A stretch of DNA of 42,373 nt from an uncultured Lachnospiraceae bacterium. GTDB taxonomy: Bacteria; Bacillota; Clostridia; Lachnospirales; Lachnospiraceae. Below the pieces are notes generated by a model. That model worked only from the letters and a program-made list of their open reading frames with translations, was not told the DNA's origin and did no database searches. Positions 1-42,373 of the stretch are shown here, piece by piece. The position numbers were made by a program, and so were the translations under genes. Position 1 is the stretch's first letter. Each line of letters starts with the position of its first letter. The DNA is taken from assembly GCA_947174495.1 (NCBI GenBank), contig CAMWJC010000022.1, positions 1 to 42,373 of the forward strand, written 5' to 3'.

Positions 1-2
1 TG

Positions 3-62
3 GGTATAGTGATTTACGAGCAGACAGACGGCGCACAGCAAAAGACAGAAGATCAAGATTGA
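3..62 (+). CDS. Possible C-terminal tail of a truncated gene
   Basis: The frame is open from the left window edge and ends at TGA 60-62, giving 19 residues ending QKTEDQD. The tail is charged and hydrophilic, as protein ends often are. I do not recognise it, and 19 codons are too few to prove coding. A following 23-codon frame (69-140) has no ribosome binding site. Treat this as a placeholder for whatever gene lies to the left. Confidence 0.2.
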   Translation, partial: GIVIYEQTDGAQQKTEDQD

Positions 63-207
63 AAATTGATGGCGGATAGATTTCATGAACAGGCACCTAT
101 AGAAGACTGGATTAAGAAAATATATGAGAAAAGAAGATGAAAAATTCATGGAATTGTTCGAGCAGTTAATTTAACGTTTAACTTGGGTATGCATATGCAG
201 AACATCC

Positions 208-292
208 GCTCAGATGAAAAGAAATCCTTTCGTCAACACGCTCGATAAAGCGTTCGCGAATTGTTTCCTCAAGGATTTCTTTTCATCTGAGC
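208..292 (+). repeat. Left long hairpin of the inverted element
   Basis: The arms 208-229 and 271-292 are perfectly complementary over 22 bp. The 41-nt loop 230-270 contains a 5-bp inner hairpin, ACGCT/AGCGT, followed by the palindrome TTCGCGAA. Read in the same orientation, the loop matches the right-hand copy at 38 of 41 positions by hand alignment. Confidence 0.85.
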
Positions 293-427
293 TGGGCTAT
301 CGGATGACGCAAAGCCCAACTGTCAACTCGGCTAAGGTCGAATAGTCTACTCTTTGGCAAATAGCCAGATTGTGAATTAGGCGACTATAGTGGAGTCAAT
401 AGCTGTTTTTCCGTCAGCCAAAAACTA

Positions 428-513
428 ACTCGGATAAGAGATAAATTCTTAAGGAAGCAATTCGCGAACGCTTTATCGAGCGTGCTGACGTAGAATTTAT
501 CTCTTATCCGAGT
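428..513 (-). repeat. Right long hairpin of the inverted element
   Basis: The arms 428-449 and 492-513 are perfectly complementary over 22 bp, with a 42-nt loop at 450-491. Read on the minus strand, the loop is nearly identical to the left loop. The stem differs from the left stem at 10 of 22 positions, with no pairing lost. Confidence 0.85.
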
Positions 514-619
514 GATCGTTTAGGTCCTATGAGTAAACCAGCTAAACGTTAACATGGTGACGCTGTCTTAAAGCGCAATCATAAAGAATTATTGCCATAA
601 AAATTTTTCTCTACAGATA

Positions 620-648
620 TTGACAAATAATTAACAATATGCTATTAT
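620..648 (+). promoter_or_regulatory. Promoter of the hflKC transcript
   Basis: TTGACA at 620-625, a 17-nt spacer, then TATTAT at 643-648: a near-consensus housekeeping promoter. Transcription would begin near 655, just before the riboswitch. Confidence 0.8.
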
Positions 649-660
649 CATTTCAACAGA

Positions 661-762
661 TAAAAGGGAGTAGCTTATATCCCGCAAAAAGGATATATTT
701 GAAACGTCAGGACGGTGGAAACATCCGTTTCAGATCAGATGGAACTGTAGCAAGACTTTTAT
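661..762 (+). ncRNA. yybP-ykoY (Mn2+) family riboswitch aptamer
   Basis: The family's two conserved single-stranded signatures are present: GGGAGTAGC near 666-674 and TAGCAAGAC near 748-756. They are flanked by complementary AAAAG and CTTTT (helix P1). Between them lie a first hairpin (ATATCC/GGATAT), a GAAACG/CGTTTC helix enclosing a GTCA segment, and a short third arm. This matches the known layout of yybP-ykoY RNAs, which bind Mn2+ and usually control Mn2+ export genes. The assignment rests on recalled consensus, not on a covariance-model search. Here it precedes hflK, which is an unusual target. Confidence 0.82.
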
Positions 763-796
763 CGCAGCGTAGATGCCGCGATAAAGGTCTTTTTTT
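754..796 (+). terminator. Riboswitch-controlled intrinsic terminator
   Basis: The arms 754-765 and 778-789 pair over 12 positions with one G-T wobble, followed by seven T residues (790-796). The 5' arm overlaps the aptamer's closing CAAGACTTTT, so aptamer folding and terminator folding exclude each other. In this family Mn2+ binding normally stabilises the aptamer and lets transcription continue. Confidence 0.8.
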
Positions 797-842
797 AAAC
801 CTTGTAAACGGTATTTACAGGAAAACAAAAGGAGGGCATGTT

Positions 843-1916
843 ATGTTAGGAAAGAAAAAAAGCAATGTTTATCAACAGAAGGAGCCGGGGCAGATTGGCG
901 CAAAAATGGGGAAAATGGCAGGTATCATTGCAGGTGTGTTTATAGTGGTTTATCTGCTGGCAGGAAGTGTTTATTCCCTGAAGGAAAATGAATATGCGGT
1001 GGTCAGTACCTTTGGTGTGCCGGCAGTGGTGGAGGAGTCAGGTATTCACTTGAAGCTTCCATATATACAAAGGCTTCATAAGGTTCCCAAGACCATTAAC
1101 GGTTTTCCTATCGGATACCGGACGAACAGTGACGAATCGGTGGAGGCAGAATCCTTTATGATCACCAGAGATTACAACTTTGTCAATGTGGATTTTTATG
1201 TGGAGTACCGGGTGACGGATCCTGTCAAATACCTGTATGCATCGGAAAGTCCTGTAAATATTTTAAAGATGCTTACCCAGAGTTATATCAGGGATACCAT
1301 TGGACTTTATGATGTGGACAGTGTGATCACCACCGGAAAGAACGAGATACAGGCATCCATAAAGGAGAAGATTATAGGGCGTCTGGAGCAGGAGGATATA
1401 GGTATACAGCTTGTAAATATTACCATACAGGATGCGGAGCCGCCCACTCAGGAAGTAATCAACGCCTTTAAGAATGTGGAGAATGCAAAGCAGGGAAAGG
1501 AAACTTCCATCAATAAGGCGAACCAAAAGAGAAATGAGGATATTCCCGCTGCCAGAGCTCTTGCAGATGAAACGGTTAAGACCGCGCAGGCACAGGCTGA
1601 GGAGCGTGTGAATGAAGCAAAAGGGCAGGTTGCAAGATTAAATGAGCTTTATGCTGAGTATCAAAAGTATCCGCTGATCACCAAGCAGAGAATGTTTTAT
1701 GAGACTATGGAAGAGATCTTGCCGGATATGAAGGTCATCATTGAAAAAAGCGATGGAAGCACCCAGACCATGCTGCCATTGGAATCTTTTGCAAGTATTT
1801 CAGAAAATGCCGGAACATCTGGCAGTTCAGGAAGTACAGGGCTTTCAGGCACAGCGGGAACGAATGGCGGACAGCAGATGGAAGGTTTCGGGCAGGAATC
1901 AACTTCTGAAAATTAA
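843..1916 (+). CDS. hflK: HflK-like SPFH membrane protein
   Basis: The 357-residue protein has a charged N-terminus, one membrane segment (about residues 26-47), an SPFH/prohibitin domain, and a coiled-coil region rich in Ala, Glu and Gln. A Gly/Ser-rich tail follows. The motif IQDAEPPTQEV is typical of HflK. With HflC it forms a large membrane-anchored cage around the FtsH protease in bacteria where it was studied. I chose ATG 843 because AGGAGG (830-835) lies 7 nt upstream; the frame is open further upstream, but that part is the riboswitch, and the ATG at 838 meets a stop at once. hflC follows 33 bp downstream, so the two form an operon. No ftsH is in the window. Expression is probably gated by the Mn-type riboswitch. 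Confidence 0.93.
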   Translation: MLGKKKSNVYQQKEPGQIGAKMGKMAGIIAGVFIVVYLLAGSVYSLKENEYAVVSTFGVPAVVEESGIHLKLPYIQRLHKVPKTINGFPIGYRTNSDESVEAESFMITRDYNFVNVDFYVEYRVTDPVKYLYASESPVNILKMLTQSYIRDTIGLYDVDSVITTGKNEIQASIKEKIIGRLEQEDIGIQLVNITIQDAEPPTQEVINAFKNVENAKQGKETSINKANQKRNEDIPAARALADETVKTAQAQAEERVNEAKGQVARLNELYAEYQKYPLITKQRMFYETMEEILPDMKVIIEKSDGSTQTMLPLESFASISENAGTSGSSGSTGLSGTAGTNGGQQMEGFGQESTSEN

Positions 1917-1949
1917 TAATAGTAAAATAGGAAAGGAAGGTTAAGGGTT

Positions 1950-2816
1950 ATGAAGAAAAAATCTTTGTTGTTAACAGTGATTATGGTGCTTTTTCTTGCA
2001 TTTATTTTGGTCAATGCGGGGCTGGTAGTCACTTATCCCAATGAATATACAGTGATCAAGCAGTTTGGAAGGATTGAAAGTATCAGGAGCCAGCCGGGAG
2101 TGAGCGTGAAGATACCTTTTATCCAGACGGCGGAAAAGATTGAAAAGGAAGTGTTGTTGTACGATCTTGCAGTAAGTGACGTTATGACGAAAGACAAAAA
2201 ATCAATGATTGCTGACTGCTTTGTGCTTTGGAGGATCGATGATCCTTACAAGTATACTCAGACCTTAAGCGCCCAAAAGAGTAATGCGGAATTCCGTATT
2301 GATACCATCGTATATAATAGTCTGAAAAATGTGATCAGCAGCTTAAGCCAGGAGGAGGTGATCAGCGGCCGTGACGGGGAACTTGCCCAGGCGATAGAGG
2401 ATAATATTGGGGATACTTTAAGTCAGTATGGTATTACCCTGCTGGCGGTGGAGACCAAGTCTCTGGATCTGCCGGACGAAAACAAAAATGCAGTTTATGA
2501 GCGTATGATCTCTGAACGGAACAACATAGCGGCAACCTATCAGGCGGAAGGACAGGAGGAAGCAAAGGAGATTTCCAACAATACCAATGCGGAGATCATT
2601 GTCATGCAGTCGGAAGCGGATGCCCAGGCGGAGGAGATCATTGCCAAAGGAGAGGCAGAGTACATGCGTATTTTAAGCGATGCCTATAATGATCCGGAAA
2701 AGGCAGACTTTTACCTGTTCTTAAGATCTTTGGATGCGGCAAAGAAGACCATGACCGGAAACAACAAGACGTTGATCATTGATGAGACCTCGCCCATTGC
2801 TCAGTTGTTCTATTAG
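1950..2816 (+). CDS. hflC: HflC-like SPFH membrane protein
   Basis: The 288-residue protein has an N-terminal membrane anchor (about residues 5-27), then an SPFH domain beginning with YPNEYTVIKQFG, and an alanine- and glutamate-rich helical region (about 190-240). Its length is close to usual for HflC. It is the partner of HflK in the same transcript. A GGAAGG sequence lies just upstream of ATG 1950. It ends 50 bp before a bidirectional terminator. Expected role: assembly with HflK into a membrane microdomain scaffold that modulates FtsH or other membrane proteins; the exact role in Clostridia is less well established. Confidence 0.93.
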   Translation: MKKKSLLLTVIMVLFLAFILVNAGLVVTYPNEYTVIKQFGRIESIRSQPGVSVKIPFIQTAEKIEKEVLLYDLAVSDVMTKDKKSMIADCFVLWRIDDPYKYTQTLSAQKSNAEFRIDTIVYNSLKNVISSLSQEEVISGRDGELAQAIEDNIGDTLSQYGITLLAVETKSLDLPDENKNAVYERMISERNNIAATYQAEGQEEAKEISNNTNAEIIVMQSEADAQAEEIIAKGEAEYMRILSDAYNDPEKADFYLFLRSLDAAKKTMTGNNKTLIIDETSPIAQLFY

Positions 2817-2867
2817 GGTGATCCGGTTACTATTTAAGGCAGCAGATTGATATACTTTAGTTAAAAC

Positions 2868-2924
2868 AATGCTCAGGAGATAGATTTTGCTTTGAGAATC
2901 TATCAGCCTGAGCATTTGTTTTTT
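2868..2924. terminator. Bidirectional terminator between hflC and the ABC permease
   Basis: The outer arms AATGCTCAGG (2868-2877) and CCTGAGCATT (2907-2916) and the inner arms GATAGATT/AATCTATC form one long hairpin. A T-rich run follows on the plus strand, and a TTTT run on the minus strand. It sits exactly between two convergent genes. Confidence 0.85.
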
Positions 2925-2929
2925 GAAAT

Positions 2930-5173
2930 CTATTCCCTGTTTTTCAAGACTTCCGCAGGAGTGATTTGTTTCAATTTTTGAACAAGAAATGAGTTTACGG
3001 CACAATATACGGTAATTATGCCAGCAAAGATCTCCACATATAAATACCATGGAAATTTCAGATTCATGCCCACGGCAGTATTGGCAATCATCCACGGATA
3101 AAGTGCATCCATAATTATTTTTGCAACAGGTATTCCAATGATTGCCCCCGTTGCCACAATCCATGTGTTTCCATTCAGGTATAATTTCCTGATTTCGCCG
3201 GTTCGGAAACCAAATACCTGCATCAGCGAGATGCCAAAGGCGGCCCGGTCGATCATAACGCCCATCATGAGATATAGAACCATACAGAAAATAATCACCG
3301 CCGAAACAGTCATGGTTATGATCAGGGGCATCATTAAAGAGGTGAATACCATAGCGGAATGCGCCACATCCGCCTTTGTGGTTATGCTGTAAAGTATGTC
3401 CTCGTCAATAGGAAGCTCCTTATCGGAAAGCAGTACATTGTAGTAATCCTTTTCCTGTCTGAACAAGTCCCGCATACTGTCAATATCCATAAACACAGCC
3501 AGTCCGCCTGTATAATCACAGATTCCCTTTATGGTAAAGGCATAATCCATATCCTCGGCATTGTCCGTCAAAATCAGCTTCTCGCCTATGTGCAGTCCGT
3601 ATTTTTGTTGAACGGATCTGCTGATGATCAGGCTGCTTTTTCCCTCCACAGGCTCAGTATCATAATATTTATTACCTTTATTGATTCCGATCACGGAGAT
3701 GTTGATAGTGTATCCCATTGCGGTTTTGGAAAGAGATTCCACATAGCAGGCTTCCCCTCCCTCCGGAACTTCTTTTTCCGGATATTTCAGAGAATACATG
3801 TATTCAAATTTTGTGCTGTCTATATTGCCTTTTTGCACATTCCGGCACAGGACGTAGCAGTTTAATCCCAGCATAAGCACCAGTAAAGAAATAGTCATAC
3901 CGCACACTACCGTGAAGCCGGTCCGCCGCTCACGTATCATCTGGCGAAGCTGGAAGAGCCGGATAAACTTTATTTTACCGGGATTTATATTTCCAGTAGT
4001 TCTTGTTTTCTGCTCCTGGCGAATCAGAGATAAGGCCGTCTGGGAAAGCCGCTTGTTGATGACGAGATAATTCACGACAGCCGAAACCACAGGGGGCATT
4101 ACAATACCATATATGATCAGATAAAGCGGATAGCAGATGTTCAGCTTAGGAATGGAAAAATAATTACAGCTTTCTGACATCTGAGCAGGGATACCAATGC
4201 TGCTAAAACCGAGAAGTGTCCCAATCACACCGCCGATAAAGGTAATAGCGGTTGGCAGTGTAATATAATGAAGCAGCAGATCTTTCTTCTTTGCCCCCAG
4301 TGCATACAGAGCACCGATTACACTGCTTTCCTGCTGGATCTGATGAAACACGAATACAGAAATAACATAGGTAAACAATACCATGACGATAATTCCTGCA
4401 AAGAGGCCGGTCTCCTTGTTGATCTGCACATCTCCGGCTGCTGCAAGAATTCTCGGATTATCCGCCTTTTTCACAAAGAAGGTGAGACGATTCATTTCAT
4501 ATTCCCTGATTATCTGCTTGATTTCATAATCCGTTATACCGGAATCATTCAGGCGGTATGCATAGCAGTAATTCTCCGCCCGGGAAGATTTGTTTTCTTT
4601 GATCTCTTCATACTGCTTTTCTGCAATAAATGCAGTGCCGAATCGTTTGCTCTCCACCGCCATATCGGAAAACGTTTGTGTGGGCATATCATAATCCGGT
4701 GTACTTCCTGTGCCGACAATTTCGAACTTCAGGTCAGATATTGTAATATGATCGCCTGTCTTCAACCCGTGTTCCGCACAGTAACGTTTTTCCAGAACAA
4801 TTTCTCCGCCGTTTTTGGCTAAATGTCCTTCATCCAGATCAATGAGGTTGATATTCTCTCTGTTTTTCATCAGCCGGATGGTGGAACCATCTTCCGCTTC
4901 CATATCCATACTGAACATCTTTTCCAGATCGATTCCGGTATCTGCCAGTTCGGTTTCCTGTGAATCTGTTAATGGAAAAAGGACTTCAAACTGCCCGTCT
5001 TCCAGATGATTTTCCTCCGCTTTGGCAGTACTGCCCGCAATGATAGTATCTGCAGCGCCAACAACAGAGATTACAACATACATTCCCATGATAATGAGCA
5101 AAACCAGTGCCAGATAGCGCAGGAAATTATTTTTCAGATCTCTTGGCAGTCTTTTTCGTAATACACGGTTCAT
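2930..5173 (-). CDS. FtsX/MacB-like ABC transporter permease
   Basis: The 747-residue membrane protein has one N-terminal membrane segment, a large extracytoplasmic region (about residues 40-250), three membrane helices of a first FtsX-like module (about 255-375), a fifth segment near 425-450, a second extracytoplasmic region, and a second three-helix FtsX module at the C-terminus (about 600-740). This is the two-module layout of large Firmicutes export permeases. It pairs with the ATPase encoded immediately upstream. I chose ATG 5173 because GGAGG precedes it and it lies 1 bp beyond the ATPase stop; the frame runs further upstream, but only inside the ATPase gene. The substrate cannot be told; lipids, lipoproteins, peptides or antimicrobials are typical for the class. 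Confidence 0.88.
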   Translation of the reverse strand: MNRVLRKRLPRDLKNNFLRYLALVLLIIMGMYVVISVVGAADTIIAGSTAKAEENHLEDGQFEVLFPLTDSQETELADTGIDLEKMFSMDMEAEDGSTIRLMKNRENINLIDLDEGHLAKNGGEIVLEKRYCAEHGLKTGDHITISDLKFEIVGTGSTPDYDMPTQTFSDMAVESKRFGTAFIAEKQYEEIKENKSSRAENYCYAYRLNDSGITDYEIKQIIREYEMNRLTFFVKKADNPRILAAAGDVQINKETGLFAGIIVMVLFTYVISVFVFHQIQQESSVIGALYALGAKKKDLLLHYITLPTAITFIGGVIGTLLGFSSIGIPAQMSESCNYFSIPKLNICYPLYLIIYGIVMPPVVSAVVNYLVINKRLSQTALSLIRQEQKTRTTGNINPGKIKFIRLFQLRQMIRERRTGFTVVCGMTISLLVLMLGLNCYVLCRNVQKGNIDSTKFEYMYSLKYPEKEVPEGGEACYVESLSKTAMGYTINISVIGINKGNKYYDTEPVEGKSSLIISRSVQQKYGLHIGEKLILTDNAEDMDYAFTIKGICDYTGGLAVFMDIDSMRDLFRQEKDYYNVLLSDKELPIDEDILYSITTKADVAHSAMVFTSLMMPLIITMTVSAVIIFCMVLYLMMGVMIDRAAFGISLMQVFGFRTGEIRKLYLNGNTWIVATGAIIGIPVAKIIMDALYPWMIANTAVGMNLKFPWYLYVEIFAGIITVYCAVNSFLVQKLKQITPAEVLKNRE

Positions 5174-5174
5174 C

Positions 5175-5888
5175 CTACAAATCCTCCAATTCTGCCGCCG
5201 GCACTCTCGTGTCATTTTCATACTCATTCCTGATTTGGCCATCCTTCACGATCAGCACTTTGTGCACCATACTTTTAATTGCGTGATTGTGAGTGACGAT
5301 CAACATGGTAGTTCCATACCTTTGATTGATTTCTTCCAGCAGGACAAGAATATCTTTTGATGTCTTAGAGTCCAATGCACCGGTAGGTTCATCGCAGAGT
5401 AGAAGCTTCGGATTTTTGATCAATGCCCTTGCAATGGCACACCGCTGCTGCTGACCACCGGACAGCTGGAAAGGAAACTTATTCTGATGCTGGGTCATTC
5501 CTAAGGTTTCCAACAATTCATCCATTCCTAAAGGATGTTTTGACAGATATTCGCATACCTGAATATTTTCCCGCACGGTCAGATTAGGTACCAGATTATA
5601 AAATTGAAAGATAAATCCCAGATGATCACGCCGGTAATCTGCAAGCTGTGCCGGTTTTAAGCCGAATATTTCTTGTCCATCCACCTTCACCGAGCCGGAA
5701 TCCATGGTATCAAGTCCCCCGATGCAGTTTAGCAAAGTGGATTTCCCGGAGCCGCTGCTTCCCAAAATGGCACACATCTGTCCCTGCTTCACCCCTGTGG
5801 AAATGCCTTTTAGCACTTGAATATAACTGTCATCCTTCCCGTAGCTTTTCTTTACGTCCTTTACTTCAAGATACATATGAATACCCAT
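5175..5888 (-). CDS. ABC transporter ATP-binding protein (LolD/MacB type)
   Basis: The 237-residue ATPase has a Walker A motif (GSSGSGKST), the signature LSGGQQQR, Walker B LLLCDEPTGALD and a switch histidine in VTHNH. The TGALDS sequence after Walker B is characteristic of the MacB/LolD/FtsE branch. It powers the permease encoded directly downstream. The start at 5888 has GGGAG about 6 nt upstream; an internal ATG at 5876 is equally possible and would remove four residues. The upstream region carries a palindrome that also precedes tetR, so the pair is probably repressed by that regulator. Confidence 0.92.
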   Translation of the reverse strand: MGIHMYLEVKDVKKSYGKDDSYIQVLKGISTGVKQGQMCAILGSSGSGKSTLLNCIGGLDTMDSGSVKVDGQEIFGLKPAQLADYRRDHLGFIFQFYNLVPNLTVRENIQVCEYLSKHPLGMDELLETLGMTQHQNKFPFQLSGGQQQRCAIARALIKNPKLLLCDEPTGALDSKTSKDILVLLEEINQRYGTTMLIVTHNHAIKSMVHKVLIVKDGQIRNEYENDTRVPAAELEDL

Positions 5889-5973
5889 TCCTTTCTCCCA
5901 ACCTGTAATATTTAGGCGGGGCATAAATCCGCACTTGGACAATTAGAGCTTATTCAAGCTGCCCTGATATTTA

Positions 5974-5990
5974 ACATAACAATGTTATGT
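5974..5990. promoter_or_regulatory. TetR operator in front of the ABC genes
   Basis: ACATAACAATGTTATGT is a palindrome with 8-bp arms around one base. An almost identical copy precedes tetR at 6707-6723. It lies about 85 bp upstream of the ATPase start. Two copies, one at each transcription unit, point to a dedicated operator. Confidence 0.75.
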
Positions 5991-6063
5991 GAATGTTATT
6001 TAAAATGCTGCGCTTCTGCACAGCATATATAAATTGTATCAGTTTTTCCGTTTTGACCGGAAA

Positions 6064-6672
6064 TCAAATCATTTCCATAAATCCTTTTACTATAAAATTC
6101 ATAATTGCTTTCATCTGCTGTATAGCTGTTTGTTCTTCCTTAACATGCGTCAACAGGTGGATGAATGCATCTATGGTCATGTGTGCCATCCAGTGGATCA
6201 TGTAGGGATTGAGCTGCCTGCCGTTCTTTTGTTCTGCAAGCCGTCCTACAGACAGTGCAAATTGTTTTTCTGTCATATCCACGATCCGGTCAAGGCTGTC
6301 TTCAAAGGCGGTTCCCTGAGATCTGGTCAGCAGCAGAATAAATGCATCATGGTTTTGATACAAATGGTGAATGAGCGTTTCTGCAATGTCATCATGATCT
6401 CCGTCCTGATGTTCATAGGCAGCCGGCAGTGAAAGGATCTGTTCTTCCGCCATGAAATGCTCCTGCATCATATTTACAAGTGCCGTCAAGGGAGGCTCTA
6501 CGATTGCCCGGAACAAATCTTCCTTGTCATCAAAAAAGAAATACAGCGCTCCGGTTGTTACGCCTGCATTGGAACAGATTTTGCGAAGGGAGGCTTTGGC
6601 GTAGCCTTTTTCCCAAAACTCTGCCCTGGCGCTGGCAATTAATTTTTCTTTTGTTTCCCGCTCGGTTTTCAT
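6064..6672 (-). CDS. TetR/AcrR-family transcriptional repressor
   Basis: The 202-residue protein has the typical N-terminal helix-turn-helix (about residues 8-55, with SLRKICSNAGVTTGALYFFF) and a helical C-terminal ligand-binding domain of unrecognised specificity. It is encoded upstream of, and on the same strand as, the ABC ATPase and permease. A 17-bp palindrome occurs both at its own promoter and before the ABC genes, so it likely represses itself and the transporter until a ligand, perhaps the exported compound, binds. Confidence 0.92.
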   Translation of the reverse strand: MKTERETKEKLIASARAEFWEKGYAKASLRKICSNAGVTTGALYFFFDDKEDLFRAIVEPPLTALVNMMQEHFMAEEQILSLPAAYEHQDGDHDDIAETLIHHLYQNHDAFILLLTRSQGTAFEDSLDRIVDMTEKQFALSVGRLAEQKNGRQLNPYMIHWMAHMTIDAFIHLLTHVKEEQTAIQQMKAIMNFIVKGFMEMI

Positions 6673-6706
6673 TCTGTCACCTTTTTGCAGTATAAGAAAT
6701 TGTTCA

Positions 6707-6748
6707 ACATAACAATGTTATTTTAAGATGTTTCCGGAAATCTGTCAA
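6707..6748 (-). promoter_or_regulatory. tetR promoter with overlapping operator
   Basis: On the minus strand, TTGACA (complement of 6743-6748), a 17-nt spacer and TAAAAT (complement of 6720-6725) form a good promoter. The palindrome ACATAACAATGTTATTT at 6707-6723 overlaps the -10 box, a position that suits repression by blocking RNA polymerase. Confidence 0.78.
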
Positions 6749-6797
6749 TAGACATTATATTTGTTCAGTCTTAGCCATCAAACAATGAGGAATTCCG

Positions 6798-6826
6798 TTG
6801 CAAAAAAAAAGGGGCTATGATATAAT
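6798..6826 (+). promoter_or_regulatory. Promoter of the butyryl-CoA operon
   Basis: TTGCAA (6798-6803), a 17-nt spacer with a poly-A start, then a perfect TATAAT (6821-6826). The leader to thl is about 80 nt long. Confidence 0.8.
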
Positions 6827-6839
6827 TAACAACATGGCA

Positions 6840-6857
6840 ATGATAAAAAATTAACAA
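6840..6857. promoter_or_regulatory. Candidate Rex (NADH/NAD+) operator
   Basis: The 18-mer ATGATAAAAAATTAACAA differs at two positions from the recalled clostridial Rex consensus TTGTTAAWWWWTTAACAA. It lies just downstream of the likely transcription start. A second TTAACAA box (6826-6832) overlaps the -10 element. Rex control of crt-bcd-etf type operons is established in other Clostridia; here it is inferred. Confidence 0.5.
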
Positions 6858-6914
6858 TCGTTGCGGGACAAAATATAATAAAAATAAGTTTTCAATCGAA
6901 CGGAGGAATGAACA

Positions 6915-8099
6915 ATGGCAAAGAAAGTAGTTTTAGCCGGTGCATGCCGTACTGCAATCGGTACCATGGGCGGCTCACTCAGCACAACACCTGCTGCTGA
7001 GCTTGGTGCAATTGTTATCAAGGAGGCTTTAAACAGAGCAGGGGTTGCTCCCGAAGCAGTAGATCAGGTATACATGGGATGCGTTATCCAGGCTGGTCTT
7101 GGACAGAACGTAGCACGTCAGGCATCCATCAAAGCAGGATTACCGATTGAAGTACCTGCAGTTACCATGAATGTAGTCTGCGGTTCCGGTCTTAACTGTG
7201 TAAACCAGGCAGCGCAGATGATTATGGCAGGGGATGCTGATATCGTTGTAGCAGGCGGTATGGAAAATATGTCCATGGCTCCCTACGCAGTTCCTCAGGG
7301 ACGTTACGGATACAGAATGAACAATGGTGTTTTGGTAGATACCATGATTAAGGATGCTCTCTGGGATGCATTCAATGATTACCACATGATCACCACAGCA
7401 GACAATATCTGCAGAGAATGGGGTCTTACCAGAGAAGAACTGGATGAGTTCGCATTAAAGAGCCAGCAGAAAGCAGAAGCTGCTCAGAAGTCCGGCGCAT
7501 TTGATGCAGAGATCGTACCGGTTATGGTTAAGAAGAAAAAAGAGACGATTGAATTCAAAGTAGATGAAGGCCCTCGTGCAGGTTCTACTATTGAAGGTCT
7601 TGCAAAGCTTCGTCCTATTAATCCCGATGGATTTGTTACAGCAGGAAACGCATCCGGCATCAATGACGGTGCCGCTGCAATCGTAGTTATGAGCGAAGAA
7701 AAGGCGAAAGAACTGGGCGTTAAGCCTATGGCAACCTTTGTGGCCGGAGCGCTTGCAGGCGTACGTCCTGAGGTTATGGGTATCGGTCCTGTTGCTGCTA
7801 CCAAGAAGGTTCTTGCTAAGACAGGCATGAAGATTGAAGACTTTGATATCATAGAGGCAAACGAAGCATTTGCGGCACAGTCCGTAGCAGTTGGCAAGGA
7901 TCTTGGAATTGATGTTGATAAGCAGCTCAATCCTAACGGCGGCGCTATTGCACTTGGACATCCTGTAGGAGCTTCCGGATGTCGAATCCTTGTAACCCTG
8001 CTCCATGAGATGCAGGCAAAGGGAGCTAAGACAGGTCTTGCTACCCTGTGTATCGGCGGCGGCATGGGCTGCTCCACGATCGTTAAAATTGAGGATTAG
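6915..8099 (+). CDS. thl: Acetyl-CoA C-acetyltransferase (thiolase)
   Basis: The 394-residue enzyme condenses two acetyl-CoA to acetoacetyl-CoA, the first step of butyrate formation. The nucleophile Cys89 sits in VVCGSG, His349 in GHPVGASG and Cys379 in LCIGGGMG: the full thiolase triad. Length is normal for the family. GGAGG lies about 8 nt before ATG 6915. It is the first gene of the operon, behind a strong promoter and a possible Rex site. Confidence 0.97.
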
Positions 8100-8111
8100 T
8101 AAACATAATAT

Positions 8112-8145
8112 GATAAGCAGGCTTAAATTTTTAGGTCTGCTTATC
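8112..8145 (+). promoter_or_regulatory. Intercistronic hairpin between thl and crt
   Basis: GATAAGCAG (8112-8120) pairs perfectly with CTGCTTATC (8137-8145). No T-run follows, so it is not a classical terminator. An mRNA-stabilising or processing element is more likely. Confidence 0.6.
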
Positions 8146-8201
8146 CGAATGTCTGGGAATAGTTAACAGGCGCCGGAGAGCGGTGCAGAAAAGAGGTTAA
8201 A

Positions 8202-8987
8202 ATGGAATTTATCGTATATGAGCAGAAGGGTGCATACGGCATTATCACTATCAGTCGTGAAAAGGCGCTGAATGCATTGAATTCACAGGTCCTTGAGGAA
8301 CTGGACAAAACACTGGATGAGGTAAATCTTGACGAAGTAAGATGTCTGATCTTAACAGGCGCAGGACAGAAGTCTTTTGTAGCCGGCGCAGATATCGGCG
8401 AGATGAGCACACTGACTAAAGCAGAAGGCGAAGCTTTTGGAAAGAAGGGAAATGATGTGTTCCGCAAGCTGGAAACTTTCCCCATTCCCGTTATTGCAGC
8501 GATCAACGGCTTTGCATTGGGCGGCGGCTGTGAAATTTCCATGAGCTGTGATATCCGTATCTGTTCCGATAACGCAGTATTCGGACAGCCGGAGGTTGGT
8601 CTTGGCATTACTCCCGGCTTTGGCGGTACACAGAGACTGGCACGTCTTGTAGGTGCAGGCATGGCGAAACAGATGATTTACACAGCTAGAAATATCAAGG
8701 CTGACGAGGCATACAGGATTGGTCTTGTAAACGCTGTATATACCCAGGAAGAATTGATGCCTGCAGCTGAAAAGATGGCAGCCGGTATTGCAAAGAACGC
8801 TCCTATTGCCGTAAGGAACTGCAAGAAGGCAATCAATGAAGGTCTGGATGTTGATATGGATCAGGCAATTGTGATCGAAGAGAAGCTTTTTGGCGATTGC
8901 TTTGAGACAGAAGATCAGAAGTATGGCATGGCATTTTTCCTTGACAAAAATAAAGAAAAGGTAAAAGAGCCTTTTAAGAACTGCTAG
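8202..8987 (+). CDS. crt: 3-hydroxybutyryl-CoA dehydratase (crotonase)
   Basis: The 261-residue enoyl-CoA hydratase removes water from 3-hydroxybutyryl-CoA to give crotonyl-CoA. It has the oxyanion-hole segments VAGADIGEM and GFALGGGCE. Glu111 and Glu131 (in FGQPEVGLG) occupy the positions of the two catalytic glutamates known in rat enoyl-CoA hydratase. Length is normal. An AGAGG sequence precedes the ATG. It is second in the operon and is separated from its neighbours by hairpin-containing spacers. Confidence 0.96.
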   Translation: MEFIVYEQKGAYGIITISREKALNALNSQVLEELDKTLDEVNLDEVRCLILTGAGQKSFVAGADIGEMSTLTKAEGEAFGKKGNDVFRKLETFPIPVIAAINGFALGGGCEISMSCDIRICSDNAVFGQPEVGLGITPGFGGTQRLARLVGAGMAKQMIYTARNIKADEAYRIGLVNAVYTQEELMPAAEKMAAGIAKNAPIAVRNCKKAINEGLDVDMDQAIVIEEKLFGDCFETEDQKYGMAFFLDKNKEKVKEPFKNC

Positions 8988-8990
8988 TTT

Positions 8991-9071
8991 GCGGCAAAAG
9001 GCAAAATTGGCTTATGCCTTCCGCGCAAATTTGATTTTACCACTGCCATAAGGTAATGCCATTTGGCGGTG
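8991..9071 (+). promoter_or_regulatory. Two intercistronic hairpins between crt and hbd
   Basis: The first hairpin (8991-9024) pairs GCGG and AAGGCA with TGCCTT and CCGC. The second (about 9043-9071) pairs CACTGCC with GGCGGTG, with one G-T pair. Neither is followed by a T-run. They lie just upstream of the hbd ribosome binding site and could set the relative expression or stability of the operon segments. Confidence 0.55.
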
Positions 9072-9106
9072 AAAAATACAAACCAAAAATAATAGGAGGA
9101 ATGAAA

Positions 9107-9949
9107 ATGAAAGTAGGTATTATTGGTGCTGGTACCATGGGTGCCGGAATCGCACAGGCTTTTGCAATGACAGACGGTTATGAAGTTTGTCTCTGCGATA
9201 TCAAGATGGAGTTCGCTGAGGGCGGAAAAGCAAGAATTCAGAAGAACATGAACTTTCTGGTAAGCAAGGAGAAAATCACACAGGAAAAAGCAGACGAGAT
9301 CATGGCTAAGATCACCTGTGGTTTAAAGGATATCTGTACAGACTGCGACCTGATCGTAGAGGTTGCTCCTGAGAACATGAAGATTAAGAAGGATACCTTC
9401 AAGGAGCTTATGGATATTGTTAAACCTGACTGCATGTTTGCTTCCAACACTTCTTCTCTTTCCATCACAGAGATTGGTGCCGGCCTTGACAGACCTATGA
9501 TCGGTATGCATTTCTTCAATCCGGCAGACAGAATGAAGCTGGTAGAAGTAATTGCGGGTGAGAATACACCGGATGATATGGTAGAAAAGATTAAAGCAAT
9601 TGCAACAGAAATCGGCAAGACACCTGTACAGGTTAAGGAAGCTCCCGGCTTTGTTGTAAACAGAATTCTGATCCCGATGATCAACGAAGCAATCGGTATC
9701 TATGCTGATGGTATTGCAAGCGTAGCTGACATTGATGAAGCTATGAAGCTTGGTGCAAGCCATCCCATGGGACCTCTGGCTCTTGGTGATCTGGTTGGTT
9801 TGGACATCGTGCTTGCAATCATGGAAGTACTTCAGAGCGAGACAGGCGATCCTAAGTATCGTCCTCATCCCCTTCTTCGCAAGATGGTTCGCGCAGGCAA
9901 GCTTGGCAAGAAGACTGGCGTAGGTTTCTATGATTATTCAAAGAAATAA
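9107..9949 (+). CDS. hbd: 3-hydroxybutyryl-CoA dehydrogenase
   Basis: The 280-residue enzyme reduces acetoacetyl-CoA to 3-hydroxybutyryl-CoA with NAD(P)H. It starts with the Rossmann motif [11 protein letters not shown] and carries the family's [11 protein letters not shown] and [15 protein letters not shown] motifs; the latter includes the catalytic His of the His-Glu pair. The C-terminal helical domain ends with the usual [15 protein letters not shown] chose ATG 9107 because AGGAGG (9094-9099) lies 7 nt upstream; the ATG at 9101 is too close to that site and the upstream frame lacks one. It is third in the operon. Confidence 0.97.
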
Positions 9950-9996
9950 TCGTTTGTAGTAAATAATATAGCATGACAAATGGAGGAAGTAATATC

Positions 9997-11151
9997 ATGG
10001 ATTTTATGTTAACCAAACAACATGAAATGGCTAGAACTCTTTTTAAAGAGTTCGCAGAAAAAGAAGTAAAGCCTCTGGCACAGGAAGTCGATGAGACTGA
10101 AGTTTTCCCCAGAGGAACTGTTGAAAAGATGGCAAAAGCCGGTTTCCTTGGAATTCCTGTTCCCAAGGAGTACGGCGGACAGGGATGCGATCCTTTAACC
10201 TACGCTATGTGTGTTGAGGAGCTTTCCAAGGTTTGCGGTACCACAGGTGTTATCGTTTCTGCACATACATCACTTTGCTGTGACCCGATCATGACATATG
10301 GAACCGAAGAACAGAAGCAGAAATACTTAGTACCTCTTGCAAAGGGCGAGAAGCTTGGCGCATTTGGTCTTACCGAGCCTGGTGCAGGTACAGACGCACA
10401 GGGACAGCAGACCAAGGCTGTTTTGGATGGAGATGAGTGGGTACTTAACGGCTCCAAGATCTTTATCACAAACGGTAAGGAAGCTGATGTTTATGTTATT
10501 TTCGCAGTTACAAGTGTTGTAACAGACGCAAAGGGCAGAAGCAAAAAGATGATCTCCGCATTTATCGTTGAGAAGGGAACACCCGGCTTTACCTTCGGTA
10601 CAAAGGAAAAGAAAATGGGTATCCGCGGTTCATCTACTTATGAGCTGATCTTTACAGACTGCCGTATCCCGAAAGAGAACCTTTTAGGACAGGAAGGCAA
10701 GGGCTTTGGTATCGCTATGCATACTCTTGACGGCGGACGTATCGGTATCGCTGCACAGGCTCTTGGTATTGCAGAAGGTGCTTTGGACAGAACCATCGAA
10801 TATGTAAAAGAGAGAAAGCAGTTCGGAAGAGCAATCGGCGCATTCCAGAATACACAGTTCCAGATTGCAGATATGGCTACCAAGGTTCAGGCAGCGCAGT
10901 TTATGGTTTACCGCGCAGCAATGGCTAAGGCTACCCAGAAGGTTTACTCCGTAGAAGCAGCAATGGCTAAGCTATACGCAGCAGAGGTTGCTATGGAAGT
11001 AACAACCAAGGCAGTTCAGCTCCATGGCGGATATGGCTACATCAGAGAGTACGACGTAGAGCGTATGATGAGAGATGCCAAGATCACCGAGATCTACGAA
11101 GGAACATCCGAGGTTCAGAGGATGGTCATCTCCGGTGCATTGCTTAAGTGA
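9997..11151 (+). CDS. bcd: Butyryl-CoA dehydrogenase
   Basis: The 384-residue acyl-CoA dehydrogenase reduces crotonyl-CoA to butyryl-CoA. With EtfAB it forms the Bcd-Etf complex that, in studied Clostridia, couples this step to ferredoxin reduction by electron bifurcation. The catalytic Glu368 lies in IYEGTSEVQRM; FAD-contact segments (FGLTEPGAGTDA, ITNG) are present. GGAGG lies upstream of ATG 9997; the ATG at 9973 would add eight residues without a ribosome site. The etf genes follow directly, as expected for the bifurcating complex. Confidence 0.97.
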   Translation: MDFMLTKQHEMARTLFKEFAEKEVKPLAQEVDETEVFPRGTVEKMAKAGFLGIPVPKEYGGQGCDPLTYAMCVEELSKVCGTTGVIVSAHTSLCCDPIMTYGTEEQKQKYLVPLAKGEKLGAFGLTEPGAGTDAQGQQTKAVLDGDEWVLNGSKIFITNGKEADVYVIFAVTSVVTDAKGRSKKMISAFIVEKGTPGFTFGTKEKKMGIRGSSTYELIFTDCRIPKENLLGQEGKGFGIAMHTLDGGRIGIAAQALGIAEGALDRTIEYVKERKQFGRAIGAFQNTQFQIADMATKVQAAQFMVYRAAMAKATQKVYSVEAAMAKLYAAEVAMEVTTKAVQLHGGYGYIREYDVERMMRDAKITEIYEGTSEVQRMVISGALLK

Positions 11152-11203
11152 TGAAAAGCCGGTAACAGAAAATTAACAGATAATAAATAAGGAGAGAAAT
11201 ACA

Positions 11204-11986
11204 ATGAAAGTTGTTGTTTGTATTAAACAGGTACCTGATACCAAGGGCGGCGTTAAGTTTAATCCCGATGGTACTCTTGACAGAGGTGCAATGCTTACGA
11301 TCATGAATCCTGATGATAAAGCAGGTCTTGAAGCAGCCCTTAGATTAAAAGATCAGTATGGAGCAGAAGTTACCGTAGTAACCATGGGTCTTCCCAAAGC
11401 AGAAGAAGTTCTGCGTGAGGCTATGGCAATGGGTGCTGACAAGGGAATCCTTGTAACAGACAGAGTACTGGGCGGAGCAGATACATGGGCAACCTCCCAA
11501 ACACTGGCAGGCGCTATCCGCAATCTGGAATATGACCTGATCATCACAGGACGTCAGGCAATCGACGGTGATACCGCACAGGTTGGGCCTCAGATTTCCG
11601 AGCATCTTGGAATTCCGGTAATTTCTTATGCACAGAATATCAAGATCGATGGCGACAGCGTGATTGTTGAGCGTCAGTATGATGACAGATATCATGTATT
11701 AAAGGCTAAAATGCCCTGTCTGATCACAGCGCTTGCTGAGTTAAATGAGCCTCGTTATATGACTCCCGGCGGAATTTTCGATGCATACAATGCAGAGATC
11801 ACAGTATGGGGAAGGGCTAATCTGGTTGATGTAGAAGACTCTAACTTAGGACTTAAGGGTTCACCTACCCAGATCGCAAAGGCTTCCGATAAGGTAAGAA
11901 AGGGTGCAGGTGAGAAGGTTACTCTTGACCCCGCTGAATCCGTTGATTACATTATCGATAAGTTAAAAGTAAAACACGTCATCTAA
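11204..11986 (+). CDS. etfB: Electron transfer flavoprotein beta subunit
   Basis: The 260-residue protein begins MKVVVCIKQVPDT, the standard EtfB start, and has the adenine-nucleotide binding-loop region near residues 80-130 (GADTWATS, GRQAIDGDTAQVG). In bifurcating Etfs this subunit binds the FAD that receives electrons from NADH. It lies between bcd and etfA with a GGAGAG ribosome site. Regulation is with the operon. Confidence 0.96.
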   Translation: MKVVVCIKQVPDTKGGVKFNPDGTLDRGAMLTIMNPDDKAGLEAALRLKDQYGAEVTVVTMGLPKAEEVLREAMAMGADKGILVTDRVLGGADTWATSQTLAGAIRNLEYDLIITGRQAIDGDTAQVGPQISEHLGIPVISYAQNIKIDGDSVIVERQYDDRYHVLKAKMPCLITALAELNEPRYMTPGGIFDAYNAEITVWGRANLVDVEDSNLGLKGSPTQIAKASDKVRKGAGEKVTLDPAESVDYIIDKLKVKHVI

Positions 11987-12010
11987 TAAAGATATTAATG
12001 GAGGTTCAAA

Positions 12011-13054
12011 ATGAATATTCAAGATTATAAGGGCGTATTTGTCTTCGCTCAGCAGGTTGATAATGAGCTTAGCGGAATTGCTTTGGAATTAGTCGGAAAA
12101 GGCAAAGACCTCGCTAAGGATTTAGGAACAGAAGTAACAGCAGTACTGGTTGGCTCAGGCGTTGGCGCTTTGGCAGATACGCTTGGGGAATACGGTGCTG
12201 ACAAGGTTATCGTAGTTGATGACCCTGAATTAAAGGAATACAGAACAGAGCCTTATGCACATGCGCTGTCATCTGTTATTAATGAGTTCAAGCCTGAAAT
12301 TTTCCTGGTAGGAGCTACTGCAATCGGACGTGATTTAGGTCCCAGAGTATCTGCAAGAATCCATACAGGACTTACAGCAGACTGTACACAGCTTGATATC
12401 GGTGATTTCCCGATCAACCCGGTTCCGGGCAAAGAGCAGCTTCATAATCAGCTCCTCATGACCCGTCCGGCTTTCGGCGGAAATACTATCGCAACTATCG
12501 CATGTCCGGAGTTCCGTCCTCAGATGGCAACCGTACGTCCCGGTGTTATGCAGAAAGCACCTAAGGAAGCTGGAAGAAAAGCAGAGGTTATTAATTATAA
12601 TCCCGGCTTTACACCCAATGATAAGTATGTAGAGATCTTAGAGGTTGTTAAGGCTGTTTCAGACGTAGCTGATATTATGGATGCTAAGATTCTGGTATCC
12701 GGCGGACGTGGCGTAGGAAGCCCGGAGAACTTTAAGATTCTGGAAGATCTGGCAGAGGTACTTGGCGGTACCGTAAGCTGCTCCCGTGCAGTTGTAGATG
12801 CAGGCTGGAAGCCCAAAGATCTGCAGGTAGGACAGACCGGAAAGACTGTACGTCCTAATGTATACTTTGCAATCGGTATCTCCGGTGCAATCCAGCACGT
12901 AGCAGGTATGGAAGAAGCTGATATCATCATTGCAATCAATAAGGATGAGACAGCACCTATCTTTGAAGTGGCTGATTACGGAATCGTTGGCGATTTGAAC
13001 AAGATCGTTCCTGCACTGACAGAGAAGCTGAAAGTTGAATTAGCTGAGAAATAA
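12011..13054 (+). CDS. etfA: Electron transfer flavoprotein alpha subunit
   Basis: The 347-residue EtfA has an N-terminal nucleotide-binding fold and a C-terminal FAD domain with SGGRGVGSPENF, VGQTGKTVRPNVYFAIG and SGAIQHVAGM. It completes the Bcd-EtfAB complex. No extra ferredoxin domain is present, so this is the short form. GGAGG precedes the ATG, 24 bp after etfB. It is the last gene before the operon terminator; no butyryl-CoA:acetate transferase or butyrate kinase gene is in the window. Confidence 0.96.
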   Translation: MNIQDYKGVFVFAQQVDNELSGIALELVGKGKDLAKDLGTEVTAVLVGSGVGALADTLGEYGADKVIVVDDPELKEYRTEPYAHALSSVINEFKPEIFLVGATAIGRDLGPRVSARIHTGLTADCTQLDIGDFPINPVPGKEQLHNQLLMTRPAFGGNTIATIACPEFRPQMATVRPGVMQKAPKEAGRKAEVINYNPGFTPNDKYVEILEVVKAVSDVADIMDAKILVSGGRGVGSPENFKILEDLAEVLGGTVSCSRAVVDAGWKPKDLQVGQTGKTVRPNVYFAIGISGAIQHVAGMEEADIIIAINKDETAPIFEVADYGIVGDLNKIVPALTEKLKVELAEK

Positions 13055-13088
13055 GAGAAGCGTCAGCATGAATATAAGATGAAATGAA

Positions 13089-13117
13089 ACCGGCAGAGGG
13101 AGACTTCTGCCGGTTTT
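13089..13117 (+). terminator. Terminator of the butyryl-CoA operon
   Basis: ACCGGCAGA (13089-13097) pairs perfectly with TCTGCCGGT (13106-13114) and is followed by a short T-run. It lies 35 bp after etfA. Confidence 0.85.
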
Positions 13118-13144
13118 GTGATTATGGGTCGAATAGACCCATAA

Positions 13145-13178
13145 TAAAAGAGGCTTTCGCAATTATGCCGGAAGCCTC
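13145..13178 (-). terminator. Terminator of the sigma/anti-sigma unit
   Basis: On the minus strand GAGGCTT pairs with AAGCCTC, and four T residues follow. A second perfect 10-bp hairpin (13121-13145) lies directly behind it. Confidence 0.7.
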
Positions 13179-13205
13179 GAATATCAGTGAAATTCGCTGC
13201 AAAAC

Positions 13206-13820
13206 TTAAAAATCGAATTCACACTCCCACACTCCGTTAATCTCAAGCGGTTGATCTGCTTTTGAACAGCCAACATATTTATGGATGACTAACTTGTAGT
13301 TTCCGCTTTCAATTCCTTCCAGGGAGATTTTTATTTCTGTCTGTCCGTTGCTGATCTGAGATAATTCCGTATCTGAGCCTTTTATAACCACATTCCCGGA
13401 CATATCAGTGATTTGATAGCTGCGGATGCCGAACTCTTCAAGTTCACTATAGGGGGGCTTATCAGGGGTAAGCATCGTTACTGAAACTGTGAGTTCATTT
13501 TCATCAACAGTTACATTTACCCCAATTTCTTCTGAAGCCTGCTCATATGTTGTCCCAACTACAGTACCATTCCCCCGGGTAACATCTTTGAAAAAGCCGT
13601 TTTTCACTGCTGCTGCGCCGATTATTGAAAAACAAACGAAAACTGACAGGGCAGCAACCATCGGGATTGACTTCTTTAACCAGGATTTTTTAGATTTATT
13701 CATTGTATATTCTTCCATATCAATTGCTTTTTTCGAGTTACAGTTTCTGATGATACGTTCTTGCATCTCTTGTGACATCTCTATCTTTTCAAGAGTTTTC
13801 TTAAGCTTTTTAAAGTCCAT
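13206..13820 (-). CDS. Probable membrane-anchored anti-sigma factor
   Basis: The 204-residue protein has a cytoplasmic N-terminal helical segment (about 1-47), one membrane helix (about 52-72, VAALSVFVCFSIIGAAAV) and an external domain of about 130 residues rich in beta-type sequence. The start lies only 1 bp after the stop of the ECF sigma gene, the usual layout for a sigma factor and its anti-sigma partner. By position it should hold the sigma factor inactive until an envelope signal. I do not recognise the external domain beyond a resemblance to DUF4179-type proteins. Confidence 0.7.
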   Translation of the reverse strand: MDFKKLKKTLEKIEMSQEMQERIIRNCNSKKAIDMEEYTMNKSKKSWLKKSIPMVAALSVFVCFSIIGAAAVKNGFFKDVTRGNGTVVGTTYEQASEEIGVNVTVDENELTVSVTMLTPDKPPYSELEEFGIRSYQITDMSGNVVIKGSDTELSQISNGQTEIKISLEGIESGNYKLVIHKYVGCSKADQPLEINGVWECEFDF

Positions 13821-13821
13821 T

Positions 13822-14310
13822 TCACAGATACTCCTTCCTATATTTTTCTTCGAGAAGTTTCCTGCCTTTTTTCAGTCGCATCTTCACCGCTGACGACGTT
13901 TTTTGAATGATGCGCGCAATATCCTCTATACGGTATTCCTCAACATAGTACAGCATAAGGACAAGGCGGAATTTTTCAGGCAAAGACATAAGGGCTTCCA
14001 ATATTCCATTATCAGATGAGTCGAAAGGAATATCCTCCAGATACTCAAGGCTGATCTGTTGATGCCGCTGTCTGAATCGGAGTATATTACGGCATTCGTT
14101 TTTGGCAACTGTAATGAGCCATGCCTTTTCATGTTCAGAGTTTTCAAAAGACGGTGCTTTTTGAAGATATTTGATTATGGTTTCCTGTACAACATCTTCC
14201 GCATCTGTATCATTTCCCAGCATAACCAGACACAATCTGAACAACATATTACCGTAGACATGAACTATTGTTTCGGTGCTATCAGTCGGCCGTACTGATG
14301 ATCTTTCCAT
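13822..14310 (-). CDS. ECF-family RNA polymerase sigma factor
   Basis: The 162-residue protein has sigma region 2 (about residues 15-75, including DAEDVVQETIIKYLQ and KAWLITVAKNECRN) and region 4 (about 105-155, with LPEKFRLVLMLYYVEEY and a helix-turn-helix). Regions 1 and 3 are absent, as in ECF sigmas. AAAGGAGG precedes the ATG. It is the first gene of a two-gene unit with the membrane protein downstream, which likely controls it. Target promoters are unknown; autoregulation is common in the family. Confidence 0.92.
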   Translation of the reverse strand: MERSSVRPTDSTETIVHVYGNMLFRLCLVMLGNDTDAEDVVQETIIKYLQKAPSFENSEHEKAWLITVAKNECRNILRFRQRHQQISLEYLEDIPFDSSDNGILEALMSLPEKFRLVLMLYYVEEYRIEDIARIIQKTSSAVKMRLKKGRKLLEEKYRKEYL

Positions 14311-14611
14311 ACCAATGTCCTCCTTTCACTATATACACGTCTGGAAGTACATTTTGGTCAATTTTTTTTAAAAGTATAGCATAATTTTTGGGAACTGGAG
14401 AAGTAAGGATGGCTGTAAATATATGGTGGTCAGTATAGGGGAGGGGATCAGGTGACAGATCTGATGCAATATTTTCGGAAGATATTTCCCAACCGGCAGT
14501 TGAGAAATAATGTCTTATCAGTTGGTTGCCAGTAAAAGGCGCTTAGTGTACCATGTAGCCAAGAGAAGCGCTCTTCTAAAATCAAAAACAACATACCCGG
14601 AGGTAAAAAGC
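14311..14611. other. Divergent intergenic region with overlapping weak promoters
   Basis: The stretch separates the minus-strand sigma gene from the plus-strand XRE-PRTase gene. A minus-strand TTGACC (complement of 14356-14361) with TGTATA 18 nt away could drive the sigma gene. On the plus strand TTGGTC (14354-14359) with TAGCAT 17 nt away could drive the other unit. The two would overlap. A 9-codon frame (MAVNIWWSV) begins near 14410, and a GCGCTT/AAGCGC hairpin lies just before the ribosome site of the next gene. None of these is certain. Confidence 0.35.
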
Positions 14612-15400
14612 ATGTCGATTGGAAATAATATCAAACAGCTTCGTTTAAACAGAGGTATTACTCAGGAGCAGCTTGCGGAGCAGTTGCATATATCAGGGCA
14701 GGCTGTCAGTAAATGGGAAAACAATACTGCAATGCCGGATATCGCCTGCCTGCCCCTGCTCGCGGATTTCTTTGGGGTTACGATTGATGAACTTATGGAT
14801 TATAAGTTAAATGCACTGACGAATAAAGAACGATTTGTGAAATTCATGATCGGAAACGGAATCTTACAGATGAAAAACTGCACTCTTAAGTCTGGAGTGG
14901 AATCATCCTATTATATTGATTCGGAAAAATTTGTCACAAATGCTCAGATTGCAAAGATCGGAGAATACTTTGCGGATTGTATCCGGGAAAACCATATTGA
15001 ATGTAATGTCATTTTGGGGCTGGCATACCACGGGATATCTTTTTCAGTAGCGGCGGCATATGCATTGTTTCAAAAATATGGTTTGACAGTTAATTATTGC
15101 CATGATAGAAAGGTAAAGGACAGCAGAGGACGTTCCCTATGCGGATATACCTTAAAGGACGGCGACAGGGTTGTTATCATGGATGATGTGGTGTCATCCG
15201 GTCAGACCATATCTCAAAAAATAGATGAAATCATGAAAATTACCAGGATAGAAGTGGTTGCTGTGGTCGTAATCGCAAACAGGATGGTAAAAGATGATTC
15301 ATCAGAGAAATTCGGGTCTGTAGTGATTGAAGAGAAGTACGGCACAAAGGTATATTCCATTATAACTGATGCGGATGTACAGAAATATATTTCATGTTGA
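14612..15400 (+). CDS. XRE helix-turn-helix fused to an orotate phosphoribosyltransferase-like domain
   Basis: The 262-residue protein has an XRE/Cro DNA-binding domain (residues 5-65, with QEQLAEQLHISGQAVSKWE) and a PyrE-like phosphoribosyltransferase domain (about 75-262). The PRPP-binding motif VVIMDDVVSSGQT (187-199) is intact, as is the LKSG motif near 92. The PyrE signature GPAYKGI reads GLAYHGI, so the lysine is replaced by His140. The domain may therefore be a ligand sensor rather than a pyrimidine enzyme. GGAGG lies before ATG 14612; an in-frame upstream ATG at 14510 has no ribosome site. A small membrane protein and two ABC half-exporters follow closely, making it their likely regulator. 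Family precedent: PurR of Bacillus also joins a DNA-binding domain to a PRTase. Confidence 0.85.
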   Translation: MSIGNNIKQLRLNRGITQEQLAEQLHISGQAVSKWENNTAMPDIACLPLLADFFGVTIDELMDYKLNALTNKERFVKFMIGNGILQMKNCTLKSGVESSYYIDSEKFVTNAQIAKIGEYFADCIRENHIECNVILGLAYHGISFSVAAAYALFQKYGLTVNYCHDRKVKDSRGRSLCGYTLKDGDRVVIMDDVVSSGQTISQKIDEIMKITRIEVVAVVVIANRMVKDDSSEKFGSVVIEEKYGTKVYSIITDADVQKYISC

Positions 15401-15412
15401 AATGGAGCATGT

Positions 15413-15817
15413 ATGAGAAAAAAATATGCAAATTTATATGTGAAAATGACTGCAAAAAGTCCGCTTTTGTTTTTAATTCTGATTTTGATAAGTACCATCT
15501 TTCTTATTGGGGTTACGTTGACGACGAAGGTTGATGTGATTGAAACATACAAAGCAAAAGTTGAAAACAATCAAATCTGCATTCAGGATGTAAACGATAT
15601 TACTATGAATGAAGTTTATGTATATGAAAACAGAAATGAAGCGGTATACAAGGTTATAATTGAGCCGGAAATGTTCAGTCAGGAAAGCAATTCTCTTGAA
15701 ATCTCTGTAAATAAATTAGGATTTATCCTTCAGTCAGATTCTGTAAATATAGACATTCCCATTCGAAAAATTACATTGTTCAGACGTGTTTTTTTACAGG
15801 GAGGAAAAAATGAATAA
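15413..15817 (+). CDS. Small single-pass membrane protein of the exporter operon
   Basis: The 134-residue protein has a basic N-terminus, one membrane helix (about residues 16-38) and an external domain of about 95 residues with alternating hydrophobic strands. The topology resembles a miniature membrane-fusion or accessory protein of a peptide exporter. It starts 13 bp after the XRE-PRTase stop, and its last bases overlap the start of the first ABC gene by 8 bp, implying translational coupling. I do not recognise the family. Confidence 0.7.
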   Translation: MRKKYANLYVKMTAKSPLLFLILILISTIFLIGVTLTTKVDVIETYKAKVENNQICIQDVNDITMNEVYVYENRNEAVYKVIIEPEMFSQESNSLEISVNKLGFILQSDSVNIDIPIRKITLFRRVFLQGGKNE

Positions 15818-17540
15818 GAAACTTAACTACTTTTCAACGGTAAAGTTTTTATCGAAATACATACTTGCATATAAAAAGAATTATATCATGTTTGCAATCG
15901 GTTGGTTATTTGACATTTTATTGAGTATTTTTACACCGATCATGTTCGCCGTTATGATTGATGAAATCGTGTATTATCAAAATGTACCGGTTTTTCTGAA
16001 AATCAGTATAGCGCTGGTCATCATGATATTGTTTGCATGTATTGTCCATTTTTTTACGCAGCAGCAATACGCATATCTCCAGATCATGTACGCCTTTGAA
16101 ATAAAAAACGATCTTTTTAACGCAGTGCAATACGCAAAAGCGGAAGCATTGACGGATATGCAGGCAGGTGATGCCCTGAATACCATACAGTCCCATGCCT
16201 TTGAATGTATGGTTTTTGTGATCCGCAATATCATCCACACCTTAAATAACTTTTTTGCCCTTATTCTTTATATCATATACATTTTTGTAATCGGATGGCA
16301 GTTTGGGCTTTTGATGCTGGTAGGAATCCCTTTATCGGTATATGCGACAGTAAAGTTCGGTAAAGTTACGCGTAAATGCAATGATGAATATAACGCTGTA
16401 TACGGCAAATACAGCGGCTGGCTGATGGAAGGGCTGTCCGCGTTACAGGATATCAGATTACTGAATGCACAGGAAGTGACAGAAAAGAAATTTATAGGAT
16501 TTCAGAAAAACTTGTTCCACAGGGAAAATCAGAATAGCGTGATTAAGCTTTCTTCCCAAAATGTGGTACAGACAATCAATTTTCTGGTGCAAATGTCGGT
16601 TTATGCCCTATGTGCATATTACGCCTGTAGGGGAGAAATGACTATTGGCGTATTGACCATTATTTTGAACTTTTTTACAAATATTAAGGGAAAGGTGATC
16701 TTTTTCAGCAATTGTTTCATTGAGGCACAGATGAGAATATCCAGGATACAGCGCGTATATGATTTGTTTCATCTCCCAAGCGAAAAAGACTGGAAAGGCA
16801 AAGACAGGCTGGATATTACTGACGGGAAAATAGAATTTCATAAAATTACATTTGGGTATAAGGACACACAGGATCTGTTTCAAGAATTTTCAATCAATAT
16901 AGAAGGAGGCCAGAAGGTTGCGCTTGTAGGGAAAAGCGGCTCTGGTAAAACTACATTGGCATACATGCTGGCGGGCTTTTATAAGCCCAGGGAAGGCAGT
17001 ATTGCAATTGATGGGAGAGATATTTCGGATTGTTCACTTAAATCCCTCAGACAGAATGTGGGTATCGTACAGCAGGACGTCCTTATATTTGATGGAACCA
17101 TCAGAAGCAATTTACTGCTTGGCAAAAAGGATGCTTCTGAACAGGAAATCATGGAAGCATATGAAAGGGCAGGACTGGGAGAGTTTATAAGAAGCCTGGA
17201 CGATGGTATAGATACGGTTATAGGCACAAAGGGAGTCGGGTTGTCTGGGGGACAGAAACAAAGAATAGCAATTGCAAGAATATATTTAAAAAATCCGCAG
17301 ATCATCGTTTTTGATGAGGCAACATCAGCATTGGATAATGAAACAGAGGCATTAATACATGATTCATGGAAAAATGCGCTGGTAGGCAGAACTGCGATTG
17401 TTATTTCACATCGGCTCAGTTCGGTTATGATGTGCGAAAGGACAGCGGTGATCGAGGACGGTGTCCTTCTGGAATACGGCAGCACAAAAGAGATGTTAGA
17501 AAACAGTAATGCGTTGAAGACATTATTTGCTATATCATAG
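15810..17540 (+). CDS. ABC exporter half-transporter (membrane plus ATPase), first partner
   Basis: The 576-residue protein has a six-helix export domain (about 20-320) fused to an ATPase domain. Walker A GKSGSGKTT is at about 374-382, the signature LSGGQKQR near 478, Walker B IIVFDEATSALD and a switch His in VISHR. All catalytic residues are present. ATG 15810 is preceded by GGGAGG and overlaps the previous gene; a longer frame start at 15786 has no ribosome site. A second half-transporter follows, so the working unit is probably a heterodimer exporting a peptide, lipid or drug. Confidence 0.92.
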   Translation: MNKKLNYFSTVKFLSKYILAYKKNYIMFAIGWLFDILLSIFTPIMFAVMIDEIVYYQNVPVFLKISIALVIMILFACIVHFFTQQQYAYLQIMYAFEIKNDLFNAVQYAKAEALTDMQAGDALNTIQSHAFECMVFVIRNIIHTLNNFFALILYIIYIFVIGWQFGLLMLVGIPLSVYATVKFGKVTRKCNDEYNAVYGKYSGWLMEGLSALQDIRLLNAQEVTEKKFIGFQKNLFHRENQNSVIKLSSQNVVQTINFLVQMSVYALCAYYACRGEMTIGVLTIILNFFTNIKGKVIFFSNCFIEAQMRISRIQRVYDLFHLPSEKDWKGKDRLDITDGKIEFHKITFGYKDTQDLFQEFSINIEGGQKVALVGKSGSGKTTLAYMLAGFYKPREGSIAIDGRDISDCSLKSLRQNVGIVQQDVLIFDGTIRSNLLLGKKDASEQEIMEAYERAGLGEFIRSLDDGIDTVIGTKGVGLSGGQKQRIAIARIYLKNPQIIVFDEATSALDNETEALIHDSWKNALVGRTAIVISHRLSSVMMCERTAVIEDGVLLEYGSTKEMLENSNALKTLFAIS

Positions 17541-17550
17541 GAGGGGAAAC

Positions 17551-19200
17551 GTGCTGAAATTAGTAAAATATAAGCTATATGTTTTAGATAAAATACTGCC
17601 CCTGACAAAGGGTGTAAGGCATCTGTTTATCATAAACCTTTTTCTTTCCATAGTGGTAATTATCGCTGGGTTTATCGTACCGTTATTTTACAAAAGATTT
17701 ATTGAAGAAACGATCATATTGGGAAAAATGGAAACCTTTATGCCTGTTTTGTCAGGCTATTGTCTGGTCCACTTCGGTGTTATCGGAATACAGTATGTCA
17801 AGAACCATTTCAATAATAAGATCCGAAACTGTGTGACATTCAGGGCAAAATTAAAAATGTGGCAGGATCTTTTTAAGTGGAGTTTCCCGGAATATGAGTG
17901 CGCAAATATCGGGGATACCAAAATGTATATTGAGGATGATGTACAGGTTATATTGAATTTTTCTTCCTATTACACAATTGATTATCTGATTCAGTTTGTT
18001 ACCATGCTGGTATGCATCGTAATTTTATTTGCAATGGAATGGCGTCTGGCATTATTTGCTATCATTTGCATTCCTCTTACATCGGGAATAGATTCTGTCT
18101 TAAGCAAGCGCGAGAAGGCATTGAACAATGAGCAGCGTGAAAATGACAAAGAGATGAATACCTGGTTATATAGCAGTCTGCAAAGCTGGAAAGAAGTAAA
18201 GGCATTAAATCTACAGAACAGACAAAGGGTCGCCTTTGTCAGCTACATAAGAAAGTATGCGTTATATTACGCAAAATGGATCAATTATTGGACATTGCGG
18301 GCGTTGATCATACCTAAAATAAGAAATGAATTCCTGATGAGATTCGGATTATACTTTTTAGGTGGTCTGCTGGTTATGAATGGCCAGATGTCCATTGGCA
18401 TTTTGCTAGTTTTTGTCACATATTTTGATATGCTGACAAAGGCTATATTGGAGGTTTCCTCTACCGATGCGGATTTGCAGGGGAAAAAACCATATTTGGA
18501 CAGGCTGCTGCAAAAATTGGAGGAAGAGTATCCGGTTGAACAGGGAGAAGACTTAAGAATTGAGTCCATAGAGATAGAAAATCTTTCTTTTCATTATCCG
18601 GGACAGGAAGCTCTCCTCAAGAATGTGAGTTTGGTTGCCCGTCAGGGGGAACGGATTGCAATTGTGGGAAAAAGCGGGTGCGGCAAAACGACGCTTTTGA
18701 AATTACTTGTGGGCCTGCTTAATGCGGACGAAGGAAGAATTCTGTATTCCGGTATAGAAATCAATCGTGTAAAAATATCCGGATTACATAAGAGAATAGG
18801 CTTTGTCCTGCAAAACAGCCGTCTTTACAATATGTCCATTAAGGATAATCTGCTTCTGGTTAATCCCGAAGCAACAAAAGAGGACATAAAGGAGGCTTGC
18901 AGGAAGGCATGCATCCTGGATTTTATACAGGAGCTTCCAGATGGATTTGATACTGTGATAGGAGAAAACAGTAGTAAACTGTCCGGTGGACAAAAGCAGA
19001 GAATTGCGTTGGCAAGAGCCTTTTTAATGGATGTTGATGTCTATATTTTTGATGAGTCGACCAGCGCCATCGATCAATACAGCGAAAAACTGATTAACGA
19101 TGCAATCGCTAACATGAACAAAGATAAAATTGTAATGATTGTAGCACATAGAGAGTCTTCTATTCAGTTGTGTAACAGGGTAATAAGACTGGGTGAGTAG
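17551..19200 (+). CDS. ABC exporter half-transporter, second partner
   Basis: The 549-residue protein has an export membrane domain (about 15-310) and an ATPase with Walker A GKSGCGKTT (about 373-381), signature LSGGQKQR (about 477) and Walker B VYIFDESTSAID. The Walker B glutamate and the switch His (VAHRE) are present, so both halves of the pair look ATPase-competent. I chose GTG 17551 because AGGAGG lies just upstream; an ATG at 17527 overlaps the previous gene and lacks a site. No convincing precursor peptide gene was found next to it. Confidence 0.9.
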   Translation: MLKLVKYKLYVLDKILPLTKGVRHLFIINLFLSIVVIIAGFIVPLFYKRFIEETIILGKMETFMPVLSGYCLVHFGVIGIQYVKNHFNNKIRNCVTFRAKLKMWQDLFKWSFPEYECANIGDTKMYIEDDVQVILNFSSYYTIDYLIQFVTMLVCIVILFAMEWRLALFAIICIPLTSGIDSVLSKREKALNNEQRENDKEMNTWLYSSLQSWKEVKALNLQNRQRVAFVSYIRKYALYYAKWINYWTLRALIIPKIRNEFLMRFGLYFLGGLLVMNGQMSIGILLVFVTYFDMLTKAILEVSSTDADLQGKKPYLDRLLQKLEEEYPVEQGEDLRIESIEIENLSFHYPGQEALLKNVSLVARQGERIAIVGKSGCGKTTLLKLLVGLLNADEGRILYSGIEINRVKISGLHKRIGFVLQNSRLYNMSIKDNLLLVNPEATKEDIKEACRKACILDFIQELPDGFDTVIGENSSKLSGGQKQRIALARAFLMDVDVYIFDESTSAIDQYSEKLINDAIANMNKDKIVMIVAHRESSIQLCNRVIRLGE

Positions 19201-19300
19201 AGTTTGTGTATTCATAAATAGCTGACCAACCATGAATTCATAAATGAGTACCAGGTTTTGTCCTAATTTACTTGTCAAAATGTGCGATGAGCAATTTCCT

Positions 19301-19819
19301 TCATCCAGTTTCTGCAATTGTTGGATCTTGAAAAATAGAAGTATCTGGAGGGTGATAGGTGAATACCAAAAAGCAACCAAAAAGAATGCATACCAAAATA
19401 CATAGTAAAGACGTATAAGATTCAAGTCTACAGGACAGTGTGAGCTTGTAAGAAAACCAAAAGGCGATAATGATGCTCAAAATGAACGTACTAATATCCA
19501 AAATAAAAACATTTTTACCAAGGATAGAAGTATAAGTGCAGTAAAAAAGTGGGATCAGAAGTGCGCCCGCTATAATTCCAAAACTTAAAGCGGAAGTGAT
19601 GCATGAGTATTTTGGGCGGAATTTAAAAATCATTATAAGTGAGTATATCAGCATTGGGAAGAATAACAGCTTCATATGTTCCCAGATGGATTCACTAATT
19701 GGCGTAAAAAGCCCGACTGTGTGATTGTTTCCAGTCCAGTCATATAGAAAATGTGCAAGTGTTCCTGTAATCAGAACAAATACCATTCCAATAATTGTAT
19801 ATCGCTTTAAATACTTCAT
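19301..19819 (-). CDS. DUF6512-like integral membrane protein
   Basis: The 172-residue protein has about five membrane helices and the sequence LYDWTGNN...PISESIWEHMKLLFFPM, which I recall as typical of DUF6512 proteins, plus the family's FTYHPPD near the end. The function of the family is unknown. It converges on the ABC exporter gene with about 100 bp between them. No clear operon partner is visible. Confidence 0.75.
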   Translation of the reverse strand: MKYLKRYTIIGMVFVLITGTLAHFLYDWTGNNHTVGLFTPISESIWEHMKLLFFPMLIYSLIMIFKFRPKYSCITSALSFGIIAGALLIPLFYCTYTSILGKNVFILDISTFILSIIIAFWFSYKLTLSCRLESYTSLLCILVCILFGCFLVFTYHPPDTSIFQDPTIAETG

Positions 19820-20326
19820 AAAAAATACCTCATGAATTGTATATGTAGCTGTGAAATTAAAGCAGAAAGCAGTTTTATGAGTTTGCTGACAAGGTTCATG
19901 ATGATTTAAGCAAGTGTCTTTGGCGGGAACTTAAATATTAAATTACCAAAGAAGTTGTAAATATTTGATTGTTATGGAATTATATGGTTTATGCATCACA
20001 TAGCCAATTGGTTTTCAAAACGAAAATCAGTCGGCTATTTTTATGTCCGGATATTTTGATTTTGCGGAAGTGCAGGCTATGGAAGATATCATAAAAGATA
20101 ATAATAACACTCAAAAATTTAGAGATATAATACTTTTCCATATTCCTTACAACACTACACAAAGCACCGCACCAGCATTGACAAGATACCCAAAAATGAT
20201 ATAGTTATATAAGCATTATGATATGCAAATTTTGAGGAAAGGAGGAATTATGATTATGAATAAACAAACACTGAAACAGCTTGGGAGGGTTATATATTTC
20301 TAATTCTTCCCAAAGAGGAGGATTTT
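19820..20326. other. AT-rich intergenic region with hairpin, promoter and short frames
   Basis: A 507-bp stretch without a convincing gene. A terminator-like hairpin at 20000-20042 pairs ATAGCC with GGCTAT and is followed by five T residues. Directly behind it a 53-codon frame (20043-20204, starting MSGYFDFAEVQAME) has no ribosome site and may be a gene remnant. TTGACA at 20178-20183 with TAGTTA 18 nt downstream could be the promoter for the next two genes. A 17-codon frame with a strong ribosome site follows at 20250. Confidence 0.5.
20250..20303 (+). CDS. Possible 17-residue leader peptide
   Basis: AAAGGAGG lies 6-7 nt upstream of ATG 20250. The frame reads MIMNKQTLKQLGRVIYF and stops at TAA 20301-20303, 23 bp before the phosphotransferase gene. 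The ribosome site is stronger than needed for a chance frame. It could be a leader peptide or the broken start of a lost gene. No attenuation structure was established. Confidence 0.4.
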   Translation: MIMNKQTLKQLGRVIYF

Positions 20327-21253
20327 ATGAACATAGAAACCGATACAATGCTTGAAGCAGTCAATCAAATAATTAAAAACAATTTTGGCTGCTACGCCGA
20401 GGAAATAAGAAAATTTGAGAATGTTACGAATAACTTCGTATATTTCTTTACCGTATTAGGCAAGCATTATATTTTAAAATTATACAGAAGCACGGACTGG
20501 CCCGAAAACGGGAAAATCCAATTTGTAAATCAACTTTTATTTCAGAATAGCATTCCCTGTACCGAATTAATTACATATAGCCGAAATGATCAAATATACC
20601 CAAACGGTTATCTGATTGAGCGAGAGGTACAAGGAATAGCGGCTGATAAAATATTGTTTGACAGAGAGCAGGAAATTGCGCTTTATGTCAAATTGGCGGA
20701 ACTGGTTTCTTCCATTCACAATATAAAAATTGAAAATTATGGATATATAGGCAGCGGTATTGCCTGTTATGGAAGCATGATATCTTTCTTTGAGGATGAA
20801 TTTGACAGGTTAGAAGATGGATTAAAAGAAACGATTTCAGAAACACAGTTAAAGAAAATGAAAGAAAAGTTTCTCATTACAATGCGTGATTTTGAAGATT
20901 TACCGTCTGTCCTTTGCCATAGTGATTTGTCAAAGAAAAATATAATTGTGCAGGATAATGGCGAAATATTGCTTATCGACTGGGACGATGCGATTGCGTT
21001 CAACTGGATGGCAGATATATCTCGATTGACATTTTGGATGAAACTGAATTATAACGAGCAGGATTGTGAATTGTTCAGAAGTACATTTTTGAAACATTAT
21101 CGGACTACCTGCCGCAAATCTGAATTTAATACTTATGAAAGTGCGTTTCATATCTATTCCGCTTTAGATTCTCTGCTCTTTTTTAAAAGCATTGGTAATA
21201 AAGAAATGCAAAATCGTTTAAAAAGTTATCTCGACGGCTTAGATTTGGGATAG
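20327..21253 (+). CDS. APH/choline-kinase-like phosphotransferase
   Basis: The 308-residue protein has the kinase-like fold of aminoglycoside phosphotransferases and homoserine kinase II: an ATP-binding lysine in YILKLYRS (about residue 52), the catalytic loop LCHSDLSKKNIIV (about 197-209, the H-x-D...N signature) and the metal-binding LIDWDD. Length is normal for the superfamily. The substrate cannot be told; aminoglycosides, sugars, choline and homoserine are all possible. AGGAGG precedes the ATG. The ParB-like gene follows after 15 bp, probably in the same transcript. Base composition is AT-rich, suggesting acquired DNA. Confidence 0.85.
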   Translation: MNIETDTMLEAVNQIIKNNFGCYAEEIRKFENVTNNFVYFFTVLGKHYILKLYRSTDWPENGKIQFVNQLLFQNSIPCTELITYSRNDQIYPNGYLIEREVQGIAADKILFDREQEIALYVKLAELVSSIHNIKIENYGYIGSGIACYGSMISFFEDEFDRLEDGLKETISETQLKKMKEKFLITMRDFEDLPSVLCHSDLSKKNIIVQDNGEILLIDWDDAIAFNWMADISRLTFWMKLNYNEQDCELFRSTFLKHYRTTCRKSEFNTYESAFHIYSALDSLLFFKSIGNKEMQNRLKSYLDGLDLG

Positions 21254-21268
21254 GAGGCAGATGATGAC

Positions 21269-21871
21269 ATGAACATTTTGAGAACAAGCTCTGAGGACGA
21301 AATGATTTCAGAGTATTTAAAGACGGAATACCATTCTGAGAGATTTTCAGAACACATCAAAAAAGTTATGAGAGAGCTTTTGGTGGACGAGAGCATAATA
21401 TTATCTGCAGATTTGAATAACACTAATGAAAATATCACAAGAAAAAAGCTGCTCGGAGAATTTCGGGGATACGGCTTAAATCGCGAATTATTTGAGAATT
21501 TTCCGAACGAAATTCAATGGAATTTATGCAATTTTGAGAGCTATGATTTAAGCAGCATCAGATACATTGATTATAGTTACTGGAATGAATTATCGAAAGG
21601 AACACATTCGCCTTTGATAGCTGCGCAGACGATTCGAAACGGAATTGAAATTTATAATCAAAGCAATGCGGGGTTTGTTAAAGCTGCGGAATATATAAAA
21701 GACGGCGGGAAATTTTTAAGACCAATCTTTTTAACATATGATTTTGAACATTTTGTTATCGTCGAGGGGCATTTAAGAATAACAGCTTTTGCATTGGTGC
21801 CCGAACATTTTAATAATGTTGAATGTTTTGTTGGAAAATGTAGCAGCGATGATTTGAAAAAATGGATGTAG
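21269..21871 (+). CDS. Hypothetical protein with ParB-like segment
   Basis: The 200-residue cytoplasmic protein has no membrane segment. Its C-terminal part (about 150-190: FVIVEGHLRITAFAL) resembles the V-x-G-H-x-R core of the ParB/sulfiredoxin fold, found in nucleases, CTP-binding switches and some kinases. The N-terminal half is not recognised. It lies 15 bp after the phosphotransferase, and a strong terminator follows, so the two form a closed two-gene unit. Confidence 0.6.
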   Translation: MNILRTSSEDEMISEYLKTEYHSERFSEHIKKVMRELLVDESIILSADLNNTNENITRKKLLGEFRGYGLNRELFENFPNEIQWNLCNFESYDLSSIRYIDYSYWNELSKGTHSPLIAAQTIRNGIEIYNQSNAGFVKAAEYIKDGGKFLRPIFLTYDFEHFVIVEGHLRITAFALVPEHFNNVECFVGKCSSDDLKKWM

Positions 21872-21880
21872 CAGCAAAGT

Positions 21881-21922
21881 AATGGAGCTGTGTAACGTGA
21901 AAACGTTCACAGCTCCATTTTT
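21881..21922 (+). terminator. Terminator after the phosphotransferase unit
   Basis: AATGGAGCTGTG (21881-21892) pairs with CACAGCTCCATT (21908-21919); inner ACGT/ACGT extends the stem around GAAA. A T-run follows. Confidence 0.9.
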
Positions 21923-21935
21923 CTTACAATAAGCT

Positions 21936-22012
21936 GGTTCGCAAAGCGTGACAGCGTTTGTTCACATAAGAATGACTTGCGAAGCGAGTCATTCGTTGTC
22001 TATTTACAACGC
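21936..22012. repeat. Cluster of short hairpins (candidate intergenic repeat)
   Basis: GAATGACT (about 21970) pairs with AGTCATTC around TGCGAAGCG, and the next bases form CGTTGT/ACAACG. An imperfect CAAAGC/GCGTTTG hairpin lies before them. The cluster sits between convergent genes and may also act as the terminator of the minus-strand operon. The TTCGC/GCGAA flavour recalls the loop of the 171-552 element, but no homology was established. Confidence 0.5.
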
Positions 22013-22026
22013 CATGCAAAGACAAC

Positions 22027-22815
22027 TTAATCCCTTTTCCGCTTTAGTAAAAGAAGCAATATGGTCGTTACTGCTGTAGTTAAGAGTACCAGGAAAACTG
22101 TTAGGGGGATGATCCAGGATTTTGATTTTGGTACAATACGCGGGGCATCCGCTGATGCGTTCGGCGTTTTTGGAGTCTCAACGACAGGCGCACCGTTTGG
22201 GTAGAGCTGGTCTAAATCTGCATTTGGTGCGTTTAGGCAGATCCAGACATTTTTGTACCCGTACCAGTAACTGACCAATCCCCAGCTATTTCCATTTTCA
22301 TCCACATAAACATTGTCATAAGTGGGCGGGTGATTATCATATTTCAGGGAATCGTATTCCGTGGAACCGGGATATCTCCACAGGAAGATATCCTGTCCCT
22401 GATAGTCTTCACTCAGCTCTCCGGATTGTTCGGTAATTTGTGCACTATGTTCTTCGCGGAAGGAAATGCTGTCATAGATAACTTCCATGTAATCCATAGG
22501 CACCCAGCCCACAGTATCCTGATAATCGTCATAGATACCCCATAGGATACCCGATTCATCCCGATAGGTAAAATGGATATATGCCTTATGACCGTTCTCC
22601 CATACAGCTACCACTTCCGGCAGCTCAGGGCTTTTGTATAGAATAACTTTCCCATCCGGGCCGTTTGCCGTAAAGGATCGTCCCATGTATTCACATTCAT
22701 CAGCATGGGCTTCATAAAAAGGGTCAAAGGGTTCCCAGATCACATCAGCCTTCACCGGAATAGAAAGCAGCATGTAACAGATCAATGCTGTAAACACATA
22801 AAATATTTTTTTCAT
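22027..22815 (-). CDS. Secreted, membrane-anchored SH3-like protein
   Basis: The 262-residue protein has a signal peptide (about 1-24, cleavage near VKADVIWE), two SH3-like modules (about 45-110 with GWVPMDYME, and about 130-195 ending with the WGLVSYWYGYKNVWICL region), a Pro/Ala-rich linker, and a C-terminal membrane helix (about 235-257) with a RKRD tail. It should sit outside the cell, anchored at its C-terminus, possibly touching the wall. ATG 22815 follows GGAGG; the frame runs upstream without another site. It is the last gene of a three-gene unit with a small membrane protein and an MFS protein. Confidence 0.72.
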   Translation of the reverse strand: MKKIFYVFTALICYMLLSIPVKADVIWEPFDPFYEAHADECEYMGRSFTANGPDGKVILYKSPELPEVVAVWENGHKAYIHFTYRDESGILWGIYDDYQDTVGWVPMDYMEVIYDSISFREEHSAQITEQSGELSEDYQGQDIFLWRYPGSTEYDSLKYDNHPPTYDNVYVDENGNSWGLVSYWYGYKNVWICLNAPNADLDQLYPNGAPVVETPKTPNASADAPRIVPKSKSWIIPLTVFLVLLTTAVTTILLLLLKRKRD

Positions 22816-22839
22816 AAATAACCTCCATTTGACCACACC

Positions 22840-22867
22840 TGCAAGTTTGTGGTCACACAAACTTGCA
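22840..22867 (-). promoter_or_regulatory. Perfect 12-bp intercistronic hairpin
   Basis: TGCAAGTTTGTG (22840-22851) pairs perfectly with CACAAACTTGCA (22856-22867) around a 4-nt loop. It occupies the gap between the small membrane protein gene and the SH3-like gene, just before the latter's ribosome site. It has no T-run, so it likely affects mRNA stability or processing. Confidence 0.65.
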
Positions 22868-22884
22868 AGTGAAAGATTTATCTT

Positions 22885-23298
22885 TCACTCTTTCCTCTTT
22901 ATCCGCATGAGGATCGACAAAAGAAAATTCAATCGATTCATGCATAACATTCCAAGCAGCCAGGAACAAATATTGGATATGATGGCTAAACGTATAGGTC
23001 GCAATGGCCGATTGTCCTGCCAGCCCGGGGACTTTGCAAAGCGGCAGTAAATAAATGCTTCTGTCAGGATCACCATCAATTCCACAAGAAGCTGTATAGG
23101 AGCTGAGAATAAAGGCGGCAGATAGATCCTTCCCAGCCAGCAGATCAGTACGGCAGGCGGATTGGTAAGCAGGTTTACCAGAATCACTAAAAGCAGCATA
23201 TGACGCTTACGCCACCGGAACAAAAGTGCCACAACTATTTCAATTAACACAGTCAGCATGAAAGAGACTGCAAACATCCTGATCAAATAAATTTCCAT
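22885..23298 (-). CDS. Small hypothetical membrane protein
   Basis: The 137-residue protein has three or four membrane helices (about 5-25, 33-53, 60-82, 105-125) joined by basic loops. I do not recognise the family. The start at 23298 follows AGGAGG and lies 3 bp after the MFS stop, and the SH3-like gene follows, so all three are probably made together and may form one envelope complex. Confidence 0.68.
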   Translation of the reverse strand: MEIYLIRMFAVSFMLTVLIEIVVALLFRWRKRHMLLLVILVNLLTNPPAVLICWLGRIYLPPLFSAPIQLLVELMVILTEAFIYCRFAKSPGWQDNRPLRPIRLAIISNICSWLLGMLCMNRLNFLLSILMRIKRKE

Positions 23299-23301
23299 CT
23301 G

Positions 23302-24363
23302 CTATGTCCTCCTGAATCCTCCGTATCGGTGCATGACCGTTAATAAAAGGAGAGAAACCACGCTGCCCGCGCATCCCACGAGATTTCCACTGGTTTGAGG
23401 AAGCAGCCCGAAGTATCCGGGCAGAAAACCCAAAAACAGGGCAAATGTCAGAAATCCAAAGGCAAACCCCGGCATCTTTGGCAGACAGCATGCCAGCCAA
23501 TATAGAGTGATTGGCATGGTCATATTAAATAGGAACAGCGCAGCCAGTCCGGCAGGCATCAGGTCGGAAAAGAGATAGCAGCATGCCGCAAGCCCTAGGG
23601 AAATGGTAACAGTTCTTTGGAATCCATAGCGTGCAGATGCGAAGCCTCCGGCTATTTTGCCGGCCACAATGCTAAGGACAGCAAGCGCTCCGGCTAAGGC
23701 TTCTGATTTCCAGGGAAAGGCCGTTGCCATTCCGAGGTAGGAGCGGAGAATGACCACCGTCATACAGCAGAAGATGGAGACCATGGTTCCTAAAGAAAAA
23801 GCATTCTTCTTGTTTTGCTCATCTGAATCTATATCATATTTTTTCAGTATTGTGTGAGTCGGCGGACTTAGCCGCTGGTGCATGCAGGCCCATATGACTA
23901 TAAGAACTGACAAAATGCCTGTCCCAAGAAGAGCTTCCTTCCACATACCGCCTTTGGCAAGCATAGTACCAAGGTAGAGACCCAAAGCACCCGGAGCTAC
24001 AAAAATTCCCAATTTTCTACCCTGCCGATTTTCCAACCTGTCCTCCAAAATGGTTCCTACGCCTCCGCCTGCATGGAACAAGGCGTTTCCAATCCCAAGA
24101 ATAGCCGGATGGGTGAAGGCGCCTGCAAAGGTGATGATAATTCCCAGCATGGCGGACAGAAAAGAAAAGTTAATCTTTGCAAGCCTATCCTTTTCAATCA
24201 GGAAATCCAGAATTACCCCCAAGGGCATCTGCAGCGCAAAGGCACAAAAATTATAGATCAATATAAAAAAGTATCCGTCTTCCCGGAGAATAAAGTTTCC
24301 AAACATTGCCAGCGCGCATATGCCGTCAACCAGGAAGTGGGAGAAGGAATAAATGATAGTCAT
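23302..24363 (-). CDS. MFS-type transporter
   Basis: The 353-residue protein has about ten to eleven membrane helices with MFS-like pattern, including a short DFLIEKDR loop after the second or third helix. It is shorter than the usual 12-helix MFS protein (about 400 residues). A conserved-looking GNALFHAGGG segment lies in the first half. The substrate is unknown. It is first in a three-gene unit, and a promoter lies about 55 bp upstream. Confidence 0.75.
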   Translation of the reverse strand: MTIIYSFSHFLVDGICALAMFGNFILREDGYFFILIYNFCAFALQMPLGVILDFLIEKDRLAKINFSFLSAMLGIIITFAGAFTHPAILGIGNALFHAGGGVGTILEDRLENRQGRKLGIFVAPGALGLYLGTMLAKGGMWKEALLGTGILSVLIVIWACMHQRLSPPTHTILKKYDIDSDEQNKKNAFSLGTMVSIFCCMTVVILRSYLGMATAFPWKSEALAGALAVLSIVAGKIAGGFASARYGFQRTVTISLGLAACCYLFSDLMPAGLAALFLFNMTMPITLYWLACCLPKMPGFAFGFLTFALFLGFLPGYFGLLPQTSGNLVGCAGSVVSLLLLTVMHRYGGFRRT

Positions 24364-24417
24364 GGTTGTTTCCTTCAGGCTTGGTTATGATTTGATGGTT
24401 CAGGTGGACTTTCTTTT

Positions 24418-24446
24418 ATCATATAGCAAAATACTGAAAGCGTAAA
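24418..24446 (-). promoter_or_regulatory. Promoter of the MFS/SH3 operon
   Basis: On the minus strand TTTACG (complement of 24441-24446), a 17-nt spacer and TATGAT (complement of 24418-24423). Confidence 0.5.
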
Positions 24447-24485
24447 CAATAATGTTCTTTTGGTGCATTGTGAAGTAACAGTTCA

Positions 24486-25640
24486 CTATTTGTATAATTC
24501 AATCCACTCAACCCCGAAAATACTTTTTCGTCTGCAGAGGGTGATGGAATCATTTTCGGAAACGGAAGAGGATAGTTCCCCGGAAACAACGAAGGATTGC
24601 GATATGCCCTGAACCTCCACCACCAGATGATGCTCATCTACAAAACGTTCAAATCCTAAAACCCTGACAGTTTCGCAGCTTCCCTGATCAAAGGTAGTAA
24701 CTGCATTGATAGCAGGTGAGGATAGAAGGGAGAGAAACAGAACAGCGCACAGTACAGACAGAAATTTCCCGATATGCTCTTTGCGCTTCCGGATCAGAAG
24801 CGTCAACAAATAGCAGCCGGTCAGAATAAGAGCATAAATAACAAAAAATGCAGTATATTCCATATTGAGGGTTTTCCCAAATGTAAACAAAAAAAGCAGA
24901 TCAATCAGGCAGAGGAAGAAGGGAAAAGAAATTTGATAGGAATCGGTCCTCTCTGATGTCATTTTGGGATAAAGAAAAAGATACATTCCATAGCAGAAAT
25001 GAGGAATAAAAATACGGCATGCCAGCTTTAGGTTTTGGGGCATAAGAAATGACAGAAGAAAAAGTGCCGCAAGAACAAAGTAGATGATACGGCAGAACTT
25101 TTTCTCCCGCATAATAGTTTCTTCATCCCAGTGAGATAAAATGTAATCTTTTTCTTCTTTTACACGTGCTGGCTTTCTTTCGGACAGCCGCTCTGCCAGG
25201 CGGGACTTTTTGGCAGGAATTCCCAGAGACTCAAGATAGGACAGTGCAGGGACACTTCCCAGCATATTAAGTTCGAAGACCGCCAGCCTTTTACCTTCAT
25301 GGGATTTTAATTTTACGGAGGCCTGTATATCCAAAGTAATCTGCGCAATATCACTGTAGTGGAAGGAGCGGGTTCTGCCAATGGCAGGTGTATAAGAAAG
25401 CATACAGCCATCGATTACCAGTTTTCGTCTGAAATAGGACAGAATTAGGTAAAAGCTGCAAAAGCACAGGAGGCCGAAGCTGAGTGTAAAAATGGCAGCC
25501 ATTCCAAGGAGTTCCAAGAAATTAGGTGAAATATATACAGAATAGACTATACTAACAATATAAAGGGGAATGAAAGATACATTACCCAAAATTCCGATGA
25601 GAAGAGGAAGCTTTGGTTCCCGAACTACATAGCTGTCCAT
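24486..25640 (-). CDS. Hypothetical membrane protein with PH-like domain
   Basis: The 384-residue protein has two N-terminal membrane helices (about 12-68), a cytoplasmic domain (about 72-150) with short beta strands (RKLVIDGCMLSYTPA, SDIAQITLD) that look PH-like, a charged linker, then about six further membrane helices (about 180-310), and a C-terminal domain of about 70 residues. I do not recognise the family. It is transcribed alone behind a long structured leader. No function is claimed. Confidence 0.65.
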   Translation of the reverse strand: MDSYVVREPKLPLLIGILGNVSFIPLYIVSIVYSVYISPNFLELLGMAAIFTLSFGLLCFCSFYLILSYFRRKLVIDGCMLSYTPAIGRTRSFHYSDIAQITLDIQASVKLKSHEGKRLAVFELNMLGSVPALSYLESLGIPAKKSRLAERLSERKPARVKEEKDYILSHWDEETIMREKKFCRIIYFVLAALFLLSFLMPQNLKLACRIFIPHFCYGMYLFLYPKMTSERTDSYQISFPFFLCLIDLLFLFTFGKTLNMEYTAFFVIYALILTGCYLLTLLIRKRKEHIGKFLSVLCAVLFLSLLSSPAINAVTTFDQGSCETVRVLGFERFVDEHHLVVEVQGISQSFVVSGELSSSVSENDSITLCRRKSIFGVEWIELYK

Positions 25641-25716
25641 GTTAAGATCCTTTCTATTAGTGCATCATGCAAGCAAAATCTGTTATCTTTTCCGTCTGCA
25701 TATATCTCATTGTTAA

Positions 25717-25746
25717 AAGTGGCTATATGTTTCCACATAGCCACTT
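25717..25746 (-). terminator. Leader hairpin (possible attenuator)
   Basis: AAGTGGCTAT (25717-25726) pairs perfectly with ATAGCCACTT (25737-25746). On the minus strand it is followed by a TTTT run. It lies between the promoter at about 25840 and the gene starting at 25640, so it could cut transcription short. A second small hairpin, AACTC/GAGTT, lies just upstream of it. Confidence 0.5.
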
Positions 25747-25805
25747 GTGAAGTAACTCTATTAGAGTTGCTAACGCTTTTAGCAGTCCACTTTACGGTAG
25801 GACTT

Positions 25806-25842
25806 ACTACTAATAGAATACCATACTATTGAGAGTAGTCAA
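25806..25842 (-). promoter_or_regulatory. Promoter with overlapping dyad operator
   Basis: On the minus strand TTGACT (complement of 25837-25842), a 16-nt spacer and TATTCT (complement of 25815-25820). An interrupted dyad, ACTACTAATAG (25806-25816) against CTATTGAGAGTAGT (25826-25839), covers the core promoter. It would suit a dimeric repressor; which one is unknown. Confidence 0.6.
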
Positions 25843-25923
25843 CTTTTTTGATGAGATTCCATTGATATAAAATTTTCCTTTCACCGGGCAGCTGACTGAC
25901 AAGAGCATAAAAGGGAACAGATT

Positions 25924-26802
25924 CTACAGATACTTCTCCCTAACAAGCTGGGCGATTGTTTCCTGATCCAAAAAGGGAATGATGGGACTGATTGCTTTGA
26001 TTCCATCCTTCTCCAGCGTATCCTTTGCAAGTCTGGTGAGATAACCTCGATCCAGGAAGGGCGCCAGATCTTCCAGACCTCGCATGCCGTTTCGCTCGTA
26101 CTCCCTCTGGGCAATGGCCTGTTTGCTCTCCTGTGACAGAAATGGCATAAAATCCTCCACTTCCCCCACTCCTTCTTTCTCATAAATTTTCAGTGCCAGC
26201 CTGCCCGCAGCCTCCCGGGCAAGAAAGGGCAGTAAATCACTTATAACTCCATACTCTCCTGCTTCCGCCAGCTTGTCCGCGATCTGCTCCAGCACCTGGC
26301 GGCTGACAAAGGGGGCGATGTCATCCAGATTTTCCCGTTCTGTGGAATCAGCGTATTTCAGTGCCAGTTCATCCACCAAATCTTTGCCAATAAAGGGCAG
26401 AATATCCTCAATATCATGAAGGCTGGGAAGGGGCTTATCCTGAGTCAGCTTTGCAAATCCTTCGTCCATTTGATCTGGCAGAAGCAGCGGCGCCGCTTCC
26501 GCCAGTTCTTCCATGGTCACCGGGTTCGTTTCCATATATTGTTCCAGATCGCCTTTTGCGGCACTGCGCAGCAACCCGGAAGCATCTCCCAAAAGGTCGT
26601 CCGTAGTTACATTAAAAATCTGTGCCAGCTCCGGCAGTTTGCTAATATCCGGCATGGTGTTGCCTCTTTCCCAGTTGGAGACGGCCTGGAAGCTGATTCC
26701 CAGCTTGTCCGCCAGTTCCATCTGAGTCATATTTTGTTTTTTGCGAAGTTCCGATATTCTCCTGCCGGTTTGGTTCATGTTGAATGTAAATCTTTGATCC
26801 AT
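25924..26802 (-). CDS. XRE regulator with C-terminal helical repeats
   Basis: The 292-residue protein has an XRE/Cro helix-turn-helix (residues 12-70, with QMELADKLGISFQAVSNWE) followed by five or six degenerate repeats of about 28-35 residues from about 105 to the end. Their core reads I-x-D-h-h-P-F-h, then x-x-L-A (for example DIEDILPFIGKDLVDELALKY and VEDFMPFLSQES). The repeats probably form a solenoid of helices for protein binding or ligand sensing. ATG 26802 follows GGGAGG, and a GC-rich GCCCGC/GCGGGC hairpin sits just upstream. A similar repeat tail occurs in the M56 protein at 36353-38611. Confidence 0.82.
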   Translation of the reverse strand: MDQRFTFNMNQTGRRISELRKKQNMTQMELADKLGISFQAVSNWERGNTMPDISKLPELAQIFNVTTDDLLGDASGLLRSAAKGDLEQYMETNPVTMEELAEAAPLLLPDQMDEGFAKLTQDKPLPSLHDIEDILPFIGKDLVDELALKYADSTERENLDDIAPFVSRQVLEQIADKLAEAGEYGVISDLLPFLAREAAGRLALKIYEKEGVGEVEDFMPFLSQESKQAIAQREYERNGMRGLEDLAPFLDRGYLTRLAKDTLEKDGIKAISPIIPFLDQETIAQLVREKYL

Positions 26803-27056
26803 TTTTACCTCCCGCCCGCCCAAGCGGGCATCTTCTATTTAATTGCTTTTGTCTCAGGCCTGTAGCATTATTTAACCACACTCCGTCCAAAATAACTATC
26901 AATTTCTTCTTGAATCGGACAAAAATAAGATTTTGTGGAAATTCAAGCAGCAATTGAAACGAACATAATTTCATGCAAGTGCAATTGTAAGCCTTTCTTT
27001 TTTCGATGATCTGTGAGAAAATAGGGAAGTACGAGGAAAATGAAAGGAAATTATCT

Positions 27057-27542
27057 ATGGCCAAGAGTAAAGAAATTAAAACCAATGCAATGCGCATACT
27101 GGAAAGAGAAAAGATTCCTTTCAAGCATTACACCTATGAGTGTGATGAGTTCGTGGATGGATTGCAGATTGCGGACAAGCTTTCACTTCCTTATGAGAAG
27201 GTATACAAAACGCTGGTGACTCAGGGAAGCAGCAAAAATTATTTTGTATTTGTCATTCCGGTAGCGGAGGAGCTTGATCTGAAGAAAGCAGCAAAGAGCG
27301 TGGGAGAAAAGTCTGTGTCCATGATCCATGTGAAGGATATCAATGGGATCACGGGATATATCCGCGGTGGGTGTACAGCTATTGGGATGAAAAAGCAGTA
27401 TGTGACCAGATTGGATCAGTCTGCCAAAGGGAAGGAAGCCATCATTATAAGCGGCGGGCGGATTGGTTCCCAGATCGAACTTGCACCGGAGGATTTTCTT
27501 CTGGCGTGCAGGGGAGAATATGGAGATATTATAGTGTCATAG
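27057..27542 (+). CDS. ybaK: YbaK/EbsC-type aminoacyl-tRNA deacylase
   Basis: The 161-residue protein belongs to the YbaK/ProX editing family, which hydrolyses mischarged Cys-tRNA(Pro). Visible family features are the segment YEKVYKTLV with the conserved lysine near residue 46, the VIPVAEELDLKKAAK core, and GYIRGGCTAIGMKK. Length is normal. An AAAGGAAA site precedes ATG 27057; the upstream in-frame ATG at 27006 is less likely. It appears monocistronic or weakly linked to the following genes. Confidence 0.9.
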   Translation: MAKSKEIKTNAMRILEREKIPFKHYTYECDEFVDGLQIADKLSLPYEKVYKTLVTQGSSKNYFVFVIPVAEELDLKKAAKSVGEKSVSMIHVKDINGITGYIRGGCTAIGMKKQYVTRLDQSAKGKEAIIISGGRIGSQIELAPEDFLLACRGEYGDIIVS

Positions 27543-27620
27543 GTTTATCTTTGCGGACAAAGAGACAAGATAATGGGTATATTTAATAGAATATTAGTAT
27601 GACTATAGGAGTCAAAAGGT

Positions 27621-27830
27621 ATGAATAGTATGTCACAAATCAATATGCAGAAGAAACAGGAACGGAAAAGGGAAAAACTGGAACGCAAGAAAGAAAAGCT
27701 CAGGAGAAAGCGATGGAAACGGATCAATTCCCGAATTGAGCGTGGAATTGTATTTTTGGCAGCGATAGTATTTGGTGTCAGTGTATTGTTGGAGATTGAT
27801 GAGGCGAGGAAGGGGAATCACCATGAGTGA
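27621..27830 (+). CDS. Small basic single-pass membrane protein
   Basis: The 69-residue protein has a very basic, coiled-coil-like N-terminal part (residues 10-40, dominated by Lys, Arg and Glu) and one membrane helix (about 42-59). AGGAG lies upstream of ATG 27621; a second ATG at 27630 is possible. Its stop overlaps the start of mtnA by 8 bp, indicating translational coupling. The function is unknown. Confidence 0.6.
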
Positions 27831-28920
27831 AAAAAGTATTCTGGATTATGAAACCGTAGAATTGGATGATAATGACAATAGTGTCGTAATTGTTGACCAG
27901 ACAAGGCTCCCGGGAAAGACGGAGCTTATTAAGCTTCATACGGCGCAGGAAATATGGGATGCGATTTATCTGCTGAAGGTGCGCGGTGCACCGGCAATCG
28001 GCGTGGCGGCGGCTTTCGGTATTTATGTGCTGGCCAAAGAAATTGCGGGAAAAATCGACAGCGACAACGAGCTTGACCGCTTTTATGAAGAGTTCCAAAA
28101 GCAAAAGGATTATTTAAATTCTGCCCGTCCTACAGCGGTCAATCTTTCATGGGCGCTGAACCGGATGGAACAGGTATGTCTCCGTGTGGGAAAGGAAACA
28201 AACAGTATCCCGGCAGTGCTCAGAGCGCTCCATGATGAGGCAGTGGAGATGAAAGAAGAGGACATCCGGGTGTGCCGTTCAATTGGGGAATATGGTCTTA
28301 GCCTGCTGAAGCCGGGGGACGGGATTCTTACCCATTGTAATGCGGGGCAGCTTGCCACCTGCAAATATGGAACCGCGACAGCTCCTATTTATCTGGGACA
28401 TGAGAAAGGGTATGGGTTCCATGTGTTTGCGGATGAGACAAGACCGCTTTTACAGGGAGCCAGACTGACGGCCTATGAGCTGCAGTCAGCAGGGATTGAT
28501 GTGACATTGATCTGCGACAATATGTCCGCAATGGTGATGAAGAATGGCTGGGTGAATGCCGTGTTTGTAGGTTGTGACCGGGTCGCGGCAAACGGGGATG
28601 CTGCGAATAAGATCGGAACTTCAGTGGTAGCGACAGTGGCAAAGCATTACGGGATTCCTTTTTATGTGTGCGCTCCAACCTCCACGATCGATTTGCATAC
28701 GCCAACCGGCAAAAAGATTAAAATTGAGCAGCGTCCGGCGGCGGAAGTGACGCAGATGTGGTATAAAGAGCGCATGGCGCCGGAAGGTGTGAAGGTGTTC
28801 AATCCTGCCTTTGACGTGACGGATCACGATCTGATCACTGCAATCATAACGGAGCATGGCATTGCAAGGGCGCCATATGAAAAATCTCTTGCGGACTTAT
28901 GTCAAAAGAAATGGAATTAA
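27823..28920 (+). CDS. mtnA: S-methyl-5-thioribose-1-phosphate isomerase
   Basis: The 365-residue eIF2B-like isomerase converts 5-methylthioribose-1-phosphate, or 5-deoxyribose-1-phosphate, to the ribulose form. It has [14 protein letters not shown] (about 53-66), the catalytic Cys172 in THCNAG and Asp252 in [10 protein letters not shown], and the family's NKIGT segment. AGGAAGGGG precedes ATG 27823. A MATE pump and a class II aldolase follow on the same strand. The aldolase would use the isomerase product, giving a DHAP shunt rather than the full methionine salvage pathway, of which no mtnB-E type gene is seen. Confidence 0.95.
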
Positions 28921-28924
28921 AATA

Positions 28925-30274
28925 ATGAAAAAGAATATGAGGGAAAATAAGATTACGGAGGGCGTGATCTGGAAACAGTTGCTTTTCTTCTTTTTCCCCT
29001 TACTTTTAGGTACATTTTTTCAGCAGCTTTACAACACGGTTGATGCTGTGATCGTAGGGCGTTTCGTGGGAAGGGAAGCATTAGCGGCAGTAGGCGGAGC
29101 TGCTGCGATGATTGTCAATCTGTTTGTGGGATTTTTTACGGGAGTATCAACAGGGGCGACTGTGACGATTTCCCAGTTTTACGGCGGAGGCGGCAAAAAA
29201 CAGGTCAGGGAAGCCATTCATACGGCGATTGCCGTATCAATTGCGGCAGGGGCGGTTATTATGGCAATCGGGTTGATCTGGGCACCGGCAGCACTTGAAT
29301 GGATGAACACACCGATAGAAACCATGGCAGATTCTGTAATTTATATTAGGATTTATTTTTGCGGAATGATCGGAAATCTGATTTACAATATGGGTGCAGG
29401 AATTTTGCGGGCTATGGGAGATTCCAGGAGACCGTTGTACTTTTTGATTGCCAGCTGTTTGGTAAATATCGTGCTTGATATCTTCTTTGTAATTGTCTTA
29501 GGGTTAGGAGTGCTGGGAGTAGGGCTTGCAACGATTTTGTCACAGCTTTTCAGTGCGGTATTGGTATGTGTTTCATTAGGACGGCTTGAAGAGGATATGC
29601 GGCTTCGGCTTCGGGAAATCCGTTTTCACGGCTGGGTGGTCAAGAGAATCATCTCCATTGGTCTTCCGGCAGGGGCGCAGACCCTGACCTATTCCCTGTC
29701 CAATATGATCGTGCAGGCGGATGTGAATTATTTTGGAACGGCTACGGTGGCAGCCTGGACTGCTTATAGCAAGATTGATTCCGTTTTCTGGATGGTGATC
29801 AGCTCTTTTGGGATTGCAGTGACCACCTTTGTGGGTCAAAATTATGGAGCCGGACTCTACAAGCGGGTACGCAGCGGGGTACATCAGTGTCTGTTTATGA
29901 CAGTGATCGCAGCGCTTGCTATCAGCGGGGTATTGCTTCCGGCGGGAAAATTTCTTTTGGGCTTGTTTACAAAGGACCAGGAAGTGATTGTGATCGGAAT
30001 AGATATGATGAGGTTTTTAGTTCCTTTTTATATTACATATGTGTGCGTTGAGATTTTTTCGGGCGCTTTGCGGGGAATGGGAGATGCCTTGATTCCCATG
30101 TTGCTTAGTTTTGGCGGGATATGTGTGCTTCGGAGTGGATGGCTCCTGGCGGCGGTGCCTGTATGGAACAATATGAAAACGGTGATGTTCAGTTATCCCC
30201 TTACATGGATCGTGACATCAGTTTTGTTTGTCATTTATTATCGTATTTATGTTCGGCGCCATAAGATTGCGTAA
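28925..30274 (+). CDS. MATE-family efflux transporter
   Basis: The 449-residue protein has about 12 membrane helices in two similar halves with MATE-typical segments: the N-terminal LLLGTFFQQLYNTVDAVIVG (about 20-40) and, in the second half, ISIGLPAGAQTL. MATE proteins export cationic drugs or metabolites using Na+ or H+. The start is uncertain (28925 or 28937; neither has a strong ribosome site), consistent with coupling to mtnA 4 bp upstream. Its position between mtnA and the aldolase may link it to export of a by-product, but that is speculative. Confidence 0.9.
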   Translation: MKKNMRENKITEGVIWKQLLFFFFPLLLGTFFQQLYNTVDAVIVGRFVGREALAAVGGAAAMIVNLFVGFFTGVSTGATVTISQFYGGGGKKQVREAIHTAIAVSIAAGAVIMAIGLIWAPAALEWMNTPIETMADSVIYIRIYFCGMIGNLIYNMGAGILRAMGDSRRPLYFLIASCLVNIVLDIFFVIVLGLGVLGVGLATILSQLFSAVLVCVSLGRLEEDMRLRLREIRFHGWVVKRIISIGLPAGAQTLTYSLSNMIVQADVNYFGTATVAAWTAYSKIDSVFWMVISSFGIAVTTFVGQNYGAGLYKRVRSGVHQCLFMTVIAALAISGVLLPAGKFLLGLFTKDQEVIVIGIDMMRFLVPFYITYVCVEIFSGALRGMGDALIPMLLSFGGICVLRSGWLLAAVPVWNNMKTVMFSYPLTWIVTSVLFVIYYRIYVRRHKIA

Positions 30275-30305
30275 AAGGGAAAAAAGGAAGATAGGAGAGA
30301 ACAGT

Positions 30306-31034
30306 ATGTCAGGAAAATCAAAGCAAAAGAAGCAGGAGACGCAGTCTTTTATATCGGAAAAGAAGGCGAAGAAAGCTATTTTGGACATTGGACAGCGGAT
30401 GTATGTGAGGAATTTTGTTGCGGCAAATGACGGCAACATTTCTATCCGAACAGGTGAAAATGAAGTCTGGGCTACGCCTACGGGAGTTTCCAAAGGCTTT
30501 ATGAAAAAAAAGATGCTTGTGAAGGTGGACTTGGATGGAAAGGTGCTGGAAGGAACCTGTAAGCCATCTTCGGAACTAAAGATGCATCTTCGGGCCTATA
30601 AGGAAAACCCTGATATCCGGTCAGTCTGCCATGCGCATCCGCCAATCTGTACTTGCTTTGCCATCGCAGGGATTCCGCTGGATACGCCTGTACTGGCGGA
30701 AGCAGTGATCACACTGGGTAACGTACCGGTGGTGCCGTATGCGGAACTTGGCTCGAAAGAAGTGCCGGAGGTGATTGCTCCTTATTGCCATACCCACAAT
30801 GGGGTACTTCTGGCAAATCACGGCGCAGTAACCTGGGCGGAGGATGCTTACAGTGCCTATTACCGCCTGGAATCCATGGAGTATTATGCCAATATTCTGA
30901 TGCTGACCGAAAAAGTTATCGGAAAGCAAAACAAATTGACAAAGCAGCAGGTGGAAAGTCTTCTGGCTATGCGTGAAAAGTTTGGGATCACCAGAGGAGG
31001 CGTTCCCCAAATTCCGGATGAGGTGGAGCAATGA
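30306..31034 (+). CDS. Class II aldolase (FucA/AraD/MtnB-like)
   Basis: The 242-residue protein shows the class II aldolase/adducin fold: GNISIR near 43-48, catalytic Glu90 in SSELKMH, zinc ligands His109 and His111 in CHAHPP, and His172 in LLANHGAV. These match Glu73, His92, His94 and His155 of E. coli FucA. AGGAGA precedes ATG 30306; the upstream frame lies inside the MATE gene. With mtnA in the same cluster, its substrate is likely 5-deoxyribulose- or methylthioribulose-1-phosphate, split to DHAP and an aldehyde. Fuculose- or ribulose-phosphate remain alternatives. It overlaps the next ABC gene by 4 bp (ATGA). Confidence 0.9.
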   Translation: MSGKSKQKKQETQSFISEKKAKKAILDIGQRMYVRNFVAANDGNISIRTGENEVWATPTGVSKGFMKKKMLVKVDLDGKVLEGTCKPSSELKMHLRAYKENPDIRSVCHAHPPICTCFAIAGIPLDTPVLAEAVITLGNVPVVPYAELGSKEVPEVIAPYCHTHNGVLLANHGAVTWAEDAYSAYYRLESMEYYANILMLTEKVIGKQNKLTKQQVESLLAMREKFGITRGGVPQIPDEVEQ

Positions 31035-31687
31035 TAGAGATTTGCAACATTACCAAAAGGTTCGGAAACTTTACCTGCTTGGATCATGTGAACCTGACCA
31101 TCCCTGATGTGAGTATATATGGACTGGTGGGGGAAAACGGTGCGGGAAAGAGTACCCTTCTTCGATTGATTTCTGGTGTTTACCGCCCGGATGAGGGTGA
31201 AATCAAAATAGACGGAAAAGAGACTTCTCGTGTAGCAGCAAAGAAGGAAGTTTTTTATATGCCGGATCGTCAGCATTATGAGAGAAATGACACACCGCTG
31301 AGCATCGGAAGGTTTTATAGAAATTTTTATCCGGAATTCGCAATGGAAGAGTACCGCTATCTTCTGGAAAACTTCAGCCTTGATGAAAATGCGCTTGTGG
31401 ACTCTTTTTCCAAAGGAATGAAAAAGCAAATGTTCATTGCTGCGGCAATTTGTGCCAATACGAAATACCTTTTGTGCGATGAGGTATTTGACGGATTAGA
31501 TCCCCAGATACGAAAGACGGTCAATAAACTTTTGAAAAGTGCTGCGAACGGACGGAAGATGACAATTCTTATTGTTTCCCATTATATGGAAGAACTGGAT
31601 AAGATCTGTACGGAAAAAGGATTTCTCCATCGGGGCAGGATTCTGGCGCAGGAGGAATGGAACCGTCTGCTTGTGGAGGAGGCATAA
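31031..31687 (+). CDS. ABC transporter ATP-binding protein with degenerate signature
   Basis: The 218-residue ATPase has Walker A GENGAGKST (about 35-43), a Walker B LLCDEVFDGLD and a switch His (VSHYM). The usual LSGGQ signature reads FSKGMKKQM, a form seen in YtrB/bacitracin-type ABC-2 ATPases. It pairs with the membrane protein encoded 2 bp downstream. ATGA overlap with the aldolase means the transporter is cotranscribed with the mtnA cluster, though a shared function is unproven. Confidence 0.88.
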   Translation: MIEICNITKRFGNFTCLDHVNLTIPDVSIYGLVGENGAGKSTLLRLISGVYRPDEGEIKIDGKETSRVAAKKEVFYMPDRQHYERNDTPLSIGRFYRNFYPEFAMEEYRYLLENFSLDENALVDSFSKGMKKQMFIAAAICANTKYLLCDEVFDGLDPQIRKTVNKLLKSAANGRKMTILIVSHYMEELDKICTEKGFLHRGRILAQEEWNRLLVEEA

Positions 31688-31688
31688 G

Positions 31689-33638
31689 ATGGAGGGGTGG
31701 AAGAGATTTAGCGGTCTTTTAAAAGAGGACTTAAAAAGCAAACTCGGTATGATTGTGGCAGTCTGGTATGTGCTTGGAATGTTCTGCCTGCTGTTTTCCA
31801 TGAAAATGACCGTACCAACGGGGGAGATGCGAAGTCTTTATGTGGGGGCAGGGAATACCTCCTTTTTTGCGGCAACAATTATTATCGGCGTTATCATGGG
31901 GGCAGGAACATTCCGCTTTTTGTATTCGGAATCCAAAATAGATTTATATTTTGGACTGCCTTTTACAAGAAAGCAGCTATTTGCAGCAGGGCTGATAAAC
32001 AATTTCCTTATTTTTACAGTCCCGATGGTTCTTTGCAGGCTTCTCTTTTTCAGTATTTCTCTTTCTATGGGTTACAGTGAATATGAGAGCAGTGCCGTTT
32101 CCGTATGGGCGGGCTGTGTTGTGCTTGTGTTGGGATTTTTGTTTGTGATGAATCTTTCCATGCTGGCTTTTTTGTTGGCTCAGAATACCGGTTACCGGAT
32201 CGGGCTTTTGGTTTTGTTCCTGTTTGGACCGGGCACTGGTATCATGCTCTGGGAGAAAATGTTGAAAGCGCTGGTTCCTTCTTTTTACAGGTCGGAATTG
32301 CTGGAAATGCTAAAGGGGTATTTGTCTCCCCTTGCACTGTTTGGAAATGCGGCGGGAATCCATGAGTATGCAGATGGGGCATACTGGACGATGGAAAGCC
32401 ATCTGCCTTATCTTCTTTATCTGGCTGTGGCAGCAGTGATTCTTTCCTTAATAAATCTTGGAGTTTTTGCTATCCGCCCGGCGGAGCGAAGGAGCGGCAT
32501 GTTTACCTTCCGCTTTGCTGAATATCTGGTGAGATATAGCTGTATGGCGCTTGCCATCTTATGGTTTGTAAGCGGGTTGCAGGTGTTTTCTTCAGGCGGA
32601 AATTCCGCAGTGATTATGGCCATAGGAGTGCTGATCGGGGTGCCGGCGGTTCATGGACTATTAAATATGATAATTGCGTTTGACGCCAGAAAATTTCTGA
32701 CCGGAAGATGGCATCTATTGGCGGAGCTTTTGGTGATGGCGGTTTTGCTTGGCGGATTTAGCCTGTGGGGAAAAAGAGGCGGAGAAATACCTCCCAAGGA
32801 GAATGTGAAATCGGCAGCAGTTGTTCTGACAGCGCTTAGGAGCGGTGATGACAGTGACCAGATTTTGAGGAATATGCAGCTTACCGGAGAGGAACTTTTC
32901 GATGCCTATGATTGGCTTTGGACAGTTTCCGGGGAGAAAGCGGGAAGAGAAACTACCTATGAAGTCTTGGCGAAGTATGAGCTGCAGAATGGCAAAACGA
33001 AGTATTTCAAGTATCAGATTCCCTGGTATGCCCTGGATGAGTTTGAAAAGATTTATAATCAGAAAAGCTTTAAAGAGGGGACTTACGAAGCTCTTCGGAT
33101 GGATTCGCTTAAGTATGCCGAGGTGCAATGGACGAATGGACTGGAAAGCTATACGCTGGATTTGGATGAAGAGGAGCGTCAGAAGTTTTTAGAAATCTAC
33201 CAACAAGATCTGGAGAAACTTACCTTTGAGAAAATCTGTCAGCAAACACCCATTGGAAAGATTACCTTTGCTTCCACCAAGAATCAGGGAGATGTATCGG
33301 GTTATATATATCCGGGGTTTCATAAAGTGTTGACATATATGTCACAATTGGGAATTGATGCCGACAAGAAAGTCAGTGATTATGAATTGACGAAAATCGT
33401 TGTAGACAACTATATGTTTACAGATGGATTGCTTTATGATGTGCGATATTTGGAATCCGAAAAGATTATAACGGATCCTGGAAACATGACAGATATGTCA
33501 CAAACTCTTTTTGTGGAGGATTTTTGTGTGGATTCTCTTTTACATGCGATGAACCCTGATACGGAGTTTACAGTATATTACAGGGATTCGGCGGGAAGAA
33601 CAGTGAATAGTGTTAAATGCCTGGCACCGGCAAAGTAA
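31689..33638 (+). CDS. ABC-2 type permease with large C-terminal external domain
   Basis: The 649-residue protein has about eight membrane helices (about 20-400), followed by an extracytoplasmic region of about 240 residues (about 405-649) that resembles the DUF6449 domain I recall from Firmicutes ABC-2 permeases; that name is tentative. The start at 31689 lies 2 bp after the ATPase stop; a longer frame start at 31572 lies inside the ATPase gene. Substrate unknown; relatives of the ATPase act in antimicrobial-peptide or cell-wall stress responses. A terminator follows. Confidence 0.82.
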   Translation: MEGWKRFSGLLKEDLKSKLGMIVAVWYVLGMFCLLFSMKMTVPTGEMRSLYVGAGNTSFFAATIIIGVIMGAGTFRFLYSESKIDLYFGLPFTRKQLFAAGLINNFLIFTVPMVLCRLLFFSISLSMGYSEYESSAVSVWAGCVVLVLGFLFVMNLSMLAFLLAQNTGYRIGLLVLFLFGPGTGIMLWEKMLKALVPSFYRSELLEMLKGYLSPLALFGNAAGIHEYADGAYWTMESHLPYLLYLAVAAVILSLINLGVFAIRPAERRSGMFTFRFAEYLVRYSCMALAILWFVSGLQVFSSGGNSAVIMAIGVLIGVPAVHGLLNMIIAFDARKFLTGRWHLLAELLVMAVLLGGFSLWGKRGGEIPPKENVKSAAVVLTALRSGDDSDQILRNMQLTGEELFDAYDWLWTVSGEKAGRETTYEVLAKYELQNGKTKYFKYQIPWYALDEFEKIYNQKSFKEGTYEALRMDSLKYAEVQWTNGLESYTLDLDEEERQKFLEIYQQDLEKLTFEKICQQTPIGKITFASTKNQGDVSGYIYPGFHKVLTYMSQLGIDADKKVSDYELTKIVVDNYMFTDGLLYDVRYLESEKIITDPGNMTDMSQTLFVEDFCVDSLLHAMNPDTEFTVYYRDSAGRTVNSVKCLAPAK

Positions 33639-33652
33639 ATTGTGTCATAGAC

Positions 33653-33686
33653 AAAGTGCCGACAGCTTTTTGGCTGCCGGCACTTT
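33653..33686. terminator. Bidirectional terminator between the ABC-2 permease and metG
   Basis: AAAGTGCCGACAGC (33653-33666) pairs with GCTGCCGGCACTTT (33673-33686) with one mismatch around a T-rich loop. It serves both convergent genes. Confidence 0.85.
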
Positions 33687-33754
33687 CTTGTAATCTGATT
33701 TGCAATGTATATTCACATTTGTGTATTTACATTTGTGCATTCATATCTGTGGTA

Positions 33755-35377
33755 TTACACTTTTAATTTTGCAGTTTCTTCTTCTATCACCTTTTTATCA
33801 ATTCGCTGAAATAGAATTTCTATTTCAGGAAGCTGATATCCGGAAGGAACAGACTGATGTTCCCACTGATTGGTGATGTTCAGCCATCCGCAGATTTTTT
33901 TCGAGGAAAAAGGCAGGAACGGATAGAGGAGGACAGCTAAATTAGCGATGATCTGGACACATTGATAAAGAGCGTCTTTACAGTCATGCTCGTCAGTACT
34001 CCGGGTAATCCATGGCTGTCTGGTATCAAAAAATTTGTTTGCAGAGCGTATGAAGTTAAATAGCTCCTGCAGGGCATCTTTGAAAGCGCCTTTTTCGATC
34101 AGGCGTCCTATTGCCGGGTATAATGCTCCGATTTTGGCATTTAGTTCCGTATTCGGTGAGCCCTCCGGAATGATGCCGTCCCAATATTTGTTGATAAAGG
34201 ATAAAGAACGGTTGATGAAATTTCCATAGGCGCCCAATAATTCGCCGTTGTGGCTGTATACATAGTCGCGCCATGAGAAATCGGAATCCTTCTTTTCCGG
34301 ACCGTTTGCCAGGAAATAGTAGCGGATAGAGTCCGGTTCATAGTTCAGCAGCAGATCCTTTACCCAGATAGCATAGTTCTGACTGGTGGATATTTTCCGA
34401 CCTTCCAGAGTCAGATATTCGCTGGAAACGATTTGATCCGGTAAATGCCAGGAGGCGTCATTTCCGATTAAGAGCGCGGGCAGGATGATGGTGTGGAAGG
34501 GAATGTTGTCTTTTCCATGAACATAATAATGTTTGGAGTCTGGGCCCCAAAGGCTGGCAAAGTCACCATAGCTGTTATCGGCAGCAATCTTGCTTGCGGA
34601 CAAGTAACCTAACACATTCTCAGCCCAGATATAAATGGTTTTATTTTCATAGCCTTCCTTCGGCACAGGGATGCCCCAGTCCAGATCCCTCGTCAGGGCA
34701 CGGTCTCTCAATCCCTCATGGATATACTTTTGGGTAAAGGCTATGGCATTTTTTCTCCATGACGGGTGGGTGTCAACAAGTTCTGTCAGCTGTTTTTCCA
34801 GAGCGGAAATCGCAATATACAGGTGCTTGGAAGTACGGAAGCTGATTGGCCTGCCGCATATAGCGCATAGCGGTTCCAGCAGGTTTTCCGGCTCCAGTAC
34901 GGTTCCGCAGGTATCACACTGATCACCCCGGGCCTCATCCCCGCATTTGGGGCATTTCCCGATTACGAAGCGGTCTGCAAGGAATGTGCCGCACTCTTCA
35001 CAATATGCCTGTGGAACCTCCTTTTCATAAACATAAGGGCTCTCATAAAGCTTTTTGTGAAATTGTGTCACAAATTCTTTGTGCTCGGGAGAGGAGGTTT
35101 TGGTGTATACATCGTAACTGAATCCTAATTTCTGAAAGCATTCTTTAAATTCTTCGTGGTAATAATCGCTGATTTCCAAGGGCGGTTTTCCTTCCTTTTT
35201 GGCACGGATCGCAACCGGCGTTCCATGACAGTCGCTGCCGGAGACAAAATACACACGGTCACCGACCGCCCTGTGATATCTGGCTAATACATCGCCCGGG
35301 AGTAATCCCGCAATATGGCCTATGTGCAAAGAACCGTTGGCGTATACCCAGGCATTTCCAATTAAAACATTTCTCAT
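33755..35377 (-). CDS. metG: Methionyl-tRNA synthetase
   Basis: The 540-residue class I synthetase charges tRNA(Met). It starts with GNAWVYANGSLHIGH (HIGH box at about 18-21), has a zinc domain with four Cys-x2-Cys knuckles (about 124-177), the catalytic-domain sequence YVHGKDNIPFHT, and an anticodon-binding helical domain (about 380-510). The KMSKS loop reads KISTS (about 325), a known variant in a subgroup of MetRS. The C-terminal tRNA-binding domain of many bacterial MetRS is missing. AGGAG precedes the ATG. Expression is controlled by a T-box leader with an ATG specifier. Confidence 0.95.
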   Translation of the reverse strand: MRNVLIGNAWVYANGSLHIGHIAGLLPGDVLARYHRAVGDRVYFVSGSDCHGTPVAIRAKKEGKPPLEISDYYHEEFKECFQKLGFSYDVYTKTSSPEHKEFVTQFHKKLYESPYVYEKEVPQAYCEECGTFLADRFVIGKCPKCGDEARGDQCDTCGTVLEPENLLEPLCAICGRPISFRTSKHLYIAISALEKQLTELVDTHPSWRKNAIAFTQKYIHEGLRDRALTRDLDWGIPVPKEGYENKTIYIWAENVLGYLSASKIAADNSYGDFASLWGPDSKHYYVHGKDNIPFHTIILPALLIGNDASWHLPDQIVSSEYLTLEGRKISTSQNYAIWVKDLLLNYEPDSIRYYFLANGPEKKDSDFSWRDYVYSHNGELLGAYGNFINRSLSFINKYWDGIIPEGSPNTELNAKIGALYPAIGRLIEKGAFKDALQELFNFIRSANKFFDTRQPWITRSTDEHDCKDALYQCVQIIANLAVLLYPFLPFSSKKICGWLNITNQWEHQSVPSGYQLPEIEILFQRIDKKVIEEETAKLKV

Positions 35378-35474
35378 TGTAGTTCTCCTTTTAGTCAGTA
35401 AATTTAGATGTGATCACAAACGTATCCGTAAAATGTTTTGATTCCGTTTAGTACGGGGATATCAATTTGGTCAT

Positions 35475-35762
35475 TAAAAAAGCCCTCCTCTCTGAAAATT
35501 TCTTTTCAGGGACGAGAGCCTTATGCTTCGTGTTACCACCCTAAATTCACTTAGACCTCACGGTATAAGCCTTATCAACTACGGATGAGAAATGATTCAT
35601 CGATAGTCTATCACTGTAACGGGTGCACCCGTCGTAGCCTTGGCAGGTTTGCTTCGGTACGCAGCTCCGGGACCATTTTCGACAGTTCCTTCCGTGCCTG
35701 CTCTCACCTACGCAGGCTCTCTGTGACGTATCTAACCGTTTACTCTTCCCTTCATTGCCTTT
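35475..35762 (-). ncRNA. T-box leader (tRNA-Met sensing) of metG
   Basis: On the minus strand the leader contains the T-box sequence AGGGTGGTAACACG (complement of 35529-35542), the universal site that pairs with uncharged tRNA ends. An intrinsic terminator follows (35475-35520: GGCTCTC and GGAGGGC arms with a T-run). A likely specifier ATG (complement of 35674-35676) sits in the context AAAATGG. Uncharged tRNA(Met) should stabilise the antiterminator and allow metG transcription. Confidence 0.9.
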
Positions 35763-35768
35763 CGCAGT

Positions 35769-35797
35769 ATTATAGCATGGTTTTTCTGTATCTGCAA
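35769..35797 (-). promoter_or_regulatory. metG/T-box promoter
   Basis: On the minus strand TTGCAG (complement of 35792-35797), a 17-nt spacer and a perfect TATAAT (complement of 35769-35774), just upstream of the T-box leader. Confidence 0.8.
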
Positions 35798-35869
35798 CAT
35801 GTTCCACTGCTTTGAAATTATAACAACGAATGCATGATACCAGCTTTTAGGGAAACTTATATTATTTGC

Positions 35870-35920
35870 TTGACAAACAATGTCTACAGATGTAAACTCG
35901 AATTGTCTACAAAAGTAAAC
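35870..35920 (+). promoter_or_regulatory. blaI promoter with two BlaI-type operators
   Basis: TTGACA (35870-35875), a 17-nt spacer and TAAACT (35893-35898). Two related boxes, GTCTACAGATGTAAAC (35882-35897) and GTCTACAAAAGTAAAC (35905-35920), start 23 bp apart, about two helical turns. The first contains the TACA-n2-TGTA dyad bound by BlaI/MecI repressors. The first overlaps the -10 box. Confidence 0.8.
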
Positions 35921-35964
35921 AGTGATTATGTTTATCAGATAAAAGCAGAAACAGGAGGCTTATT

Positions 35965-36336
35965 ATGGAGAAGAAAAATGCGGTATCCGATGCGGAACTT
36001 GAAATATTGGAAGTGCTGTGGGAAGCGGAGGAAGCTCTAAGCGCAAATGAGATTCGCACCAGGCTGAATGAGAGGAAGGACTGGGAGCGGACTACGGTGC
36101 TTACCCTGATCCGAAGGCTGCTGGATAAGGGAATACTTTTACAGGAAAAGAAGGGAGTCTATTATTATTGTCCGGTGCTTAAACGGGAGGAGTATATCCG
36201 GCAGGAGACCAGAAGCTTTGTGGACAAATTTTTCAGTGGAAGTTCCAGAAATCTGGCGGCAGCGTTGGTATCCGATGAACAGTTGACCAAAGAGGAAATT
36301 AATGAACTTCGGGATTTCTTTAACAGAAATATATAA
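35965..36336 (+). CDS. BlaI/MecI/CopY-family repressor
   Basis: The 123-residue protein has the winged-helix domain of the BlaI family (about 5-75: SDAELEILEVLW, WERTTVLTLIRRLLDKGIL) and a C-terminal dimerisation region. In the family, repression is relieved when a paired M56 membrane protease leads to repressor cleavage. The partner M56 gene starts 17 bp after this stop, and two operator boxes precede the gene, so autoregulation of the pair is expected. AGGAGG precedes the ATG. Confidence 0.93.
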   Translation: MEKKNAVSDAELEILEVLWEAEEALSANEIRTRLNERKDWERTTVLTLIRRLLDKGILLQEKKGVYYYCPVLKREEYIRQETRSFVDKFFSGSSRNLAAALVSDEQLTKEEINELRDFFNRNI

Positions 36337-36352
36337 GCAGGAGGCAGCGAAA

Positions 36353-38611
36353 ATGGGAAATCAGATTTTTTTGACCATAGTATCACTTTCTTTATCCGGA
36401 GCACTGATTGGAATTCTGATTCTGTGCCTTCGGCCTCTGACCAGAAGACTTTTTTCAAAGAGATGGAATTATTATATCTGGCTGGTGATGGCAGCACGGC
36501 TTTTGATTCCTGTCAGTCTGGGGATTAACTTAATGGGAAGTCTGTTTGCGGCAGGAAATGAATGGAACAGTGCCAGAACAGAAAATGCTATTAGGACAGA
36601 AAGCGCCATCAGGACAGAAAATGTCATCGGAGAAGAAACTGACCAGGTGACAGCAGATCAGCAAATGAAATATGGAAGCTCTGTTATTACTGGCAGGGAA
36701 CAGATTAAGATTTCTTCAGAGAAGATTTCTTCAGAAAAGAGTGTCCGGTTTCCTTTGAACGGGCAGACGATATTCTCGTATCTTTGGCTTGTCTGGCTCT
36801 TTGGGGCTGTTTTATCAGCCTGCATAAAAGGAAATGATTACAGGAATTTTGCAGCCTATGTGAAAACAGGTCAAAAGGAGATTACGGAAGGGAAAGTCCG
36901 GCAGACTGTGGATGAGTTATCCGGCAGGCTGGGCATAAAAAGGGTACTCAAAGTGTATGAAAGCCCAATAGTTTCTGGGCCTATTTTGATCGGACTTTTA
37001 CGCCCCTGTATCATTCTTCCAGAAGGAAGCTTGGAGCAGGAGGAGCTTTCACTGATTCTTCACCATGAGCTGATCCATTATAAGAAAAAGGATTTGTGGT
37101 ATAAATGGTTATATCAGGCAGTGCTCTGTATTCATTGGTTTAACCCGTTGCTTTATCTGATCGAACGGAAATTAAGCATGGATTGTGAGCTTGCTTGTGA
37201 TGAAGCGGTTATGGAAATCCTTACCATGGAAGGTCGGAAGGCATATGGAAATGTGCTGCTGGATGCGGCAGAGCAGAAGTTGAAATTTAAGAAAAGTGTT
37301 CTTGCGACCACTCTCCTTGAGGATAAGGGTACTCTGAAGGAACGGCTGAACGCAATTCTCCATTATAAAAAAACAAAGGGGATTCTGGTAGTATTTTCAG
37401 TATGCTTTCTTGGCGTGATCGTGATACTTGCCGGATTTGCGGGCGCTAAAAACAGCAAATCGCACAATGCTCATTCTGCAGCAGGAATGTTTATGGCAGG
37501 AGATTATATTTCCGCTTGGGATCGTGCATCGTCTGACTATATATCTTTATGGGACACCATTGGTGAAACTGTCGGAACGGTATGGGATAGCCTGGGACAG
37601 ATGTGGGGAGATTTGGGTGAAGCGCTTTCAGATGCGATGACCATTACGGGAAAACGTTATGAAATGGTCATATCGGATTTTAACATTCATGGAGAAGCAT
37701 GGAAGGTATATGAGGATGATAAGGCGATTGCAGGCGAGGATATCAATGACAGGTGGCAGGCATACGACTATATGGGAAATGGCAACGGCATGAATGTGGA
37801 TTGCAAGGAACTGATATTGAACGGTTCTGACACTTATGAGATCCTCTATGCAAAAGAGGCGTTTACTCAGACACTGGATTTTGAGGCTGAGCTTGCGGCA
37901 GGCAAAATGAAGCTGGTCCATGTAGGAGCGGATGGAAACGTCACGCTGCTTGCAGAACTGGAAGCGGGAGATTCTTTTAATGCCAGTGTCAGCATACCGC
38001 TGACAGAAGGAAGAAACGCGGTAAAGATCGTGGGGCAGGGAGCCCAAATCAGAAATTTGCACTTCAAGTTTCATGATCAGAACAATAAGTATGTGATGAA
38101 GCTTTTTGCATCAGATGTTGATGAAGCGGCAGAGCAGATCTGCGATGAATTCAGACAGGGAAATGTAAATATTGAAAACTTTATAGAGGTATTGCCCTAC
38201 CTGAAACAGGATGAGTTAAACGAATGTGCGAAAAATCTTTTTGACAGCGGCGCAGACCTGACCATGGATCAGATTACTGATCTGGTGGTATATGGAGATG
38301 ACCAGATAGGAAAATATCTGGCAGATGCGGTGGAAAAGGGTACTATGAGAGCGCTTACCGGTGATGAGATTATGGAGCTGGTTTATTATATCAGTTCTGC
38401 TGACGTTTTAAGGCTGGTGGAGTGTATGAAGGAAACGATGGATTTTGATACACTGCGGGAACTCTTGTTTTATTTAGATGCGAAAGATGGGGAAAGTTGT
38501 CTGAATATTTACCTGGAGCAAGGGAATGAACTTTCTTATGAGGAGTTTTCAGAGATTTCTTGCTATCTGGACAAAGATGTAGTTAAGCGGTTGTATGAAA
38601 AAAGGAAATAA
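36353..38611 (+). CDS. M56-family (BlaR1-like) membrane protease with novel sensor and helical-repeat tail
   Basis: The 752-residue protein begins with membrane helices and a cytoplasmic M56 metalloprotease domain carrying the zinc motif HHELIH (237-242) and the downstream CELACDEAV. A Glu/Arg/Thr-rich linker (about 64-85) has near-repeats of RTENAI. After the last membrane helix (about 343-365) the usual penicillin-binding sensor domain is absent. Instead there is a beta-rich external domain (about 430-580) and then a tail of degenerate helical repeats (about 582-752; LPYLKQDELNECAK, CYLDKDVVKRLYEK) similar to those of the XRE regulator at 25924-26802. ATG 36353 follows AGGAGG. It should sense an extracellular signal and trigger loss of the BlaI-type repressor. 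Confidence 0.88.
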   Translation: MGNQIFLTIVSLSLSGALIGILILCLRPLTRRLFSKRWNYYIWLVMAARLLIPVSLGINLMGSLFAAGNEWNSARTENAIRTESAIRTENVIGEETDQVTADQQMKYGSSVITGREQIKISSEKISSEKSVRFPLNGQTIFSYLWLVWLFGAVLSACIKGNDYRNFAAYVKTGQKEITEGKVRQTVDELSGRLGIKRVLKVYESPIVSGPILIGLLRPCIILPEGSLEQEELSLILHHELIHYKKKDLWYKWLYQAVLCIHWFNPLLYLIERKLSMDCELACDEAVMEILTMEGRKAYGNVLLDAAEQKLKFKKSVLATTLLEDKGTLKERLNAILHYKKTKGILVVFSVCFLGVIVILAGFAGAKNSKSHNAHSAAGMFMAGDYISAWDRASSDYISLWDTIGETVGTVWDSLGQMWGDLGEALSDAMTITGKRYEMVISDFNIHGEAWKVYEDDKAIAGEDINDRWQAYDYMGNGNGMNVDCKELILNGSDTYEILYAKEAFTQTLDFEAELAAGKMKLVHVGADGNVTLLAELEAGDSFNASVSIPLTEGRNAVKIVGQGAQIRNLHFKFHDQNNKYVMKLFASDVDEAAEQICDEFRQGNVNIENFIEVLPYLKQDELNECAKNLFDSGADLTMDQITDLVVYGDDQIGKYLADAVEKGTMRALTGDEIMELVYYISSADVLRLVECMKETMDFDTLRELLFYLDAKDGESCLNIYLEQGNELSYEEFSEISCYLDKDVVKRLYEKRK

Positions 38612-38712
38612 TGTAGCGTTTGACAGATTAAGCAAAACTTAATGGAAGTGTGCGTGTGTATGTGGTAAAATAATTGCATTAAACAATTGGGAATTTGAGG
38701 ATATATATATAT

Positions 38713-39177
38713 ATGAATAGTGAAAATACAAATTGGGGACAAAGTGTAACAGGTGTCGTCATTAGAGACGGAAAGGTACTACTCGCGAGACATACATACG
38801 GAAGTGGGAAAAATATGCTTATTGTGCCGGGAGGCTATGTTAATGTTGGTGAAACACCGCAGGAAGCATTAAAGCGTGAATTTATGGAAGAAACTAAGGT
38901 TGAAGTTGAAGCAATAGATATTATTGGTATCAGATTCAATATGCACGATTGGTACATCGCATTCAAGGCCGAATATATTTCTGGTGAGGCTACAAGTGAT
39001 AATGATGAAAATAGTGAGGTGTTATGGCTGGATATTGAGGAGGCTTTATCAAGAGATGATGTTCCGGAGCTTACAAAAAAATTAATTGAAAGTGCAGTTT
39101 CGGGAAAAACCGGATTAAGCTATAAAGAATACGAGGGAAATAAAAAGCATGCACCGTATTCTTTATATTGTGTGTAA
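38713..39177 (+). CDS. NUDIX hydrolase
   Basis: The 154-residue protein has a NUDIX box (about residues 39-61), beginning GGYVNVGETPQEAL and ending REFMEETKVEV, with the core REF-x-EE. These enzymes hydrolyse nucleoside diphosphates linked to another moiety; the substrate is unknown. ATG 38713 has GAGG 12 nt upstream across an unusual AT dinucleotide run (38700-38712). A TTG at 38695 is in frame but overlaps that site. The surrounding DNA is AT-rich accessory sequence. Confidence 0.88.
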   Translation: MNSENTNWGQSVTGVVIRDGKVLLARHTYGSGKNMLIVPGGYVNVGETPQEALKREFMEETKVEVEAIDIIGIRFNMHDWYIAFKAEYISGEATSDNDENSEVLWLDIEEALSRDDVPELTKKLIESAVSGKTGLSYKEYEGNKKHAPYSLYCV

Positions 39178-39266
39178 TTCGCAAAGTATGGAAATTGCCA
39201 GCACCGCATAGAAAGAATGCGGTATCAGAAATCAGAGCAGAGTGAAGCGGAGGGAGAAAATACCGT

Positions 39267-39764
39267 ATGAGGATAAGACCGTATATAGAGAGCAGAGATT
39301 ATGAATATATAGAGAAGTGGGTTGATGATGAAAGAATTCATGCCCTATGGTGTGCCAATCTTATTCCATATCCTGTTACAAAAGAAAATCTTCATGCTTT
39401 CTTAGAGAAAAATGCGATAGAATGGACAGACAGTGCATATGTAGCAACAGAAACCGATGGAAAAATCATCGGTTTTTTCTGCTATTCTATCAATGTTGAT
39501 GACAATACGGGATTTCTTAAATTTGTTATAGTTGACCGCAATAAACGGGGAACAGGATACGGCAAAGAAATGCTGAAATTGGCTTTACAGTATGCTTTTG
39601 AAATAACGGGAGTGAAATTAGTCCAGTTAAATGTGTTTAATGAAAATATTGCGGCAAAGCACTGTTATGAAAAAGTTGGTTTTGTTGAGGAAAGTATAAT
39701 AAAGAGTGTATTCCCATATAAAAATGAATTATGGAGCAGATGTCATATGGTAATCACACTATAA
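39267..39764 (+). CDS. GNAT-family N-acetyltransferase
   Basis: The 165-residue protein has the acetyl-CoA-binding motif RNKRGTGYGKEML (about 91-103) and the typical NVFNENIAAKHCYEKVGF segment (about 121-138), both hallmarks of RimI/RimJ-like GNAT enzymes. The acceptor is unknown. A GGAGGGAG site precedes the ATG. The lipoprotein gene follows closely. Confidence 0.9.
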   Translation: MRIRPYIESRDYEYIEKWVDDERIHALWCANLIPYPVTKENLHAFLEKNAIEWTDSAYVATETDGKIIGFFCYSINVDDNTGFLKFVIVDRNKRGTGYGKEMLKLALQYAFEITGVKLVQLNVFNENIAAKHCYEKVGFVEESIIKSVFPYKNELWSRCHMVITL

Positions 39765-39801
39765 TATGAATTTATCAATGAAGGGAGAAAAGCCGTTGTT
39801 T

Positions 39802-40878
39802 ATGAAAAGTTGGATAAGAAAGAAAATATTATTTGGAATAGCCGTTTTTGCCTTGATAAACAGCGGATGCTCCAGTACAGCCAATGATTTGGATAAAATG
39901 CAGGAAACAATAAATTATGCGGATATACAAAGTGCATTATCTGATGTTCCAATAAATATTAATTCATTAGAAGAAACAAATGTAACAGAACAAAATGAGG
40001 AAGAGCTAAATAAGGTAGAGTCTGTATCAGTAACCCAGATAGTTGCGGATTTCCTGCAAATGAGTTCAGAAGAGTTCCCCAAAAAATATGACAGAAATGA
40101 ACTATATAAGAGAAACATACTGTATTGCGATATGGAGGCATGGAAGTATCAGGGGAATCAATTGGATGCATTTCAGGATGAGGAAGATTTTTATGATGTA
40201 GTAGATATTAGTGCCATACGGTTCAGAAACATATCTCAGGAAATGAATATTTTTGATGATAATGATGGGAAAGAGATTGATTCGAAATATGTGGACATTA
40301 AAGTGATGGGGGATTTTGCTGTGTCAATATATAATCCGGAAGGAAGTCATCAAGGGAAGAGCGATGGATTGGAGATGGCGGAAATATCATTTATCAAGGT
40401 GGAATTAGAAGAGGGAACAGCGCCGGAGGCATTGTATTACGATCTTGAAAGTGGTTATTATCGTGTGAGAGAAGAAATACAGAAAGAGCTATGGATTCCA
40501 TCGCCAGATGGTTCAAAATCGGCGTGTGTTTCTAATGGAAGTCTTTCAAAGCATCCATCACAGATTGTTATTCGATATGAAGAAGAGATTCCGGATCGTG
40601 TTTTCCGGGAAACATGGGAATGTGGAATTGTGGGCTGGATAGATGAAGAGCATCTGGTTTGTTATTTAAATGACTGGAGCCCCATGTTGATTCATTTGGA
40701 AAACGATCAGGTAGAGATAATAAGGAATAAAGACGATGATTTTGATGCATATGGTGCAAAATACAGGCTTGAGGGCAATCACCTCATTTGTGAATGCTTA
40801 GGGGAAGAAATTTACCGGTGGAATATTGTTAATGAAAATAATGATATTTTATTTGTAAAAGATGAAATAATTAAGTAG
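39802..40878 (+). CDS. Predicted lipoprotein
   Basis: The 358-residue protein from ATG 39802 has a basic start, a hydrophobic stretch and a lipobox LINSGC, so it should be lipid-anchored outside the membrane at that cysteine (about residue 23). An acidic linker follows. The C-terminal half contains repeated short beta-like segments (WIPSPDGSKSA, VGWIDEEHLVCYL), suggesting a beta-propeller-like or WD-type fold. In-frame ATGs at 39766 and 39778 lack a good ribosome site, and the signal peptide fits 39802 best. The function is unknown. Confidence 0.72.
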   Translation: MKSWIRKKILFGIAVFALINSGCSSTANDLDKMQETINYADIQSALSDVPININSLEETNVTEQNEEELNKVESVSVTQIVADFLQMSSEEFPKKYDRNELYKRNILYCDMEAWKYQGNQLDAFQDEEDFYDVVDISAIRFRNISQEMNIFDDNDGKEIDSKYVDIKVMGDFAVSIYNPEGSHQGKSDGLEMAEISFIKVELEEGTAPEALYYDLESGYYRVREEIQKELWIPSPDGSKSACVSNGSLSKHPSQIVIRYEEEIPDRVFRETWECGIVGWIDEEHLVCYLNDWSPMLIHLENDQVEIIRNKDDDFDAYGAKYRLEGNHLICECLGEEIYRWNIVNENNDILFVKDEIIK

Positions 40879-40991
40879 GTTAATATATGGATATTAAATA
40901 TATCGTAATGGAAGCTTTGAGTCTGGAATCTATGTATATGAAAAAATAAATTTTACTATTATATTGGAATAGGCGACAGGGAAGGGGCAAA

Positions 40992-41390
40992 ATGATTTAT
41001 GGTGAAATAGTGTTTGGTATAGCTGATGAAAAACATTTGGATGTCGATTTGGGGCCGGAGATGATGCCTACTAAGATTATTAATAAAGGCGATGCGGTAG
41101 TATTAGGAAGAAAGGCACCTAAAAACATGTGGAATTATAAAATTTCATATGACAATGAAAAGGAATATTTAGAAAGTCTGGACAAAATGGTAAACCTATT
41201 ATCTGGTAAGGCAGAATATATTAATGAATTAACCAGAACATATGAAGAGGTAAGTATTAAAATATTTATGCGCTCAGAATTTGCAGAGATGGGTTACTCA
41301 ATTCCAAGTCATATATTAAAAAAGTTGTCATTGCTTGATTGTACACTTGATTTTTATATTCTTTCATTTGGAATGGTAATAGATGCTTGA
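40992..41390 (+). CDS. DUF4279-like protein
   Basis: The 132-residue soluble protein resembles DUF4279: a short N-terminal strand (GEIVFGIADEKHLD), a P-T-x3-N-K-G-D segment, an invariant-looking Trp (NMWNYKI), and a C-terminal pair of strands around a leucine-rich helix. DUF4279 proteins are often encoded singly in accessory regions, and some are suspected immunity proteins; no toxin gene is seen beside this one. GGAAGGGG precedes the ATG. A good terminator follows 50 bp later. Confidence 0.68.
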   Translation: MIYGEIVFGIADEKHLDVDLGPEMMPTKIINKGDAVVLGRKAPKNMWNYKISYDNEKEYLESLDKMVNLLSGKAEYINELTRTYEEVSIKIFMRSEFAEMGYSIPSHILKKLSLLDCTLDFYILSFGMVIDA

Positions 41391-41441
41391 TCCAAACGAA
41401 TACTTTTTTCATGTCTAATGTAGCAAACTTTCATACAACAT

Positions 41442-41471
41442 AAGCCTTCCGGTTTTGGAGGGCTTTTTTTT
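41442..41471 (+). terminator. Terminator after the DUF4279 gene
   Basis: AAGCCTTCC (41442-41450) pairs with GGAGGGCTT (41457-41465, one G-T pair), followed by eight T residues in all. Confidence 0.85.
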
Positions 41472-41697
41472 GTAACGCTTGAAAAAGGCTTATTTAGATT
41501 TAAGAATAGATGCTCATAATACTGTTCATTCTTAACCCCATTAACCGTTGTAAAATAGAATTTGTTTTTACTGCCGATTCCTCCTTGCGGCGTTGAATGT
41601 TATACCATGTATCATGGTGGTTGTAAGGGGTAAAGGCTGGCTGATGATAAGTACGTTCGCAAAGTGTATGGTTTTTATGAACTATCAACCGGAGGAA
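41472..41697. other. Intergenic stretch with no gene seen
   Basis: About 225 bp between the terminator and the tetR promoter. Short frames on both strands lack ribosome sites. I see no repeat, RNA or operator here. Confidence 0.5.
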
Positions 41698-41752
41698 TTG
41701 ACAAAAATCCTTGCGCAACGTATAATAACATTGATATATATCTTAGTTATTA
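41698..41752 (+). promoter_or_regulatory. tetR promoter with dyad operator
   Basis: TTGACA (41698-41703), a 17-nt spacer and TATAAT (41721-41726): full consensus. A dyad TAATAAC (41723-41729) / GTTATTA (41746-41752) overlaps the -10 box and start site, with GATATATATC at its centre. This placement suits autorepression by the TetR protein encoded next. Confidence 0.8.
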
Positions 41753-41765
41753 AAAGGAGGACTTT

Positions 41766-42320
41766 ATGCCGCCAAAAGTTAAGATACCCAGAGAAGCTAT
41801 TATTGATAAAGCATTTGAGTTGACAAAAGTATATGGTTTTGAAAAAGTAACCGCGCGTTTGCTTGCCAGTGAATTAAAATGTTCTACTCAACCAGTGTTT
41901 CATGCTTTTCGCAATATGGAAGAACTAAAGGAAGAAGTTTACAAAAAAACGCAAAAACTATTTGAAGAAACCATGCTGCAACAGCCTTCTGATACAGAAA
42001 CCCCCTATTTTTTAAGCATGGGACTAAAGTATGTGGAACTGGCTCAAAATGAAAAAAATCTGTTTCATCTTCTATGTATGTCAGATAGTGGAACAAGACT
42101 TGAAAGCCTTTACGATTTGGCTAAGCACGTTCCTGTTCCGATTGAACCGGAAGTGTTTGTGAAAACATGGATATTTGCACATGGTATAGCAACGATTGTT
42201 TCTACGAATACAACAAACATTGCACCCGAAGAAATACGGCAGTTACTTATAGAAGCATGTGCCAGTTTTAAATTATATCACGATGAAAACAAGGAAGGTT
42301 CGGCAAATGACAAGGTATGA
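41766..42320 (+). CDS. TetR/AcrR-family regulator
   Basis: The 184-residue protein has an N-terminal TetR helix-turn-helix (about 8-55: AIIDKAFELTKVYGFEKVTARLLASE as the leading helices) and a helical ligand domain with no recognised specificity. AAAGGAGG precedes the ATG. A dyad overlaps its promoter. Its stop overlaps the start of the next gene by 14 bp, so that gene is probably a cotranscribed target. Confidence 0.9.
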   Translation: MPPKVKIPREAIIDKAFELTKVYGFEKVTARLLASELKCSTQPVFHAFRNMEELKEEVYKKTQKLFEETMLQQPSDTETPYFLSMGLKYVELAQNEKNLFHLLCMSDSGTRLESLYDLAKHVPVPIEPEVFVKTWIFAHGIATIVSTNTTNIAPEEIRQLLIEACASFKLYHDENKEGSANDKV

Positions 42321-42373
42321 TAGAAATTATGTGTATACAGAACGTGCGCATTTTATGTGTCCTAATATGCACT
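42307..42373 (+). CDS. Start of an unidentified gene (cut by the window edge)
   Basis: ATG 42307 lies within the end of tetR, preceded by GGAAGG about 6-7 nt upstream. The visible 22 residues start MTRYDRNYVYTERAH. The N-terminus recalls acyltransferase/condensation-like proteins that follow TetR genes in Clostridia, but too little is visible to assign it. Confidence 0.55.
   Translation, partial: MTRYDRNYVYTERAHFMCPNMH

Follow-up and report, generated by a model that had tools for sequence, protein, structure and literature searches.

The attC sites of integrons keep their structure, are free in sequence and are placed after stop codons. The block described here belongs to another known kind, the bacterial palindromic repeats, as an unlisted variant. 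A published account of REPs (PMC3733652) nowhere uses the word Firmicutes, and in a second paper (PMC8794818) template switching was presented as both the maker and the keeper of hairpin stems. In our study, we found a large intergenic repeat family in gut Lachnospiraceae that is apparently undescribed; no publication about it was recognised in the open PMC literature.

The window, which is the whole stretch of DNA that was analysed, was 42,373 nucleotides long and came from an uncultured Lachnospiraceae bacterium. A direct check of the sequence confirmed the two-hairpin block that a first-pass annotation had placed at 171–552, with perfect 10-bp inverted repeats at its ends (171–180 and 543–552) and two perfect 22-bp stems (208–229/271–292 and 428–449/492–513). 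The block was found to contain the following features.

171–195, plus strand: left terminal inverted repeat, with a perfect 10-bp core at 171–180; 25 nt at 76%
208–229, plus strand: 5' arm of hairpin 1, 22 bp, perfect, compensated across 40 hairpins
230–270, plus strand: head of hairpin 1 in the short loop-1 form, with CGTC, a variable 3-bp stem AAC/GTT, GCTCGATAAAGC and TTCGCGAA
271–292, plus strand: 3' arm of hairpin 1, partner of 208–229
293–318, plus strand: small hairpin TGGGCT...AGCCCA, read in the sequence
319–404, plus strand: central region with more self-complementary segments, differing from copy to copy
405–425, plus strand: small hairpin GTTTTT...AAAAAC, read in the sequence
428–449, minus strand: one arm of hairpin 2, the module of hairpin 1 inverted
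450–491, minus strand: head of hairpin 2; in the 430-bp form its place is taken by a long head built as a three-way junction that includes a GNRA arm
492–513, minus strand: other arm of hairpin 2, partner of 428–449
528–552, minus strand: right terminal inverted repeat, with its core at 543–552

In the register chosen here, the two stems differed at 11 of 22 positions, and all 11 changes were compensated on the opposite arm; the first-pass annotation had counted 10 differences and was right that all were compensated. The near-identity of the loops also stood, with 37 identical positions in a 41/42-nt alignment rather than 38 of 41. The two small hairpins do exist, as 6-bp stems, but the pattern of the large ones, which they were said to share, was weaker in them, the loops being partly similar. 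The perfect core of the termini was correctly given, and their extent was slightly short of the family-wide ends, which read TAAATTAACGTTTAG.

The fold of the block had a z of -12.4, and none of the 100 dinucleotide shuffles folded equally well. In 100 mononucleotide shuffles, no perfect arm was longer than 10 bp, whereas those of the block reach 22 bp; from both comparisons, the hairpins are not a product of chance. No long ORF was found across 171–552. A covariance model of the loop-1 hairpin (R1) matched 422–518 on the minus strand (E 1e-22). A second model (R2) was built on the sister head, i.e., the 430-type head, from the 23 sequences of alignment A2 (22 of the 26 listed, and L195), and it matched hairpin 2 of the window at 431–513 (E 1e-8); the short head therefore appears to be the long-head module in reduced form. 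No second copy was found within the window by DNA search or with R1 and R2. In Rfam 15, nothing reached the gathering cut-off; the best match over the block scored 21.7 bits vs. 100, and a sub-threshold match elsewhere was found in locus L219.

Two Band_7/SPFH genes come after the block. At 620–810, a strong promoter-like site (TTGACA-17-TATTAT) was followed by a structured leader and then by these two genes. The leader contained a long hairpin with a T-run at about 752–796 (z -3.3), which was unlisted by the terminator scan; it had no Rfam match and presumably resembles a leader of the yybP-ykoY type. A T-box leader was present at 35505–35764 on the minus strand (E 7e-22).

The suggestion that the block belongs to a repeat family was borne out. 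DNA search of the own genome (G000) gave 83 matches, many of them the palindrome in its reverse reading, and all 40 distinct places extracted (L001–L040) contained the element or a part of it, so that the copy number is at least 40 with partial copies included. A pattern scan of genome contigs gave 55 stretches, of which 52 were in one MAG of another species (Lachnospiraceae, Mgla_MAG_18-bin_8), one was in a further Lachnospiraceae MAG and two were single 21-mers elsewhere. A single-copy state did not occur. By plain DNA similarity, three of the 37 genus genomes matched (the own genome, G010 and G020), and in a family sample of 397 the own genome alone matched, besides two matches of 29–30 bp. 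These two, in genomes of other genera (L052, 30 bp; L053, 29 bp), were rejected as copies, as their context was without the element head and layout; the L053 match sits within a separate hairpin of its own. The matches in one Acidobacteriales contig and one Patescibacteria contig were also rejected, the element head and layout being missing in the context. The repeat seems to break assemblies, and several contigs of the sister species G010 start or stop within a copy.

A set of 45 full copies was obtained, excluding partial copies, contig-edge copies and six duplicates, with L013 assigned by length. The 380-bp form (26 copies) contained the same head twice in inverted orientation, and the 430-bp form (19 copies) contained a longer and different head in hairpin 2. 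For the comparison of sites, 32 elements of G000 were set against a subset of the G010 loci, not the whole G010 genome, and for 11 of them both flanks were found in one G010 locus, with an identity of mostly about 87–97%. One of these 11 shared sites was unchanged in kind and orientation (L009/L059). The 430-bp and 380-bp forms were exchanged at three sites (L033/L058, L039/L062, and L054/L095), and a type B element was in place at two (L018/L134 and L030/L157). The remaining sites, one each, showed inversion in place (L027/L089), a single hairpin (L012/L061), loss of the right end (L006/L065), a short left-end remnant (L026/L138) and an empty state (L007/L131). From this comparison, the insertion sites are fairly stable and the interiors turn over.

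Type B elements (L134, L154, L155, L157, and L158) are nested-hairpin elements of about 640 bp with the ends of the type A element and other heads. Type C elements (L190, L191, and L192) are likewise nested hairpins with other heads, and L190 ends in CATAATTTAAAGTGTC. Modules common to types B and C were found, and R2 matched none of the B and C elements except for the hybrids; hybrids of B and A units were L163 and L166. Shortened one-hairpin derivatives were present in the window genus (L175, 164–334, and L061). An extra mini-hairpin of the GCGCCATACTGGCGC kind was optional at one place in either head (L007, L012, L021, L028, L031, L033, L036, and L166).

The fold was maintained across the copies, and the head was the constrained part, both as the first-pass annotation had proposed. 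Alignment A1 contained 40 hairpins picked by eye for diversity among the 90 distinct loop-1 hairpins listed, a listing that excludes hairpins with N and those with the GCGCCA insert. Its unguided consensus fold contained 26 pairs, 18 of them with double changes, and 96.2% of the 1038 cells were paired. Double-change cells numbered 178, compared with a shuffle mean of 49 and with 9–18 in the slid controls. The heads in A1 were near-constant and the stems variable with compensation. Between copies, the loop-1 head was near-invariant except for its paired triplet, which lies by the head and covaries (AAC/GTT, AGC/GCT, ACC/GGT, GCC/GGC, and GTC/GAC). Indels were matched on both arms in L011 and L062, and the customary internal loop had become fully paired in L090 and in L047/L049. 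Uncompensated stem mutations were not the rule across copies, but broken stems exist in some (L016 and L044), as is expected after recombination between copies, and one uncorrected G-A mismatch was common to seven left hairpins; both observations count against the explanation preferred below.

The spread of the hairpin unit across the Lachnospiraceae went beyond what had been guessed at first. The fold of the 430-type head was a three-way junction. At a threshold of E 0.001, R2 matched 88 of the 394 relatives in the sample, these 88 belonging to 64 of the 289 genera, and the matches reached E 1e-26 outside the genus; the scan scored eight candidates per genome, so that the per-genome counts are lower bounds. 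R1 matched 16 of the 394. In a class-wide sample of 321 there were seven R2 positives, including the own genome, and all were labelled as the same family. No match to phage and plasmid collections was found by blastn with one head. Viral carriage was also sought with a degenerate head pattern, and it was rejected: two of 60 stretches, lying in DNA with a GC content of 69–73%, reached E values of 0.005 and 0.07, and these matches look like chance.

The units were intergenic. In most of the loci examined outside the genus, there was one R2 hairpin between genes, and inverted pairs were found in G297. Alignment A3 contained 33 cross-genus heads and, being fitted to the model, leans to it; 39 of its 44 pairs were double-changed and 97.7% of 1443 cells were paired, against 34–47% in slid controls. 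The side-arm loop was GNRA in all 32 readable rows (GAGA 13, GAAA 8, GGGA 8, GCAA 2, and GGAA 1), and in the 33rd row the side arm was cut by an IS. The nine outer stems of G243 were mutually unrelated. In G216, the inner part of the stem was common to its eight loci and the outer part was variable, which also counts against the explanation preferred below.

At shared sites, the stem turned over much faster than the head. The heads of G243 and G761 were identical at 85/85, 86/87, 85/88, and 68/88 positions at four sites. At the L302 site, compared among four species, the identity of the outer stem was 33/44 in the closest comparison and 4–12 of 39–40 in four more distant ones. In these distant comparisons, 5–9 of the 15 outer pairs had changed on both sides and were still Watson-Crick, and 5–7 of the 15 did not pair in one or the other species. 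In the four comparisons of G243 with G761, the outer stems contained 11 one-sided vs. four two-sided pair changes, and the heads contained two one-sided vs. eight two-sided (paired) changes. The two sets of comparisons show that one-sided intermediates exist in the outer stems and that restoration lags; the arms are not always restored, and this also weighs against the preferred explanation. The identity of orthologous heads was 77–100% and that of paralogous heads 59–81%. Since orthologous heads were mostly the closer ones, the heads are inherited in place, which homogenisation alone would not give.

The 45 full copies were used to examine the ends of the element. Adjoining TTAACG, the four flanking bases were T in 57, A in 75, A in 75, and A in 67 of the 90 ends, and the window copy deviated, having TAAT as its left flank and CATG as its right flank. 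Empty sites in the window genus (L007 and L031) contained TAAA-like and TTTA-like flanks with few bases lost and were too diverged to define the insertion. Gene 3' ends, taken from the longest open frame, faced the element on 55 sides, and on 36 of these the stop codon was within -9 to +8 nt of the border, a count that has no background control and includes some orthologous pairs of sites. In 13 of the 36, the stop was TAA-A immediately before TTAACG. The adjacency is partly forced, because the element ends contain stops in all frames. At the L007 site, the gene stop was at an unchanged place in two relatives without the element (L131 and L112). The idea that the stem was already there in the target, or arose as an inverted copy of a flank, was not supported: at the one clear empty site (L296 vs. 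G802 and G942) neither arm was present, the species being diverged.

Terminal repeats and tens of copies would be expected if the element were a MITE derived from a DDE insertion sequence that has TTAACGTTTAG ends and if its stems were ordinary relics homogenised by recombination, and IS4-family genes were indeed found within some copies. We consider such an origin improbable. In the 45 elements, target-site duplications were in no excess over shuffled pairs (offsets 0–6; lengths 2–6 and 8–10). The IS4-family elements inside palindrome loops of G010 and G011 (L094:5446–7130, L174:439–2008, and L195:1383–2962) had ends of their own (CAATGTCATT...), with 10-bp duplications in two of them, and on these grounds they look like passengers; hairpin loops may be preferred targets of this family. 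The transposase of L174 had no match in the host genome G000. Moreover, another genus, in which single units were found without TTAACGTTTAG ends, has conserved heads at the sites that its species share. L094 and L174, which are long and bounded by terminal inverted repeats, were tried as the autonomous element and rejected, both holding IS4-family insertions with own ends. The IS of L174 lies between the two arms, which form an 82-bp inverted repeat with few mismatches around it. The outer flanks of L174 are similar to those of two other copies, L017 (left flank) and L034 (right flank), which points to recombination between dispersed copies. Neither a mobilising enzyme nor an autonomous copy with the same ends was found in these draft genomes, in which the insertions seen inside copies were all of IS4.

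A transposase of the RAYT/IS200 type acting on single strands had been among the first suggestions and was not supported. The Y1/RAYT family (PF01797) had no match in the host genome G000, which is 78% complete, and a partial match (positions 65–121 of 121) in the sister species G010. Among the genus genomes, it was present in 16 of 25 R2-positive genomes, absent from nine of the 25, and present in five of 12 R2-negative genomes, with no clear association, and no R2 match (E up to 1) was found around 15 of the 34 listed Y1 places. These results, together with a unit length of 85–140 nt vs. 20–40, make it quite doubtful that the block is a REPIN-like non-autonomous element whose folded single strand is recognised by a Y1/HUH (RAYT or IS200) transposase. 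The element does consist of two inverted hairpins, as that reading would have it. The lack of target-site duplication and the extragenic 3' positions are as in REPs, and the REPs of the CGTC group are likewise without a dedicated transposase, according to the published account of REPs (PMC3733652).

Whether the pairing is kept in RNA or in DNA was examined by the kinds of mismatch. In a functional RNA, GU pairs would be expected to be common and AC pairs to be rare on the functional strand. In A3, 17 G-U and 15 A-C mismatches were found in the 1443 cells and were equally rare. Within the genus, A1 contained 18 GU vs. 9 AC (P 0.12), and A2 contained 18 GU vs. 2 AC, where 13 of the GU fell in a single poorly aligned pair of columns and the inner pairs contained two and two. 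Both sets thus tilt towards GU, though not decisively. The tRNA control for wobble gave six GU and no AC in 60 pairs, from five of nine tRNAs, which is too small a set. Head orientation was examined for 58 hits, of which 53 had both neighbours (four undetermined and one short flank), and L361 and L362, which repeat L276 and L290, were taken out of the count; in co-directional gene contexts, 16 heads were with and 19 against transcription. The 380-bp form contained the head in sense and antisense within one element. The equal rarity of GU and AC together with the mixed orientation favours, and does not prove, that the pairing is kept at the DNA level.

A sense RNA gene, as first suggested, is disfavoured by the same three observations, and we regard it as rather unlikely that the hairpins are functional RNA (UTR or sRNA elements) in which selection on the RNA fold yields the compensation. 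RNA would tolerate GU pairs, and Rfam 15 held no match above its cut-off. Strong covariation and UTR-like places would suit such an RNA; the main facts on its side are the GNRA tetraloop, placed on a covarying stem in a three-way junction, and the good compensation within heads, which at shared sites was better than that of the outer stems. DNA mini-hairpins of high stability are also formed by sequences of the GCGAAAGC kind. The block might also be a recombinase site, another of the first suggestions.

The explanation that we prefer, with somewhat less than even confidence, is a structured DNA repeat the arms of which are rewritten by template switching and the head of which is selected, and which was doubled and mobilised in the window genus. 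The unit would be an interspersed structured DNA element of the Lachnospiraceae with a conserved head of about 40–90 nt and a stem of about 20–30 bp that is largely free in sequence; outside the loop-1 form of the window, the head branches as a three-way junction, and a GNRA loop caps its side arm. During replication, the palindrome would fold out as a single strand or a cruciform, and template switching by the polymerase would copy one arm onto the other. Mutations in the stem would in time either be carried over to the second arm as well or be erased, at the DNA level, and selection would keep the head, probably because a factor of the host or of a mobile element recognises it in the folded state. 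That each arm keeps being rewritten from the other, one of the readings first offered, is thus the best-fitting account, at the level of what we infer. The two-arm changes, the matched indels, the loss of the internal loop and the in-place inversion were all seen and fit the predictions of template switching, and the IS-split copy L174, with its 82-bp inverted flanks, is a further trace of copying. The case for template switching rests on these patterns, which selection for DNA pairing could likewise have produced.

In the window genus, two mutually inverted units would have come together, with TAAATTAACGTTTAG terminal repeats on either side, as a non-autonomous mobile element. It would have reached tens of copies, often by stop codons and without detectable target-site duplication, through a mobilising activity that presumably acts on it by way of an enzyme in trans. 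A broader version is possible, and we hold it more tentatively: the units may form a family-wide class of elements that act as folded DNA and not as RNA, with a branched head that is recognised on extrusion and selected for a host function, and with a stem that is almost unconstrained in sequence because template switching rewrites its arms together. The heads might, for example, mark strands exposed during replication or the ends of genes, and in one genus pairs of units might have become a mobile element.

If the explanation by template switching is true, ordinary gut bacteria contain many natural replicates of a free stem with a following partner beside a slow head. The mode of stem co-evolution, by selection through intermediates or by template switching in one step, would then be directly testable. 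The family would also be a warning that covariation alone does not prove a functional RNA, and a widespread structured repeat, so far unlisted, would be added to the genomes of the Lachnospiraceae.

On the features tested, the block belongs neither with REPIN/RAYT elements nor with DDE MITEs. It shares with the REPs and REPINs (GTAG- and CGTC-tagged) the extragenic palindromes, the inverted dimers, the tens of copies and the variable stems, whereas its unit is 85–140 nt long with a branched head, compared with 20–40 nt in REPs, and the element of the window genus has terminal repeats and no RAYT link was seen. As in a REPIN, two inverted hairpins are present in the window genus; outside it there is usually one, with pairs in G297. 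The CGTC lies between the outer stem and the head (by eye), unlike the tag at the hairpin foot. With MITEs and fold-back elements it has in common that it is non-coding, with terminal inverted repeats, high copy number and a patchy occurrence among related genomes; the differences are the undetected target-site duplication, the compensated interior fold and the interiors swapped at fixed sites. Integron attC sites are alike in kept structure, free sequence and location after a stop, but the family ends are without the R''/R' core boxes (by eye; the one copy that RYYYAAC fits is that of the window), and the units are dispersed, with no cassette arrays in the loci read. The hairpins made by template switching (Monttinen and Loytynoja, 2022; PMC8794818) are alike in their multi-base matched changes and in the creation and repair of stems. 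Theirs were inferred for RNA genes, whereas ours belong to a dispersed repeat, the stem of which seems to be free of most other constraint.
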